In this document: piece after piece, positions 1-54,110 of the stretch
Layout: each line of letters opens with the position of its first letter
Numbering within the stretch: position 1 is the first letter of the stretch
Assembly (NCBI GenBank): GCA_018920315.1
Contig: JAHLMP010000005.1
Coordinates: 1-54,110, forward strand
Length of the DNA stretch: 54,110 nucleotides
Direction: 5' to 3'
Source: Candidatus Aenigmatarchaeota archaeon
Lineage (GTDB): Archaea > Aenigmatarchaeota > Aenigmatarchaeia > GW2011-AR5 > JAHLMP01
Made by a program: the position numbers and the translations under genes
Notes under the pieces: generated by a model
The model's database searches: none
What the model was told of the DNA's origin: nothing
Seen by the model: the letters and a program-made list of their open reading frames with translations, nothing else

Positions 1-1
1 C

Positions 2-193
2 AATGTTGGTCATATCCATACCTGTACATTAAGAGCTTTAGTAGAGTTGGGAGAATATTATAATTTCAATGTAATAAAGAAATATGGTTTAAAAATGCCA
101 TATCCCAACCCCTTTGTAAGGATTGTAGATAAAATTTTATCTAGGTTACCGCAATTATCTACAAGATACTTAGTTCTTTTTCGTAAAGAATAA
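2..193 (+). CDS. C-terminal fragment of a probable class I SAM methyltransferase (truncated by window start)
   Basis: Open frame from nt 2 reads NVGHIHTCTLRALVELGEYYNFNVIKKYGLKMPYPNPFVRIVDKILSRLPQLSTRYLVLFRKE*; GHxxxxTxxxLxxLxxxxxFxV resembles SAM-MTase C-termini. Confidence 0.5.
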   Translation, partial: NVGHIHTCTLRALVELGEYYNFNVIKKYGLKMPYPNPFVRIVDKILSRLPQLSTRYLVLFRKE

Positions 194-233
194 AATTGAT
201 GGTTTTATAATTGAATAGAACTTTTATTTTGTT

Positions 234-914
234 TTGATGTTTAATTTTATTCTTTTTTCATTAATTTATAAAATTACATTGAGGATTAATGGAGGTGCTA
301 TTATAAAAATTGATAATATAAGTTATGAAATCGAAACTAAAAATTTGACATGGATTGATTTAAATCCAATGTATCTAGAAGAAGGTAATCACACTCTAGA
401 GATTTTAGCTAATGACAGTGCCGATATTGATGTAGTTTGGCTCTATTCCGTAGAAAGAAATGAAACCTTAGAAGATCTTTTTGCTTCTGAAGAAACTCCG
501 GCAGAGGTTTTGAATTATTCAAAAATCAACCCTACTCTCTGGAAAGTTCGGGTGAATGCCTCAAAGCCTTTTATGTTGAGCTTTGCTGAAAGCTATGATC
601 CTTTATGGGAAGCAAGGGTTTATAAAGATGGAAAGAAGGTTGAAGTCGCGAAGTCGATTCAATTATATGGAGTTATAAATGGCTTTTGGATTAATACCAC
701 TGGCGAGAATTTAGAAATAGTTATAAGATACACCCCTCAAGACTGGTTTGAAATGGGATTGGTCATTAGTGGAATTACTTTTGCTTTTTGCATTTTCTAT
801 TTGATTTATGATTGGAGAAAAAGCAAAGGTGATATATGGGCCAAGAGATTGGAAAAGAGCATTAATGAAAAAATGAGAAATTTGAAATTATTAAGAAAGA
901 TGCATAATTTTTAA
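234..914 (+). CDS. membrane-anchored protein with extracellular beta-rich domain and C-terminal TM helix
   Basis: ORF; WFEMGLVISGITFAFCIFYLIYDW TM segment; start uncertain. Confidence 0.6.
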   Translation: MMFNFILFSLIYKITLRINGGAIIKIDNISYEIETKNLTWIDLNPMYLEEGNHTLEILANDSADIDVVWLYSVERNETLEDLFASEETPAEVLNYSKINPTLWKVRVNASKPFMLSFAESYDPLWEARVYKDGKKVEVAKSIQLYGVINGFWINTTGENLEIVIRYTPQDWFEMGLVISGITFAFCIFYLIYDWRKSKGDIWAKRLEKSINEKMRNLKLLRKMHNF

Positions 915-922
915 GAGAGATA

Positions 923-956
923 AAGGAGCGATAATTAGATATAAGGAGCGATAATT
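923..956. repeat. 20-bp-period direct repeat AAGGAGCGATAATT x2
   Basis: aaggagcgataatt at 923-936 and 943-956, upstream of the 1029 gene. Confidence 0.8.
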
Positions 957-1028
957 TATTAAAAATCTTACAAATATTCTAAAGGCTAAGAATAAAGTTT
1001 AAATATATATGAAAATAAGTTCATCTAT

Positions 1029-1586
1029 ATGAAAACAATTTCATATGAAAGTATTATTTGGAGATCAAATACTGCTTTGAGATTGCTTCTTTTTTTCTTT
1101 GAGACACCGAACAAAGAATTTTATGAAAGGGAGATCCAGAAAAAAACCTACCTAAGTTTAGGTGCTGTGAACAAATATTTGAAATTGTTAGCAAAAGAAA
1201 AATTCCTATTTCTAAAAAAGTATGGTAGGATGAACTTTTTCAAGCTTAATAGAGATAATTTGGTTGTAAAATATTTGAAAATAGCTTATAATCTTTCAAA
1301 GCCTTTAGTTGAGGAATTAAAAGAAGTTGGCAAGAAATTTGGTATTAAAATGTATCTTTATGGTTCTGTAGCTAGAGGAGAGGATGACGAAAATAGCGAT
1401 TGGGATATATTAGTCATAGGAGATATAAGAGCAAATGAATTGGAGCCTGATATCTCTCGTATAAGAAAAAAATTTAATAAAAATATAAAACTTAGCATCT
1501 TTAGCAGAGCCGAGTGGCTCAAAATGCAAAAAATAGACCCAGCGTTTTATGAAAGAGTAGAAAAAGATAAAATTGAGCTGGTTTGA
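1029..1586 (+). CDS. HTH + minimal nucleotidyltransferase (MNT), antitoxin-like
   Basis: N-terminal winged-HTH-like region; GSVARGEDDENSDWDILV nucleotidyltransferase motif. Confidence 0.85.
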   Translation: MKTISYESIIWRSNTALRLLLFFFETPNKEFYEREIQKKTYLSLGAVNKYLKLLAKEKFLFLKKYGRMNFFKLNRDNLVVKYLKIAYNLSKPLVEELKEVGKKFGIKMYLYGSVARGEDDENSDWDILVIGDIRANELEPDISRIRKKFNKNIKLSIFSRAEWLKMQKIDPAFYERVEKDKIELV

Positions 1587-2002
1587 TGAACATAGATGAA
1601 TGTATAAATGAGGGTTATTTGAGAAGAATAAATCCTCAACCAAATCTTATAGAAAAAGAATTGAAAGAAGCAGAATATGATCTAAATAGTGCTATCCGTG
1701 CAATAGAAGAAAAAGATTTCAAGTGGTGTATAATAAAATGCTATTATTCGATGTTCCATGCAGCAAGAGCAGTTTTGTTTTCAATAGGTTTAAAAGAACG
1801 AAGGCATTTTGCTATTCAAGTTGTATTAGAAGATTTAGTCAAGAAAGGTAAACTAGAGGCTATATATTTAGATTATTTCTCAGCTGCAATGGAATGGAGA
1901 GAAAATGCAGATTATAGGTACAAATATTCAGAAGAAATAGCAAAGGATATAGTTGAGAATGCTAAAAGTTTTCTACTAAGAATGAAAAAACTACTAAAAT
2001 GA
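1583..2002 (+). CDS. HEPN domain protein (toxin-like partner of MNT)
   Basis: All-helical, CYYSMFHAARAVLFSIGLKERRHFAI; 4-nt overlap with the MNT gene. Confidence 0.8.
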   Translation: MMNIDECINEGYLRRINPQPNLIEKELKEAEYDLNSAIRAIEEKDFKWCIIKCYYSMFHAARAVLFSIGLKERRHFAIQVVLEDLVKKGKLEAIYLDYFSAAMEWRENADYRYKYSEEIAKDIVENAKSFLLRMKKLLK

Positions 2003-2285
2003 TAAGATAAAGAGGATACGCTCTTTTTGTTCATTCTAAAATTATCTCTTTATTCAAACAATAAAGAAAAGCATAGAAAATAAAAAATCTAAACTATGAA
2101 TATTTAAAGTTTTTTAATTTTAATAGTGGTAAAATAAAATATTTTGAAAGAATTCTATTAGAAGAAATAAAAAAGTGGATGAAAAGAAAGGAAACAAAGA
2201 TAATTCAATATGTTGGATAATACTTTATTATATGAAGTGAGAATTTATAATTCCATTCTATACTTAATCTAAGATCGAAGAAGAA

Positions 2286-2906
2286 TTATTCAAACCGAGA
2301 GCTTCTTATATGAGAGCTCTTCATATAATCAATAAAGAGAAGAATAACGCCTATAACCAAAAAATAGTAAGCATATATCGCTATAAGATTTGCTCTATCT
2401 TCGAAGCCTTGCGCTAAGGCTATTGCTGAAATTATTAGAAGAAATAGAGCAAAAGCTATAGGAATTCTTTCATCTAATTTTAGCTTTATGGATATAGGAA
2501 TGTATAGCAAAAGCGCAAAGAAGGAAAAATCGTGAATACTCATAGTTGGATATATTATGTAGAGAAAGAAAAGATAAACGATAAAAAGAATTGTTCTTAT
2601 AGGATGCTTTCTTGCCCATGCGATTAGTGATAGTGTTATGTCACTTAATACAATCTTCTTTGATATTTTTCTCGTTTTTGTTTTTGCTTTCTTCTTTACA
2701 CTAATTTTAATATTAAAAAGATCTATTCTTATGACTTTTGTTAGCACTAATAAAAACCCTAAAAAAGCGAGAATTACAATTAGTCTCCATTCTATTTCTG
2801 GAAGTACAAAAGGATTGTATCTTTTATATATTATAACTGCTATCGTAAATATTATGAAGAAGATGAAAACCTCTGACAAAATTCTGGTATAAAAATCTTT
2901 TTTCAT
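2286..2906 (-). CDS. multi-pass membrane protein
   Basis: ORF with several hydrophobic helices. Confidence 0.6.
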   Translation of the reverse strand: MKKDFYTRILSEVFIFFIIFTIAVIIYKRYNPFVLPEIEWRLIVILAFLGFLLVLTKVIRIDLFNIKISVKKKAKTKTRKISKKIVLSDITLSLIAWARKHPIRTILFIVYLFFLYIIYPTMSIHDFSFFALLLYIPISIKLKLDERIPIAFALFLLIISAIALAQGFEDRANLIAIYAYYFLVIGVILLFIDYMKSSHIRSSRFE

Positions 2907-3096
2907 TTCTCTTCAAATTGAATATCTAAGATTTTATTTAAAAATTCATATAAAATTCTAAAGTAATGATTAAAAATTTGATAAAAATACTATAAATTTA
3001 TAAAAATCTCCAGGAAAAAAAAATTTATATACTCTAAAAATAATATTAAATATAAATTTGTTGCTATATAGTAATTGAATTGTAACATGTGATCTA

Positions 3097-4473
3097 ATGA
3101 AAAGGGGCGCTATATTCAAAAATTCTAAGGTAGTATCTCTTGTGCTTACATTAATCTTAGTATTTGCGATACTCTTTTCAGGACCAGCAAGTGCTGTGAG
3201 GGTTGGAATAATTGGGCTTCCAGAAACAATTAATGTTGGAGAAGAAGTAAGCTTTCAAACTTATGTTGATATTGAAACAAGCGAGCGCGTGCCTTTCCAG
3301 AATTTCACTTTGGAGATTATCCATGTAGATGGGGGAGAAAAGATTACTTGCATATTTGACATAAATGGAAGTTTGCTCGATGGCTCTAGTGAGGAGTGCG
3401 GAGCAATTAACATAACTCCTTCTCATAGTTATTTAAGCTATGGATATGGGTATCTTTTTGGCTATGGGTATGGGTATGATGGTTCTTCTTGGGGCTTTCA
3501 GAACTATACATTTGGCGAAGGTTATGGATATGGTTATGGTTACGGGTATGGTTATCCAAGCTATGAAACCTCTGAGCTTCTCTTCAATATAAGTTGGAAC
3601 ACAAACGATTTTAGTGATGGAGATTATACAATAAAATTCTATGCAACAGCAAAAAGTGGAAATAATTATTACATGTTTTCTAGCTCAGATTATACCATTA
3701 CACTTAAAAAACCAACAATCACAACAACTACAACCATATCGCAAGGGGTTTCATATCCAGTTATTGGGCCAATAAGACCTTCCACAACAGTTATTTCAAG
3801 TATGAAGGCGTTTTCATATTTAGGAAGTGCAAAAGCTGGAGAAAGCTACATATTCAACTTCTCGAAAGCGAGCGATCTGATGATAAGAGAGATAGAAGTA
3901 AGGTTCGCTTCTAATACAAGCGGTACTAGAATAGATGTTGAAAGAGTAGACTCGTTACCAAGTGGGGTGCCTTCTCCTATCGGGATAGTAGCTTCGAGTG
4001 AGGGGCTTGTCTTTTCTTACTTTATAATAAATTGCTCTGTGCCAAACAATAACATAACATTAATAACAATAAGGTTTGATGTTCCTCGTTCTTGGTTAGA
4101 AGAGAATGGAATAGATCCTAGCACCATATCATTAGCAAGATTTTCAGAAGGTGTTTGGACAAGACTCCCTACAAGATTAATTGCAATGGATGAGCGCTAC
4201 TATCGCTTTGAAGCTATAACTTCTGGATTTTCAGTTTTTGCAATCTTAGGAGAGAGGTTTGTACCAACAACTACAATAGAATTTACTACAATACCAACAA
4301 CTATTCCAACAACAGTATATGTACCAACAACCACGGTAGAAGAAGAGGGATTGAAAGAAGAGAAACGCGATATTATTATAATTATGATTTTAGCTATAAT
4401 AATAGTAGCAATTTTAGCTGTAACATTCTTGCTAAGTAGAAAGAGAGGAGGAAAAATCACACAAAGCACATAG
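3097..4473 (+). CDS. secreted/surface protein with Gly-Tyr repeats, PGF-pre-PGF-like domain, Thr-rich linkers and C-terminal TM
   Basis: Signal peptide, GYGYGYGYGYGY tract, PGF-pre-PGF-like domain (AGESYIFNFSKASDLMIREIEVRF...SGFSVFAILG), C-terminal TM + basic tail. Confidence 0.75.
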   Translation: MKRGAIFKNSKVVSLVLTLILVFAILFSGPASAVRVGIIGLPETINVGEEVSFQTYVDIETSERVPFQNFTLEIIHVDGGEKITCIFDINGSLLDGSSEECGAINITPSHSYLSYGYGYLFGYGYGYDGSSWGFQNYTFGEGYGYGYGYGYGYPSYETSELLFNISWNTNDFSDGDYTIKFYATAKSGNNYYMFSSSDYTITLKKPTITTTTTISQGVSYPVIGPIRPSTTVISSMKAFSYLGSAKAGESYIFNFSKASDLMIREIEVRFASNTSGTRIDVERVDSLPSGVPSPIGIVASSEGLVFSYFIINCSVPNNNITLITIRFDVPRSWLEENGIDPSTISLARFSEGVWTRLPTRLIAMDERYYRFEAITSGFSVFAILGERFVPTTTIEFTTIPTTIPTTVYVPTTTVEEEGLKEEKRDIIIIMILAIIIVAILAVTFLLSRKRGGKITQST

Positions 4474-4529
4474 TTTTTTTCAAAATCTTTTTTTCAGATT
4501 TTAAACCTTTTCTTTAAAATTATTAAATT

Positions 4530-4796
4530 ATGAGATTAAGAAATTTAGGAACTGTAAAATTAAAAGAAGAAAATAAATTTTATACTATAATATTAGATGA
4601 TGAAAGAGAAAAGCTATACAAGTTAATAGATCATCATAATAGCCAGAATCGCTCGAGTAGAAGATATGCAAAATCATCGGTTATAATAGAGGAGCTAGAT
4701 GAAAGCGTTTCAAATTATATTGTAGATTTATTCGATTTCTTGCTTCAATATCATATTAAAAAAAGATTCGAAGTATATAGACCTTGGTTATGTTAA
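4530..4796 (+). CDS. hypothetical protein
   Basis: ORF, 88 aa. Confidence 0.45.
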   Translation: MRLRNLGTVKLKEENKFYTIILDDEREKLYKLIDHHNSQNRSSRRYAKSSVIIEELDESVSNYIVDLFDFLLQYHIKKRFEVYRPWLC

Positions 4797-4954
4797 GCTG
4801 ATAAATTGTAGAAATACTGTCAATAGCTTCTAAGAGCCTTTAAGTTCTACTGCAATTTTCGAAGATAAAAAAATTAAGGCGAAATCTCGTTCTAGCAAAA
4901 ACCTTTAATTTAAAATTAAAGATTAAAGATTGTAATTATTTTTCGGATGTTTTT

Positions 4955-5365
4955 ATGGAAAGGCTTAAAAGGATTGGAAAAGATGATAATGGAAAGCTAA
5001 TATATATAAGTAAAGAAGGTAGATTTTATCAGAGATTTGATATTGGTGAAGATGCTATTTTCGTTAACCTTCCATTTCCTCGAGACTATTGCCCTCATTT
5101 TGAGCTTTTATTTCCAATGGATTTTATAATTAAAGCAGGTATAGATAGCGAAGAAGGTGATAAAATGGTAAAATTAAAATTTTTGGGAATTTTTGATAAC
5201 ATAGAAGGAGGAAGGAGAGAAATATATGTAAGTGAAGAAGGAGAATATTATTATAAGGTTGTGAAAGGAAATGAGGAGCATTATTATCCTATAAGGAGCA
5301 GAGAAGAAAAGGACTACATTAATATGCATTTAGAATATATAGTAAAGCGAAAAAATCAAAAATAA
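4955..5365 (+). CDS. hypothetical protein
   Basis: ORF, 136 aa. Confidence 0.5.
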   Translation: MERLKRIGKDDNGKLIYISKEGRFYQRFDIGEDAIFVNLPFPRDYCPHFELLFPMDFIIKAGIDSEEGDKMVKLKFLGIFDNIEGGRREIYVSEEGEYYYKVVKGNEEHYYPIRSREEKDYINMHLEYIVKRKNQK

Positions 5366-5390
5366 AAAAGAAAATAAACAAAATTAAATT

Positions 5391-6143
5391 ATGAAGAAAA
5401 AGATTTCAATAACGATAGAAGATAGATTTCTGAAATATATAGATTCGTTAATTGATAATTCGAAAATAAAGAATAGATCTCAAGCAATTGAGAGTATTGT
5501 CAAAAATTTTCTGGAAGTTGAGAAAAAGGCCATAATACTCGCTGGTGGAAGTGAAAGCGTGCTTAGATATAAAAATACTTATAAGCCACTAATGAAAATA
5601 GAAGGTAAGGAAATAATAAAGAATACAGTAGAAATTCTATCGAAATATGGGGTAAAGGAAGTGATGATAGCAACCCCTATAGCAAATAAGATAATTCCTT
5701 TGTTTAATGATATGCAACAGGTTAATTTTATCTATATAGACGATAATTGTTCTGGTACTGCTGGAGCAGTAAAGCTTTGTGAAAAGTATATAAACTCTGA
5801 TTTTTTTGTTGTTGCAAGTGATATTTATTTTGATTTTGATTTGAATAAAATGATGATGTTTCATAAGTCACATGGAGGTCTTGTAACAATAGCAACCACA
5901 ACGACAAGATTAAATGAAAGTAAGGATCAGATAGAGTTTGAAGGTAATAGAGTTATAAAATTTGATTATGGCTCTAGAGAAAGAACCTTCTCTATAAATG
6001 CTGGCATTTATGCTATGAGTCCAAAGATTTTTGAAATCATACCAAAGAAAGGTTCTTTAGAAAAGGATGTTTTTCCAAAGCTAACGAGCGAAGGCAAGAT
6101 CTATGCGTATAATTTCTCTGGAAAGTGGATCCATATCTCTTAG
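5391..6143 (+). CDS. ribbon-helix-helix DNA-binding domain fused to NDP-sugar nucleotidyltransferase-like domain
   Basis: N-term KKISITIEDRFLKYIDSLIDNSKIKNRSQAIESIVKNFL (RHH) followed by AIILAGG...YKPLMKIEGKEII...GTAGAV...D-YFDFDL (nucleotidyltransferase fold). Confidence 0.8.
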   Translation: MKKKISITIEDRFLKYIDSLIDNSKIKNRSQAIESIVKNFLEVEKKAIILAGGSESVLRYKNTYKPLMKIEGKEIIKNTVEILSKYGVKEVMIATPIANKIIPLFNDMQQVNFIYIDDNCSGTAGAVKLCEKYINSDFFVVASDIYFDFDLNKMMMFHKSHGGLVTIATTTTRLNESKDQIEFEGNRVIKFDYGSRERTFSINAGIYAMSPKIFEIIPKKGSLEKDVFPKLTSEGKIYAYNFSGKWIHIS

Positions 6144-6240
6144 ACTATTTTTCATTTTCGATATTTTCTATATTAGTAAGGTTATTTAGCTAGCAATAAC
6201 ATTACTTTTAATTCTACCAAAATCTTTAAATATTAAAAAT

Positions 6241-6280
6241 AGTATAAAGTAGTATAAAGTAATACTAAGTAGTATAAATT
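6241..6280. promoter_or_regulatory. four tandem 10-bp repeats (AGTATAAAGT), putative operator
   Basis: AGTATAAAGT|AGTATAAAGT|AATACTAAGT|AGTATAAATT, just downstream of TATA-like ctttaaatatt and 48 bp upstream of the 6328 start. Confidence 0.65.
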
Positions 6281-6327
6281 GCCTTGCGATAAAGTTACGT
6301 TAAAATCGATTTGCAAGTTCGATATAT

Positions 6328-7104
6328 ATGTATAGAGAAAGACAAAAAGTAAGAGCTGCGTTTTTTGATGTTGATGGCGTGCTTAAAGATTACTCCCCTC
6401 AAGGCTTAGCTCAAAGATTTGAAGAAGAAGCAATAGAGGGCTTATCTAGATTAAATGAAGATGGAATAATAATAGGCTACGCTTCTGGAAAATGTTGTGA
6501 TTATTTATTCGAATGTGCCTCCTTATCAGGTACTCTATATGAGAACAGCATAATTATTGGAGAAAATGGAGGGATAATAAGTTTAAATGGCTCTAAAATT
6601 GTTTACGATAGATATATGGAAGATTTATACAAAGCAAGAGAACACTTAGAAAGATATAAAAATTCTAATAACATTTATGAGATACCGAGCAAAAAGGGAG
6701 TATGCAATATTAGAGAAGAAGATAAAGAGTCTATGATAACTTTATTATTTGATCCTAGAGAAAAAGAGATTGTAGAAAGATTTTTACATGAAAATCTTGA
6801 TTGCTTTCCTAATCTACATATTTTGTTTGGTAATTGTTATGTAGATATAAATCAAATGGGTTGTGACAAAGGTTATAGTATAAGAAAAGTTTGCGAACTT
6901 TTAGGATTGCCATTATCAGATGTGGCTGCCGTAGGGGATGGAAATAACGATATTCCAATGCTAGATTTAGTTAAACATCCTGCATGTCCTTCAAACTCAA
7001 AAGAGAATATAAAAGAGCTTGTGAGAAAAAGAAATGGATATGTTGCAAGTTATCCTATAGGAAAGGGTACTAAAGAGATTTGCTTAGAATATTTATTAAG
7101 GTAA
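6328..7104 (+). CDS. HAD-superfamily (Cof/IIB-like) sugar phosphatase
   Basis: FFDVDGVL; VGDGNNDIPML motif. Confidence 0.8.
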   Translation: MYRERQKVRAAFFDVDGVLKDYSPQGLAQRFEEEAIEGLSRLNEDGIIIGYASGKCCDYLFECASLSGTLYENSIIIGENGGIISLNGSKIVYDRYMEDLYKAREHLERYKNSNNIYEIPSKKGVCNIREEDKESMITLLFDPREKEIVERFLHENLDCFPNLHILFGNCYVDINQMGCDKGYSIRKVCELLGLPLSDVAAVGDGNNDIPMLDLVKHPACPSNSKENIKELVRKRNGYVASYPIGKGTKEICLEYLLR

Positions 7105-7133
7105 AGTAGAAAATAATTATAAGTGTTGATTAC

Positions 7134-8033
7134 ATGAAAGATGTTTTGACAATAGGAGAATTGCTCATAGATTTTATTGGCGGAGAAGGATCTTTGGAGG
7201 AAACTAAAACTTTCGAAAAATGCTTTGGTGGTGCTCCTGGAAATCTTGCTATAGCTTGTTCAAGGCTTGGATTAAAAGTAGGAATAATCTCAAGGGTTGG
7301 CAATGATGCCTTTGGCAGATTTCTTTTAGATACTTTGAAAAGAGAAGGGGTAGATACAAGTTATATTGAGATTGATGAAAAGTATAAAACTGGCTTAGCA
7401 TTTGTCTCTCATATAAAAGAAAGGCAATTTCTTTTTTATAGAGGAGCGGAAATGTTCATTAAAGGAAGAGAAGAGTTAGATAATTTTAGATACATCTGTT
7501 TTGGCTCTATACCATTAATAACTGAAACATCTAGAAGAGCTGTTTTAAAAGCAATAAAGATAGGAAAGAAAATAGGAGCAAAAATCTGTTTTGATCCAAA
7601 CATAAGATTGAATCTCTGGAAAGAAGATACGCTAGATTGGGTAAGAAAAATTCTTGAGAAGGTTGATTTATTACTTTTGACTGAAGAGGAAGGTAAAATG
7701 ATATTTGAAGAAAGAAATCTTGAAACGCTAGTAGAAAATATAAGAAAAAAATTCGAGTTGATAGGAATAAAAATGGGAGCAAGAGGATCTATGATAATAC
7801 AAGGAAATAAGATAGTGAAAATGCCTGCAATAAGGGTTAAGGTTATCGACACTACAGGAGCAGGAGACGCATGGAATGCTGGCCTTCTATTTAGCTTGAT
7901 TAATGGTTATGATCTAATTACCTCAGCAAAAATAGCAAATATCTGCGGAGCACTTTGTGTTAGCAAGAAAGGAGCGATAACAGCATTACCAAGGAAGAAT
8001 GAAGTTTTAAGGATGTTAAAGAAATTTAGGTAA
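7134..8033 (+). CDS. PfkB-family carbohydrate kinase
   Basis: GGAPGNLAIACSRLG and DTTGAGDAWNAGLL signatures. Confidence 0.9.
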   Translation: MKDVLTIGELLIDFIGGEGSLEETKTFEKCFGGAPGNLAIACSRLGLKVGIISRVGNDAFGRFLLDTLKREGVDTSYIEIDEKYKTGLAFVSHIKERQFLFYRGAEMFIKGREELDNFRYICFGSIPLITETSRRAVLKAIKIGKKIGAKICFDPNIRLNLWKEDTLDWVRKILEKVDLLLLTEEEGKMIFEERNLETLVENIRKKFELIGIKMGARGSMIIQGNKIVKMPAIRVKVIDTTGAGDAWNAGLLFSLINGYDLITSAKIANICGALCVSKKGAITALPRKNEVLRMLKKFR

Positions 8034-8765
8034 TAAACTTATAAATAAGAAAATGATTAAGACAATTATTGGCTGATGCAAAAAATATATCTTTAAAGAA
8101 TTTTTTCCTAAAAATGCAAACAGCTTAACAAACTTAAAAGAAGATATTTTTCTTATTTTAAAACTCCTTCTTCCATCGCGATAGAAAACATTTCCTAAAT
8201 ATATTCCAATTAAAATAAGTCCGAACCATGGAAAAATAGGAAAGTAATCTAAAGATGAGAAGTTTCTAGGGGCTAATCCTAGAAAAAGTAAATAAGAAAA
8301 ATTAAATGAGAGTTGAAAGAGAAATAAGCCTATTAAAATGAAGAAAAAACCAAAAATAAAATTTAGTTTATTGAATCTTAAAAATGGGTAAGCTATAATA
8401 GAAGAAACTCCAAGAAAATGTAAAATTCCAAAAATTATAAAATCGTTTTTAAGAAAGATAAACGTTATTATAGTGATAAGCACTCCTAAAGAAAATATTT
8501 TTATACCCCTTTTGAGAAATTTAAAAAATATCTTATTTCTATTCATATCTTTTATAGATCTTTTATAACTGATGTAAATGCATATTCCTGAGATTAGAAT
8601 AAAGATACTTGCTACTAATCTTGGAAAAAAGAACCAGAATAGGTAGTTTTTTATTAGTTTAATGTTTAGAAAGTAATAGAGATCGAATATAAAATGAAAT
8701 ATTATCATCATTAATACAGCTATTCCTCTTGCAAAATCTATCTCTAAAAACCTTTCTTCTTTCAT
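8016..8765 (-). CDS. DUF1624/HGSNAT-like membrane acyltransferase
   Basis: ERFLEIDFARGIAVLMMIIFHFIFDL N-terminus, multi-pass. Confidence 0.7.
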   Translation of the reverse strand: MKEERFLEIDFARGIAVLMMIIFHFIFDLYYFLNIKLIKNYLFWFFFPRLVASIFILISGICIYISYKRSIKDMNRNKIFFKFLKRGIKIFSLGVLITIITFIFLKNDFIIFGILHFLGVSSIIAYPFLRFNKLNFIFGFFFILIGLFLFQLSFNFSYLLFLGLAPRNFSSLDYFPIFPWFGLILIGIYLGNVFYRDGRRSFKIRKISSFKFVKLFAFLGKNSLKIYFLHQPIIVLIIFLFISLLPKFL

Positions 8766-8769
8766 CTAA

Positions 8770-9438
8770 TCATCTTTTATTTTTAGATTTGAAACTCATA
8801 CAAAAATCACAAATCGCAGCTATAGGACATTTTTCACAAAGTGGAGATTTCTTTTTACAATAATTTTTTGCTAGCTCATCTAGCAAAGCATGATACTCTT
8901 TATAAACTTCTATGTCCTTTGGAAGGTTTTCGTGAAAAAATCTTTGCAGCTCATCATAACCCATCTTGAAAGCATTTTTTAATATTCCTGTCCTCTCTAA
9001 TATTCTTCTTGTATATGCATCAATAACAAAATATGGCTTTTCATAAGCATATAACAAGATTGCATCGCAAGTCTCTTTTCCAATGCCATTAATCTTGAGA
9101 AGTTTTTCTCTTGTAACATTTCCTTTAATTCTCTTTAAGGTCTCTTTTAATCTTTTTGCTTTTTGTCTGTAATAACCACATGGCTTTATTATATTTTCTA
9201 ACTCTTCTTCCTTAATTTTTATTATCTTTTCTCTATTTATCAACCTCTTTTCCACAAGATTCTTTATAGCCTTTTCCACATTCTTCCAGGATGTGTTTTG
9301 TGTAAGTATTGCTCCTATAATTATCTCTAATCTCTTTGTTTTTTTGCTTCCTATAATTGGCCACCAATTTTGTCTTCCGAAGTGATTTAGTAAAATATCA
9401 TATATTTTAATTAATTTAGAATGATTTGCATCCTCCAT
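8770..9438 (-). CDS. endonuclease III-related HhH-GPD DNA glycosylase with Fe-S cluster
   Basis: LLKINGIGKETCDAILLYAYEKPYFVIDAYTRRIL; CxxxxxxCxxCxxxxxC C-term. Confidence 0.85.
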   Translation of the reverse strand: MEDANHSKLIKIYDILLNHFGRQNWWPIIGSKKTKRLEIIIGAILTQNTSWKNVEKAIKNLVEKRLINREKIIKIKEEELENIIKPCGYYRQKAKRLKETLKRIKGNVTREKLLKINGIGKETCDAILLYAYEKPYFVIDAYTRRILERTGILKNAFKMGYDELQRFFHENLPKDIEVYKEYHALLDELAKNYCKKKSPLCEKCPIAAICDFCMSFKSKNKR

Positions 9439-9454
9439 AATATTAAGTTATTTT

Positions 9455-10027
9455 CTAAAACTTTATCTCTACATCTTTCTTCTCTTCCTCTGTAGCCTTA
9501 AAGAGATCTATTGGCTTATATCTCAGAATTCTTGCTATGAACTTGTCTGGTATAGACTGAATTCTTATGTTATAATTATTAACACTATCATTGTAAAATT
9601 CTCTTCTGTCAGCGAGTTCATTTTCCAATCCACTTATTCTTTCTTGTAATTGTAAAAAATTCTTGTTTGCCTTTAAATCAGGATAATTCTCTGCTACTGC
9701 AAATAATGTTTTTAAAGCAGTTGAAATTTCATCAGAAATTTTAGCTTTTTCTTTGAGTGTGTTAGATAAGCTCCATCTTGTTCTCAACTCAGTTAACTTT
9801 TCTAATACTTCTTTTTCATATTTCATATAGCCTTTGCAAGTTTCTACAAGTTTTGGAAGTTCGTCATTTCTTTGTTTAAGTATAACATCTATGTTAGACC
9901 ATGCTTTGTTTATGTTATTTCTGAGTCTTATTAAACTGTTATATATTGTGACAAACCAAATAACTATTGAAATTATTATGAGTGTTATTACTATTCCAAG
10001 TATTATTTCTAAGTTCATCTCCATCAA
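9455..10027 (-). CDS. LemA family protein
   Basis: N-term TM, YNSLIRLRNNINKAWSNIDVILKQRNDELPKLVETCKGYMKYEKEVLEKLTELR. Confidence 0.9.
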   Translation of the reverse strand: MMEMNLEIILGIVITLIIISIVIWFVTIYNSLIRLRNNINKAWSNIDVILKQRNDELPKLVETCKGYMKYEKEVLEKLTELRTRWSLSNTLKEKAKISDEISTALKTLFAVAENYPDLKANKNFLQLQERISGLENELADRREFYNDSVNNYNIRIQSIPDKFIARILRYKPIDLFKATEEEKKDVEIKF

Positions 10028-10064
10028 GATTTATAATATCGTAATATAAATAAAAAGATTTGTT

Positions 10065-10814
10065 TTAAGAAATGAAATCAGATAAAAATAAGAGAAGACC
10101 AAATGTTATTAAAAAAATACCTAAGATTATGCAGAAGATTGATTTCCATTTAAGATGAGCTAAGATTTCTTTTTCGCTCTTATCCGAAATATAATAGATA
10201 TTTTCATCTTTTTGGATCATAACGTCTTCTATACCAAATTGTGCCCATCCTTCCTCCATAAAAGGATTATCGCCAGCAGTCCCTAATATATATATCTTGC
10301 TACCTGGTAAGATACAATACTCTGTGAATCTCATTCTTTTATTTATTCCAAATAATCCTTCGAAACTTAATCGCTTTGCTTCTAAAAATTTTTTAATTAT
10401 TGGCGGGGGATCTATTCCAATTCCAGAATAAAAAGTAAATGATGGAGGTAGATCTATCTCTGCTCCTCTTGGATCAACAAGAACTTTACCTGTTTCATCT
10501 TGAAGATAGAAATGTGTACTATTTTCTTCTTTTGCTACACAAACCCATGTTCCGCCTCCTCTATATGATTTCACATACTTTTCAACTTTACAAAGATAAT
10601 AAACACAATCTTTTTGTGTAAATGGGCTTTTAAGTATCTTATTTTTTATTGGCACAACTTCTCCGTAAACTTCTACAAGACCCATAGCTATTGAGCGAAT
10701 CTTAGATCTTGGTATATCTTCTATTAATCTCTTTTTTCTAAATGTATGAAAACCATAGTAGAATGCGAAAGCACCTACTAAGATAGTTGATATTATAGAA
10801 ACTATACTAACCAT
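10065..10814 (-). CDS. GIDE-domain membrane protein
   Basis: GLVEVYGEVVP...SPFTQKDCVYYLCKVE...; terminal TMs; adjacent to LemA. Confidence 0.7.
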   Translation of the reverse strand: MVSIVSIISTILVGAFAFYYGFHTFRKKRLIEDIPRSKIRSIAMGLVEVYGEVVPIKNKILKSPFTQKDCVYYLCKVEKYVKSYRGGGTWVCVAKEENSTHFYLQDETGKVLVDPRGAEIDLPPSFTFYSGIGIDPPPIIKKFLEAKRLSFEGLFGINKRMRFTEYCILPGSKIYILGTAGDNPFMEEGWAQFGIEDVMIQKDENIYYISDKSEKEILAHLKWKSIFCIILGIFLITFGLLLFLSDFIS

Positions 10815-10863
10815 AATAAAATAAAATCTTTTACAAAATTTAAATTAAATTGAATTTTAGGTA

Positions 10864-10934
10864 TGGACTCGGCGGGAATTGAACCCGCACCTTCGCGCTG
10901 CGAACGCGATGTCCTGCCGTTAGACTACGAGCCC
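10864..10934 (-). tRNA. tRNA-Ala(CGC), no intron
   Basis: GGGCTCGTAGTCTAACGGCAGGACATCGCGTTCGCAGCGCGAAGGTGCGGGTTCAATTCCCGCCGAGTCCA; full cloverleaf, G3:U70. Confidence 0.95.
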
Positions 10935-12958
10935 TCTCTTCTTTTTATTTGAGAAACATTAGCAATCTTTTCCACATAAAATATATTATCAACAAAAGAC
11001 TCAAGTTCTTTTTCATGAGAAACAATTATTACTTGATCACATTTTAGCTCATTAAGTATATCTCTCAATTTGAATATCTGCTCTTTGGAAAATCCATCTG
11101 TTGGCTCATCTAAAATTAGTAGATTTTCTTTCATACTTGTGCAAACCTTTCTCACCATAAGATTTAATGCTATTCTATACGCAAGAGCAATAGAGGTTTT
11201 TTCTCCTCCACTTAAAGAGTTTATATCGACTTCGTAGCCATCTTGCTCAACTAAAGGAGAAAAGTTTTCATCTATTTTTGCTATTATCTCATTCTCCATA
11301 AGCATATAAAAGTACTTTTTGAATATTTCATTAAACTCGTAGTTGATCTCTTTCATCACAATTGTTTCTATCTCATCGAGTGTTGGTATGAAAAAATCTC
11401 TTATAAATATCATCTTTTCTTCCAGATCTTCTTTCATTGCTTTTTTCCTCATCTTTTCTTCAATTTCCACTTCTATTCTCTTTTTCATATCTTCTAAAGC
11501 TTTTATCTCTCCGTCAAGCTTTCCTATCTTTGATGTTAGATTGTAAAGAAGTAGTTCAAGTTCTCTTTTTCTCAATTTCATTTTTGAAAATTCCTCTGAT
11601 ATTTGTTTGTTCTCTTCTATAATCCTTTTCTTTTCCTCTATTTCTTTTCTAACCTTCTCGAGCTCTACCTCAGCGTTTTTTATCTTCTCTTTATTTAATG
11701 ATATTTTTCTTAGATTTTCTTCAATACGTCTATTAATATCTTCTATCTTTTTCAAATCCTCTCTAAATCTTCTCACCTTATCAAGTATTTCAGCTATTTC
11801 TTGTTCCTTTATTCTAGAATTTTCTATTTCTTTTTCTATTTCCTCTAACTTTTCTTTCATTTCTCTCAGTTTTGTTTCAAATTCATTTGAAGATATTGGT
11901 CTAAGACAAGTTGGGCAAATGCCTTTTTCCATTATACTCTCTAGATTTTTAACAAGAATTCTTAGCTCAGATTTTTCAGATATTCTATCTTCTCTTGATT
12001 TTGTTATGCTTCTCAATCTCTCAAACAAATCTTTTTCATCTGCTTCTATTTTCTCTATAGTTATGCTATCTTTCTCTTTTAGCATCTTCTCATTTTCTTT
12101 TGTTAGGTATTCATCTTCTTGATTAATTTCTATTATTGTTTTCTTATTTTCTTTTTCAATTCTCTCTAAAGCTGGTAACTCTCCAGATATTTTATTTATC
12201 TCTAGCATATATCTTTCGTAATCTTCTATCTTTCTAGAAATGCTTTCCAACTCTTTCTCTGTTTTTTCTTTTTCTATGTTAAGGGATTCCAATCTTTTTT
12301 TACTATCTTCTATCAAAACTTTCTTTTCTTCAAGTTCTTTTATCAGATTATCTAGATTCTTAATTTCCCCATCTATAAAACTTATCATATTTCTAATTTC
12401 ATCTTGTATCAACTTTGCATTCTCTTTAGCTATCTTATAGTCTTCTATTCCAAAGGCCTTTCTTAGGGTTTGTAATCTATCCTCAACTTTCATTTTTAAT
12501 ATCTCTTTCATCTCTTCTTGAGGCGTGAATATAGCATAACGATAAATAAATGAGGAGCTTCTTGTTCTTGCGCTCTCTTTAAAGTTAAGTATCTCTATTA
12601 TCTTCGATCTTTGCTCAGAAGATGTCAATCTTATCTTTCTATTATCTATAATTATATATCCATCATCTTGCACTATACCTTTATCTCTTTTAGCTAGAGA
12701 TCTATAAACAACATAATCTTTTCCATTAGCTTCAAATCCTAACTCTACTGAGCAATTACTTTCTCCAACGCGCATAAGCATTTCTCCACGCATTTCACCT
12801 AAACCAAAGAGTGCAAATTCTATAGCATAGAGCAAAGATGATTTTCCAGAACCAACATCTCCCTCGAAGAGAATAATTCCTTTTGGAAATTCTATCTCCT
12901 CTTCTTTATAAGATCTGAAATTTCTTAATTTCAGCCTTTTTATTATCATTAACATCAA
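10925..12958 (-). CDS. rad50: Rad50-like SMC ATPase
   Basis: Walker A GDVGSGKSSLLYAIEFALFG, CPTCLRPI zinc hook, LSGGEKTSIALAYRIALN, Walker B LLILDEPTDGF. Confidence 0.93.
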   Translation of the reverse strand: MMLMIIKRLKLRNFRSYKEEEIEFPKGIILFEGDVGSGKSSLLYAIEFALFGLGEMRGEMLMRVGESNCSVELGFEANGKDYVVYRSLAKRDKGIVQDDGYIIIDNRKIRLTSSEQRSKIIEILNFKESARTRSSSFIYRYAIFTPQEEMKEILKMKVEDRLQTLRKAFGIEDYKIAKENAKLIQDEIRNMISFIDGEIKNLDNLIKELEEKKVLIEDSKKRLESLNIEKEKTEKELESISRKIEDYERYMLEINKISGELPALERIEKENKKTIIEINQEDEYLTKENEKMLKEKDSITIEKIEADEKDLFERLRSITKSREDRISEKSELRILVKNLESIMEKGICPTCLRPISSNEFETKLREMKEKLEEIEKEIENSRIKEQEIAEILDKVRRFREDLKKIEDINRRIEENLRKISLNKEKIKNAEVELEKVRKEIEEKKRIIEENKQISEEFSKMKLRKRELELLLYNLTSKIGKLDGEIKALEDMKKRIEVEIEEKMRKKAMKEDLEEKMIFIRDFFIPTLDEIETIVMKEINYEFNEIFKKYFYMLMENEIIAKIDENFSPLVEQDGYEVDINSLSGGEKTSIALAYRIALNLMVRKVCTSMKENLLILDEPTDGFSKEQIFKLRDILNELKCDQVIIVSHEKELESFVDNIFYVEKIANVSQIKRREGS

Positions 12959-12970
12959 CCTTTCAATAAA

Positions 12971-14152
12971 TTATCCAAGAATCTTTATCCCTAGTTCTTT
13001 CATCCTTTTTTCATAATCAGCCTTTGTTTCTCCTTTATTTTCTTCTTTTAGAGCATTTAAAAGTTCTAATGCTGTTTTTACATCTTTTAGCTTTGCATTT
13101 CTAAATTGGAATTTCTTTAATTGCTCTTCAAACAATCTTTTTTCTGTTTCATCTCTACTTTCTTCTATTATTTCAATTTCTGTCTCTTCCTTCCCAATTA
13201 GTTGGTTTCTATTTATGTAAACTATTGAAGCCCCTTTCTCTAGGTAATATTCTTTTATATCTGAAAAATCTATGTCTGATGGTTTTCCTATACTAAGTTT
13301 TCCAAAAATCTTTAATAATATCACCTTATTTTTGACATCATTTAGAAAATATTTTATTTCCTCTACTACCTGACTTGGAGTTTTTCCTGTAGCATCGTAT
13401 TCTAAAAATTTTATTTCTGCTTCCTTTATTTCTATAAAATCATGCTTTATTTTTTTGTTTTCATCAACAGTAATTATAAAGAATCCTCTCTTCTCACCAT
13501 TTGCTGTTGCTTCAAGATCTTGATATGTATAGCCAAATAAAGTACCTGGATAAGCTATAGTAGCATTTCCAATTTTTTCAATAGCTCTTTGATGTACGTG
13601 GCCACATGCTATGTAATCTAATTCATATTTTAATCTTCCTATTGTTATGGGCTCTAATCTAGGATCAGAAAATACATCGCTTATTGCTGCGTGAAGAACA
13701 AATATTCTAAAATCTTTTTCATCATAGCCTGCTAGCTTAACTTGAGATATATCTTCCTCTATCTCTCCTCGCTTAAGAGCAGAAACCCCTGCTATCTTTG
13801 CTTTTGTTTTTTTATCCTCTATAAAATTCTTATCTAGTTTTATAAATAATCCAGCAGATTGTAAAACATCTATTATAGATGCTTGTATAGGCGAATAATC
13901 ATGCGAACCATAAATAACATAGATTTCTATTTCATTATCTTTGACTTCTCTCATCTTCTTTACAGCTATGCTCAAGACTTTTGCATCTGGCATGTTATTA
14001 TCGAAAAGATCTCCTGCAAAAATAATGAAATCAACCTTATTCTCGATGCACTTATCCATAGCTTTTAAAAATGCGTTTAGGTTCATTTCTCTCAATGCTA
14101 TATCTCTAAATGCTCCTAAATGCACATCTGAAATGTGAGCAAACTTAAACAT
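12971..14152 (-). CDS. mre11: Mre11 nuclease
   Basis: FAHISDVHLG...GDLFD...YGSHDY...CGHVHQR; adjacent to rad50. Confidence 0.93.
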   Translation of the reverse strand: MFKFAHISDVHLGAFRDIALREMNLNAFLKAMDKCIENKVDFIIFAGDLFDNNMPDAKVLSIAVKKMREVKDNEIEIYVIYGSHDYSPIQASIIDVLQSAGLFIKLDKNFIEDKKTKAKIAGVSALKRGEIEEDISQVKLAGYDEKDFRIFVLHAAISDVFSDPRLEPITIGRLKYELDYIACGHVHQRAIEKIGNATIAYPGTLFGYTYQDLEATANGEKRGFFIITVDENKKIKHDFIEIKEAEIKFLEYDATGKTPSQVVEEIKYFLNDVKNKVILLKIFGKLSIGKPSDIDFSDIKEYYLEKGASIVYINRNQLIGKEETEIEIIEESRDETEKRLFEEQLKKFQFRNAKLKDVKTALELLNALKEENKGETKADYEKRMKELGIKILG

Positions 14153-14208
14153 AAATTAAAATTTTAACTAAATTAATTAAAGTATAATTGGGAATCTCGG
14201 ACATGAGA

Positions 14209-14386
14209 GCGAGGGTAGCCAAGCGGTCAAAGGCGGTAGGCTCAAGACCTACTGGCTTAGTGCCTTCGCAGGTTCGAAGCGATTTTCATTTTTTTAAATT
14301 AATTCAATCTTAAGTTTTGAATTTGGAAAAAATAAAATAATATAATAAAAATTGATGTGAAAGTCGCGAAAATCCTGCCCCTCGCA
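14209..14386 (+). tRNA. tRNA-Leu(CAA) with ~94-nt intron in the T-loop (59/60)
   Basis: Exons GCGAGGGTAGCCAAGCGGTCAAAGGCGGTAGGCTCAAGACCTACTGGCTTAGTGCCTTCGCAGGTTCGAA + TCCTGCCCCTCGCA; long variable arm; intron ~14279-14372 with GCGATTTTC/GAAAGTCGC helix. Confidence 0.9.
14279..14372 (+). other. tRNA-Leu T-loop intron (boundaries may slide by 1)
   Basis: Helix GCGATTTTC/GAAAGTCGC plus TTC/GAA central helix. Confidence 0.8.
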
Positions 14387-14387
14387 T

Positions 14388-14491
14388 CTGTGCAGCGACG
14401 AAGCTGATAACCGGAAGGTCGGGAGTTCAAATCTCCCCTGCCCCACTATGGGGCGGTAGCTTAGCCAGGTTGGAGCGTCCGAGCTGCACAG
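14388..14491 (+). tRNA. circularly permuted tRNA-Ile(GAU): 3' half (14403-14445), linker CTAT (14446-14449), 5' half (14450-14481)
   Basis: Rejoined: GGGGCGGTAGCTTAGCCAGGTTGGAGCGTCCG + GCTGATAACCGGAAGGTCGGGAGTTCAAATCTCCCCTGCCCCA, a complete cloverleaf. Terminal helix CTGTGCAGC/GCTGCACAG, central helix CGTC/GACG, bulges CG^A and AA^G. Confidence 0.95.
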
Positions 14492-14503
14492 AATTTTATT
14501 TTA

Positions 14504-15307
14504 ATGTTTAACATGATCGTCATTGGCATTGTTGGATTAATAGGAGCAGGAAAAGATACCGCAGCAAAATATATAGAGGAAAAATATGGATATACTCCTA
14601 TATCTTTTAGCGAGCTTGTTCATGAAAAAGTAAGAGAAGAAGGTTTAGAACCAACAAGAGAAAACTTGCAAAAGATTGCAAAAAAATATAGAGAGAAATA
14701 TGGAATGGATTATTTTGCTAAACTAGCAGTAGAAAAAGCTTTGAACTCTGGAAAAGATAAGATAATACTTAAAGAGCTTAGAAGAAGAGAAGATGTTGAA
14801 TATCCAAAAAGATTTTTCAAGGATTTTTATATTATAGAGATTTACGCTAACAAGAAAATAAGATTCAAAAGACTTAAAGAAAGGGCTACGAAGAAAGACC
14901 CAAAAACATGGAAAGATTTTTTGGAGCAAGAGAAAAAGGAAGAGTTGCTCGGATTTCACGAGGCAATAAAATACTCTGATTTTAGAATAAAAAATAATGG
15001 AAGATTGAAAGAACTTTACTCTAAAATTGATAAAGTAATGAAAGATATTGAGACTAAATACAAAATTAGAAGAGCTGTAGAAGAATATAATAAGTATAGA
15101 GCTCCCGAAGCTAATATCAAGATAGAAAAAATTAAAGATAATTACGTAATATTGGTGTTTTTCGGACCTTTTTGCAAGTCATGCGGTGTTTATGATTATT
15201 TTGAAGATTTTATATTCTTTCTAAGAGATTTGGAACTTAATGGAAAAATAAAAAGTGTAAAAGAAATTGAAAATGGATTTTTAGTAAAATTTAACATTAA
15301 ATTTTAA
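14504..15307 (+). CDS. P-loop kinase (dephospho-CoA kinase/UPF0200-like) with C-terminal extension
   Basis: IGIVGLIGAGKDTAAKYIEEKYGY; start codon uncertain. Confidence 0.7.
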   Translation: MFNMIVIGIVGLIGAGKDTAAKYIEEKYGYTPISFSELVHEKVREEGLEPTRENLQKIAKKYREKYGMDYFAKLAVEKALNSGKDKIILKELRRREDVEYPKRFFKDFYIIEIYANKKIRFKRLKERATKKDPKTWKDFLEQEKKEELLGFHEAIKYSDFRIKNNGRLKELYSKIDKVMKDIETKYKIRRAVEEYNKYRAPEANIKIEKIKDNYVILVFFGPFCKSCGVYDYFEDFIFFLRDLELNGKIKSVKEIENGFLVKFNIKF

Positions 15308-15624
15308 GCCCACTGACAAGCGTTATTTATGCATTTGCATTCTAAACCATATCGCGAGGCATCGTAACATTCTCTCCACTCACATGTTGTTATAATTTCT
15401 TTTTCATAGATAGATCGACAAACTTGTTGAGAGCATCCATCTTTAATACAATCGTAATCTCTTGAACATTTTCCATATGTAGATATTCCGCAAAATTCAT
15501 TACCTTCTATAAATGGTGGTTCTGGTGGTTTAGTAGATATCAAATCGCTTTCTGTATTAGTATAAAAAATTAGTGTAAAAGCAGCAAAGATCGATATTAG
15601 AAGAATTAAAAATAAATTCTTCAT
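15304..15624 (-). CDS. small secreted Cys-rich protein
   Basis: Signal peptide; ten Cys in ~60 aa. Confidence 0.65.
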   Translation of the reverse strand: MKNLFLILLISIFAAFTLIFYTNTESDLISTKPPEPPFIEGNEFCGISTYGKCSRDYDCIKDGCSQQVCRSIYEKEIITTCEWRECYDASRYGLECKCINNACQWA

Positions 15625-15654
15625 AATATTTGAATATTTTTTATAAATAAAAAA

Positions 15655-16323
15655 TTATTTTACCCCTACTCTTTTGCAATACTTTCTTATTTTACATATA
15701 TTGCATTTAGGATTTCTCGGCAAACAAATATTTTGCCCAAAAGTTACGAAAGTTTGATTAACACTCTTCCAATATCTCTTTGACAATATTTTCATCAATT
15801 CCTTTTCAGTTTCAAAAGCATATTTTGTTTTAACAACCCCTAATCTATTCGAAATTCTATGCACATGAGTATCGACTGCTATTGCATCCTTGCCAAAAGC
15901 ATAAGAAAGAACTATATTTGCTGTCTTTCTTCCAACGCCCTTTAGTTTTAATAATTCATCTATATTTTTTGGAACATTTCCATTATATTCTTTCAGTAAT
16001 ACTTCAGAAATCTCCTTTATTCTCTTTGCTTTAGTCTTATAATAATTCACTCCTTTTATTGCATTCTCTATATCTTTTTCACTCAGTTTTGCCATTTCTC
16101 TAGGATTTTTAGCTAAAGAAAAAAGTCTTTCGGAAGCTTTATATGCTTCCTTATCTCTCGTTCTTAAGCTAAGTATGCATGAAATCAAAACTTTGTATGG
16201 ATCTTTATCATTGCTTGCTATTTTGCTTATCAATGGATTTTCAAATTTCTTTTTCTCGCTTTCGAGCTTTGAAATTATTTTAATTAGTATTTTTCTTCTT
16301 CTATTTTCTTTCATTCGAACCAA
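15655..16323 (-). CDS. nth: endonuclease III
   Basis: LLKLKGVGRKTANIVLSYAFGKDAIAVDTHVHRISNRLG; Fe-S cysteines CLPRNPKCNICKIRKYC. Confidence 0.92.
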   Translation of the reverse strand: MVRMKENRRRKILIKIISKLESEKKKFENPLISKIASNDKDPYKVLISCILSLRTRDKEAYKASERLFSLAKNPREMAKLSEKDIENAIKGVNYYKTKAKRIKEISEVLLKEYNGNVPKNIDELLKLKGVGRKTANIVLSYAFGKDAIAVDTHVHRISNRLGVVKTKYAFETEKELMKILSKRYWKSVNQTFVTFGQNICLPRNPKCNICKIRKYCKRVGVK

Positions 16324-16347
16324 ACAAAAATTAAATAAGATATAAAA

Positions 16348-16442
16348 TGGGCTCGGCAGGATTTTCTAAAATGATTAAAAATATTCGAACCTGCGATCTT
16401 CGCCTTGTGAAAGCGACGTCATAACCACTAGACCACGAGCCC
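16348..16442 (-). tRNA. tRNA-Val(CAC) with ~22-nt T-loop intron
   Basis: GGGCTCGTGGTCTAGTGGTTATGACGTCGCTTTCACAAGGCGAAGATCGCAGGTTCGAA[TATTTTTAATCATTTTAGAAAA]TCCTGCCGAGCCCA. Confidence 0.9.
16362..16383 (-). other. tRNA-Val T-loop intron
   Basis: Removal restores the 7-nt T-loop TTCGAAT. Confidence 0.8.
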
Positions 16443-16499
16443 AATAATGAAAACATCTTTATCAAAAATTATTTGTTATACAATTTCTAAAATTTTATC

Positions 16500-17225
16500 T
16501 TAGAATTTTATTATAAGTAAGCCATGAGCACTTTTAACTTTCTTTATTTTATAGAAACCTGCTTCACGTAATCTTTTTAAAACTCCTTTTAAAATTCTCT
16601 TTGCTCTATTACTTCTGAAATTACCAATATAGTGAAATATCTTTCCATTCCATTTAAGAACTCTGAATAATTCTTTATAAAATTCTTTGGAATATAATTC
16701 TGGAGCTAAAGAATAAGTAGGAGGGTCATGAATTATAATGTTAAAGAATTCATTTGGAAATTTCTTTATTTCTATAAAGATATCGCCAATACTTAGCTTT
16801 ATCTTCGCATTTTCAAATAGCTCTTTTGAAAACTCGTTCATTCTTGCAATCTTAATAATATTCTTATCCTTTTCAAATGTAAAAACCTCTTTTACTCCTT
16901 TCTTTCTAGCTGCAAGAATAGATGTATATCCTAGTCCACAACAAGTATCTAAAACTCTTCCATATATCTTTCCTAATGCTCTTAATTTCAATATCGTATC
17001 CCTCTTTGGATCACACTCCTTTATTCTATGCATCTGAATTCCTGAAATTTGAACAGTAGGCCATGTTTTTGTATAAATTAGTTTATAAAACTTATTTGTA
17101 CTCTCATCAAAAATTTCAATATCGCTTATTTCTTCTTTTTCAATTTCTTTTTTCGTCTCTACTTCTTTCATCAATTTGAATATCTTAAAACAATTTATTA
17201 ATTTGTAGAAATTATTATAATACAT
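16500..17225 (-). CDS. class I SAM-dependent methyltransferase
   Basis: GRVLDTCCGLGYTSILAARKG...IIHDPPTYS; true start probably MKEVETKK (~17171). Confidence 0.8.
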   Translation of the reverse strand: MYYNNFYKLINCFKIFKLMKEVETKKEIEKEEISDIEIFDESTNKFYKLIYTKTWPTVQISGIQMHRIKECDPKRDTILKLRALGKIYGRVLDTCCGLGYTSILAARKKGVKEVFTFEKDKNIIKIARMNEFSKELFENAKIKLSIGDIFIEIKKFPNEFFNIIIHDPPTYSLAPELYSKEFYKELFRVLKWNGKIFHYIGNFRSNRAKRILKGVLKRLREAGFYKIKKVKSAHGLLIIKF

Positions 17226-18378
17226 GAAAAACTCTTTTGCTGTTGTTTTTGATTTTGATGGCGTAATAGTAGATAGCTTAGATGAATGTTTCTTGGTCTC
17301 GGTAAGAGCTTATAACGAGCTTGGTGGTAATATAAAATTATCAAATAAAGCAAAACTTCTTTATAAAAAATATAGACCTTACTTGAGAATAACTGAAGAT
17401 CATTTACCGGCGCTAAAAATGATAGAAAATGGTATTTTTGATAAAGATTATATAAAAAATTCTAGAAAGAAATTCGAGAAAAAGAAGAAAGAATTTGTAA
17501 AGAGATTCTATGAGATAAGAAAAGAGATTCGAAAAGAAGATATTAAAAAATGGATTTCTCTTCATAAGCCATTTGAAAATGTTGTAAAACTAATAAAGAG
17601 AAATTATAAAAGATGGAACATATTTATTTCTAGCACAAAAGATAAGAATTCGATTGTAAAAATATTGAGAAGCTTGGGAATAAAAATTCCTGAAAATAAA
17701 ATATTTTCAAGAGAATTTTCAAATGATAAAAGTAAACATGTAAAAATGATTTCAAGGATTTCTAAAATACCTGAAGAAAAAATAATATTTATTGATGATG
17801 TGCTAGAAAATCTGAAAATGATAAAAAGAAAGAGTAATGCTAGGCTTGCCCTCGCATCTTGGGGTTACACAACAAAGGAGCATGAAAAGATTGCGAAAGA
17901 AATGAAAATAAAGGTTTTGCAATTAGAAAAATTGGAAAATGAGATAAATGATATGATCTCTATTATTTCTCCGACCATTCATAAAACTATTGCAATTATT
18001 ATAAAAAATAATGGAAAGTTTCTTTTAACAAAAAGAGCTGGGTCACCAGAGAGAAATTATTGGGGTTTTCCTGGAGGACATGTAGAAAGTAATGAAAATA
18101 TATTTGAAGCTGCAGTAAGAGAAGCTAAAGAGGAAGTTGGTGAAGTAAAGATAAATAAGCGTTATTTATTTTCTTTTGTTCATGATGTTGGAATTAATCA
18201 TAAGCATGAGTGCTATGTTTTTTCTGGAAAGCTTGTTGGAAAATTAAAGAAAAATAGAGAAGTTAAAAAATTTGGATTTTTTTCTATTAAGGAGATGAAA
18301 AGAATGAACCTAACAAACTATACTTTGCAAATAATTAACAAAATTCTTAATGACGAAAATTTTGCTAAGTATATTTAA
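17224..18378 (+). CDS. HAD-family phosphatase fused to Nudix hydrolase
   Basis: FDFDGVIVDS N-term; FIDDVLENL; Nudix box GHVESNENIFEAAVREAKEEVGE. Confidence 0.85.
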   Translation: MKNSFAVVFDFDGVIVDSLDECFLVSVRAYNELGGNIKLSNKAKLLYKKYRPYLRITEDHLPALKMIENGIFDKDYIKNSRKKFEKKKKEFVKRFYEIRKEIRKEDIKKWISLHKPFENVVKLIKRNYKRWNIFISSTKDKNSIVKILRSLGIKIPENKIFSREFSNDKSKHVKMISRISKIPEEKIIFIDDVLENLKMIKRKSNARLALASWGYTTKEHEKIAKEMKIKVLQLEKLENEINDMISIISPTIHKTIAIIIKNNGKFLLTKRAGSPERNYWGFPGGHVESNENIFEAAVREAKEEVGEVKINKRYLFSFVHDVGINHKHECYVFSGKLVGKLKKNREVKKFGFFSIKEMKRMNLTNYTLQIINKILNDENFAKYI

Positions 18379-18397
18379 CTTTTTTTCATATTTTACT

Positions 18398-18721
18398 CTA
18401 ATACTCTCTCCAAATATGTCCACACTTTTTGCACTTGAAGAATTGAGTTGGTGGCTCGTCTGCTGCCCTTGTTTGTTGCAGGAAATAGAATGCTTGAGTA
18501 TAACCGCAAGAAGGGCACATTTTATCTGTAATTGGTAGATTTACATCTTCCTTTTCAATTGTGATTGTCTTTTTTATTTCATGTTTTTTAATTATTCTTA
18601 GCTCTGAAGACTTTGATGCATCTATCTTTTCCTTATGCCCGCACTTAGTACATTTTAGATAAGCTTCCTTTCCTTTTTTCTCTGGAAGCATTAAAGAGTT
18701 GCATTTCTTACAAAATTCCAT
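18398..18721 (-). CDS. tfs: transcription factor S (TFS/TFIIS-like)
   Basis: CxxC ribbons; TRAADEPPTQFFKCKKCGHIWREY. Confidence 0.92.
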   Translation of the reverse strand: MEFCKKCNSLMLPEKKGKEAYLKCTKCGHKEKIDASKSSELRIIKKHEIKKTITIEKEDVNLPITDKMCPSCGYTQAFYFLQQTRAADEPPTQFFKCKKCGHIWREY

Positions 18722-18852
18722 AAAATCACCTTAGGCTTATAACTCTCTTATCTAATATACTAAAAGTTTTAAAATTTATCTCTCTTAGAAATTTTGCAAA
18801 AATTTATGAAAATCTAAAAGTTATTTAAAAGTTTTCAAAAGAATTTGCATTT

Positions 18853-19929
18853 ATGAAACAAAAAGTGATTCTCGCTTCTGCTCCAGGAAAACTACATCTT
18901 ATTGGAGAGCATGCAGTGGTTTATGGTCAACCAGCAATCTTAGCATCAGTTGGTCTTAGAACTTATGTAAAGGTTAAAGAAAACGAAAAAGTTAGTTATT
19001 TTGACGCTACATGGCCTGAAGTAAAATATGAGTGGAGTATAAATGAAATAAAAGAGATTACAGAAAAAACGCTTTCATTGTGGAAAATCTGCAAAGAAAA
19101 AAATAATTTTTCAGAATTATTTGATTTTATAAAAAAAGATGGATTTAAAAATTATAAAGCTTCTGCTATTGGAATTATAATGAAAGAGTTAAATGCTTTT
19201 GAAAATTGCTCAATTGAAATAGAATGCGAGATTCCTACTGGCGCTGGTATAGGATCTTCAGCATCTAGGGCAGTGGCAATGACATTAGCATTGTCTAAAT
19301 TCTTAGGAAATGATTTGGATTTAGAAGAGGTTAATAGAATTTCATATGAAATTGAAAAGATAGTTCATGGAACTCCAAGTGGAGGAGATAATTCTGCTTG
19401 CTGCTATGGTGGCTTGATTTTGTTTAGAAAGCTTGCAAGCGGTGTTGAGATAAAATCTCTTAAGGAAGAAATTCCATATAAGCTAGAAAATTTTGTTATT
19501 GTTTATACAAAACCTCCTGAAAAAACTACTGGAGAACTTGTACAACATGTTAGAAACCTTCCGGAAGAATATAGAGAAAAAAGGATTAGAAGAATAGGAG
19601 AAATAACTTATGAAATGTTGGAAGTTCTGAGAAGAAGAGATTTTGAAAGAATGAAGGAGATTATAAACGAAGATCAAAGACTGCTTAAAGAGCTTGGAGT
19701 GTCTTGCAAGGAGATTGATGAACTTTGTGAAAAAGTTAGAGAGATTGGCGGGGCTGCAAAGCTTTGTGGAGCTGGCGGAGGTGGTATAGTGCTTTGCTAT
19801 CATGAAGATAAGGAAAAGATGAAAGAATTAATAAAATCTATTGGCTATAAGCAAATAGAAATAAATCTTGGTGTTAAAGGTGTTACATTAGAATATAAAA
19901 ATAGTTTAAATGAGTTTAGATTAAAGTAA
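18853..19929 (+). CDS. mvk: mevalonate kinase
   Basis: SAPGKLHLIGEHAVVYGQPA; PTGAGIGSSASRAVA. Confidence 0.92.
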   Translation: MKQKVILASAPGKLHLIGEHAVVYGQPAILASVGLRTYVKVKENEKVSYFDATWPEVKYEWSINEIKEITEKTLSLWKICKEKNNFSELFDFIKKDGFKNYKASAIGIIMKELNAFENCSIEIECEIPTGAGIGSSASRAVAMTLALSKFLGNDLDLEEVNRISYEIEKIVHGTPSGGDNSACCYGGLILFRKLASGVEIKSLKEEIPYKLENFVIVYTKPPEKTTGELVQHVRNLPEEYREKRIRRIGEITYEMLEVLRRRDFERMKEIINEDQRLLKELGVSCKEIDELCEKVREIGGAAKLCGAGGGGIVLCYHEDKEKMKELIKSIGYKQIEINLGVKGVTLEYKNSLNEFRLK

Positions 19930-19934
19930 AATTT

Positions 19935-21059
19935 ATGCAAAGGAGAAAAGAGGTAAGATCTGAGAGCGAAAAAACCTCTAAGAGAAAAGAAGAGCATATT
20001 AAAATATGCTTAGATAAAAATATTGAGCATGGCTCTACGCTTCTTGATGAAATATCATTTTGGAAATTTGAAGATATAGATTTTATTCACAATGCATTAC
20101 CAGAAGTTGATTTAGAAAAAATAGATATAAGCGTAGAATTTCTTGGAAAAAAGCTAAATGCTCCTATAATAATATCTGGAATGACAGGAGGGGCTAAAAT
20201 CGCTGAAAGAATAAATAAAAATCTTGCAAAGGCTGCCGAAAATCTTAATCTTGCTATGGGTGTTGGTTCTCAAAGAGCTGCAATAGAAAATAAAGATCTT
20301 GAAAAAACTTATTATGTAAGAGATGTTGCTCCTAATATTTTCTTAATTGCAAATCTTGGAGTTATTCAACTTAATTATGGTTATGGAATAAAAGAAGTTA
20401 AAAGAGCTATTGATATGATAGACGCCAATGCCATAGCTCTTCATCTCAATGCTTTGCAAGAGGCTATACAACCAGAAGGCAATACAAATTGGAGTGGCTG
20501 TTACGAGAAATTAAAAAAGATTTGTGAGAGTATAAAAAAGCCTGTAATAGTAAAAGAGACTGGTTGTGGAATAAGTAAAGAGGTTGCAAAAAAGATAGAA
20601 GCTGCAGGAGCATCTGCTATAGATATTTCTGGTAGAGGAGGTACATCTTGGGGAATTGTTGAAATGCTTCGAAGAAAGAAAGCAAGTAATAACATAATTG
20701 CAAAAGAATGGGGAATTCCTACCGCAATCTCTTTGCTTGAATGCTTAAGCGTAACAAAGATTCCTATTATAGCGTCTGGAGGAATAAGAAATGGTTTGGA
20801 GATTGCGAAATGCTTAGCTCTTGGTGCTATCGCTTGCGGAATAGCATTGCCATTGTTAAAACCTGCTTTAAAAAGTAGTGAAGAGGTTGAAAATAAACTA
20901 AAAGAGATTATTGAAGAAATTAAAATTGCGATGTTTTTGGTAGGCGCAAAAGATATAAAGGAGCTTAGAAAAAGGCCTTTAGTAATAACAGGAAAAACAA
21001 AAGAATGGGCAGAAGTTAGAGAGATTGATATAAAAAAGCTTGCAAATAGAAATGAATGA
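19935..21059 (+). CDS. fni: type 2 isopentenyl-diphosphate delta-isomerase
   Basis: ISGMTGGAKIAERINKNLA, MGVGSQRAA, GRGGTSW, IASGGIRNGLEIAKCLALGA. Confidence 0.92.
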   Translation: MQRRKEVRSESEKTSKRKEEHIKICLDKNIEHGSTLLDEISFWKFEDIDFIHNALPEVDLEKIDISVEFLGKKLNAPIIISGMTGGAKIAERINKNLAKAAENLNLAMGVGSQRAAIENKDLEKTYYVRDVAPNIFLIANLGVIQLNYGYGIKEVKRAIDMIDANAIALHLNALQEAIQPEGNTNWSGCYEKLKKICESIKKPVIVKETGCGISKEVAKKIEAAGASAIDISGRGGTSWGIVEMLRRKKASNNIIAKEWGIPTAISLLECLSVTKIPIIASGGIRNGLEIAKCLALGAIACGIALPLLKPALKSSEEVENKLKEIIEEIKIAMFLVGAKDIKELRKRPLVITGKTKEWAEVREIDIKKLANRNE

Positions 21060-21115
21060 AAAATAAATAAGCAAAATATTCAAATTTAAATTTTATCATA
21101 TAAAGTAGAAAAATT

Positions 21116-22969
21116 ATGAAAATGAATAAAGCGCTTGTTATTTTCTTTGTTTTTTTAATAAATATTAAAATTGCAATAGCGATTGAAAAAGATGGAAATC
21201 TAGTAACATTATTAGTACCTGCTATAGAAAGGGTTAATGATACTGAAAGAGGGGTAATGGCAATTCTTCAGATCTATGCAAAAGAAGGAAATGGTCATAT
21301 ATTTATTGATACGATGCCATTAACAGAAATTGATACTCAAACAAGTGCAAGAATAGCAAGAGAGGTTGTCAGCTCTATCTTAGATTTAGATATGAGTAAT
21401 TATGATCTATTTATAGTAATAAGATCAGATTCCCCTGCTGTAGGTGGTCCTTCAGCAGGTGCTGCTATCGCAATAGGTACAATAGCTTCACTTCTCAATC
21501 TATCTCTTAATCCACGTGTTATAATTACAGGGACAATTAATATTGATGGAACTATTGGCAGTGTTGGTGGAATATTGGAAAAGGCACGAGCTGCTGCAGA
21601 GCACAACGCTACGATCTTCTTGATTCCTTATGGCCAATCAAAAATTCAAGATATTGATATTAAAGAGTATGCAAAGCTAAAATGGAATCTTACTGTAATA
21701 GAAGTAAAAGATGTTGTCGAAGCTTTGAAATATATGAGTGGTTATGAGATTAGATTGAAGGATATTGAAGTGAAAGAGAAAGAAGATTTGAGAAAGATAA
21801 TGAAAGGCATTGCTGAAAACTTTATGAAAGATATTGAAAAGAGAATAGTAAATTTAGAAAATAAAATAAATTATTCTAGAATAAGCTATAGTGAAGAGAA
21901 ATATTTGAAAGAGCTTCTTGAATCTATAAAAAAGAGAATAGAAGAAGCAAAGAAATATTATGAGGATAAAGCATATTATACAGCTTCAAGCTATTTTTTA
22001 GGAGTTGGAATAGATTTAGCTTATCTTGAAAATCTATTTGAATTTTATAAAGAGGGTAAGAAAGAATGGGTAATTGAAAATAATCTTAATTCATTGGAAG
22101 AAAAAATAAGAAACCAGATAAATAAAATAGAAGATGTAAAAAATGAGATAGATTCGATTACAGATGTTGAGATAATATCAATAGCAGAGGATAGAATAAT
22201 AGATGCAAAAAATACTTTAAGAGAGGCTTGGAAAAATTACTATAATTATAATTATGATGAAGCCATAAGAAATATCGCTTATATTTCTGAAAGAGAAAAA
22301 ACATCTGAAGCATGGCTTTCAATTATAAACAATTTTACAGATGAAAAGATAAATTTTGATTTTTCTGAATTAGAAGGTTTGTGTAAAAATAAAATAAGCG
22401 AACTAATATCGTTTATTGGCTATGGTGATGTTTTGGGTGTAGAAACAAGCAAAGCGAAGGAATCATTATCTATTGCTCAGAGAAACTTGAATGAAAAGAA
22501 ATATTCTGCAGCTCTATTTAATTTAATAACAACAAAATCAGAGATCGAGTTTGCTTTAACACTAAAGAGCATAAGAAATGATACTAAAGAGATAATTAAA
22601 AAAGTAAAGAACGATGCAGCAAGAAGCATAAGAAATGCTGAAACTTTAAATGTTTCTCCAATCCTTGCACTCAGCTATTATGAATATGGAGAAAAACTTG
22701 AAAACACCAATTCAATGGCTTCCATCCAGTATTTTATATATTCTAAAAATTACGCAAAAAATGCGGTAGAACTTTCAAATATAGTAAGAGGAGAAACACC
22801 AAAACCTTATAGCAAAATAGAAATTAAGCCGGTAAATTTAGAAGAAACTTCATGCAAACTATATTTAGCAATAGGCATTATGATAGGAATCGTGCTTGCA
22901 ATAATAATATCTATTTTAATTTTTGTAGTGAGAGTAAGATTTAAAATAAAGAAAAAACGAACAAAGTAA
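21116..22969 (+). CDS. membrane-anchored Lon-like (S16) protease lacking AAA+ domain
   Basis: DSPAVGGPSAGAAIAIGTIASLL and GTIGSVGGILEKARAA (Ser-Lys dyad), coiled coil, C-terminal TM. Confidence 0.85.
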   Translation: MKMNKALVIFFVFLINIKIAIAIEKDGNLVTLLVPAIERVNDTERGVMAILQIYAKEGNGHIFIDTMPLTEIDTQTSARIAREVVSSILDLDMSNYDLFIVIRSDSPAVGGPSAGAAIAIGTIASLLNLSLNPRVIITGTINIDGTIGSVGGILEKARAAAEHNATIFLIPYGQSKIQDIDIKEYAKLKWNLTVIEVKDVVEALKYMSGYEIRLKDIEVKEKEDLRKIMKGIAENFMKDIEKRIVNLENKINYSRISYSEEKYLKELLESIKKRIEEAKKYYEDKAYYTASSYFLGVGIDLAYLENLFEFYKEGKKEWVIENNLNSLEEKIRNQINKIEDVKNEIDSITDVEIISIAEDRIIDAKNTLREAWKNYYNYNYDEAIRNIAYISEREKTSEAWLSIINNFTDEKINFDFSELEGLCKNKISELISFIGYGDVLGVETSKAKESLSIAQRNLNEKKYSAALFNLITTKSEIEFALTLKSIRNDTKEIIKKVKNDAARSIRNAETLNVSPILALSYYEYGEKLENTNSMASIQYFIYSKNYAKNAVELSNIVRGETPKPYSKIEIKPVNLEETSCKLYLAIGIMIGIVLAIIISILIFVVRVRFKIKKKRTK

Positions 22970-23014
22970 AAAATATTTTGATTTTTTAAAATTTTTCTAT
23001 AAATTAAAAAATTT

Positions 23015-25897
23015 ATGCCAAGCTTCGAAGAGGAAAAAGAGAGTTCTGTGTATAACCCACAAGAAATAGAGAAAAGAATATTGGAATTTTGGAAAAAAGA
23101 AAAGATATTTGAAAAGTTGAGAGAAAGAAATAGAGGAAATAAAAGATTCTCTTTTCTCGACGGCCCGATAACTGCAAACAATCCTATGGGCGTGCATCAT
23201 GCCTGGGGAAGAACATTGAAAGACTTGTTTCAAAGATTTTATGCAATGCTTGGTTACGAAGAAAGATATCAAAATGGTTTTGATTGTCATGGCCTTTGGG
23301 TCGAAGTAGAGGTAGAAAAAGAGCTTGGGTTTAAATCTAAAAAAGATATAGAAAAGTTCGGAATAGAAAATTTTATAGAAAAGTGTAAAGAGCGCGTAGC
23401 AAAATTTTCTGAAATACAAACAAGGCAATCAATTCGATTAGGCCAATGGATGGATTGGAACAATTCTTATTATACTATGAGCGAAAACAATATAGAGGCT
23501 ATATGGTATTTCTTAAAATTGTGTCATAAGAATGGATGGCTTTACGAAAGTGTAAAAGTTATGCCATGGTGTCCTCGCTGCGGCACTTCGCTTTCTCAAC
23601 ATGAATTGTTAGATAGTTATAAAGAGATGGCCCATCCAGGAGTTTATTTGAAATGTAAGATTAAAGGGAAAAATGATGAATATCTTCTTGTTTGGACAAC
23701 AACTCCTTGGACGCTAACTTCAAATATTGCTTTGGCGATTAATCCAAACTTCTTTTATCTTAAAATAAAATATAATAACGAAATTTATTACATTGCTGAG
23801 AAGCTTGTTAGCAAATTATTTAAAGAAAATGAATATGAGATATTGAAAAGATTAAAGGGGGAAGAACTAATAGGGCTTGAATATGAATCTATTTATCCAT
23901 ACTTTACAGAGCAAAAAGATATAAAACACAAAGTGATTCCTTGGGATATGGTTTCTGAAGAGGAAGGTACTGGAATTGTGCATATTGCTCCGGGCTGTGG
24001 AGAAGAGGATTATGAACTAGGAATGAAATATAATTTGAAAGCAATATCTCCGCTTGATGAATTTGGAGTTTTTAAAGAAGGTTTTGATTGGCTAACTGGA
24101 ATTTATTATAAAGATGGAAATAAAATGATTATAGAAGATTTAAAAAGAAGGGGAATTCTTCTTAAGATTGAAGATTATTCTCATCGCTATCCTGTTTGTT
24201 GGAGATGTAAAGAAGAACTTGTTTTTAGATTAGTAGAAGAATGGTTTATAAAGATGGATGAAATAAGAGCAAAGCTCATAGAAGAAACTGAAAAAGTAAA
24301 TTGGTATCCAGAATTTGGAAAGAAACTGATGATCGATTGGCTTAATAACATGAAAGATTGGTGTATATCAAGAAAGAGATATTGGGGCTTACCTTTACCT
24401 TTTTACAAATGTAGTTGTGGAAATATTGAGGTTATTGGTTCTAGAAAAGAATTGGAAGAAAAAGCTTCGAGTGGATTAGAAAAATTAAAAGAGTTGCATC
24501 GCCCATGGATAGATGAAGTAAAAATAAAATGCTCAAAATGTGGAAAGGAAATTGAAAGAATAAAAGAAGTTGGAGATTGTTGGCTAGATGCAGGAATAGT
24601 AGCCTTTTCTACTTTAAATTATTTTTCAGATCATAGCTATTGGGAGAAATGGTATCCAGCTGATATGGTCTGTGAAATGAGAGAGCAAATAAAACTTTGG
24701 TTTTTCTTTTTACTTTTAATGAGCGTTGTAATTTCTGGAAAAGCTCCTTATAAGAATGTAGTATTGTATGAAAAGATCCTTGATGAGAAAGGAAATCCTA
24801 TGCACAAAAGCTTAGGAAATGTTATTTGGCTTGACGATGCCTTTGATAAAATCGGTGCAGATGTTATGCGCTGGCTATATGTTACTCATGATCCTAAGGA
24901 TAATTTGAATTTTGGTTTCAATATAGCAAAAGAGATAAAAAGAAAGTTAAACATATTTTATAATGTTAATAACTATGTGAAAACTTATATAGAGGTGAAT
25001 AATTTTGATCCTAAGAAAGAGAGAATTTATAAGATGGATAACTTACATAAGTGGCTATTTTCTAAATTAGAAAATACGAAGTTAAATGTAGAAAATCTAT
25101 TGAAAAATTATGATTTCTTCAGAGCGGCGAAAAATATAGAAGATTTTATATTAAATGACTTTTCAAGATGGTATATCCATATCATAAGAGAAAAGGTTAG
25201 AGAAAGTTACAGGGGAGAAGATAAAGAGCTTGTACTTCATTCACTTTATACAGTTCAATTAGAATTAATAAAAATTCTAGCTCCATTCATTCCATTTCTG
25301 ACAGAAGATATGTACCAAAGCCTTTTCAAAAGATTTGAAGAGCTTGAAAGCGTGCATCTAATGCTATGGCCAAAAATAAAAGAAGAGATGATTAACGATG
25401 AATTGGAAAGAGAAATGGAGATAGTAAAGGAGATAATAGAGGTGGCGAATGCATTAAAGAAAGAGAGAAATATAAAAAATAGATGGATAATAGACAAAAT
25501 AATCATCTATACGAATGATGCGTTAGCACTAAAAGCTTGTAAAACATTTAAAGAGGAGATAAAAATTCTTGCAAATGCTATGAATATTGAAATTTTAAGA
25601 GAGTTGCGAAAAGGAAAGGAATTTAGTAAAGGTTATGTAGAATTAGGAAGTGTTTTAAGGGAAGAATCTTTAATAAGAGAAATAACTAGAATGGTGCAAG
25701 AGATGAGAAAAAGAAAAGGCTTAAAGGTAGGTGAAAAAATTGTATTGCATCTTTCAGATGTTACATTAGCTCCTTACAAAGAAGAAATAGCTAAAGGGGT
25801 GAATGCTATAGATGTAATTTTTGGAAGAGTTGATAAAGAGTTTGGAAAAATAAAATTTGAAGATAAAGAGATATTATTTAGATTTGAGAAATATTAA
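23015..25897 (+). CDS. ileS: isoleucyl-tRNA synthetase
   Basis: DGPITANNPMGVHHAWGRT, WTTTPWTL, KSLGNV. Confidence 0.93.
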   Translation: MPSFEEEKESSVYNPQEIEKRILEFWKKEKIFEKLRERNRGNKRFSFLDGPITANNPMGVHHAWGRTLKDLFQRFYAMLGYEERYQNGFDCHGLWVEVEVEKELGFKSKKDIEKFGIENFIEKCKERVAKFSEIQTRQSIRLGQWMDWNNSYYTMSENNIEAIWYFLKLCHKNGWLYESVKVMPWCPRCGTSLSQHELLDSYKEMAHPGVYLKCKIKGKNDEYLLVWTTTPWTLTSNIALAINPNFFYLKIKYNNEIYYIAEKLVSKLFKENEYEILKRLKGEELIGLEYESIYPYFTEQKDIKHKVIPWDMVSEEEGTGIVHIAPGCGEEDYELGMKYNLKAISPLDEFGVFKEGFDWLTGIYYKDGNKMIIEDLKRRGILLKIEDYSHRYPVCWRCKEELVFRLVEEWFIKMDEIRAKLIEETEKVNWYPEFGKKLMIDWLNNMKDWCISRKRYWGLPLPFYKCSCGNIEVIGSRKELEEKASSGLEKLKELHRPWIDEVKIKCSKCGKEIERIKEVGDCWLDAGIVAFSTLNYFSDHSYWEKWYPADMVCEMREQIKLWFFFLLLMSVVISGKAPYKNVVLYEKILDEKGNPMHKSLGNVIWLDDAFDKIGADVMRWLYVTHDPKDNLNFGFNIAKEIKRKLNIFYNVNNYVKTYIEVNNFDPKKERIYKMDNLHKWLFSKLENTKLNVENLLKNYDFFRAAKNIEDFILNDFSRWYIHIIREKVRESYRGEDKELVLHSLYTVQLELIKILAPFIPFLTEDMYQSLFKRFEELESVHLMLWPKIKEEMINDELEREMEIVKEIIEVANALKKERNIKNRWIIDKIIIYTNDALALKACKTFKEEIKILANAMNIEILRELRKGKEFSKGYVELGSVLREESLIREITRMVQEMRKRKGLKVGEKIVLHLSDVTLAPYKEEIAKGVNAIDVIFGRVDKEFGKIKFEDKEILFRFEKY

Positions 25898-25901
25898 TTT
25901 A

Positions 25902-26195
25902 TCATTTCAAAAATCCATGTCGTTTTAGCCATTCTATTTGCGCTTTTGAATATTTCCAAATAATATCCCCTTTTTCAAGTCCTTGGACAGGCCATGGCTT
26001 TACTATTACCACATCGTTTACTGCTATCCATAGGTGTGTTCCATATTTTCCTGGAACTCTACAAATTCTTAAATTTCCATCTAAACAACGGACAGAAAAT
26101 CTTTTTCCACCTAATTTTGCTTCAACGATTCCAAGCACTTCTCCTTCTTTTGGAACTCTTATCCTCTCCTCTACTTCTTGAGTTTCTTGGTTCAT
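25902..26195 (-). CDS. translation initiation factor aIF1A
   Basis: RVPKEGEVLGIVEAKLGGKRFSVRCLDGNLRICRVPGK...KGDIIWKYSKAQIEWLKRHGFL. Confidence 0.94.
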   Translation of the reverse strand: MNQETQEVEERIRVPKEGEVLGIVEAKLGGKRFSVRCLDGNLRICRVPGKYGTHLWIAVNDVVIVKPWPVQGLEKGDIIWKYSKAQIEWLKRHGFLK

Positions 26196-26853
26196 AATCT
26201 TTTACCGAATAATATTCTCTATATATTCTTTTTGTATCTTTTTCTCCAATAAGTTTGAAAGATCTTTTTATTTTAAATTCTCTCAATAACTTTAAAGCTT
26301 TTTGAGCCTTGTCTCTATATAAAAAATATAAGTTTAGTCCTTCTTTCACTCTCTCTATTTTGTCTGGCCTCATGCGCTTTATTGGTAAACGCTTATTAGT
26401 TCTAATTTGAATTATAGCGTCGTATTGCTCGCTAGATATTTTTCTGCATAGCTCGCAAAGCGTTTCTCTTATCTTTATAAATATATTTTTGTTCTCCTCT
26501 TTTTGTTTTTTACAAGGAAAAATAAATCCTTTGCAAATTATTGTAACAGAATATCTATTTCCTATCTTTCTTACAAATGCTTCTTTCTCAACTATTTTAT
26601 TATTTGTTTTTATTTTGTTGATTGCAATTTGTTTTATAAAGTCGTCATTTAAATCATACTTCCCAATTCTATTATCTAAAATCTTTCCACATTTTCTACA
26701 AACTTTAATTTCAAAATCTTCTATTTGGAAAAGTGTCTTATTCTTAAGCCAACAATCATCGCAAAAAGCTTCTATAGTTGCTTCTTTACCACATGAAATA
26801 CATCTTAATCTTTCTTCTCTTTTTTGAAATATTCTTCTCAAAACAATCACCAA
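26122..26853 (-). CDS. NMD3-like ribosome-export/assembly family protein
   Basis: Cx2C zinc motifs CISCGKEATIEAFCDDCWLKN...CRKCGKIL; overlaps aIF1A start. Confidence 0.8.
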   Translation of the reverse strand: MVIVLRRIFQKREERLRCISCGKEATIEAFCDDCWLKNKTLFQIEDFEIKVCRKCGKILDNRIGKYDLNDDFIKQIAINKIKTNNKIVEKEAFVRKIGNRYSVTIICKGFIFPCKKQKEENKNIFIKIRETLCELCRKISSEQYDAIIQIRTNKRLPIKRMRPDKIERVKEGLNLYFLYRDKAQKALKLLREFKIKRSFKLIGEKDTKRIYREYYSVKDYEPRNSRSRGEDKSSKRRRSAWNR

Positions 26854-26862
26854 TAAAAATTT

Positions 26863-27522
26863 TTATTCTGAGATTTCAGTTCCAATATTCTTTCCTTCAA
26901 TAACTTTTAGTAAATTTTTTGGATTTTTACCACTAATAACAAATGTTTTGATTTTATTTTTTACTATTGTTTCGATTGCCAACTTATCTAGAATTCCATA
27001 GCTTCCTGGTTTTCCTCTTTTTGCAAATTTCATAAGTTCATTAAAGCTAATTTTGTCAATTTTCCTTGCACCTTTAAATATATTAGGATCTTTGTCATAT
27101 ATTCCGTCGACATTTGTAACTTTTATTAGCATATCAGCTCTCATCGCTTTTGCAGCTATGGCAGCGTTAGCATCTGTGCTTCTCCCAGGGCAAATTCCTG
27201 CGAGCACACCTTCTGTTTTTTCATTTATTTCATTTAAATCAAAAATTGGCTTGAGATCTAAAAGATAAGAAAACAATCTAACATTAGATTTCAGAATTTC
27301 TATAGCGATCCATTCTAGATTTTTGCTAGATATTTTAAGGGCTTTTGCTCTCTTCATATAATTCCTTACAAATTTTCCACCACCAACAACTAAAATTAAT
27401 TGGTGTTTTTTCTTAATTCTTTTTAAAATATTTACAAAACTTTTTACACGAGATATAATTGCTCCATAGTCGTCGAAAAGCAAGGAACCTCCAATTTTTA
27501 TTACTATTTTCATTTTATTCAT
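26863..27522 (-). CDS. pyrH: UMP kinase (archaeal type)
   Basis: IKIGGSLLFD...VVGGGK...STDANAAIAA...TNVDGIYDKDP. Confidence 0.9.
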   Translation of the reverse strand: MNKMKIVIKIGGSLLFDDYGAIISRVKSFVNILKRIKKKHQLILVVGGGKFVRNYMKRAKALKISSKNLEWIAIEILKSNVRLFSYLLDLKPIFDLNEINEKTEGVLAGICPGRSTDANAAIAAKAMRADMLIKVTNVDGIYDKDPNIFKGARKIDKISFNELMKFAKRGKPGSYGILDKLAIETIVKNKIKTFVISGKNPKNLLKVIEGKNIGTEISE

Positions 27523-27628
27523 CTTTATCTTATTATTGATAATTTAAAAATAAAGATTTTTGACTAATTTGAAATATTTATATCAAAATTTATGGGCCGG
27601 GAGAGATTCGAACTCTCGACCTCCAGTT

Positions 27629-27641
27629 TGCTTAGCTGTCT
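27629..27641 (-). other. tRNA-Ile(UAU) intron 3 (37/38, 13 nt)
   Basis: CTTA-TA^A-GACAGC-TAAG-CA^A-ACTGG. Confidence 0.82.
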
Positions 27642-27649
27642 TATAAGAC

Positions 27650-27669
27650 ATGCGCGCAAGCAAAAAGCT
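27650..27669 (-). other. tRNA-Ile(UAU) intron 2 (anticodon stem 29/30, 20 nt)
   Basis: GCGC-CA^A ... GCGC-AT^G. Confidence 0.8.
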
Positions 27670-27678
27670 TGGCGCTCT

Positions 27679-27697
27679 TTCTGGAGCTTCAAAACTT
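27679..27697 (-). other. tRNA-Ile(UAU) intron 1 (D-arm, 19 nt)
   Basis: CTGG-TT^A...CCAG-AA^A. Confidence 0.75.
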
Positions 27698-27755
27698 AAC
27701 CAGGCTAAGCTACCGGCCCAATTTATCTATTTTTATATCATAAATCAATAAAAAT

Positions 27756-28994
27756 TTAAAACTCGAGAATTTCGTTATTGCTTGGGGAGAATGTTTTTAT
27801 TCCAAACTTCTTTTCAATATCTTTTGCAAATTCGTTACAATGATCTCCATGAACGCAAATTATATTTTTTGGATTTAATTTTTCAATAATTTTAAATAGC
27901 TCGCTTCTTCCTGCATGAGAAGAAAAATCAAATCTGGCTATTGGGCAATTTACATGAAGCTCTAAATCTTCATTTCTAAATATTCCTGTATCTAATAAAT
28001 ATTTTCCTGGCGTTCCTTCTACTTGAAACCCTGTGAATAAGATTTTGCAATCTTTTCTTTTATAAATCTTCTTTATGTAATAAACTGCAGGACCTCCATT
28101 TAGCATTCCAGACGTAGTAATAATTATTCTACTACCTTTTCTAATAATTCTCTCCCTTTCTTTTTTTGTATTAACCTTTTTTATTCGTTTAAAAATCTTC
28201 TTTAACAATGTGCTTGACTTCAAATTATAATTCATTATTATTTTTGTAGCATCTTTTGCCATTCCATCAATTGCAATGTAGTCTATATAATCTTTTAGTA
28301 TAAGCAAAAGTTCTTGTGCCCTTCCTACAGCAAAAGCAGGAAGTAAGACTATACCGTTCTGATTTAAAGTCTCGTCTATCTCTGCTTTAAATCTATCTTC
28401 TTCTTTGCTTCTTTCATTATGATCTCTATCGCCATATGTGCTTTCTATAATTAATATATCTATCTCCTCCTTAGGAAGTTTGCATCCATCTATTAAGTTT
28501 TGCTTTTCTAATTTAATGTCTCCAGTATAAAAGATATTTTTACCTTGAACATTTAGTAAAATGCTTTTTGAACCAGGAATATGTCCAGCATCAAAAAACT
28601 TGCAAGCAACATCTTTTATAATAAAATCTTTTTCAACAATTAAAGAATTCGACAAAGCTAACTTCACATCTTTTTTAGAAAATCCTATATGATAATTATT
28701 TATTCTTGCGACCTTCACAAAATCTATAAGCAATAATTTTGTTAGTTTTTTTGTCATATCGCTCATATAACAATTTACATTTGGAAGTAAAGGTATCGCT
28801 CCGCTATGGTCTAAATGACTATGTGTAACTATTATTCCATCTATCTCTTTTGGAATTATTGGAAAGCTTGGAGGCTCTGGCTGAAGCTTTACTCCAAAAT
28901 CAAGAGAAATTTTACAATTATCATGAATTAGAAGTATTGCAGACCTACCAACTTCTCTTCCACTTCCAAGTATTTTTAACTTCATCTCTTTCAA
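27756..28994 (-). CDS. metallo-beta-lactamase/beta-CASP nuclease (CPSF/RNase J-like)
   Basis: THSHLDHSG, GDRDH, SSHAGR, HGDH motifs. Confidence 0.9.
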   Translation of the reverse strand: MKEMKLKILGSGREVGRSAILLIHDNCKISLDFGVKLQPEPPSFPIIPKEIDGIIVTHSHLDHSGAIPLLPNVNCYMSDMTKKLTKLLLIDFVKVARINNYHIGFSKKDVKLALSNSLIVEKDFIIKDVACKFFDAGHIPGSKSILLNVQGKNIFYTGDIKLEKQNLIDGCKLPKEEIDILIIESTYGDRDHNERSKEEDRFKAEIDETLNQNGIVLLPAFAVGRAQELLLILKDYIDYIAIDGMAKDATKIIMNYNLKSSTLLKKIFKRIKKVNTKKERERIIRKGSRIIITTSGMLNGGPAVYYIKKIYKRKDCKILFTGFQVEGTPGKYLLDTGIFRNEDLELHVNCPIARFDFSSHAGRSELFKIIEKLNPKNIICVHGDHCNEFAKDIEKKFGIKTFSPSNNEILEF

Positions 28995-29002
28995 CTCTTT
29001 AT

Positions 29003-29260
29003 TTATAGAAGATTATAAAATATTGACCAGAATATGAACCAAAACAAAATAAACATTCCATAGAATTTTGAAAACCACCAATTAAATGGTTTCTTCTCTA
29101 CGATTTTTAATTGCTCTAGGATTAGCTTTATAAGCACCATATAAATTACTACAACTATGATGTTTATTAGATTTGTTTTTGCAATATTTGTTAATATTAT
29201 TGACAAATATCCAAAAACAATTCCTGAAAAAAAACTTAATATTGCAAGTTTTCTTTCCAT
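29003..29260 (-). CDS. small membrane protein
   Basis: 85 aa, three hydrophobic helices. Confidence 0.5.
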   Translation of the reverse strand: MERKLAILSFFSGIVFGYLSIILTNIAKTNLINIIVVVIYMVLIKLILEQLKIVEKKPFNWWFSKFYGMFILFWFIFWSIFYNLL

Positions 29261-29359
29261 ATTACCACTTCAAATTTAAATTTTCATTAACAAAATTTTG
29301 AAAATTTAAAAATATAATAGCAAATTGAACTTTTAAAATGTTGGAAATCCGTACTAAAA

Positions 29360-30115
29360 TCAAAACCTATCTCTAATCCTCTCAATCCACTTTCTTATTA
29401 CATAGCTTGTATCTATTAAGTAATCTTTAATTCCAATTCTTTTTCTTCTTCTAAGCATATAAAGAAATATTTTAATCCCATCTCTAACTCTAACGCCTTT
29501 TACGTAAATCTCAGAAGCTATTGGAACATTTTTATATTTCAAATTATAATATCCTACTGCAAAAATTATTTCGCATGCGATTTCGTAACGAACAGCTTTT
29601 ATATATTTTATAATTTTTTTAAGCGCACTTCTTGTGTAAGCTCTAAAGCCAGATTCCGTATCTTTTAGAATAGTTCCAGAAATAAAATTTGTCATAAAAT
29701 TTAGAAATAAATTGCCAATTTTTTTTATTAGAGGGTATTTTGCTAAGTTTCTTTCTCCTAAAACAAAATCATAGCCTTCGTTTATAGCTTCTATAAACTT
29801 TGGTATATCCCTTGGTGAATGTTGACCATCCGCATCGAGAGTTATTATTATATCAAAATTTTTTTTAAGTGCATAGTGGAAACCATCCCTTAAGCTTCTT
29901 CCAAGTCCAAAATTCTTATTATGCTTTATAACCTTTGCTCCAGCTTTTTTTGCAAGCTCTCCTGTAGCATCTGAGGAACCATCATCAACTACAACAACTT
30001 CATCTACATATTTTTTTGTTTCTCTAACTATGCTTTCTATTGTTTTGCTTTCATTAAACGCTGGAATTATTGCTATTATTCTTTGTTTCTTTTTTATTAT
30101 TTTTGACAAAAGCAA
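29360..30115 (-). CDS. family 2 glycosyltransferase (dolichyl-phosphate mannosyltransferase-like)
   Basis: IIPAFNESKTIESIVRET...VVDDGSSDATGELAKKAGA...DADGQHSP. Confidence 0.92.
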   Translation of the reverse strand: MLLSKIIKKKQRIIAIIPAFNESKTIESIVRETKKYVDEVVVVDDGSSDATGELAKKAGAKVIKHNKNFGLGRSLRDGFHYALKKNFDIIITLDADGQHSPRDIPKFIEAINEGYDFVLGERNLAKYPLIKKIGNLFLNFMTNFISGTILKDTESGFRAYTRSALKKIIKYIKAVRYEIACEIIFAVGYYNLKYKNVPIASEIYVKGVRVRDGIKIFLYMLRRRKRIGIKDYLIDTSYVIRKWIERIRDRF

Positions 30116-30220
30116 ACACCTTTATATATTAATAAATAAAAAATTCATAAATTCTCAAAAAATTACTTATATACTCAACTTTCATAAAATTAATAAATTT
30201 AAATTTCATAAAGATTTTTT

Positions 30221-30409
30221 ATGAATATGGAAAAACTTAATTATACAAAATATGAAAGAGCAAGAATTATAGCAGCAAGAGCACTACAAATAGCTGCTGG
30301 GGCAAAACCATTAATAAAAACTAAGACGACAGATCCCATAAAGGTTGCGAAACTTGAGTTTGAAAAAGGTGTTATTCCATTTAAGGTTTTGAGGAGAATT
30401 GAAAGATGA
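30221..30409 (+). CDS. rpoK: RNA polymerase subunit RpoK (Rpb6/omega)
   Basis: YTKYERARIIAARALQIAAGAKP...AKLEFEKGVIPFKVLRR. Confidence 0.92.
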   Translation: MNMEKLNYTKYERARIIAARALQIAAGAKPLIKTKTTDPIKVAKLEFEKGVIPFKVLRRIER

Positions 30410-31533
30410 CAAAAGTTAATAACATAAAAATTAGAGTGATATACAATTCTTTTGGAGAAAAAACAATAGAAGCGATAATAAATGAAAAGTTCTCAGCAAG
30501 TAGCTCTGGTGGCATAAGTAGAAGTTTAAAAGAGGCAAAGATTATTTCACCGGAGCTCGCTATAAAAAATTTTGAAAAAATAAAAAAAGAATTTTTAGGA
30601 GATTTTTCTCAGGAAGAATTTGATAAAAAATTAAAAGAAAATGAAAATTTACTTGGAGGAATAGCTACAACATCTCTTTCTATGGCTTTTTTTTCTATGG
30701 AGTTTGAAATGAAATATAGAAAAGATGTTAGTTATTTTCCTAATCTTTTAGTAAATGTACTTGGAGGGGGGAAACACTCTTTTTTAGAAAAACCTGAGAT
30801 TCAAGAAATATTAGTAATGCCTAACGCAAAGAGTATAAGGGAAGCGATAGAAACTGCTATAGAGATATGGCTTGAAGTTAGAAATGTATTGAAAAAGAAA
30901 AAAATTCTTTGCGGTTTGAATCCGGAGGATGCCTGGCTGGCAAATATAACGAATGAAGAAGCCTTAGAGATTGTTGAAAATATTGTAAAAGAATATAAAG
31001 CTAAGGTTGGTATAGATTTTGCAGCATCTTCTTTATTCAAAAATGGATATTACATATATCATGACAAAAAATTAACAAAAGAGGAGCAAATAGATTATGT
31101 AATAAAACTTATAAAGGATTATAATCTCTTTTATGTAGAAGATCCTCTAGAAGAGAATGATGAAAAAGGGTTTGAAGAATTATCAAGAAAGATAAATATT
31201 TTAATATGTGGCGATGATATTATAGCAACAAAATTAGAAAGATTAAAAAAGCTTAAAGATATTATAAAAGCTGTAATAATAAAACCGAATCAAGCAGGAA
31301 ATGTTAGCGAGTGCTTAGATATTATTAAATTTTCAAGAAAGAAAAAAATAGTCTCAGTAGTAAGTCACAGATCAACAAAAACAGCATGCACGTCAGAAGC
31401 GAAATTAGCAACCTTTGCTGACCTTGCAAAATTTAGCGTTGCAGGCATAGATTGCGAACGTTGTAATGAGCTTTTAAGAATTTGGGAAGAAAGTAAAAAT
31501 CCGAGAATGAGAAAAATAGTAGTAAGAAAGTGA
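30406..31533 (+). CDS. eno: enolase (divergent)
   Basis: Located between rpoK and rpsB; EDPLEEND, ICGDDIIATKLERL, IKPNQAGNVSE, SHRSTKT (canonical SHRSGET altered). Confidence 0.85.
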   Translation: MTKVNNIKIRVIYNSFGEKTIEAIINEKFSASSSGGISRSLKEAKIISPELAIKNFEKIKKEFLGDFSQEEFDKKLKENENLLGGIATTSLSMAFFSMEFEMKYRKDVSYFPNLLVNVLGGGKHSFLEKPEIQEILVMPNAKSIREAIETAIEIWLEVRNVLKKKKILCGLNPEDAWLANITNEEALEIVENIVKEYKAKVGIDFAASSLFKNGYYIYHDKKLTKEEQIDYVIKLIKDYNLFYVEDPLEENDEKGFEELSRKINILICGDDIIATKLERLKKLKDIIKAVIIKPNQAGNVSECLDIIKFSRKKKIVSVVSHRSTKTACTSEAKLATFADLAKFSVAGIDCERCNELLRIWEESKNPRMRKIVVRK

Positions 31534-31539
31534 GATATT

Positions 31540-32211
31540 ATGGCAAAGAAAAAATTGAAAGAAAAAGAAGATGAGATTGAAAATGTTGAAATTGATGAAG
31601 AGGATGAGAAGTCTAAAAAGAAGAGTGAAGACCTTCTTGTGAGTAGAGAAAAATATCTAAAGTGTGGGATTCACATAGGTACAAGTATAAAAACAAATGA
31701 TATGAGAAGGTTTATTTATAAGATTATAACTAATGGTCTTGCCGTGATGAATCTTAAAATGATTGACAATAGAATAAGAATTGTTTCTAAATTTTTGGCT
31801 TCTAAAAAAGATATTCTTGTAGTGAGTAGAAAAATAAAAAAGCCTGTAGAAACTTTTGCAAAAGCTATAGGAGCAAATGCTATTATTGGAAGATTTATGC
31901 CAGGAACTTTAACTAATCCTAAATCTAAAAATTTTGCTGAGCCAGAAGTTATTTTGATTACAGATCCTTATCTTGACAAACAAGCAGTTAAAGAAGGAGT
32001 TGAAATGAGAATACCTATCATAGCTTTATGTAACACTTTTAATTCAACATCTTTTGTAGATATTATACTTCCTTGCAACAATAAAGGAAGAAAATCTGTA
32101 GCATTAATTTTCTATCTTCTTACAAGAGAGATCCTAAAAGAAAGAGGGGAAATAAAAAGTGATGAAGAATTTAAATTGAGAATAGAAGATTTTATTGAAG
32201 AAAAGAAATAG
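31540..32211 (+). CDS. rpsB: ribosomal protein uS2
   Basis: KCGIHIGTSIKTNDMRRFIY...GRFMPGTLTNP...PEVILITDP. Confidence 0.92.
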   Translation: MAKKKLKEKEDEIENVEIDEEDEKSKKKSEDLLVSREKYLKCGIHIGTSIKTNDMRRFIYKIITNGLAVMNLKMIDNRIRIVSKFLASKKDILVVSRKIKKPVETFAKAIGANAIIGRFMPGTLTNPKSKNFAEPEVILITDPYLDKQAVKEGVEMRIPIIALCNTFNSTSFVDIILPCNNKGRKSVALIFYLLTREILKERGEIKSDEEFKLRIEDFIEEKK

Positions 32212-32303
32212 GGGCTGTGGTGTAGCTTGGTTCAGCATCGGAGCCTTGGGTTTAATATTTAAAATGAAAGCTCCAGACCCCGGTTCAAATCCGGGCAGCC
32301 CCA
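32211..32303 (+). tRNA. tRNA-Pro(UGG) with 18-nt intron at 37/38
   Basis: GGGGCTGTGGTGTAGCTTGGTTCAGCATCGGAGCCTTGGG[TTTAATATTTAAAATGAA]AGCTCCAGACCCCGGTTCAAATCCGGGCAGCCCCA. Confidence 0.92.
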
Positions 32304-32305
32304 TT

Positions 32306-33010
32306 ATGCTCTTATTTCTTAGAGAAGAGCCTATAGCATTATTAGAAGCTGAAAGAAAAAAATATTTGATAGCAGCAGATTTGCATATCGGAATTACAAA
32401 AGAGTTAAAAGATCATGGTATTTATTTGCCATCTCAAGGAGAAACCTTTGCAAAAAAGTTAAATGATGCTGCGAAAAAAACAAATGCGAAAAATCTTATA
32501 ATACTTGGTGACCTGAAACATAATATTCCTAGTGCTAAGAAAGAAGAATTCAAGGATATAGTAAAATTCCTTTCTAGATTAAATTTCGATAAAATTTTCA
32601 TAATTAAAGGAAACCATGATGGAAAAATAGAAAAGATTTTAAAAAATGTTACGAAAAAAATTAAGATAGAAAAAAGATTTATGAGAATTAAAGATACCCT
32701 GCTGACTCATGGACATATTTCTATAAAAAACATAAAGGCAAAAAGAATTATCATTGCTCATGTTCACCCCTACATTAGAATGATTGATAGATTAAAGGCA
32801 AGCTATTATGAAAGAGTTTGGTTAAGATATGAAGATGAAAGAGAAATAATAATAATGCCTAACTTTAATGAGTTGTGTGGTGCAACTATAGTAAATGAGC
32901 AAGAGTTAATAGGCCCTATTGCAAAAAAGATGAATAAGAAGGAGTTTGAGGTTTATCTTCTTGATGGTACTTATCTTGGTAAAATTAAAGATTTTGAGGC
33001 AAAGGAATAA
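32306..33010 (+). CDS. metallophosphoesterase
   Basis: ADLHIGITKELKDHG, LGDLKHNI, KGNHD, THGH, AHVHP; start moved downstream of tRNA-Pro (MLLFLREEP). Confidence 0.88.
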   Translation: MLLFLREEPIALLEAERKKYLIAADLHIGITKELKDHGIYLPSQGETFAKKLNDAAKKTNAKNLIILGDLKHNIPSAKKEEFKDIVKFLSRLNFDKIFIIKGNHDGKIEKILKNVTKKIKIEKRFMRIKDTLLTHGHISIKNIKAKRIIIAHVHPYIRMIDRLKASYYERVWLRYEDEREIIIMPNFNELCGATIVNEQELIGPIAKKMNKKEFEVYLLDGTYLGKIKDFEAKE

Positions 33011-33011
33011 T

Positions 33012-35759
33012 ATGGTTTTCGAATTATTTAGCGAGAAGATGCAATCTTTAATAAAGGAGAGGGGTTTTATAGAGCCTACGCTACCACAAATATTAGGAAT
33101 TCCTGAGATAATGAAAGGAAAAAATGTTCTGATTGTTGCTCCTACAGGAATAGGAAAAACAGAAGCTTGCATGCTTCCTTTACTGGACAAGGTTTATATA
33201 AATAAGGAAAAACCTATTGCCATACTTTATATAACTCCTCTGAGAGCTCTTAATCGTGATTTACTTTCTCGATTATTTTGGTGGGCAGATAAGCTTGGAT
33301 TGGAAATCTATGTTAGACATGGAGATACAAGTAAAAAAGAGAGAGAAGAGCAAAGAGAGATGCCATCGCATATATTAATTACTACGCCCGAAACCCTTGG
33401 TGCAATTCTTCCTGGAAAAAGAATGAGAGAGCACCTGAAGAACGTTAAGTACGTTGTAATTGATGAGATTCATGAGCTCGTAGAAAATAAGCGCGGTTCT
33501 CAGCTTTCAATCCTTTTAGAAAGGCTTTCTTTAATTGCGAACAATTTTCAAAGAATTGCCCTTTCTGCTACAATAGGCAGTGTAAAAAAGGTTGCGGAAT
33601 TTTTAGGAAAAGATGTAAAAATAATAAATGCAGAACAGACAAAATTATATGAAATTTCAGTAGAACTTCCAAAAAAAGAGAATTTAAGCGAAGTGGAAGC
33701 AAGAATAGAAAGAATAAAAGAGCTTGTAAGCAAACATAAGAATACAATAATATTCACAAATACAAGAGAGACAGCAGAAATCTTGGGTAGTAGATTTAAG
33801 TTATTTGAGAAAGAGCTTCCGATAGAAATACATCATGGTTCTTTGTCAAAAAATCTAAGAATAAAAGTTGAGCAGGCTTTTAAGAGTAGCAAGCTAAAAG
33901 CAATAGTTGCTACCTCTTCTCTTGAGCTTGGGATAGATATTGGGAGTATAGATTTGGTAATTCAATATCTTTCTCCTAGAAAAGTTACTAAGCTTTTGCA
34001 ACGTGTTGGAAGAAGTGGTCATCGTGTTGGTGGAATAAGCAAAGGAATTATTATAACAAGCGATGAAGATGCGTTTGAATCTTGTGTAATAGCTAAGAAG
34101 AGTGAAGAAAAGAGTATAGAGAATATTAAAATACCTGAGAACAATTTAGATATTTTAGCAACTCAAATTGTTGGAATAATTTTAGATAGAAAGGAGATAT
34201 CAATAGAAGAATGTTACAAAATAATAAAAAAGGCATATCCTTATAGAAGATTGAAGTTTGATGATTTTCTCTCTGTTATAGAATTCTTGGAAAAGATGAA
34301 ATTGGTTTATATTTCAGATGATTATAAAAAGATAAAGCGAAGAAAAAGAGGATGGGAATATTATTATGAAAATCTTTCTTCTATTCCAGATGTAAAAAAA
34401 CTTGCGGTTTTTGATATAGCAACAAATGAGATAATAGGATTCTTAGATGAAAGCTTTGTAGTAGAATATGGAGATGTTGGCAATACTTTTATATGTGCAG
34501 GTAGTGCATGGAGAATAATTCAAGTGGAAAATAATAAAGTTCTTGTTGAATATGTTGAAGATGCTGAATCTGCAATTCCTGCTTGGGAAGGAGAGCTAAT
34601 ACCAGTACCTTTTGAGATAGCTCAGGAGGTTGGAAAATTGAGAAGGATTATTTATGCATCTTTAGAAGATGAAAAATCGATTATAGATTTTCTAAAAAAA
34701 GATTATAAAACAGATGAGAACGCTGCAAGAGAGATGATAAGAATAATAAAGGAACAGAGCAAATACTTCATACCAGATGAAAAAAATATTTTTATTGAAA
34801 GTAGCGATGAATTTATTGTTATTCATTCCTGCTTTGGGAATCTTGTCAACCAAACATTAGGAAAATATATTGCTACAGTACTAACATTAGAGCGTGGTGA
34901 AGCAGTAGAAGTAAAGATAGACCCTTATAGAATAATAATGAAAACTTTCGCAAGCGCTGATGATGTAAAAAGAATAATAGCTAACGCAAAAGACTTGGAG
35001 GAAACGATAAGAATTGGATTAGAAAAAAGCTCTCTATTTAAATGGAATTTCTTCCAAATTGCTAAGAGATTTGGAACCATAGGGAGAGAAGCAACAATAG
35101 ATGAAGCAAAGATAAATAGATTAATAAGCGTTTTTAGCGATTCTCCAATATATAAAGAAGCTATTCGTACAATATTTTTTGAGAAGATGGATATAGAAAG
35201 AACAAAGAATATCTTGCAAGAAATAAAAAATGGAAATATAAAAATAAAAATAATAAAAGGAAAATTCTCACCTTTAGCGCAAAGAGGAATAGAAATCCAC
35301 TTCTTTGATATAGTAAAGCCTAAAAGACCTTATAAAGAGATTTATGAAGCATTTAAGAGAAGATTGATGCAAACAAGAATAAGAATAATATGCACAAACT
35401 GTTGGAATTATTCTATAACTACAGAAGTAAAAGAGCTAGATGATTCTCCTACATGTCCCAAATGCAATTCAAAGCTTATAGGAATTTGGGATTATAAAGA
35501 AAAGGATCCGAAAGAAATTTTGAAAAAGAAGAGCTTGACAAAAGAAGAGAAGAAAATATTAGAAAAATTAAAAAGGTCGGCTTCATTGATGATTACTTAT
35601 GGAAAAAGATATGCTTTAGCCCATGCTGCAAGAGGTGTCGGAGTAGAAACTGCTGCAAGAATTCTTGCAAAGATGCCGAAAAGCGAAGAAGAATTGCTGA
35701 AATATATTTTTGAAGCAGAAAAATCATTTGCATCTACAAGAAAATATTGGAAGATTTGA
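33012..35759 (+). CDS. Lhr-type DEAD/DEAH helicase
   Basis: VAPTGIGKTEACMLP, DEIHE, SATIG, TSSLELGIDIGSIDLVIQYLSPRKVTKLLQRVGRSGHR; start placed at 33012. Confidence 0.9.
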   Translation: MVFELFSEKMQSLIKERGFIEPTLPQILGIPEIMKGKNVLIVAPTGIGKTEACMLPLLDKVYINKEKPIAILYITPLRALNRDLLSRLFWWADKLGLEIYVRHGDTSKKEREEQREMPSHILITTPETLGAILPGKRMREHLKNVKYVVIDEIHELVENKRGSQLSILLERLSLIANNFQRIALSATIGSVKKVAEFLGKDVKIINAEQTKLYEISVELPKKENLSEVEARIERIKELVSKHKNTIIFTNTRETAEILGSRFKLFEKELPIEIHHGSLSKNLRIKVEQAFKSSKLKAIVATSSLELGIDIGSIDLVIQYLSPRKVTKLLQRVGRSGHRVGGISKGIIITSDEDAFESCVIAKKSEEKSIENIKIPENNLDILATQIVGIILDRKEISIEECYKIIKKAYPYRRLKFDDFLSVIEFLEKMKLVYISDDYKKIKRRKRGWEYYYENLSSIPDVKKLAVFDIATNEIIGFLDESFVVEYGDVGNTFICAGSAWRIIQVENNKVLVEYVEDAESAIPAWEGELIPVPFEIAQEVGKLRRIIYASLEDEKSIIDFLKKDYKTDENAAREMIRIIKEQSKYFIPDEKNIFIESSDEFIVIHSCFGNLVNQTLGKYIATVLTLERGEAVEVKIDPYRIIMKTFASADDVKRIIANAKDLEETIRIGLEKSSLFKWNFFQIAKRFGTIGREATIDEAKINRLISVFSDSPIYKEAIRTIFFEKMDIERTKNILQEIKNGNIKIKIIKGKFSPLAQRGIEIHFFDIVKPKRPYKEIYEAFKRRLMQTRIRIICTNCWNYSITTEVKELDDSPTCPKCNSKLIGIWDYKEKDPKEILKKKSLTKEEKKILEKLKRSASLMITYGKRYALAHAARGVGVETAARILAKMPKSEEELLKYIFEAEKSFASTRKYWKI

Positions 35760-35825
35760 AAGAAAATATCTGAAGATTTGAATTTGATTTTATTTTGAGA
35801 AAAAAGATTTCAAAGTGAAATTTTT

Positions 35826-35846
35826 TCGAAATCTTTAAATATAAGT
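35826..35846 (+). promoter_or_regulatory. archaeal BRE/TATA-like promoter
   Basis: tcgaaatctttaaatataagt. Confidence 0.6.
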
Positions 35847-35875
35847 TCGTATATTATCTTAATTAGTGAGTGAAA

Positions 35876-35902
35876 ATGGCGAAGAAAAAGAAGAAGAAAT
35901 AA
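35876..35902 (+). CDS. putative 8-aa Lys-rich micro-ORF (MAKKKKKK)
   Basis: ATGGCGAAGAAAAAGAAGAAGAAATAA between a promoter-like element and a poly-T terminator-like tract. Confidence 0.35.
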   Translation: MAKKKKKK

Positions 35903-35914
35903 ATTAATTGAAGT

Positions 35915-35949
35915 TTTCGTTTTTTTCTTTTTTCTTTTTTTATTTTTTC
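35915..35949 (+). terminator. T-rich terminator-like tract
   Basis: ttttcgtttttttcttttttctttttttatttttt. Confidence 0.5.
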
Positions 35950-36920
35950 TAAAAATTATTTCTTTGTAAGAGAGTTACTCTACTTTCTTTCTTTTCGTCT
36001 ATGATTTTATAGTTGCAAAATTTCGCTAAGATTTTAGAGAATTTTTTTATCTCTTCATGTAAAGGCATAGCTTCATAAGGCAATCTTGCTCTTGCAAATC
36101 CGACAGACATAAAACTTTTTACCTCTACAAATTGTGGTTGGAACTCTTTTATTATTTTTCCATAGCCATTTGGATCTAAAAAGTTCAAGTTCTTTACAAG
36201 CGTTAGCCTTATAACAGTTCTTGCATTATACTCAAAACTTTTTAATAATGAGAGTGATCGCATAATCCTATTCCAACCATCCTTCAAAAAAGGATTACAA
36301 GTTTTTATATAAATCTCTTCATTTGGTGCTGGCAAAGTAATATATAGTTGAGTTGGAGGGTTTTTTATAAGCTTTTTAATCATATTTGGAATAGTTCCAT
36401 TAGTAACTAAGAAGGAGCTTAGTCCTAATTTTTTAGTCTCGTTTATAAGCTCGGGAAGCTTTGGATAAAGTGTTGGCTCACCTGCAAGAGAGATTGCGAT
36501 TTGATTTGGTAGCATTGCCTCATAAAATTTTTGCTTATCAACCTTTGGATTGCCTTTAAACCCTTGCAGCATTTCTTGTTGCTTTTCTATCGCTTCTTTT
36601 ATTATCTCTTTTGGTTCATCTATGCCCCCTCTCCACTTTGGATAAGTTATGTTAATATCTCTCCAACAAAATAGGCAGCGATGTGTACAAAATGGTAGTG
36701 CTGGTGTAAATTGAAGGCAGCGATGTGAAGCTATTCCATAAAACTTTTGTTTATAGCAAAATCCATCATTGCGTAAAGCTTTTCTTGTCCACTCACAAGT
36801 TTTTATTGCACTATGCTTATACTTACCAAGAAATCTAAAGCCAGCATCCTCTAACCTTTTTATATCTCCTTCTTTGATTGCGATATTTCTTTTTCTGTTT
36901 TCTTTTTTCATATTACTCAC
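35949..36920 (-). CDS. taw1: 4-demethylwyosine synthase (TYW1/Taw1 radical SAM)
   Basis: HRCLQFTPALPFCTHRCLFCWRD; SLAGEPTLYPKLPELI. Confidence 0.93.
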   Translation of the reverse strand: MSNMKKENRKRNIAIKEGDIKRLEDAGFRFLGKYKHSAIKTCEWTRKALRNDGFCYKQKFYGIASHRCLQFTPALPFCTHRCLFCWRDINITYPKWRGGIDEPKEIIKEAIEKQQEMLQGFKGNPKVDKQKFYEAMLPNQIAISLAGEPTLYPKLPELINETKKLGLSSFLVTNGTIPNMIKKLIKNPPTQLYITLPAPNEEIYIKTCNPFLKDGWNRIMRSLSLLKSFEYNARTVIRLTLVKNLNFLDPNGYGKIIKEFQPQFVEVKSFMSVGFARARLPYEAMPLHEEIKKFSKILAKFCNYKIIDEKKESRVTLLQRNNF

Positions 36921-36983
36921 GATTGTTTTTGTAGGAAATTTATATTTGAAATTAAATAAATTTTAAAATTCAAATTTAATAAA

Positions 36984-37793
36984 ATGAAAAAAGAAGAGAG
37001 AAAAAATTTTTACACACTTCAGATAATTGGAGATATTGCTTTATTAAAATTTAAGGATAAGCTATCGGAAGAGAAAAAAATAGAAATAGTCAATGACATA
37101 AAAAAATGGATGCCGAGAATAAAAACTGTTTGCGAGCTAGAAAGAATAGAAGGTGAGTTTAGGAAGCCGAAATTAAAAATCTTGTTTGGAAATGATACAA
37201 AAACTATTCATAAAGAGCATGGAATTTTATATAAGATAGATATTTCTGATGTTATGTTCTCAAAAGGAAATTTGTATGAGAGAAAAAGGTTAGCAAACTT
37301 AGTAAAGGAAAATGAAATTATTGTTGATATGTTCGCAGGCATAGGATATTTTTCTTTGGGTATTGCAAAGTATGCAAAACCAAAAACTATATATGCAATT
37401 GAAAAAAATCCAAAAGCTTTTGAGCTACTCAAGAAAAATATAGAATTGAATAAAGTTAAAGATAAAATCATACCAATACTTGGAGATTGTAGAGAAGTTG
37501 CAAAGCAAAAAGAACTTCAAAATATTGCGAACAGAGTAATTATGGGTTATTTGAAAAACACGCAAGAATTTCTTCCTTATGCCTTTTTATTCTTGGGAAA
37601 TGAAGGTGTTTTACACTTTCATAATACTTATAAAAAAGAAGAACTTTGGCATAAGCCTGTAGAAGAGCTAAAAGATTATGCGACGAAAAATAATTATAAG
37701 CTAGAGGAAGTTATTGATAAGAGAATAGTAAAAAGCTATTCGCCAAAAGTCTTTCATGTTGTTATAGATGCAAAGTTTTCAAAAATTGTATAA
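36984..37793 (+). CDS. Trm5/Taw2-like tRNA methyltransferase
   Basis: VDMFAGIGYFSLGIAKYAKP...AIEKNP...GDCREV...NRVIMGYL. Confidence 0.85.
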   Translation: MKKEERKNFYTLQIIGDIALLKFKDKLSEEKKIEIVNDIKKWMPRIKTVCELERIEGEFRKPKLKILFGNDTKTIHKEHGILYKIDISDVMFSKGNLYERKRLANLVKENEIIVDMFAGIGYFSLGIAKYAKPKTIYAIEKNPKAFELLKKNIELNKVKDKIIPILGDCREVAKQKELQNIANRVIMGYLKNTQEFLPYAFLFLGNEGVLHFHNTYKKEELWHKPVEELKDYATKNNYKLEEVIDKRIVKSYSPKVFHVVIDAKFSKIV

Positions 37794-37800
37794 AAAGTTA

Positions 37801-37820
37801 CTACCGAAAAGTATTTAAAT
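37801..37820 (+). promoter_or_regulatory. strong promoter-like element identical to the rRNA promoter core
   Basis: ctaccgaaaagtatttaaat, identical over 20 nt to 51696-51715 (minus). Confidence 0.7.
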
Positions 37821-37910
37821 TTAGTTAATATAAAAGAATTCTAAGTAAGAACATGAAAAAATAAAAAGGTAGAAAAAACAAGAAGGTTGATAACATGAAG
37901 AAAAAGAATT

Positions 37911-38387
37911 TTGAAGGGTGTTGCAATTGGAGCAACTAGCTTAGCGTTGCTCGGTAGTGGTATAGGAATAGGTTATGGAATATTTGGAAGGAAAGAAGAG
38001 CCAAGAGCTGAAAAAACTTACGTTAAAACTTTGGGTGAGCTTATAGGATGTTTATATGAGGTAGAGAGCCTTGAAGCTTTTAGAGGAGTAAATGTTGAAG
38101 GAAGAACTACAAACATTCTTAAAATTTCAGCAAGAGGATGTGATGGCATAGTTAATTTTTCTATTTATGAGAGAGATCCTCGAAAATTTGAAACTCTTTT
38201 ATGCCATGCCAAACAAGCAAAATGCACAGGAAATCCATTTGGGTTAGTCGATCCTTTAATTGTTGGAGGATATCCAATAGCTCCGGAAGATAAAGTTAGT
38301 TTAAGGATCGAAAGAGACGCCAACAATATGCCCGTTTATATTCTTGATGCACGAAATCTAATATTTTACACTAGAGAAGAACGTTAG
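37911..38387 (+). CDS. hypothetical secreted/membrane protein; N-terminus probably frameshifted
   Basis: TTG-initiated ORF; upstream ATGAAGAAAAAGAATTTTG would give MKKKILKGVAIGATSLALLG with a single-nt deletion. Confidence 0.5.
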   Translation: MKGVAIGATSLALLGSGIGIGYGIFGRKEEPRAEKTYVKTLGELIGCLYEVESLEAFRGVNVEGRTTNILKISARGCDGIVNFSIYERDPRKFETLLCHAKQAKCTGNPFGLVDPLIVGGYPIAPEDKVSLRIERDANNMPVYILDARNLIFYTREER

Positions 38388-38786
38388 AAAGGAATAATTG
38401 GTTATATCTCTCCTCATTTCCTTATATAATCTTCTACATATATTACCTGAAAGTTATATAGAAGATGTCATGAAAGAGATAGCACCAACCTTCTCGTATC
38501 TTCTCAGCAAAAAGATTGTGCCAAACCTATTACCATTGCCTAGCTCTCTTGGAAAACTAACAAAATAGCTATCTTCAACATACAATTCCTAGGAAGCGAG
38601 AAGGCATTATTCAGATATCCAGAAGCGAAGGTAAAACCACAAAAATATGGAGGGATTTCTCTTTTTACGCATAAGTTTAACAATAGAAGTTAAATTGTTG
38701 CTACTGTAAAGTATATATTCATGTATAGAAATCTATTTAAATACTTAAAATATATATTACTAAAAGGTGATAAAATGTGATTATAA

Positions 38787-39269
38787 ATGAAAATGAATAA
38801 TTTAAAACAAAAGGCAGGCGACTTGATGAGATGTGGTGCTGGGCTTGGTGTAGTTGGGACGGCAATGAAGTGGTATAATGGTGTGAAAGATTATGTACTA
38901 AATGAAGTTATTCACAATATAGGAATGGATTTGACGCGCGCAATTCAATACCCATTTTGCGCTTATGGTATCGGAGAAGCCATAAATGCTTACCAGGAGT
39001 ATAGAAATAGGAGAGAAGAGTCGGAAACCTTTCCACAATACATGAGAAGGTTAGTGAGAGAGGCGCCGCTTGAAGTAGCAGGCACAATAATGACCTTAGC
39101 ACCTGTTGCTTCGCCAATTATTTCATCGGCTACAGGCAATGACTTTTTCAAGAGTATATTAATCCCAGCTGGTGTTTGTGTTGCAGGTCATACTATTAAA
39201 TATTTATGTAGAGGAATTAACAACAGAAAAATAAGAGAAATGATGAGAGAACTTTATTCTGGCGAGTAA
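38787..39269 (+). CDS. hypothetical protein
   Basis: ORF 160 aa, hydrophobic segments. Confidence 0.5.
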   Translation: MKMNNLKQKAGDLMRCGAGLGVVGTAMKWYNGVKDYVLNEVIHNIGMDLTRAIQYPFCAYGIGEAINAYQEYRNRREESETFPQYMRRLVREAPLEVAGTIMTLAPVASPIISSATGNDFFKSILIPAGVCVAGHTIKYLCRGINNRKIREMMRELYSGE

Positions 39270-39574
39270 CGAAAAATAATTAGTTAAACGAAGCTAATTT
39301 GTTACCAAAAAGTATTTGAAATGGATAAAAGAGATTGAAACTGTATTATAGAGTGGTAAAACGCTCGCCCAAGATGAGAGTTAGAGAAGCTTAGAAATGA
39401 AAGGGATTATTTGAATGAAAATCTCTTGACTTCTAATTTTGGTTAAGAGAATTCTGCCTTAGATATTGCTGAAAATAAAATAATAAGAAGATTAGAAAGA
39501 ATCAAACGCCAACGCCTGAACAAAATGAAGAATTGAATAAATTACAAAGAGTTTATCTACTGTGGAAATTTACT

Positions 39575-39873
39575 ATGACTAAAAGGAGATGTATTGGTTA
39601 CATGACTGCTGGTATTCTTGATTTCCTTGGCTTTGACACATTAATAGGATATAAAAGAGGTGTTAGTAATAGCCAAAAATAGCTCCAAAGAAGCTCATCT
39701 AAATGCCAAAACATTAGATGATCTCGTTGGAAACTTCTATTCTCCAGAAGAGGTGCGTGTTAGCATGTCAGAAAATCCTTATGGAGAGAAAAGAAACATC
39801 TCAAATTCCACTTAAAGAAATATTAGGCTATTCAATAGATTCAGAAACGAAATACAATTTAAAGATTATTTAG
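39575..39873 (+). pseudogene. frameshifted remnant, possibly paralogous to 37911-38387
   Basis: Readable across frames: MTKRRCIGYMTAGILDFLGFDTLIGYKRGVSNS...NAKTLDDLVGNFYSPEEV...SQIPLKEILGYSIDSETKYNLKII*; compare VKTLGELIGCLYEVES. Confidence 0.4.
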
Positions 39874-41632
39874 GAAGATAACCTCCTTTCCTTATATAAT
39901 CTTCTAGGCATGACTGAGAATCTTGGTCTTCGAAGCAACAAAGATTTATCTTTAACTCAACCTCCTTTTCTTTTCCTTCTATCAAAACTTTTCCTTTTAT
40001 TCCACTTCTACATTTTAATTCTGCTCCACTTCCTTCGTGTCTTATACTCGTACTACACTCATCTTCCTTACAATTACCTTCACCTTCTATACACCATTTA
40101 TCAGGATTTTCTGGATATTTACTCTTTTTCCATTCGCAGTATTTTTCATCTCCTAATGCTACTTCTTCATTTGGCTTTTCCTCGGATGTTTTTTCTTCCT
40201 TAGGAGTCTCTTCCTTCTTTTCCTCTTTCTTCTCGCATTTTTCTCTACAAACCTTATCTTCGCAACATTGAAGCACGCCACAACATCTTAACTTATCGCA
40301 TTTCTCTCCTTCCTTTGCACAAACCGATGTAAGCATTACAGTTGGTCCTTTCTTTACTTGGATCTCAAATATATAGCCGCTAAGCTCAGCAGTAATAACA
40401 TCGCTTCTTTTTATTTGTTCAGGAGTTATATTCGAAGAAGTAAATTCACAAACAATTGGGTGTTTATTAAACTCCATTGGAGGTATCCTTATCTCTTGCT
40501 CCACCTCGCAACTTACAACCTCTTTATTCTCTTTCTTTTCTGCATTTCCACAATTAATTCCGATTGCGCTACAATTCAATCCGCTTCCAATAGTATTTGG
40601 AAGTGTAATGTTTATTCTAGCTCCTTTTTTCAGTATTATAAATTCGTATTCTCCTATTCTTTTATTTACTACAGATACCGTTAAAACTTGAGTAGAAGAG
40701 TTAAACAATGGCTGATCTCCAACACTTAATGCAAGCATCGCTGGAGAAGGCGTTCCTGTAGCAACAACGCTTCTAAAAAGTTCGTATCTTTTTATTGGAT
40801 CTAACATTATTCTTCTTATCTCTTCTTCATTCATTACTTCAACTATTAAAGATGATTTTGCAGAATATTCTGACCTTAATGTTATATTCAAATCTACTTG
40901 CGCTCCAGGCTTTTCTTCTTTAGCAATAAATGGTCCTAACCTTTGTACAAAACCTTCTAATCTATCTAGCTTATCTATAGTATAATTATAACTTTCTTCA
41001 CACTTCTTTTTAATGCATGTTACATTTAAAGTTATATTTTCCGCTTTCATATTTCCTAGATTTTCAGCTCTAACCTCAATGTAGAATTTTTGATATAATG
41101 GAACTTCTGGCGGAGAAAACATAACACTAGAAAGCTCTACACCTTTGGGCTGAGTTTGTTGTGCTTCTGTTTTTACAGCTTTCATTTGTTGCTCATAAAT
41201 ATATTGCTGAGGATTTGTAAGCATTAGCATCATGTCATGAAAAGAAAGGCTTAGAAGCCTAAATGTTATTCTTAAAGGAGCTTTAACCTGCTCTAAATAG
41301 TGTTTCATATAGCCAGAGTATGGTCCTGTAAATAAATAACCAAAGATTATGCAAAGTACTGTAAATGTATATATGATCGGAGGACCTCCAGATTGATAAA
41401 AACCTATTAAGAAAAATATTGAAACAAGCCAACCTATTAGGAATGGTTTATTGAATCCTGGATAAACATCAAAAGAAGCTAAAATCAACATTATATCTAA
41501 GGCGATCATCATTCCACACATTATGGAAACACCTAGAGCTTCTACCTCCTTAAATCTTGTTGTTCTTCCTAAAAACCAAAAGATAAATGCTAAGATGCAT
41601 AAAACTATCAATATCGGTGCCATACGCATCAC
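39866..41632 (-). CDS. multi-pass membrane protein with Cys-rich C-terminal region
   Basis: N-terminal TMs, CARDB-like beta segments, CCGVLQCCEDKVCREKC. Confidence 0.7.
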   Translation of the reverse strand: MMRMAPILIVLCILAFIFWFLGRTTRFKEVEALGVSIMCGMMIALDIMLILASFDVYPGFNKPFLIGWLVSIFFLIGFYQSGGPPIIYTFTVLCIIFGYLFTGPYSGYMKHYLEQVKAPLRITFRLLSLSFHDMMLMLTNPQQYIYEQQMKAVKTEAQQTQPKGVELSSVMFSPPEVPLYQKFYIEVRAENLGNMKAENITLNVTCIKKKCEESYNYTIDKLDRLEGFVQRLGPFIAKEEKPGAQVDLNITLRSEYSAKSSLIVEVMNEEEIRRIMLDPIKRYELFRSVVATGTPSPAMLALSVGDQPLFNSSTQVLTVSVVNKRIGEYEFIILKKGARINITLPNTIGSGLNCSAIGINCGNAEKKENKEVVSCEVEQEIRIPPMEFNKHPIVCEFTSSNITPEQIKRSDVITAELSGYIFEIQVKKGPTVMLTSVCAKEGEKCDKLRCCGVLQCCEDKVCREKCEKKEEKKEETPKEEKTSEEKPNEEVALGDEKYCEWKKSKYPENPDKWCIEGEGNCKEDECSTSIRHEGSGAELKCRSGIKGKVLIEGKEKEVELKINLCCFEDQDSQSCLEDYIRKGGYLPK

Positions 41633-43260
41633 TCAAACATCTTAAATATGTTAGCCCAATACTGGCCTAATATCATTAAAACAGTAATAATTGTTGTAAT
41701 GATTAAAACGGCCAATGTAGGACCGGTTATCATATATCTTATGAATATTGAGAAAAGTAGCCAGAGAAGTATTGTTCCAATAACTATTGGAGAAAATATA
41801 AAATCGAATATAAATCTAAATATTATTCCAATTAAATCATAAAGAGATGCGAACGGACCACCAACAGGGCGATATATCTCTTTAACAAAAAATCCAAGTT
41901 TATACCTTGCTGCTTGATAAATTGTTTTATAATTTGTTTCGATCATCTTCGCAGCTTCTGCATCAGCAAACTCCATTAAAGAATTTCTAAGTCTTTCAAC
42001 AAGATGTGGCGAAGATATATGAAATATCTTTTTTGTTTCTTCCAAAACTGTTGGAACTTCTCCTCTTAGAATTTCTTTTAAGACAGCTAAATCTGTAGCA
42101 TTGGTTTGGATAAATCTTTCAAGCTCTTCTCTACGTTTTTCATATTCTTTTCTAACATTATCTAATCTTATTCTCGTTTCTTCTCTATCTTTATAAAAAG
42201 CTTCAAGTGGTGTTGAAGATTGTTGACCTAAAGAAGAAAGCCTATTTTTTTCTCTATTTATCTCTTTTTCAATTTTATCTAACTCTTTCCTTAATTTTTT
42301 TACATTATCTGCATATTCTTTCAACTCTAATCTCTTTGCGTATTCCTTCATCTTTTCTATCTTGTGTTTTAGAACAACATCCTTATTTTTTGTTCTCGCA
42401 ATGAAATCAAGCCTTCTTTTTGCCCATGCTATAGCTCTTATCATTCTTGTTTCTTCTGACTCTAACTTATGTAAAGGCCACATCACCTTTGCTCTCCATA
42501 TTATTTTACTAAATGGTTTTACACTTTCCGGATAACCTGTTGGAAGGCCATATGTCTCGCCCCTTGCCCTTGCTTCATGCTCTCTAATTGCAGCAATTGT
42601 CAATTTCGTTTTTTCTTCTTCTGGAATATTTTTTAGCTCATTAATTATCTCTAAATCTTCTTTTTTGATTTTTTCAGATTCTTTAATAGTATAAGTTCTT
42701 GGCCTTCCCACACTAAAGATCTTTTCTAACTCTTCTAAGCTTTTTTCTGAACCGATCATTCTTAGATAATTCTCATAAGCCTTTCTTGCTAATTCCTTTT
42801 TCTCTTCTTCTGGTATATTCATTTGAAGTATTCTAGAAATTTCTTCTGAGTAAATTCTTTTTGCAATTTCTATTTCTTTAGTAGTTATCTCTTTCTTTTC
42901 TTCAGGAATAACACCTATTCTTGTTAAATGCTTCTTATAAGCTTCGCTTCTCAATTCTCTTTTCTTCTCTTCAGATATTTTCATATCTTTTATTGCTTGT
43001 AGCTCTTTTTGAAAAATACTCCAAGAATTTCTAACATTTTCTTCAGAGCCTTTTACTTTTCTTTCTCTTTCTAATTTTCTTTTTATCAATTCTTCTCTCA
43101 ACGCTCCCAAATCTCTAATTCCTGTCTCTCTTGCAATTCTTATCATTTCGTCTTCGTCTCTCCAATCTAGTTCTGGAAATCTTTTTCTTATCTCTTTTCT
43201 CAAATTCTCTTCGCTTGGTATTTTTCTTGCCCTCTTTATAATATTTTTTATTGGGTTCAT
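41629..43260 (-). CDS. coiled-coil protein with three internal repeats and C-terminal TMs
   Basis: Repeats ISEEKKRELRSEAYKKHLTRIG / IPEEEKKELARKAYENYLRMIG / IPEEEKTKLTIAAIREHEARARG. Confidence 0.7.
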   Translation of the reverse strand: MNPIKNIIKRARKIPSEENLRKEIRKRFPELDWRDEDEMIRIARETGIRDLGALREELIKRKLERERKVKGSEENVRNSWSIFQKELQAIKDMKISEEKKRELRSEAYKKHLTRIGVIPEEKKEITTKEIEIAKRIYSEEISRILQMNIPEEEKKELARKAYENYLRMIGSEKSLEELEKIFSVGRPRTYTIKESEKIKKEDLEIINELKNIPEEEKTKLTIAAIREHEARARGETYGLPTGYPESVKPFSKIIWRAKVMWPLHKLESEETRMIRAIAWAKRRLDFIARTKNKDVVLKHKIEKMKEYAKRLELKEYADNVKKLRKELDKIEKEINREKNRLSSLGQQSSTPLEAFYKDREETRIRLDNVRKEYEKRREELERFIQTNATDLAVLKEILRGEVPTVLEETKKIFHISSPHLVERLRNSLMEFADAEAAKMIETNYKTIYQAARYKLGFFVKEIYRPVGGPFASLYDLIGIIFRFIFDFIFSPIVIGTILLWLLFSIFIRYMITGPTLAVLIITTIITVLMILGQYWANIFKMFE

Positions 43261-43341
43261 ACAAACCTTTAATCATATTATTGTTGGTTTTTTATTAAAA
43301 GATGCTCTCATTAAAGAAGATGAAAAAGAATTCACTAGTAA

Positions 43342-43665
43342 TTAACTTGTAAGTTCTATTATTGCCCTTGCCAAATCGTTGTTTAGCTCTTTTAATTTAT
43401 TTACTACTGTTTCTCTGTCCTTTCCTGTCTTTTCCATCACAAGTTTAACATCTTCCTCCTTTGGTTCTAGCCTTTCTAGCTTTTCTTCTCCTGAAATCTG
43501 ATAAACCTTTTTTCCAAGAATATTGGCAATGATAACTTCTGGATTTTCTATTCTAATTTGATAGTCAGAGGTTTTTATTATAACCTCTTTTGCATCCATT
43601 TCACTTAACTCCATTCCCATTTTTTTCATAATCTTTTCAACATCCTTTTTATTTCCTTGAATCAT
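43342..43665 (-). CDS. nac: nascent polypeptide-associated complex protein
   Basis: NAC core ...VIIKTSDYQIRIENPEVIIANILGKKVYQISGE + C-terminal UBA-like. Confidence 0.92.
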   Translation of the reverse strand: MIQGNKKDVEKIMKKMGMELSEMDAKEVIIKTSDYQIRIENPEVIIANILGKKVYQISGEEKLERLEPKEEDVKLVMEKTGKDRETVVNKLKELNNDLARAIIELTS

Positions 43666-43684
43666 AGCAATCGATTTTCAAAAT

Positions 43685-44095
43685 TTAACCTTTCAAAATA
43701 TTTGCAATCTCTACTAACTTATTTTTCAATTCCTCTTTTACAGGAAGTATTGCTTCTATAGCAACATCTTTATCTTCTCCATATCTTGGTATAATATGAA
43801 CATGTAGATGAGGTATTACTTGTCCAGCGTCTTTTCCATTGTTTATACATATGTTAAAGGCTTTTGCATTGAGCTTAGAGATTATCTTGTTTGCAACATG
43901 TTTTGTAACGTTAAACAACCCAAATATCTTATCTTCTGGCATCTCAAGCAAGCTTTGATAATGCTGCTTAGGTATAACTAGGCAATGTCCTTTTGACCTT
44001 GGATTTATGTCAAGAAATGCAAGAAAATTCTCGCTTTCGAAGATTTTATAAGACTGCACACTTCCTTTTACTATCTCACAAAAAATACATTGCAT
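43685..44095 (-). CDS. HIT family hydrolase
   Basis: CIFCEIVKG...HLHVHIIPR. Confidence 0.93.
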   Translation of the reverse strand: MQCIFCEIVKGSVQSYKIFESENFLAFLDINPRSKGHCLVIPKQHYQSLLEMPEDKIFGLFNVTKHVANKIISKLNAKAFNICINNGKDAGQVIPHLHVHIIPRYGEDKDVAIEAILPVKEELKNKLVEIANILKG

Positions 44096-44108
44096 GAATA
44101 ATAAATAA

Positions 44109-44654
44109 TTGAAAGATTATATAAAATTTAGATTATATATGAAGAGAGAAAAAATTGTAAAAAAGAAGCTAAAAAATATTATCGTAATTATAATATTTTT
44201 AACGCTCTTCTTTACAATTTTATATTGGAAAGTATTTAAGGAGGATTATCTCACGAAAGATTATATCAGACTAAACCTTGTTGATATATATTATCAAGAA
44301 GATTTTTCTATAATAACTTTATCAAATTCTTGCTACTATTTTGAATTTTACACAACAAAAGAGCAGGGAAATTCTATAGAGATCGCGTATAGAAATCTTG
44401 AAATCAAAAGACCATTAGCTCATGATATAATCATTGAGATAATGAGAAGATTTGAAATAGAGCCAAAACTATTAAGAATAGATAAAATTATTAATGATAC
44501 TTACTATGCCACAATTGTTTTAAAAGACATTTTTAAACATGAAGAAATAGATATAAGGCCTAGTGATGGGGTAGCAATTGCTGTAAGAGCTGATGTTCCA
44601 ATATATGTGCACAAATCTTTGGTTAAGAGTAAATGTGAATTAAAATCTTTTTAG
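44109..44654 (+). CDS. DUF151/bifunctional nuclease-like protein with N-terminal TM
   Basis: RPLAHDIIIEIMRRFEIEPKLLRIDKIINDTYYATIVL...IDIRPSDGVAIAVRADVPIYV. Confidence 0.8.
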   Translation: MKDYIKFRLYMKREKIVKKKLKNIIVIIIFLTLFFTILYWKVFKEDYLTKDYIRLNLVDIYYQEDFSIITLSNSCYYFEFYTTKEQGNSIEIAYRNLEIKRPLAHDIIIEIMRRFEIEPKLLRIDKIINDTYYATIVLKDIFKHEEIDIRPSDGVAIAVRADVPIYVHKSLVKSKCELKSF

Positions 44655-44697
44655 AGAAATAAAAAAAGAATTAAAATATATTTTATAAGTTCTATTT

Positions 44698-45780
44698 ATG
44701 AGCGACTGTAAAAAAGAAAATAATAATAAAAAATTATTCATCAATGGAGCTGGTGGTAGAATAGGAAGAATGGTAACGTATGAAATAACAAGAATATTAG
44801 ACGAGGAATGGATAGGTGGGATAAATGACCCTATTGGCATAGATCGTTTGGTAGAATCCCTTTATGAAAAAGATTTTGTTCATGGAAAGTATGATTGGCA
44901 AATAGACAAGATAGATAACCACACAATAAAAATTAATGAACATAAGATTCCGGTGTTTTCAGAGAAGGATGTATTAAAGATACCTTTGAAAGATTTAGAT
45001 ATATATTGTGTAGAAGAATGTTCTGGATTTTATGGAGATCCAAAAGGTGTTAAATCTCCAGCTAAGGAACAGTGTCTTGCGAGGCCTTTTATAGGAAATG
45101 GAGCTAAGAGAGTTATTCTATCTTATCCTGCTGATAGTGCTGACATAACACTAATAGCTGGCGTTAACTTAGATGAATATGATCCTGAAAAGCATTATAT
45201 AATATCTAATGCTTCTTGCACAACAAAAGCACTTGCATCGCCTTTACAATTATTAATGGATTGTGGTATTCATATAAGAGCCCTTCTTATGGATACTGTT
45301 CATGCAGCTACAAATTCGCAAAGAATATTAGAATCATTGAATCAAATATGGACACATACAACAGGAGCTGCAAAGGCAACTGGATTAGTAATAAAATCTC
45401 TGAAAGGTAAAATGGACGGCTTATCCTATAGAGTTCCTACTGTGGATGGGAGCTTTGCAAACATATACTTTATTGGAGAATTTGACGGCGAGCTTGATGA
45501 AAGTAAAATAAATAACATGTTCCTTGAGCATTATAAAGATGAAAGATATATGGGAAGGATAGGAATAATCGATAAAAAAGATGTTGGAACATTGAATGAT
45601 GTTGTAGGAAGAAGAGAAAATGGTATTGTAATTCTTTCAAAGACAAGAGTATTCCCATTACCTTATGTTGGAGAAAGAGGTAAGAGCTACTTTGTTCAAA
45701 TAGTTTCTGCCTACGATAATGAAGCAGCACCACCAGTTGACCAAGTAATTGTAACTAAGTATATAGCAAATCTTGATTGA
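44698..45780 (+). CDS. gap: glyceraldehyde-3-phosphate dehydrogenase, bacterial/eukaryotic-like class
   Basis: INGAGGRIGRM; ISNASCTTKALASPLQLL; RVPTVDGSFANIYF. Confidence 0.88.
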   Translation: MSDCKKENNNKKLFINGAGGRIGRMVTYEITRILDEEWIGGINDPIGIDRLVESLYEKDFVHGKYDWQIDKIDNHTIKINEHKIPVFSEKDVLKIPLKDLDIYCVEECSGFYGDPKGVKSPAKEQCLARPFIGNGAKRVILSYPADSADITLIAGVNLDEYDPEKHYIISNASCTTKALASPLQLLMDCGIHIRALLMDTVHAATNSQRILESLNQIWTHTTGAAKATGLVIKSLKGKMDGLSYRVPTVDGSFANIYFIGEFDGELDESKINNMFLEHYKDERYMGRIGIIDKKDVGTLNDVVGRRENGIVILSKTRVFPLPYVGERGKSYFVQIVSAYDNEAAPPVDQVIVTKYIANLD

Positions 45781-45981
45781 TTAGAAGTTATGAAAATAAA
45801 CTTTGAATAAGCATTGATTCTTTCTTAGCTTTGTTTATCTCTAAATACTAAATTTGTTATATTAGCATCTATCTTAATTTTTCAAAAATTTTCCTTGGAT
45901 GTTATTGTTTCAAGTCTAAATTGGGAAGATATAATAAATATGAAATAAGAAAAAATTCACATCTATATTTATCTATGATTT

Positions 45982-46274
45982 GAAGGATGACTTGTAGTAG
46001 TCCACCTTTTGTTATACCATTCATCCTCTCAAAGAGGAATCATTAGATGGTAATGAATAATTTATCTAAGCGCCTTAAGGCTTGCACCGAGCATATGAGT
46101 CAGACCGTTTCACTTGGCCCTTCGCTTTTTGCGAAGTTAAAGAAGTATCATGAAATCAACTTCTAGCCAATATCGTTTCTGTTTCTGACTCCAAGCATCT
46201 CTGCTTTCATGCCTTTAAATGGTGGGTGGAGCTTCCTCCTCCTTAGAGGGAATATTCTCTACAAGTCATCTTTC
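45982..46274 (-). ncRNA. rnpB: RNase P RNA
   Basis: 16-bp P1 (GAAAGATGACTTGTAG/CTACAAGTCATCCTTC); GAGGAAGCTCCACCCACC (CR-I-like), GTGAAACGGTC, GGTGCAAG, TTAGATAAATTATT (CR-IV-like), ACAAAAGGTGGAC (CR-V-like, pairs with CCACC for P4). Confidence 0.8.
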
Positions 46275-46829
46275 TTCTATTTTTTCATTAAGTTAAAAAT
46301 AATTCCTTCAAGACCTAAGAGTTTAAGGGCTGGCATTGGCGTAGAGAGCAGTAGGCTGAATACCTCGCTTTCGCTTGGTACTTACACCACTGCCTCATAA
46401 GCGCTCGTCTACCCGCTGCCAGCGAGTCTATTTTCGAGGGCCGCTTCGAGCTTAGATGCCTTCAGCTCTTATCGGCACACGGCGTAGCTACCCGGCGATG
46501 CCCTGTCAGACAACCGGTACACCAGAGGCCGCGGAAGGATGTTCCTTTCGTACTTATCCTTCCTTCCTCTCAGACTCGCAGCACCCCCAGCAGATATAGT
46601 CCAACCTGGCTCGCGCCGGTTTAAACTCAGCTAACGTACCCTTTTAATCAGTGGACTCCTGCACCCTTGGCTGCTTATACACAGCCAGGAGAGGACGAGC
46701 CAACAACGACGCCGCAACGCGCGGGGTCGATATGAACTCTCGCCCGCCACGACACCATTATCCCCGAGGTAGCTTTTCTCTTGCCACAGCCAGCCATCTA
46801 TGCCTGACTGCGGATCGCTAACTCCGGCT

Positions 46830-46881
46830 TATGAAATTCTGAACTTGATTGTCTAACTTCATAATTACTCAAGTTCAGAAT
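46830..46881 (-). other. 23S rRNA intron 3 (52 nt)
   Basis: TGAA-AA^A-TTCTGAACTTGA ... TCAAGTTCAGAA-TTCA-TA^A; joined GGGGTGAAAAAGCCGGAG. Confidence 0.85.
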
Positions 46882-46957
46882 TTTTCACCCCTGGATCCCT
46901 TATTATTCAGGATCCAGTCAACCTAGCTTTTGCGTTTGCACTTAACTCAGGATTTCC

Positions 46958-47037
46958 TTAGGGTAGTAGAAGATTAGGATTATTCATAAGCTACCTTAAA
47001 AATGTGCACTCATTATAATCCTCTTATCTTCTACTAT
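46958..47037 (-). other. 23S rRNA intron 2 (80 nt)
   Basis: AGGG-TC^A-TAGTAGAAGAT ... ATCTTCTACTA-CCCT-AA^G; joined CAGGGTCGGAAATCCTGAG matches consensus. Confidence 0.9.
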
Positions 47038-48233
47038 GACCCTGATAAGCTAGGCTTTGAGGACCCTTGATATCTTTTCAAGGGTGTACCGCCCCAGCCA
47101 AACTGCCCATCTGCTGCTGTTTCTCTCTCAAGAGATGAGCGATACTATCAAGATAGGGCAGTGTTACATTGTCGCCTCCACAGCTCCCGAAAGAGCTGTC
47201 TCGATGACTCCTGCCTACACTATGCAATCTTGAAAGTATCACAACAGCAGACTGCAGTAAAGCTCTACGGGGTCTCTTCTTCCCACTGGGGGTCTCTGGC
47301 CTAATCGCCAGAAAGCTGGTTTCGCTGGGTTCCAACCCGGGACAGTGGAGATCTCGTTGATCAATCATGCAGGCCGTCAATTAAACGGCAAGGGATTACG
47401 CTACCTAAGTCCCTAGTGGTCTTATCATTGCTGTGCTCAATTGACCATCCAGTTAAGACGGTCAGAGTTACCGCCGGCCTACAGCAGGGCTTGGGCTCCT
47501 TGGAAGGAGCTTTCACACACTGCCAGTGGCCACGATTCACCGACCATACAAAGCGTTACCACTTTGCGGTCGGCTATGTTTTTATTAAACAGTCGGACCT
47601 CCCTTGTCACTGCGACCTGCTCGTTCCCTTTTTCAGAGAGGAGCAGGCATCCATTCTCGCGAACTTACTGGACCAATTTGCCGAATTCCCTGGGTTGGAT
47701 TCTCCCAGACACCTTTGCCTACTCAGCAAAGGCACCTGTGTCGGTTCTGGGTACGATCACTTAAGTTCTCTAGCATAGATATTTTCATGGGCTCCAAGAA
47801 TCGTCCGAAACCTGCTTAAGCAGGCCTCATAACACATTCCCTCAGTTCTCCTCATGACGAGACTCCCTGAGGTTCTGTGCTTGACTATCGCGATGGCGAT
47901 AGTCGGATTATCTTGAAGCATCTATCTATGTTTCATTGAAACTTAAGTGGCACCGGAATATTAACCGGTTTCCCTTTCCCTAAGGTCAAGTTATGACTTA
48001 GGTTAGGATCGGCTAACTCTCACCTGATTAACATTGGTGAGAAACCCTTGCCGAGTAGGTGGTTGGGTTTTTCACCCAACTTTTGCTGCTACTCCCACCA
48101 GGATTCTCATTCCAGAGAGGTCCACCCTCTCTTACGAGAAGGCTTCGACCCTCTCAGGACGCCTCCCTACCATCACTTTTGCTATATGCAAAAGTGATCC
48201 GAAGCCTCGGTGGCCAGCTTAGCCCCGTCCATT

Positions 48234-48384
48234 TTACTGGTTAGTTGAAGGATGAAAAATAACAAGACAAAAAATAAAAAGTAAATTACTTCAAATTTTA
48301 TTTAAATTGTTTTTCATAGTCTATTTTTCAGTTTCTTCTGTTTTTTTCTTTTTACCCATTTTTATCTACCTCCTTCAACCAACT
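48234..48384 (-). other. 23S rRNA intron 1 (151 nt)
   Basis: GCTG-AA^A-GTTGGTTGAAGGA ... TCCTTCAACTAAC-CAGT-AA^A; joined GCGCTGAAAATGGACGGGGC matches conserved CUGAAAAUGGA. Confidence 0.88.
48321..48359 (-). CDS. putative 12-aa micro-ORF inside 23S intron 1 (MGKKKKTEETEK)
   Basis: AAGGAGGTAGATAAAAATGGGTAAAAAGAAAAAAACAGAAGAAACTGAAAAATAG; GGAGGT 8 nt before ATG. Confidence 0.35.
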   Translation of the reverse strand: MGKKKKTEETEK

Positions 48385-49700
48385 TTCAGCGCTTCACACC
48401 TAGACAGGTCCGCTGTTACGCGTTGTTTAAAGGATGGCTGCTTCTAAGCCAACCTCCCTGTTGTTTTAGGTGTGAAACTACTTTCGTTACACTTAGCTGG
48501 CACTTAAGGACCTTAACTTCGGTCTGGGTTGTTTCCCTCTTGGGTAACAAAATTACTCCAGATACCCTCACTCCTACCTTCTACATGTGTTATGGATTCG
48601 GAGTTTGACAACATGAGCGGGGATTTCTCCCCTTACTCATGTAATCAGTAACTCTACCCCATAACACACTCGGGTAGGGCTGAGCTGAGACTCATTTCGG
48701 GAGGAACCAGCTATCGCCAGGTTCGTTTGGCCTTTCACCCCTACTCCCAGGTCAGAGGAGCGGATGTGATACCAGCACCCCTTCAGGCTTCCATTCCCCT
48801 TTCGGGGAACTTCACCTTGCCCAGGAGTAGATCACCTGGCTTCTGGTCTTATACCTATGACTTGCCGCACTTTCGTACGGAGTAACCTCAGGCTATAAAG
48901 CCCTGCGTTACTTTTGCTTTCGCTTCGGCTTTCGCCTCGCCATAGGTATAAACTCCCTGGCCCGTTTTTCGAAACGGACGATGGCTTCATCCTTAGCTTT
49001 AAGCTAAGAACTTATACCATCTAACTATAGCCATCTGGTTTCAGGATCTTTTCACTGGGTTTTATCCCTTCTTTTCAGCTTTCCCTCACGGTACTAGTCC
49101 GCTATCGGTTTCGGGTTATATTTAGGGTTGGAGGTAGATGACCCCCATCTTCCGACTGGAAATTCAACCAATCGTACTCCGGGAAATGAGAAATCAGCTT
49201 TCTTGTCTTTGCCTACGGGGCTATCACCCTCTATAGCGCCCTATTCCAAGGGACTTCGGCTCGACAAGTTAAGCTGTACTCTCATCCCATACTCCACATC
49301 TGCCTTAACTTTTCGCTAAGGCATTCGGTTTGCCCTCTACGGTTTTCGGTCGCCCCTACTCACCGTATCTCATGTTGATTTCTTTTCCTGCGGGTACTAA
49401 GATGTTTCAATTCCCCGCGTGCGCCTTCTGGCTTAAAAGCCAGAATATTGGGCCTTCAGCCCAATGTTATGTGACATTCGGTAATCCGCGAATCTAAGAC
49501 TGCGTGCGTCTCCTCGCGGCTTATCGCAGCTTGCCACGACCTTCATCGCTACCCGAACCAAGCCATCCACCAGATGGCTTGGGAGCCAGCTTTCCTTCTC
49601 TTAGGCCTTTTCTGTTTTTATAAACCTATGCGAAGTTTCATTTGGCTTTGCCATCAACTTCAGTCCCACAAAACTTTATTTTGTAGGACGTCATGTTAAA

Positions 49701-49782
49701 TGGACCGGCTGGGATTCCCGAATTTTCGAACCCAGAGCCTCTTCCTTGCAAGGGAAGTGTCCTACCATTAGACGACCGGCCC
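49701..49782 (-). tRNA. tRNA-Ala(UGC) in the 16S-23S spacer with 10-nt T-loop insertion
   Basis: GGGCCGGTCGTCTAATGGTAGGACACTTCCCTTGCAAGGAAGAGGCTCTGGGTTCGAA[AATTCGGGAA]TCCCAGCCGGTCCA; G3:U70. Confidence 0.9.
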
Positions 49783-49860
49783 ATAGCTAAGTCTTCTCGC
49801 ATTAGCTGAGTAATAAAAGTTGAGGTGATCCAGCCGCACGTTCCCGTACGGCTACCTTGT

Positions 49861-49963
49861 TTGTCGAGCAATGAGATGAATTTTTATTTCATCTTTACCG
49901 AGTTAGAGTCAAGCCAAGATATATCTTCATTCTCGGTAAATCAAACCGCCCATCTCATCACTT
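49861..49963 (-). other. 16S rRNA intron at the decoding region (103 nt)
   Basis: GTCG-TA^A-AGTGATGAGATG ... CATCTCATTGCT-CGAC-AA^A; joined AAGTCGTAACAAGG. Confidence 0.93.
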
Positions 49964-50077
49964 TACGACTTAGCCCCCCTTAGCAAAGATTCAACTTGAA
50001 CTAACCTGGCATCATCTTATAAGGAATACTTACAAGACGATGCCAAGTAGCCCTCGTTGAATCTTCGATCGGTTGGC

Positions 50078-50115
<38 letters not shown>

Positions 50116-50124
50116 GCGAGAGAT

Positions 50125-50178
50125 TTCACAATCACTTTCAGATATTTTATCTATAATTTTTTAGCTGAATGTGATTTT
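50125..50178 (-). other. 16S rRNA intron in the helix 43 region (54 nt)
   Basis: TCAT-CA^A-AATCACATTCAG ... CTGAAAGTGATT-GTGA-AA^T; joined GGTCATCATCTCTCGCTGAATATGTCC. Confidence 0.88.
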
Positions 50179-50205
50179 GATGACCCCCGCTTACTAGGGA
50201 TTCCG

Positions 50206-50236
<31 letters not shown>

Positions 50237-50605
50237 TGAACTGGACGCGGATTTAAGGGATTGGCTTCTCCTTACGGAGTTGCGTCCCGTTGTTCCGCGC
50301 ATTGTAGGCCACGTGTAGCCCAGGGATTTCGGGCCATACTGACCTGTCGTCGCCCACACCTTCCTCCCACTTTAACGCGGGCAGTCCCCATAGAGTGCCT
50401 TCTCTCTAAAAGAAGTAGCAACTATGGGCGTGGGTCTCGCTCGTTTCCTGACTTAACAGGACACCTCATGGCACGAGCTGACGACGGCCATGCAGCACCT
50501 CTCAGCTTGTCAGGTAAGCCCTTTAGGCTGACCTTCATCCTGCTGTCTTCCCTGGTGAGGTTCCCGGCGTTGCATCCAATTGAACCGTAGCCTCCACCCC
50601 TTGTA

Positions 50606-50636
<31 letters not shown>

Positions 50637-51695
50637 CCTTGCGGCCGTACTCCCCAGGCGGCCCACTTAACGCCTTCGCTCCGCCGCTGCAAAGCCCCAA
50701 GAGCTTTGCAACAGCAAGTGGGCATCGTTTACGGCTAGGACTACCGGGGTATCTAATCCCGATCGCTCCCCTAGCTTTCATCCATGACCGTCGGATTAGT
50801 TCTGGTCGAGCGCCTTCGCCACAGGTGGTCCCCTCGAGATTAACGGATTTAACCCCTACCTCGAGAGTACCCTCGACCTCTTCCTATCCCAAAGTTCTGC
50901 AGTATCTTCAGCAAGTTCTCTTGTTTACAAGAGAATTTCACTGAAGACACACAGAACCGGCTACGGATGCTTTAGGCCCAATAAACGTGACCACCACTCG
51001 GGGCGCGGTTATTACCGCGGCGGCTGGCAACCGTCTTGCCCACCCCTTATTCGTCGAGCTTTTTACACTCGACAAAAGCTCTCTACAGAGTAGAGAGCAC
51101 TCAGAGTCCCCTCGTCGCCCTTTCAGGCATTGCGAAGGTTTCGCGCCTGCTGCGCTCCGTAGAGCCTGGACTCATGTCTCAGAGTCCATCTGGGGGCTAT
51201 CTCTCTCAAGACCCCTACGGATTATAGGCTTGTTTGGTTTTTATCCAAACAACAACCTAATCCGCCGCAGCCTCACCCTAGGGCGATGTAAGTTTAGCTT
51301 ACATCCTTTCAGCGAGAGTGCATTCCAGCCTCTCTCGCATATTGGGAATTATTCTCAGTTTCCCGAGATTATTCCCATCCCTAGGATAGATTAGCTACGT
51401 GTTACTCAGCAGTACAGCTTGGTACACATGAAGTTTTTACCTTCGTGTGTACCAATAGCTTTGCATGGCTTAGTCGGACTCTGATAGCAGTGGTCTCCGG
51501 CAGGATCAACCGGAATTGCGAGGGAGTGCTACATCTCCCCTGCTCTTATTATACTCTTTAGCCGCGAAAAGACTTGTTTCAGACCTAAAAATATTATTTT
51601 TTAGATCCTCATTAATCGAACCTATAAAAGAGGTTCTTTCTCATAGTCTCGTAAAGAGACTCAGAATAATAGCAAAATATATTTATTTCGATTGT

Positions 51696-51715
51696 ATTTA
51701 AATACTTTTCGGTAG
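51696..51715 (-). promoter_or_regulatory. rRNA operon promoter (BRE/TATA)
   Basis: CTACCGAAAAGTATTTAAAT ~180 nt upstream of 16S. Confidence 0.7.
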
Positions 51716-51775
51716 TTTTGCATCTTTGAATAGATTTAAACCTGCTTTAAAATATTCTCGTCTCTATTAGTTTTA

Positions 51776-52441
51776 ATGGAAGATAATCTAACTAAAAAAT
51801 ACTTTTTAAGAGAATTGGAGGATGTTTACAAAAATATTTATAAAGAGGTTGAGAAAAAAATAAAGGAAATAGAAAAACGTAGTAAATCTTTCTCTAGAGA
51901 AGATATATTCAAAGAGATATGTTTTTGCATACTAGTTGCTAATAATAATCTTGAGAAAACCTTAGAGATATGGAAAAGATTAGACGATTACCTGCTAAAT
52001 TCAACAAAAGATGAGTTAAGAAGAAAATTGAAATCTCTTGGGTATAGATTTTACAACAAAAGAGCAGAATATATTATAGAAGCAAGAAAGCAAATAAATG
52101 ACTTGTATGAAATAACTAGAAGAAAAGGCCCAGAAGAGATTAGAGAATGGCTTGTAGAAAACATAAAAGGTATTGGGTGGAAAGAAGCTTCTCATTTTTT
52201 AAGAAATATTGGCTATAAAAACTTTGCTATTCTTGATAGGCATGTTTTAAGAATATTGGAGAAGCACAACATTATCAAAGAAATTCCAAAATCATTACCA
52301 AAAAGAAAATATCTTGAAATAGAAAATAAGCTTAGAGAGCTATCTGAAGAACTCTCAAAGATTTTAAAAAAGAGAATAATACCAGCTGAGCTAGATTTCA
52401 TATTATTTTACTTAGATTCGAAAAAGATTTGTGAGAAATAA
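51776..52441 (+). CDS. archaeal OGG (Ogg2-type) N-glycosylase/DNA lyase
   Basis: VENIKGIGWKEASHFLRNIGYKNFAILDRHVLRIL; FILFYLDSKKICEK. Confidence 0.9.
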   Translation: MEDNLTKKYFLRELEDVYKNIYKEVEKKIKEIEKRSKSFSREDIFKEICFCILVANNNLEKTLEIWKRLDDYLLNSTKDELRRKLKSLGYRFYNKRAEYIIEARKQINDLYEITRRKGPEEIREWLVENIKGIGWKEASHFLRNIGYKNFAILDRHVLRILEKHNIIKEIPKSLPKRKYLEIENKLRELSEELSKILKKRIIPAELDFILFYLDSKKICEK

Positions 52442-52451
52442 ATTTCTTAAG

Positions 52452-52536
52452 GGCCGTGATCGGGATTCGAACCCGAACTAAAGGCTTTCTGCTAAAAAAC
52501 CACAGGCCTTTGTGCTACCGTTACACAATCACGGCC
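52452..52536 (-). tRNA. tRNA-His(GUG) with encoded G-1 and 13-nt intron at 37/38
   Basis: GGCCGTGATTGTGTAACGGTAGCACAAAGGCCTGTGG[TTTTTTAGCAGAA]AGCCTTTAGTTCGGGTTCGAATCCCGATCACGGCC; BHB CTGT-GG^T / GCAG-AA^A. Confidence 0.93.
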
Positions 52537-52601
52537 ATAAATGCACAAGAATTATTTATGAAAAATAATTTTAAAATAATTCGTGAAAGATAAATATTTT
52601 A

Positions 52602-53201
52602 ATGAAAAATGTTTTGCTCTTGCTTGTTTTTAGTTTTTTAGTTTTGTTTTCTATGTGTATAATTAAAGAGGAAAAGATTGGAAGTGAGGAATATATGAAG
52701 AATGTGCTTTTTATTATAGCTAACAAGAATTTTCGTGACGAGGAATTTGAAAAACCTTATCAAATTCTTTCTAAGGTTGCAAGAGTAACTATTGCCAGTA
52801 GCTCTTTGCAAGAAGCTATTGGAATGTTTGGAAAAAGAGTAAAGCCAAATATAACCATAGAAGATGTAGATGTCAATGATTATGATGCAATAATCTTTGT
52901 TGGCGGAAGTGGTGCAAAGGAATATTTTGATAACAAAGTAGCTTTAGAAATAGCAAGAAAAGCAAACGAAAATAATAAAATTCTTGCTGCAATATGCATA
53001 GCCCCTGTTATTCTTGCTAGAGCAGGTGTTCTTGAAGGAAGAAATGCAACAGTATGGAATGGAGAGTTTATAGATGAATTAAAGAAAAATGGAGCAATAT
53101 ATACTGGAAAGGATGTTGAAATAGATGGAAATATAATAACAGCAAATGGTCCTCAAGCTGCCGAAAAGTTTGGAAAAGAAATAGAAAAAGCGTTGAGATA
53201 G
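52602..53201 (+). CDS. DJ-1/PfpI family protein with N-terminal signal/lipobox-like segment
   Basis: MKNVLLLLVFSFLVLFSMC; IFVGGSGAKEYFDN...ILAAICIAPVILARAGVLEGRNATVW. Confidence 0.88.
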   Translation: MKNVLLLLVFSFLVLFSMCIIKEEKIGSEEYMKNVLFIIANKNFRDEEFEKPYQILSKVARVTIASSSLQEAIGMFGKRVKPNITIEDVDVNDYDAIIFVGGSGAKEYFDNKVALEIARKANENNKILAAICIAPVILARAGVLEGRNATVWNGEFIDELKKNGAIYTGKDVEIDGNIITANGPQAAEKFGKEIEKALR

Positions 53202-53356
53202 CATTAAGAGAATGAATTCGGGATTTAAATTTTATCAGATTGGATTTGGAGAAATGAAAAGAGGGTTTCGAAGAAATGAAAAAAAGCAAAGAGATGAAAA
53301 TTAACAATTGTTAAAAAAGAAATAAAAAGAGCGAAAAAAGCAAGTTAGGACTGCTG

Positions 53357-54110
53357 CTACAAATCTTTCAAAAGAGATAATAATGGAGAGCTTATCTTTC
53401 CATTAGTTACAATTACATCTGTTGTAGAGAGAAAATTCCATTCATTACCATTAAAATCTAATACATCTCCTCCAGCCTCTTTAACTAATAATGCACCAGC
53501 AGCAATATCCCAAGGAGATATATTTGTTGTAACAAAGGCATCACTCCTTCCGCATGCAACCCAAGCACATTCTAAAGAGCCTGCTCCAAGTTTTCTAACA
53601 TCTAAAGCGTTTATGATTAATCTCTTTCTTATCTCACTAATTCTTTTTTTATCTTTCTCACCTCCTTCGCATGTTACAATATAACTCTCGCTTAATCTAT
53701 TTATTTTCGATACTCTTATCCTTCTCTTTTTGTTTGTGAATAAATCTAGAAGATAGCTACCTTTATTTGCTTCTGCATAGAACAATTCTTTTAGAAAAGG
53801 TGCATAAACTACGCTTAGCTTTAACTTACCTTTAAAAGCAAAAGCAATAGCTATAGCAAAAAATGGGTTTGAATTTACAAAGTTTGAAGTTCCATCTAAA
53901 GGATCTATTATCCATATGTAGTCATTATCTTTTTTAATAAATCCGGTTTCTTCAGCTAGAATGCTATGATCTGGAAATTCTTTCACTATTGTATTTTTTA
54001 TTAATTTTTCAGATGCTATGTCGTAAATTGTTTTTATATCTTTACCATGAGCTCTTTTATTCAAGCTTGATTTTCTAAAATTCATTAGCAAAAAATCTCC
54101 AGCCTCTCTT
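53357..54110 (-). CDS. inositol monophosphatase family protein (5' end runs off the window)
   Basis: DHSILAEETG, WIIDPLDGTSNFV, SPWDIAAGALLVKEAGG; frame open to the window edge. Confidence 0.9.
   Translation of the reverse strand, partial: REAGDFLLMNFRKSSLNKRAHGKDIKTIYDIASEKLIKNTIVKEFPDHSILAEETGFIKKDNDYIWIIDPLDGTSNFVNSNPFFAIAIAFAFKGKLKLSVVYAPFLKELFYAEANKGSYLLDLFTNKKRRIRVSKINRLSESYIVTCEGGEKDKKRISEIRKRLIINALDVRKLGAGSLECAWVACGRSDAFVTTNISPWDIAAGALLVKEAGGDVLDFNGNEWNFLSTTDVIVTNGKISSPLLSLLKDL

What the first reader, a model, noticed from the sequence alone, without database searches (positions are those of the whole stretch)
14388..14491. Circularly permuted tRNA-Ile(GAU) gene
The 3' half (GCTGATAACCGGAAGGTCGGGAGTTCAAATCTCCCCTGCCCCA) precedes the 5' half (GGGGCGGTAGCTTAGCCAGGTTGGAGCGTCCG), separated by only CTAT. 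The outer ends pair (CTGTGCAGC/GCTGCACAG). With central helix CGTC/GACG and 3-nt bulges CG^A and AA^G they form a canonical BHB whose cleavage and ligation restores TCCGG-CTGATAA-CCGGA exactly. Permuted tRNAs are known from some algae and from a very few archaea (Thermofilum is the case I recall), so this is a rare gene architecture. Conventional linear tRNA models would miss it.
Basis: partly seen in the sequence, partly recalled or inferred. Interest (0 to 1): 0.95.

Follow-up and report, generated by a model that had tools for sequence, protein, structure and literature searches.

The report
Circularly permuted isoleucine tRNA gene
In a tiny uncultured archaeon the only isoleucine (GAU) tRNA gene found is written back to front, second half before first, and must be cut and rejoined to work; four related genomes carry the same arrangement and cousins keep the normal order, one of them at the same chromosomal spot, so the origin of such scrambled genes can be studied.

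Summary
Window 14403-14445 is the 3' half of tRNA-Ile(GAU) and 14450-14481 the 5' half, separated by CTAT and enclosed by a 9-bp leader/trailer helix and a textbook BHB splice motif. Joining the halves gives a full cloverleaf. Linear tRNA finders miss it. A grammar scan finds it once, and never in 300 shuffled windows. The interpretation also holds. The same permuted gene, cut at the same 30/31 junction, occurs in four other genomes of the class (Aenigmatarchaeota). The precursor structure shows 14 of 30 pairs with compensatory changes, including 8 of 11 in the leader/trailer helix. None of the five genomes has a detectable linear tRNA-Ile(GAU). Linear orthologs elsewhere in the class match across the junction, and some carry an ordinary intron at exactly 30/31 with the same BHB core. 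In one family the same locus (L30-NTPase-tRNA-Ile) holds a linear gene in one species and permuted genes in two others. The genome encodes EndA (two), RtcB and RNase P RNA. YrlA (a bacterial tRNA mimic) was tested and rejected. Archaeal permuted tRNAs were known only from Thermofilum (junction 59/60), so this is a new variant of a known kind. No RNA evidence was available.

The parts
14388..14396 (+). Leader strand of the outer helix (CTGTGCAGC)
   Evidence: Pairs 9/9 with 14483-14491; the outer helix is conserved through compensatory changes in homologues
14397..14400 (+). BHB central helix, leader side (GACG)
   Evidence: Pairs with CGTC 14476-14479; G-C/G-U and A-U/G-C changes in homologues
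14401..14402 (+). Bulge nucleotides AA before the predicted cut AA^G
   Evidence: Three-nt bulge AAG, cut after the second nt; sequence
14403..14445 (+). 3' half of tRNA-Ile(GAU), G31 to A73; no encoded CCA
   Evidence: Anticodon loop CTGATAA, T-arm, 3' acceptor strand; ARAGORN on joined sequence
14446..14449 (+). Intervening sequence CTAT joining A73 to G1; expected to be removed by tRNase Z and RNase P
   Evidence: Sequence; 2-5 nt in three homologues, 37 nt in G003
14450..14481 (+). 5' half of tRNA-Ile(GAU), G1 to G30
   Evidence: 5' acceptor strand pairs 7/7 with the 3' half; D-arm; 5' side of anticodon stem
14476..14479 (+). BHB central helix, exon side (CGTC, positions 25-28)
14480..14482 (+). 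Bulge CGA with predicted cut CG^A
   Evidence: Ligation CG^G recreates the sequence of linear genes in G125, G060, G001
14483..14491 (+). Trailer strand of the outer helix (GCTGCACAG)
14209..14386 (+). tRNA-Leu(CAA) gene with a 94-nt BHB intron at 59/60 in the T-loop (14279-14372); ends 1 nt before the permuted gene, probably co-transcribed with it
   Evidence: ARAGORN finds it only after excision of the intron; co-transcription is inferred
45987..46269 (-). Archaeal RNase P RNA, needed for 5' end maturation
   Evidence: Rfam RF00373, 98.8 bits

Best explanation
A functional, circularly permuted tRNA-Ile(GAU) gene, very likely the organism's only gene for this tRNA. Shown by sequence and comparison: the inverted order of the halves, the BHB motif at the outer ends, the exact reconstruction of the tRNA, and conservation. 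Inferred: the transcript runs on from the upstream tRNA-Leu. EndA (probably the epsilon2-type enzyme) cuts CG^A and AA^G. RtcB joins G30 to G31, closing the molecule into a circle in which A73 and G1 are bridged by CTAT. RNase P and tRNase Z remove CTAT, and CCA is added. The gene most likely derives from a linear tRNA-Ile with an intron at 30/31, whose splice motif became the leader and trailer.
For: Anatomy and chance control. Same permutation in G122 (AUK206, JAGGZO010000024.1), G123 (KUA_Bin01, JAGDWU010000017.1), G124 and G003. On the four-sequence alignment, 99.1% of precursor pair cells are paired, 14/30 pairs have changes on both sides against 5.1 in shuffles (0/500), and sliding the partners destroys it; the mature cloverleaf is 100% paired, with two double changes in the anticodon stem across the junction. 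The spliced product of G123 is identical over 55 nt to the linear gene of G125. No linear tRNA-Ile(GAU) in any of the five genomes. Linear genes with a 30/31 intron and the same BHB core: G110 CGTC-CG|A...GACG-AA|G, G113, G153, G078. Same locus with linear gene in G060 and permuted gene in G123 and G122. EndA, RtcB, RNase P RNA.
Against: No RNA data: neither the transcript, nor the circle, nor the mature tRNA has been seen. The assembly is about 86% complete, so a linear copy in a gap cannot be excluded. An alternative fold lacking the central helix is slightly better at 37 C. tRNase Z and the CCA-adding enzyme were not searched for.
Confidence: 0.95

Rival explanations
1. A YrlA-like noncoding Y RNA: a tRNA mimic whose tRNA-like module also reads in permuted order and is closed by a stem, never spliced, and bound by a Ro60 protein.
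For: Rfam YrlA (RF02553) gives sub-threshold matches to the tRNA-like module: 24.5 bits here, 38.5-41.5 in G122, G123, G124, gathering score 69. A contig of the viral collection that resembles permuted tRNA is YrlA-like.
Against: No TROVE/Ro60 gene (PF05731) in any of the five genomes. Most matches cover only model positions 23-87 of 114. A perfect anticodon arm with GAU and compensatory stem changes appears only after splicing. Ordinary tRNA-Ile occupies the same locus in a sister species. YrlA offers no reason for a conserved BHB.
Confidence: 0.02
2. A decayed or misassembled tRNA: tandem duplication followed by decay, or a collapsed repeat, with no function.
For: Metagenome assemblies; G124's copy runs into a contig end.
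Against: Five independent assemblies with the same junction, paired leader and trailer of different sequence, compensatory changes, and no linear copy found.
Confidence: 0.02
3. The halves act in trans as split tRNA transcripts rather than from one permuted transcript.
For: The same genome appears to have a trans-split initiator tRNA-Met, so trans-splicing may exist here.
Against: Only 4 nt separate the halves and the acceptor stem closes as a local hairpin; there is no room for a second promoter or terminator. A single transcript folds directly into the BHB.
Confidence: 0.01

Closest known systems
[quoted passage not shown]
   Same: Archaeal; 3' half first; BHB at the outer ends; short intervening sequence (7 and 1 nt); single-copy essential tRNA
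   Different: Junction 59/60 in the T-loop, additional canonical intron, encoded CCA, Thermoproteota. Here: junction 30/31 in the anticodon stem, no further intron, no encoded CCA, Aenigmatarchaeota, and conserved in five genomes
Permuted tRNA genes of Cyanidioschyzon merolae and green algae (PMC3978253)
   Same: Same gene order and BHB logic; circular intermediate shown by RT-PCR in algae
   Different: Eukaryotic; junctions 15/16, 20/21, 37/38, 50/51, 59/60; none at 30/31 and none for tRNA-Ile in that table
Linear archaeal tRNA-Ile(GAU) with an intron at 30/31 (G078, G110, G113, G153 of the same class)
   Same: Same cut sites and BHB core, same tRNA isotype
   Different: Normal order of halves; the intron ends are joined instead of the tRNA ends
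YrlA RNA (RF02553)
   Same: tRNA-like module read in permuted order, closed by a terminal stem
   Different: No Ro60 partner, below threshold, functional anticodon arm after splicing, BHB present
Split (trans-spliced) tRNAs of Nanoarchaeum equitans and Desulfurococcales
   Same: Halves joined at a BHB by EndA and ligase
   Different: Halves on one short transcript in reversed order here, not on separate transcripts

Membership tests
Circularly permuted tRNA gene | 3' half encoded upstream of 5' half on the same strand, with a short intervening sequence | tested here: met
   14403-14445, CTAT, 14450-14481
Circularly permuted tRNA gene | BHB motif formed by leader and trailer at the half junction | tested here: met
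   4-bp central helix, opposed 3-nt bulges, 9-bp outer helix; compensatory changes in homologues
Circularly permuted tRNA gene | Ligation yields a complete canonical tRNA | tested here: met
   ARAGORN tRNA-Ile(gat) for all five; identical over 55 nt to a linear gene for G123
Circularly permuted tRNA gene | Splicing machinery present | tested here: met
   EndA epsilon2-type (best PDB match 4fz2, E 1.3e-92) and alpha-type, RtcB, RNase P RNA
Circularly permuted tRNA gene | No linear gene that would make it dispensable | tested here: inconclusive
   None found in five genomes; own assembly only about 86% complete
Circularly permuted tRNA gene | Circular intermediate and mature, charged tRNA detected | not testable with these tools
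   No RNA data
YrlA (Y RNA-like) | Covariance-model score above gathering threshold | tested here: not met
   24.5 bits against 69; homologues 38.5-41.5
YrlA (Y RNA-like) | Ro60/TROVE partner in the genome | tested here: not met
   PF05731 absent in all five genomes; control rings in Deinobacterium
Split (trans-spliced) tRNA | Halves on separate transcripts | not testable with these tools
   4-nt spacing makes it implausible, but transcripts were not seen
Type IV permuted tRNA (Thermofilum type) | Junction at 59/60 | tested here: not met
   Junction is 30/31 in all five genes

The most novel reading that the evidence does not exclude
tRNA-Ile(GAU) genes in Aenigmatarchaeota switched in place, and more than once, between linear and permuted form, using the BHB of a 30/31 intron as a ready-made splice site (tandem duplication of an intron-bearing gene, then loss of the outer halves). 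Permuted tRNA genes would then be a by-product of BHB introns rather than relics of ancient half-genes.
Probability: 0.5. Interest if true: 0.85.

Novelty: new variant of a known kind. Interest (0 to 1): 0.78.

Why it matters
In the papers I could search, archaeal permuted tRNA genes were known from one species. Here is a second archaeal phylum, a junction position not in the published type list, an isotype not listed before, and conservation across families with compensatory evolution, which is strong non-experimental evidence of function. The set also holds what the older cases lacked: sister species with linear and permuted genes at one locus, and linear relatives with an intron at the same position. 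That makes the long debated origin of permuted tRNA genes (from introns, or as ancestral pieces) directly testable. It also warns that tRNA inventories of DPANN genomes are undercounted by linear gene finders.

Tried and rejected
Tandem-tRNA explanation: the relaxed class-wide pattern found mostly adjacent ordinary tRNAs; by eye only G000, G122, G123 and G124 have complementary acceptor strands within the span, and G104 (6/7 pairs) and G119 proved to be tandem genes on inspection. Bacterial hits of the genome-contig scan (L076, L077, L079, L080, L082, L083) are chance or tandem. Of 36 viral-contig hits most are tandem phage tRNAs and a few are not tRNA-like at all (no T-stem pairing); L177 is YrlA-like and L161 contains an ordinary tRNA-Ile. 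Weak model hits in G041, G042, G032, G059, G064, G073 and G079 are tandem linear tRNAs or parts of linear tRNAs. A tree of the 75-nt exons was not built because so little signal would not decide between transfer and repeated origin. Paper searches with DPANN or Aenigmarchaeota plus 'permuted' gave nothing on such a gene; the library lacks most subscription journals and bioRxiv.

Full report
What is there. The window is contig C6 of a 713-kb, 9-contig archaeal assembly, about 86% complete. Its relatives in the same class include two records titled Candidatus Aenigmatarchaeota. At 14388-14491 the order is leader CTGTGCAGC, GACG, AA, 3' half of tRNA-Ile(GAU), CTAT, 5' half, A, trailer GCTGCACAG. 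Numbered as a tRNA, the 5' half ends at G30 and the 3' half begins at G31, so the junction lies in the anticodon stem. GACG of the leader pairs with CGTC (positions 25-28 of the 5' half), and both bulges have three nucleotides, cut after the second: a textbook hBHBh' motif. ARAGORN calls the joined 75-mer tRNA-Ile(gat) and finds nothing in the native DNA.

More than chance. A scan requiring T-arm, acceptor pairing in inverted order, anticodon-stem pairing on joining, central helix and outer helix found this one place in 54 kb and none in 300 dinucleotide-shuffled windows. The BHB conformer is 3 kcal/mol above the free-energy minimum at 37 C and level with it at 85 C. The homologue in G003 reaches the BHB core without constraint.

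Conservation. A pattern scan of 84,980 species genomes returned, apart from chance and tandem hits in bacteria, only two Aenigmatarchaeota records with the same permuted gene; records of the window's own genome may be left out of that scan. In 156 genomes of the class, a pattern and then a covariance model gave five: G000, G122, G123, G124 and G003. All five are cut at 30/31. The intervening sequences are 4, 5, 2, 4 and 37 nt. On the alignment of the first four, 99.1% of precursor pair cells are paired, 14 of 30 pairs have changes on both sides (shuffles 5.1 +/- 1.8, 0 of 500 as high), and sliding the partners by 1-3 columns brings pairing to 29-52%. Eight of the eleven leader/trailer pairs changed on both sides, so sequence outside the mature tRNA is kept for its pairing. 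The mature cloverleaf is 100% paired, with two double changes in the anticodon stem whose partners lie on different halves.

Linear relatives. A pattern for linear tRNA-Ile(GAU) matched 60 of 156 class genomes (a few matches are not tRNA-Ile) and none of the five with the permuted gene. A looser pattern in those five found only unrelated places, one of them inside tRNA-Arg. The linear gene of G125 and the spliced product of G123 are identical over 55 nt across the junction. Four linear genes carry an intron exactly at 30/31. G110 reads CGTC-CG|ATAATAGACGAA|G, the same core as the permuted genes of G000 and G123; G113 has the CACC/GGTG core of G003; G153 and G078 have variants. In family f20 the order ribosomal protein L30 - NTPase_1 - tRNA-Ile is shared by G060 (linear), G123 (permuted) and G122 (permuted); G060 and G123 are in one genus. 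In the window's order, G003 (permuted) and G001 (linear) share an adjacent NAD kinase gene. Permuted genes are thus patchy (families f1, f3, f20). Whether by repeated origin, reversal or transfer is open; conversion in place at the L30 locus is the simplest reading there.

Mechanism. EndA is present as an epsilon2-type protein (best match ARMAN-2 4fz2, E 1.3e-92), a type reported to have broad specificity (PMC12397907), and as an alpha-type protein. RtcB is present, as is RNase P RNA in this window. Expected steps, inferred from known pathways (algal intermediates, PMC3978253): cutting at both bulges, ligation to a circle, removal of CTAT by RNase P and tRNase Z, CCA addition. The gene starts 1 nt after a tRNA-Leu(CAA) gene that has a 94-nt T-loop intron. 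The two are probably one transcript; no promoter was tested.

Rivals. YrlA is the most serious look-alike because its tRNA-like module is also permuted and stem-closed. Scores are far below the gathering threshold, and none of the five genomes has a Ro60 gene. Decay or misassembly is contradicted by recurrence and compensatory change.

What is known. In the held literature, archaeal permuted tRNAs are those of Thermofilum pendens, junction 59/60 (PMC3218864; the same source is cited in PMC4033280, PMC8450103, PMC12397907). Table 1 of PMC3978253 lists junctions 15/16, 20/21, 37/38, 50/51 and 59/60 and no tRNA-Ile. This case is therefore a member of the permuted-tRNA kind with a new junction, isotype and phylum. 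Later reports in journals not held cannot be excluded.

Noticed in passing
window 14209-14386 (+): tRNA-Leu(CAA) with a 94-nt BHB intron in the T-loop (59/60), missed by ARAGORN and by Rfam's default search; 1 nt upstream of the permuted gene.
   Followed up: yes
window 49709-49790 (-), 16386-16460 (-); L013, L014, L015, L074: T-loop introns at or near 59/60 also in tRNA-Ala(UGC) of the rRNA spacer (10 nt), Val(CAC), Gly(UCC), Lys(CUU), Arg(CCU), Asn(GUU). The Leu and Asn introns share their ends (GCGATTTTC...), as if introns had spread between tRNA genes.
   Followed up: partly
L072 (G000:C8:21000-22100), 5' half from 676 (+), 3' half 538-599 (-): Apparent trans-split initiator tRNA-Met: halves divergent on opposite strands, with complementary trailer and leader (GTCCGCC/GGCGGAC); the 5' half seems to hold a further small intron. 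Exact splice site ambiguous.
   Followed up: partly
L074:3136-3846 (-) and L075:6490-7479 (-): Two different tRNA-splicing endonuclease genes in one genome: an alpha-type and an epsilon2-type (ARMAN-like).
   Followed up: partly
window 27593-27719 (-): tRNA with a long interruption in the anticodon arm, possibly tRNA-Ile(UAU); the intron layout was not resolved.
   Followed up: partly
L104-L108, L110 (G008, G003, G019, G013, G020, G005): Two tRNA genes appear to abut with no or almost no spacer, e.g. ...GAGGCG directly followed by CGGGCCTGTAGCTCAG.
   Followed up: no
L177 48-156 (-), contig IMGVR_UViG_3300035684_000002: YrlA-like RNA (sub-threshold) with permuted tRNA-like module on a 74-kb contig of the viral collection.
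   Followed up: partly
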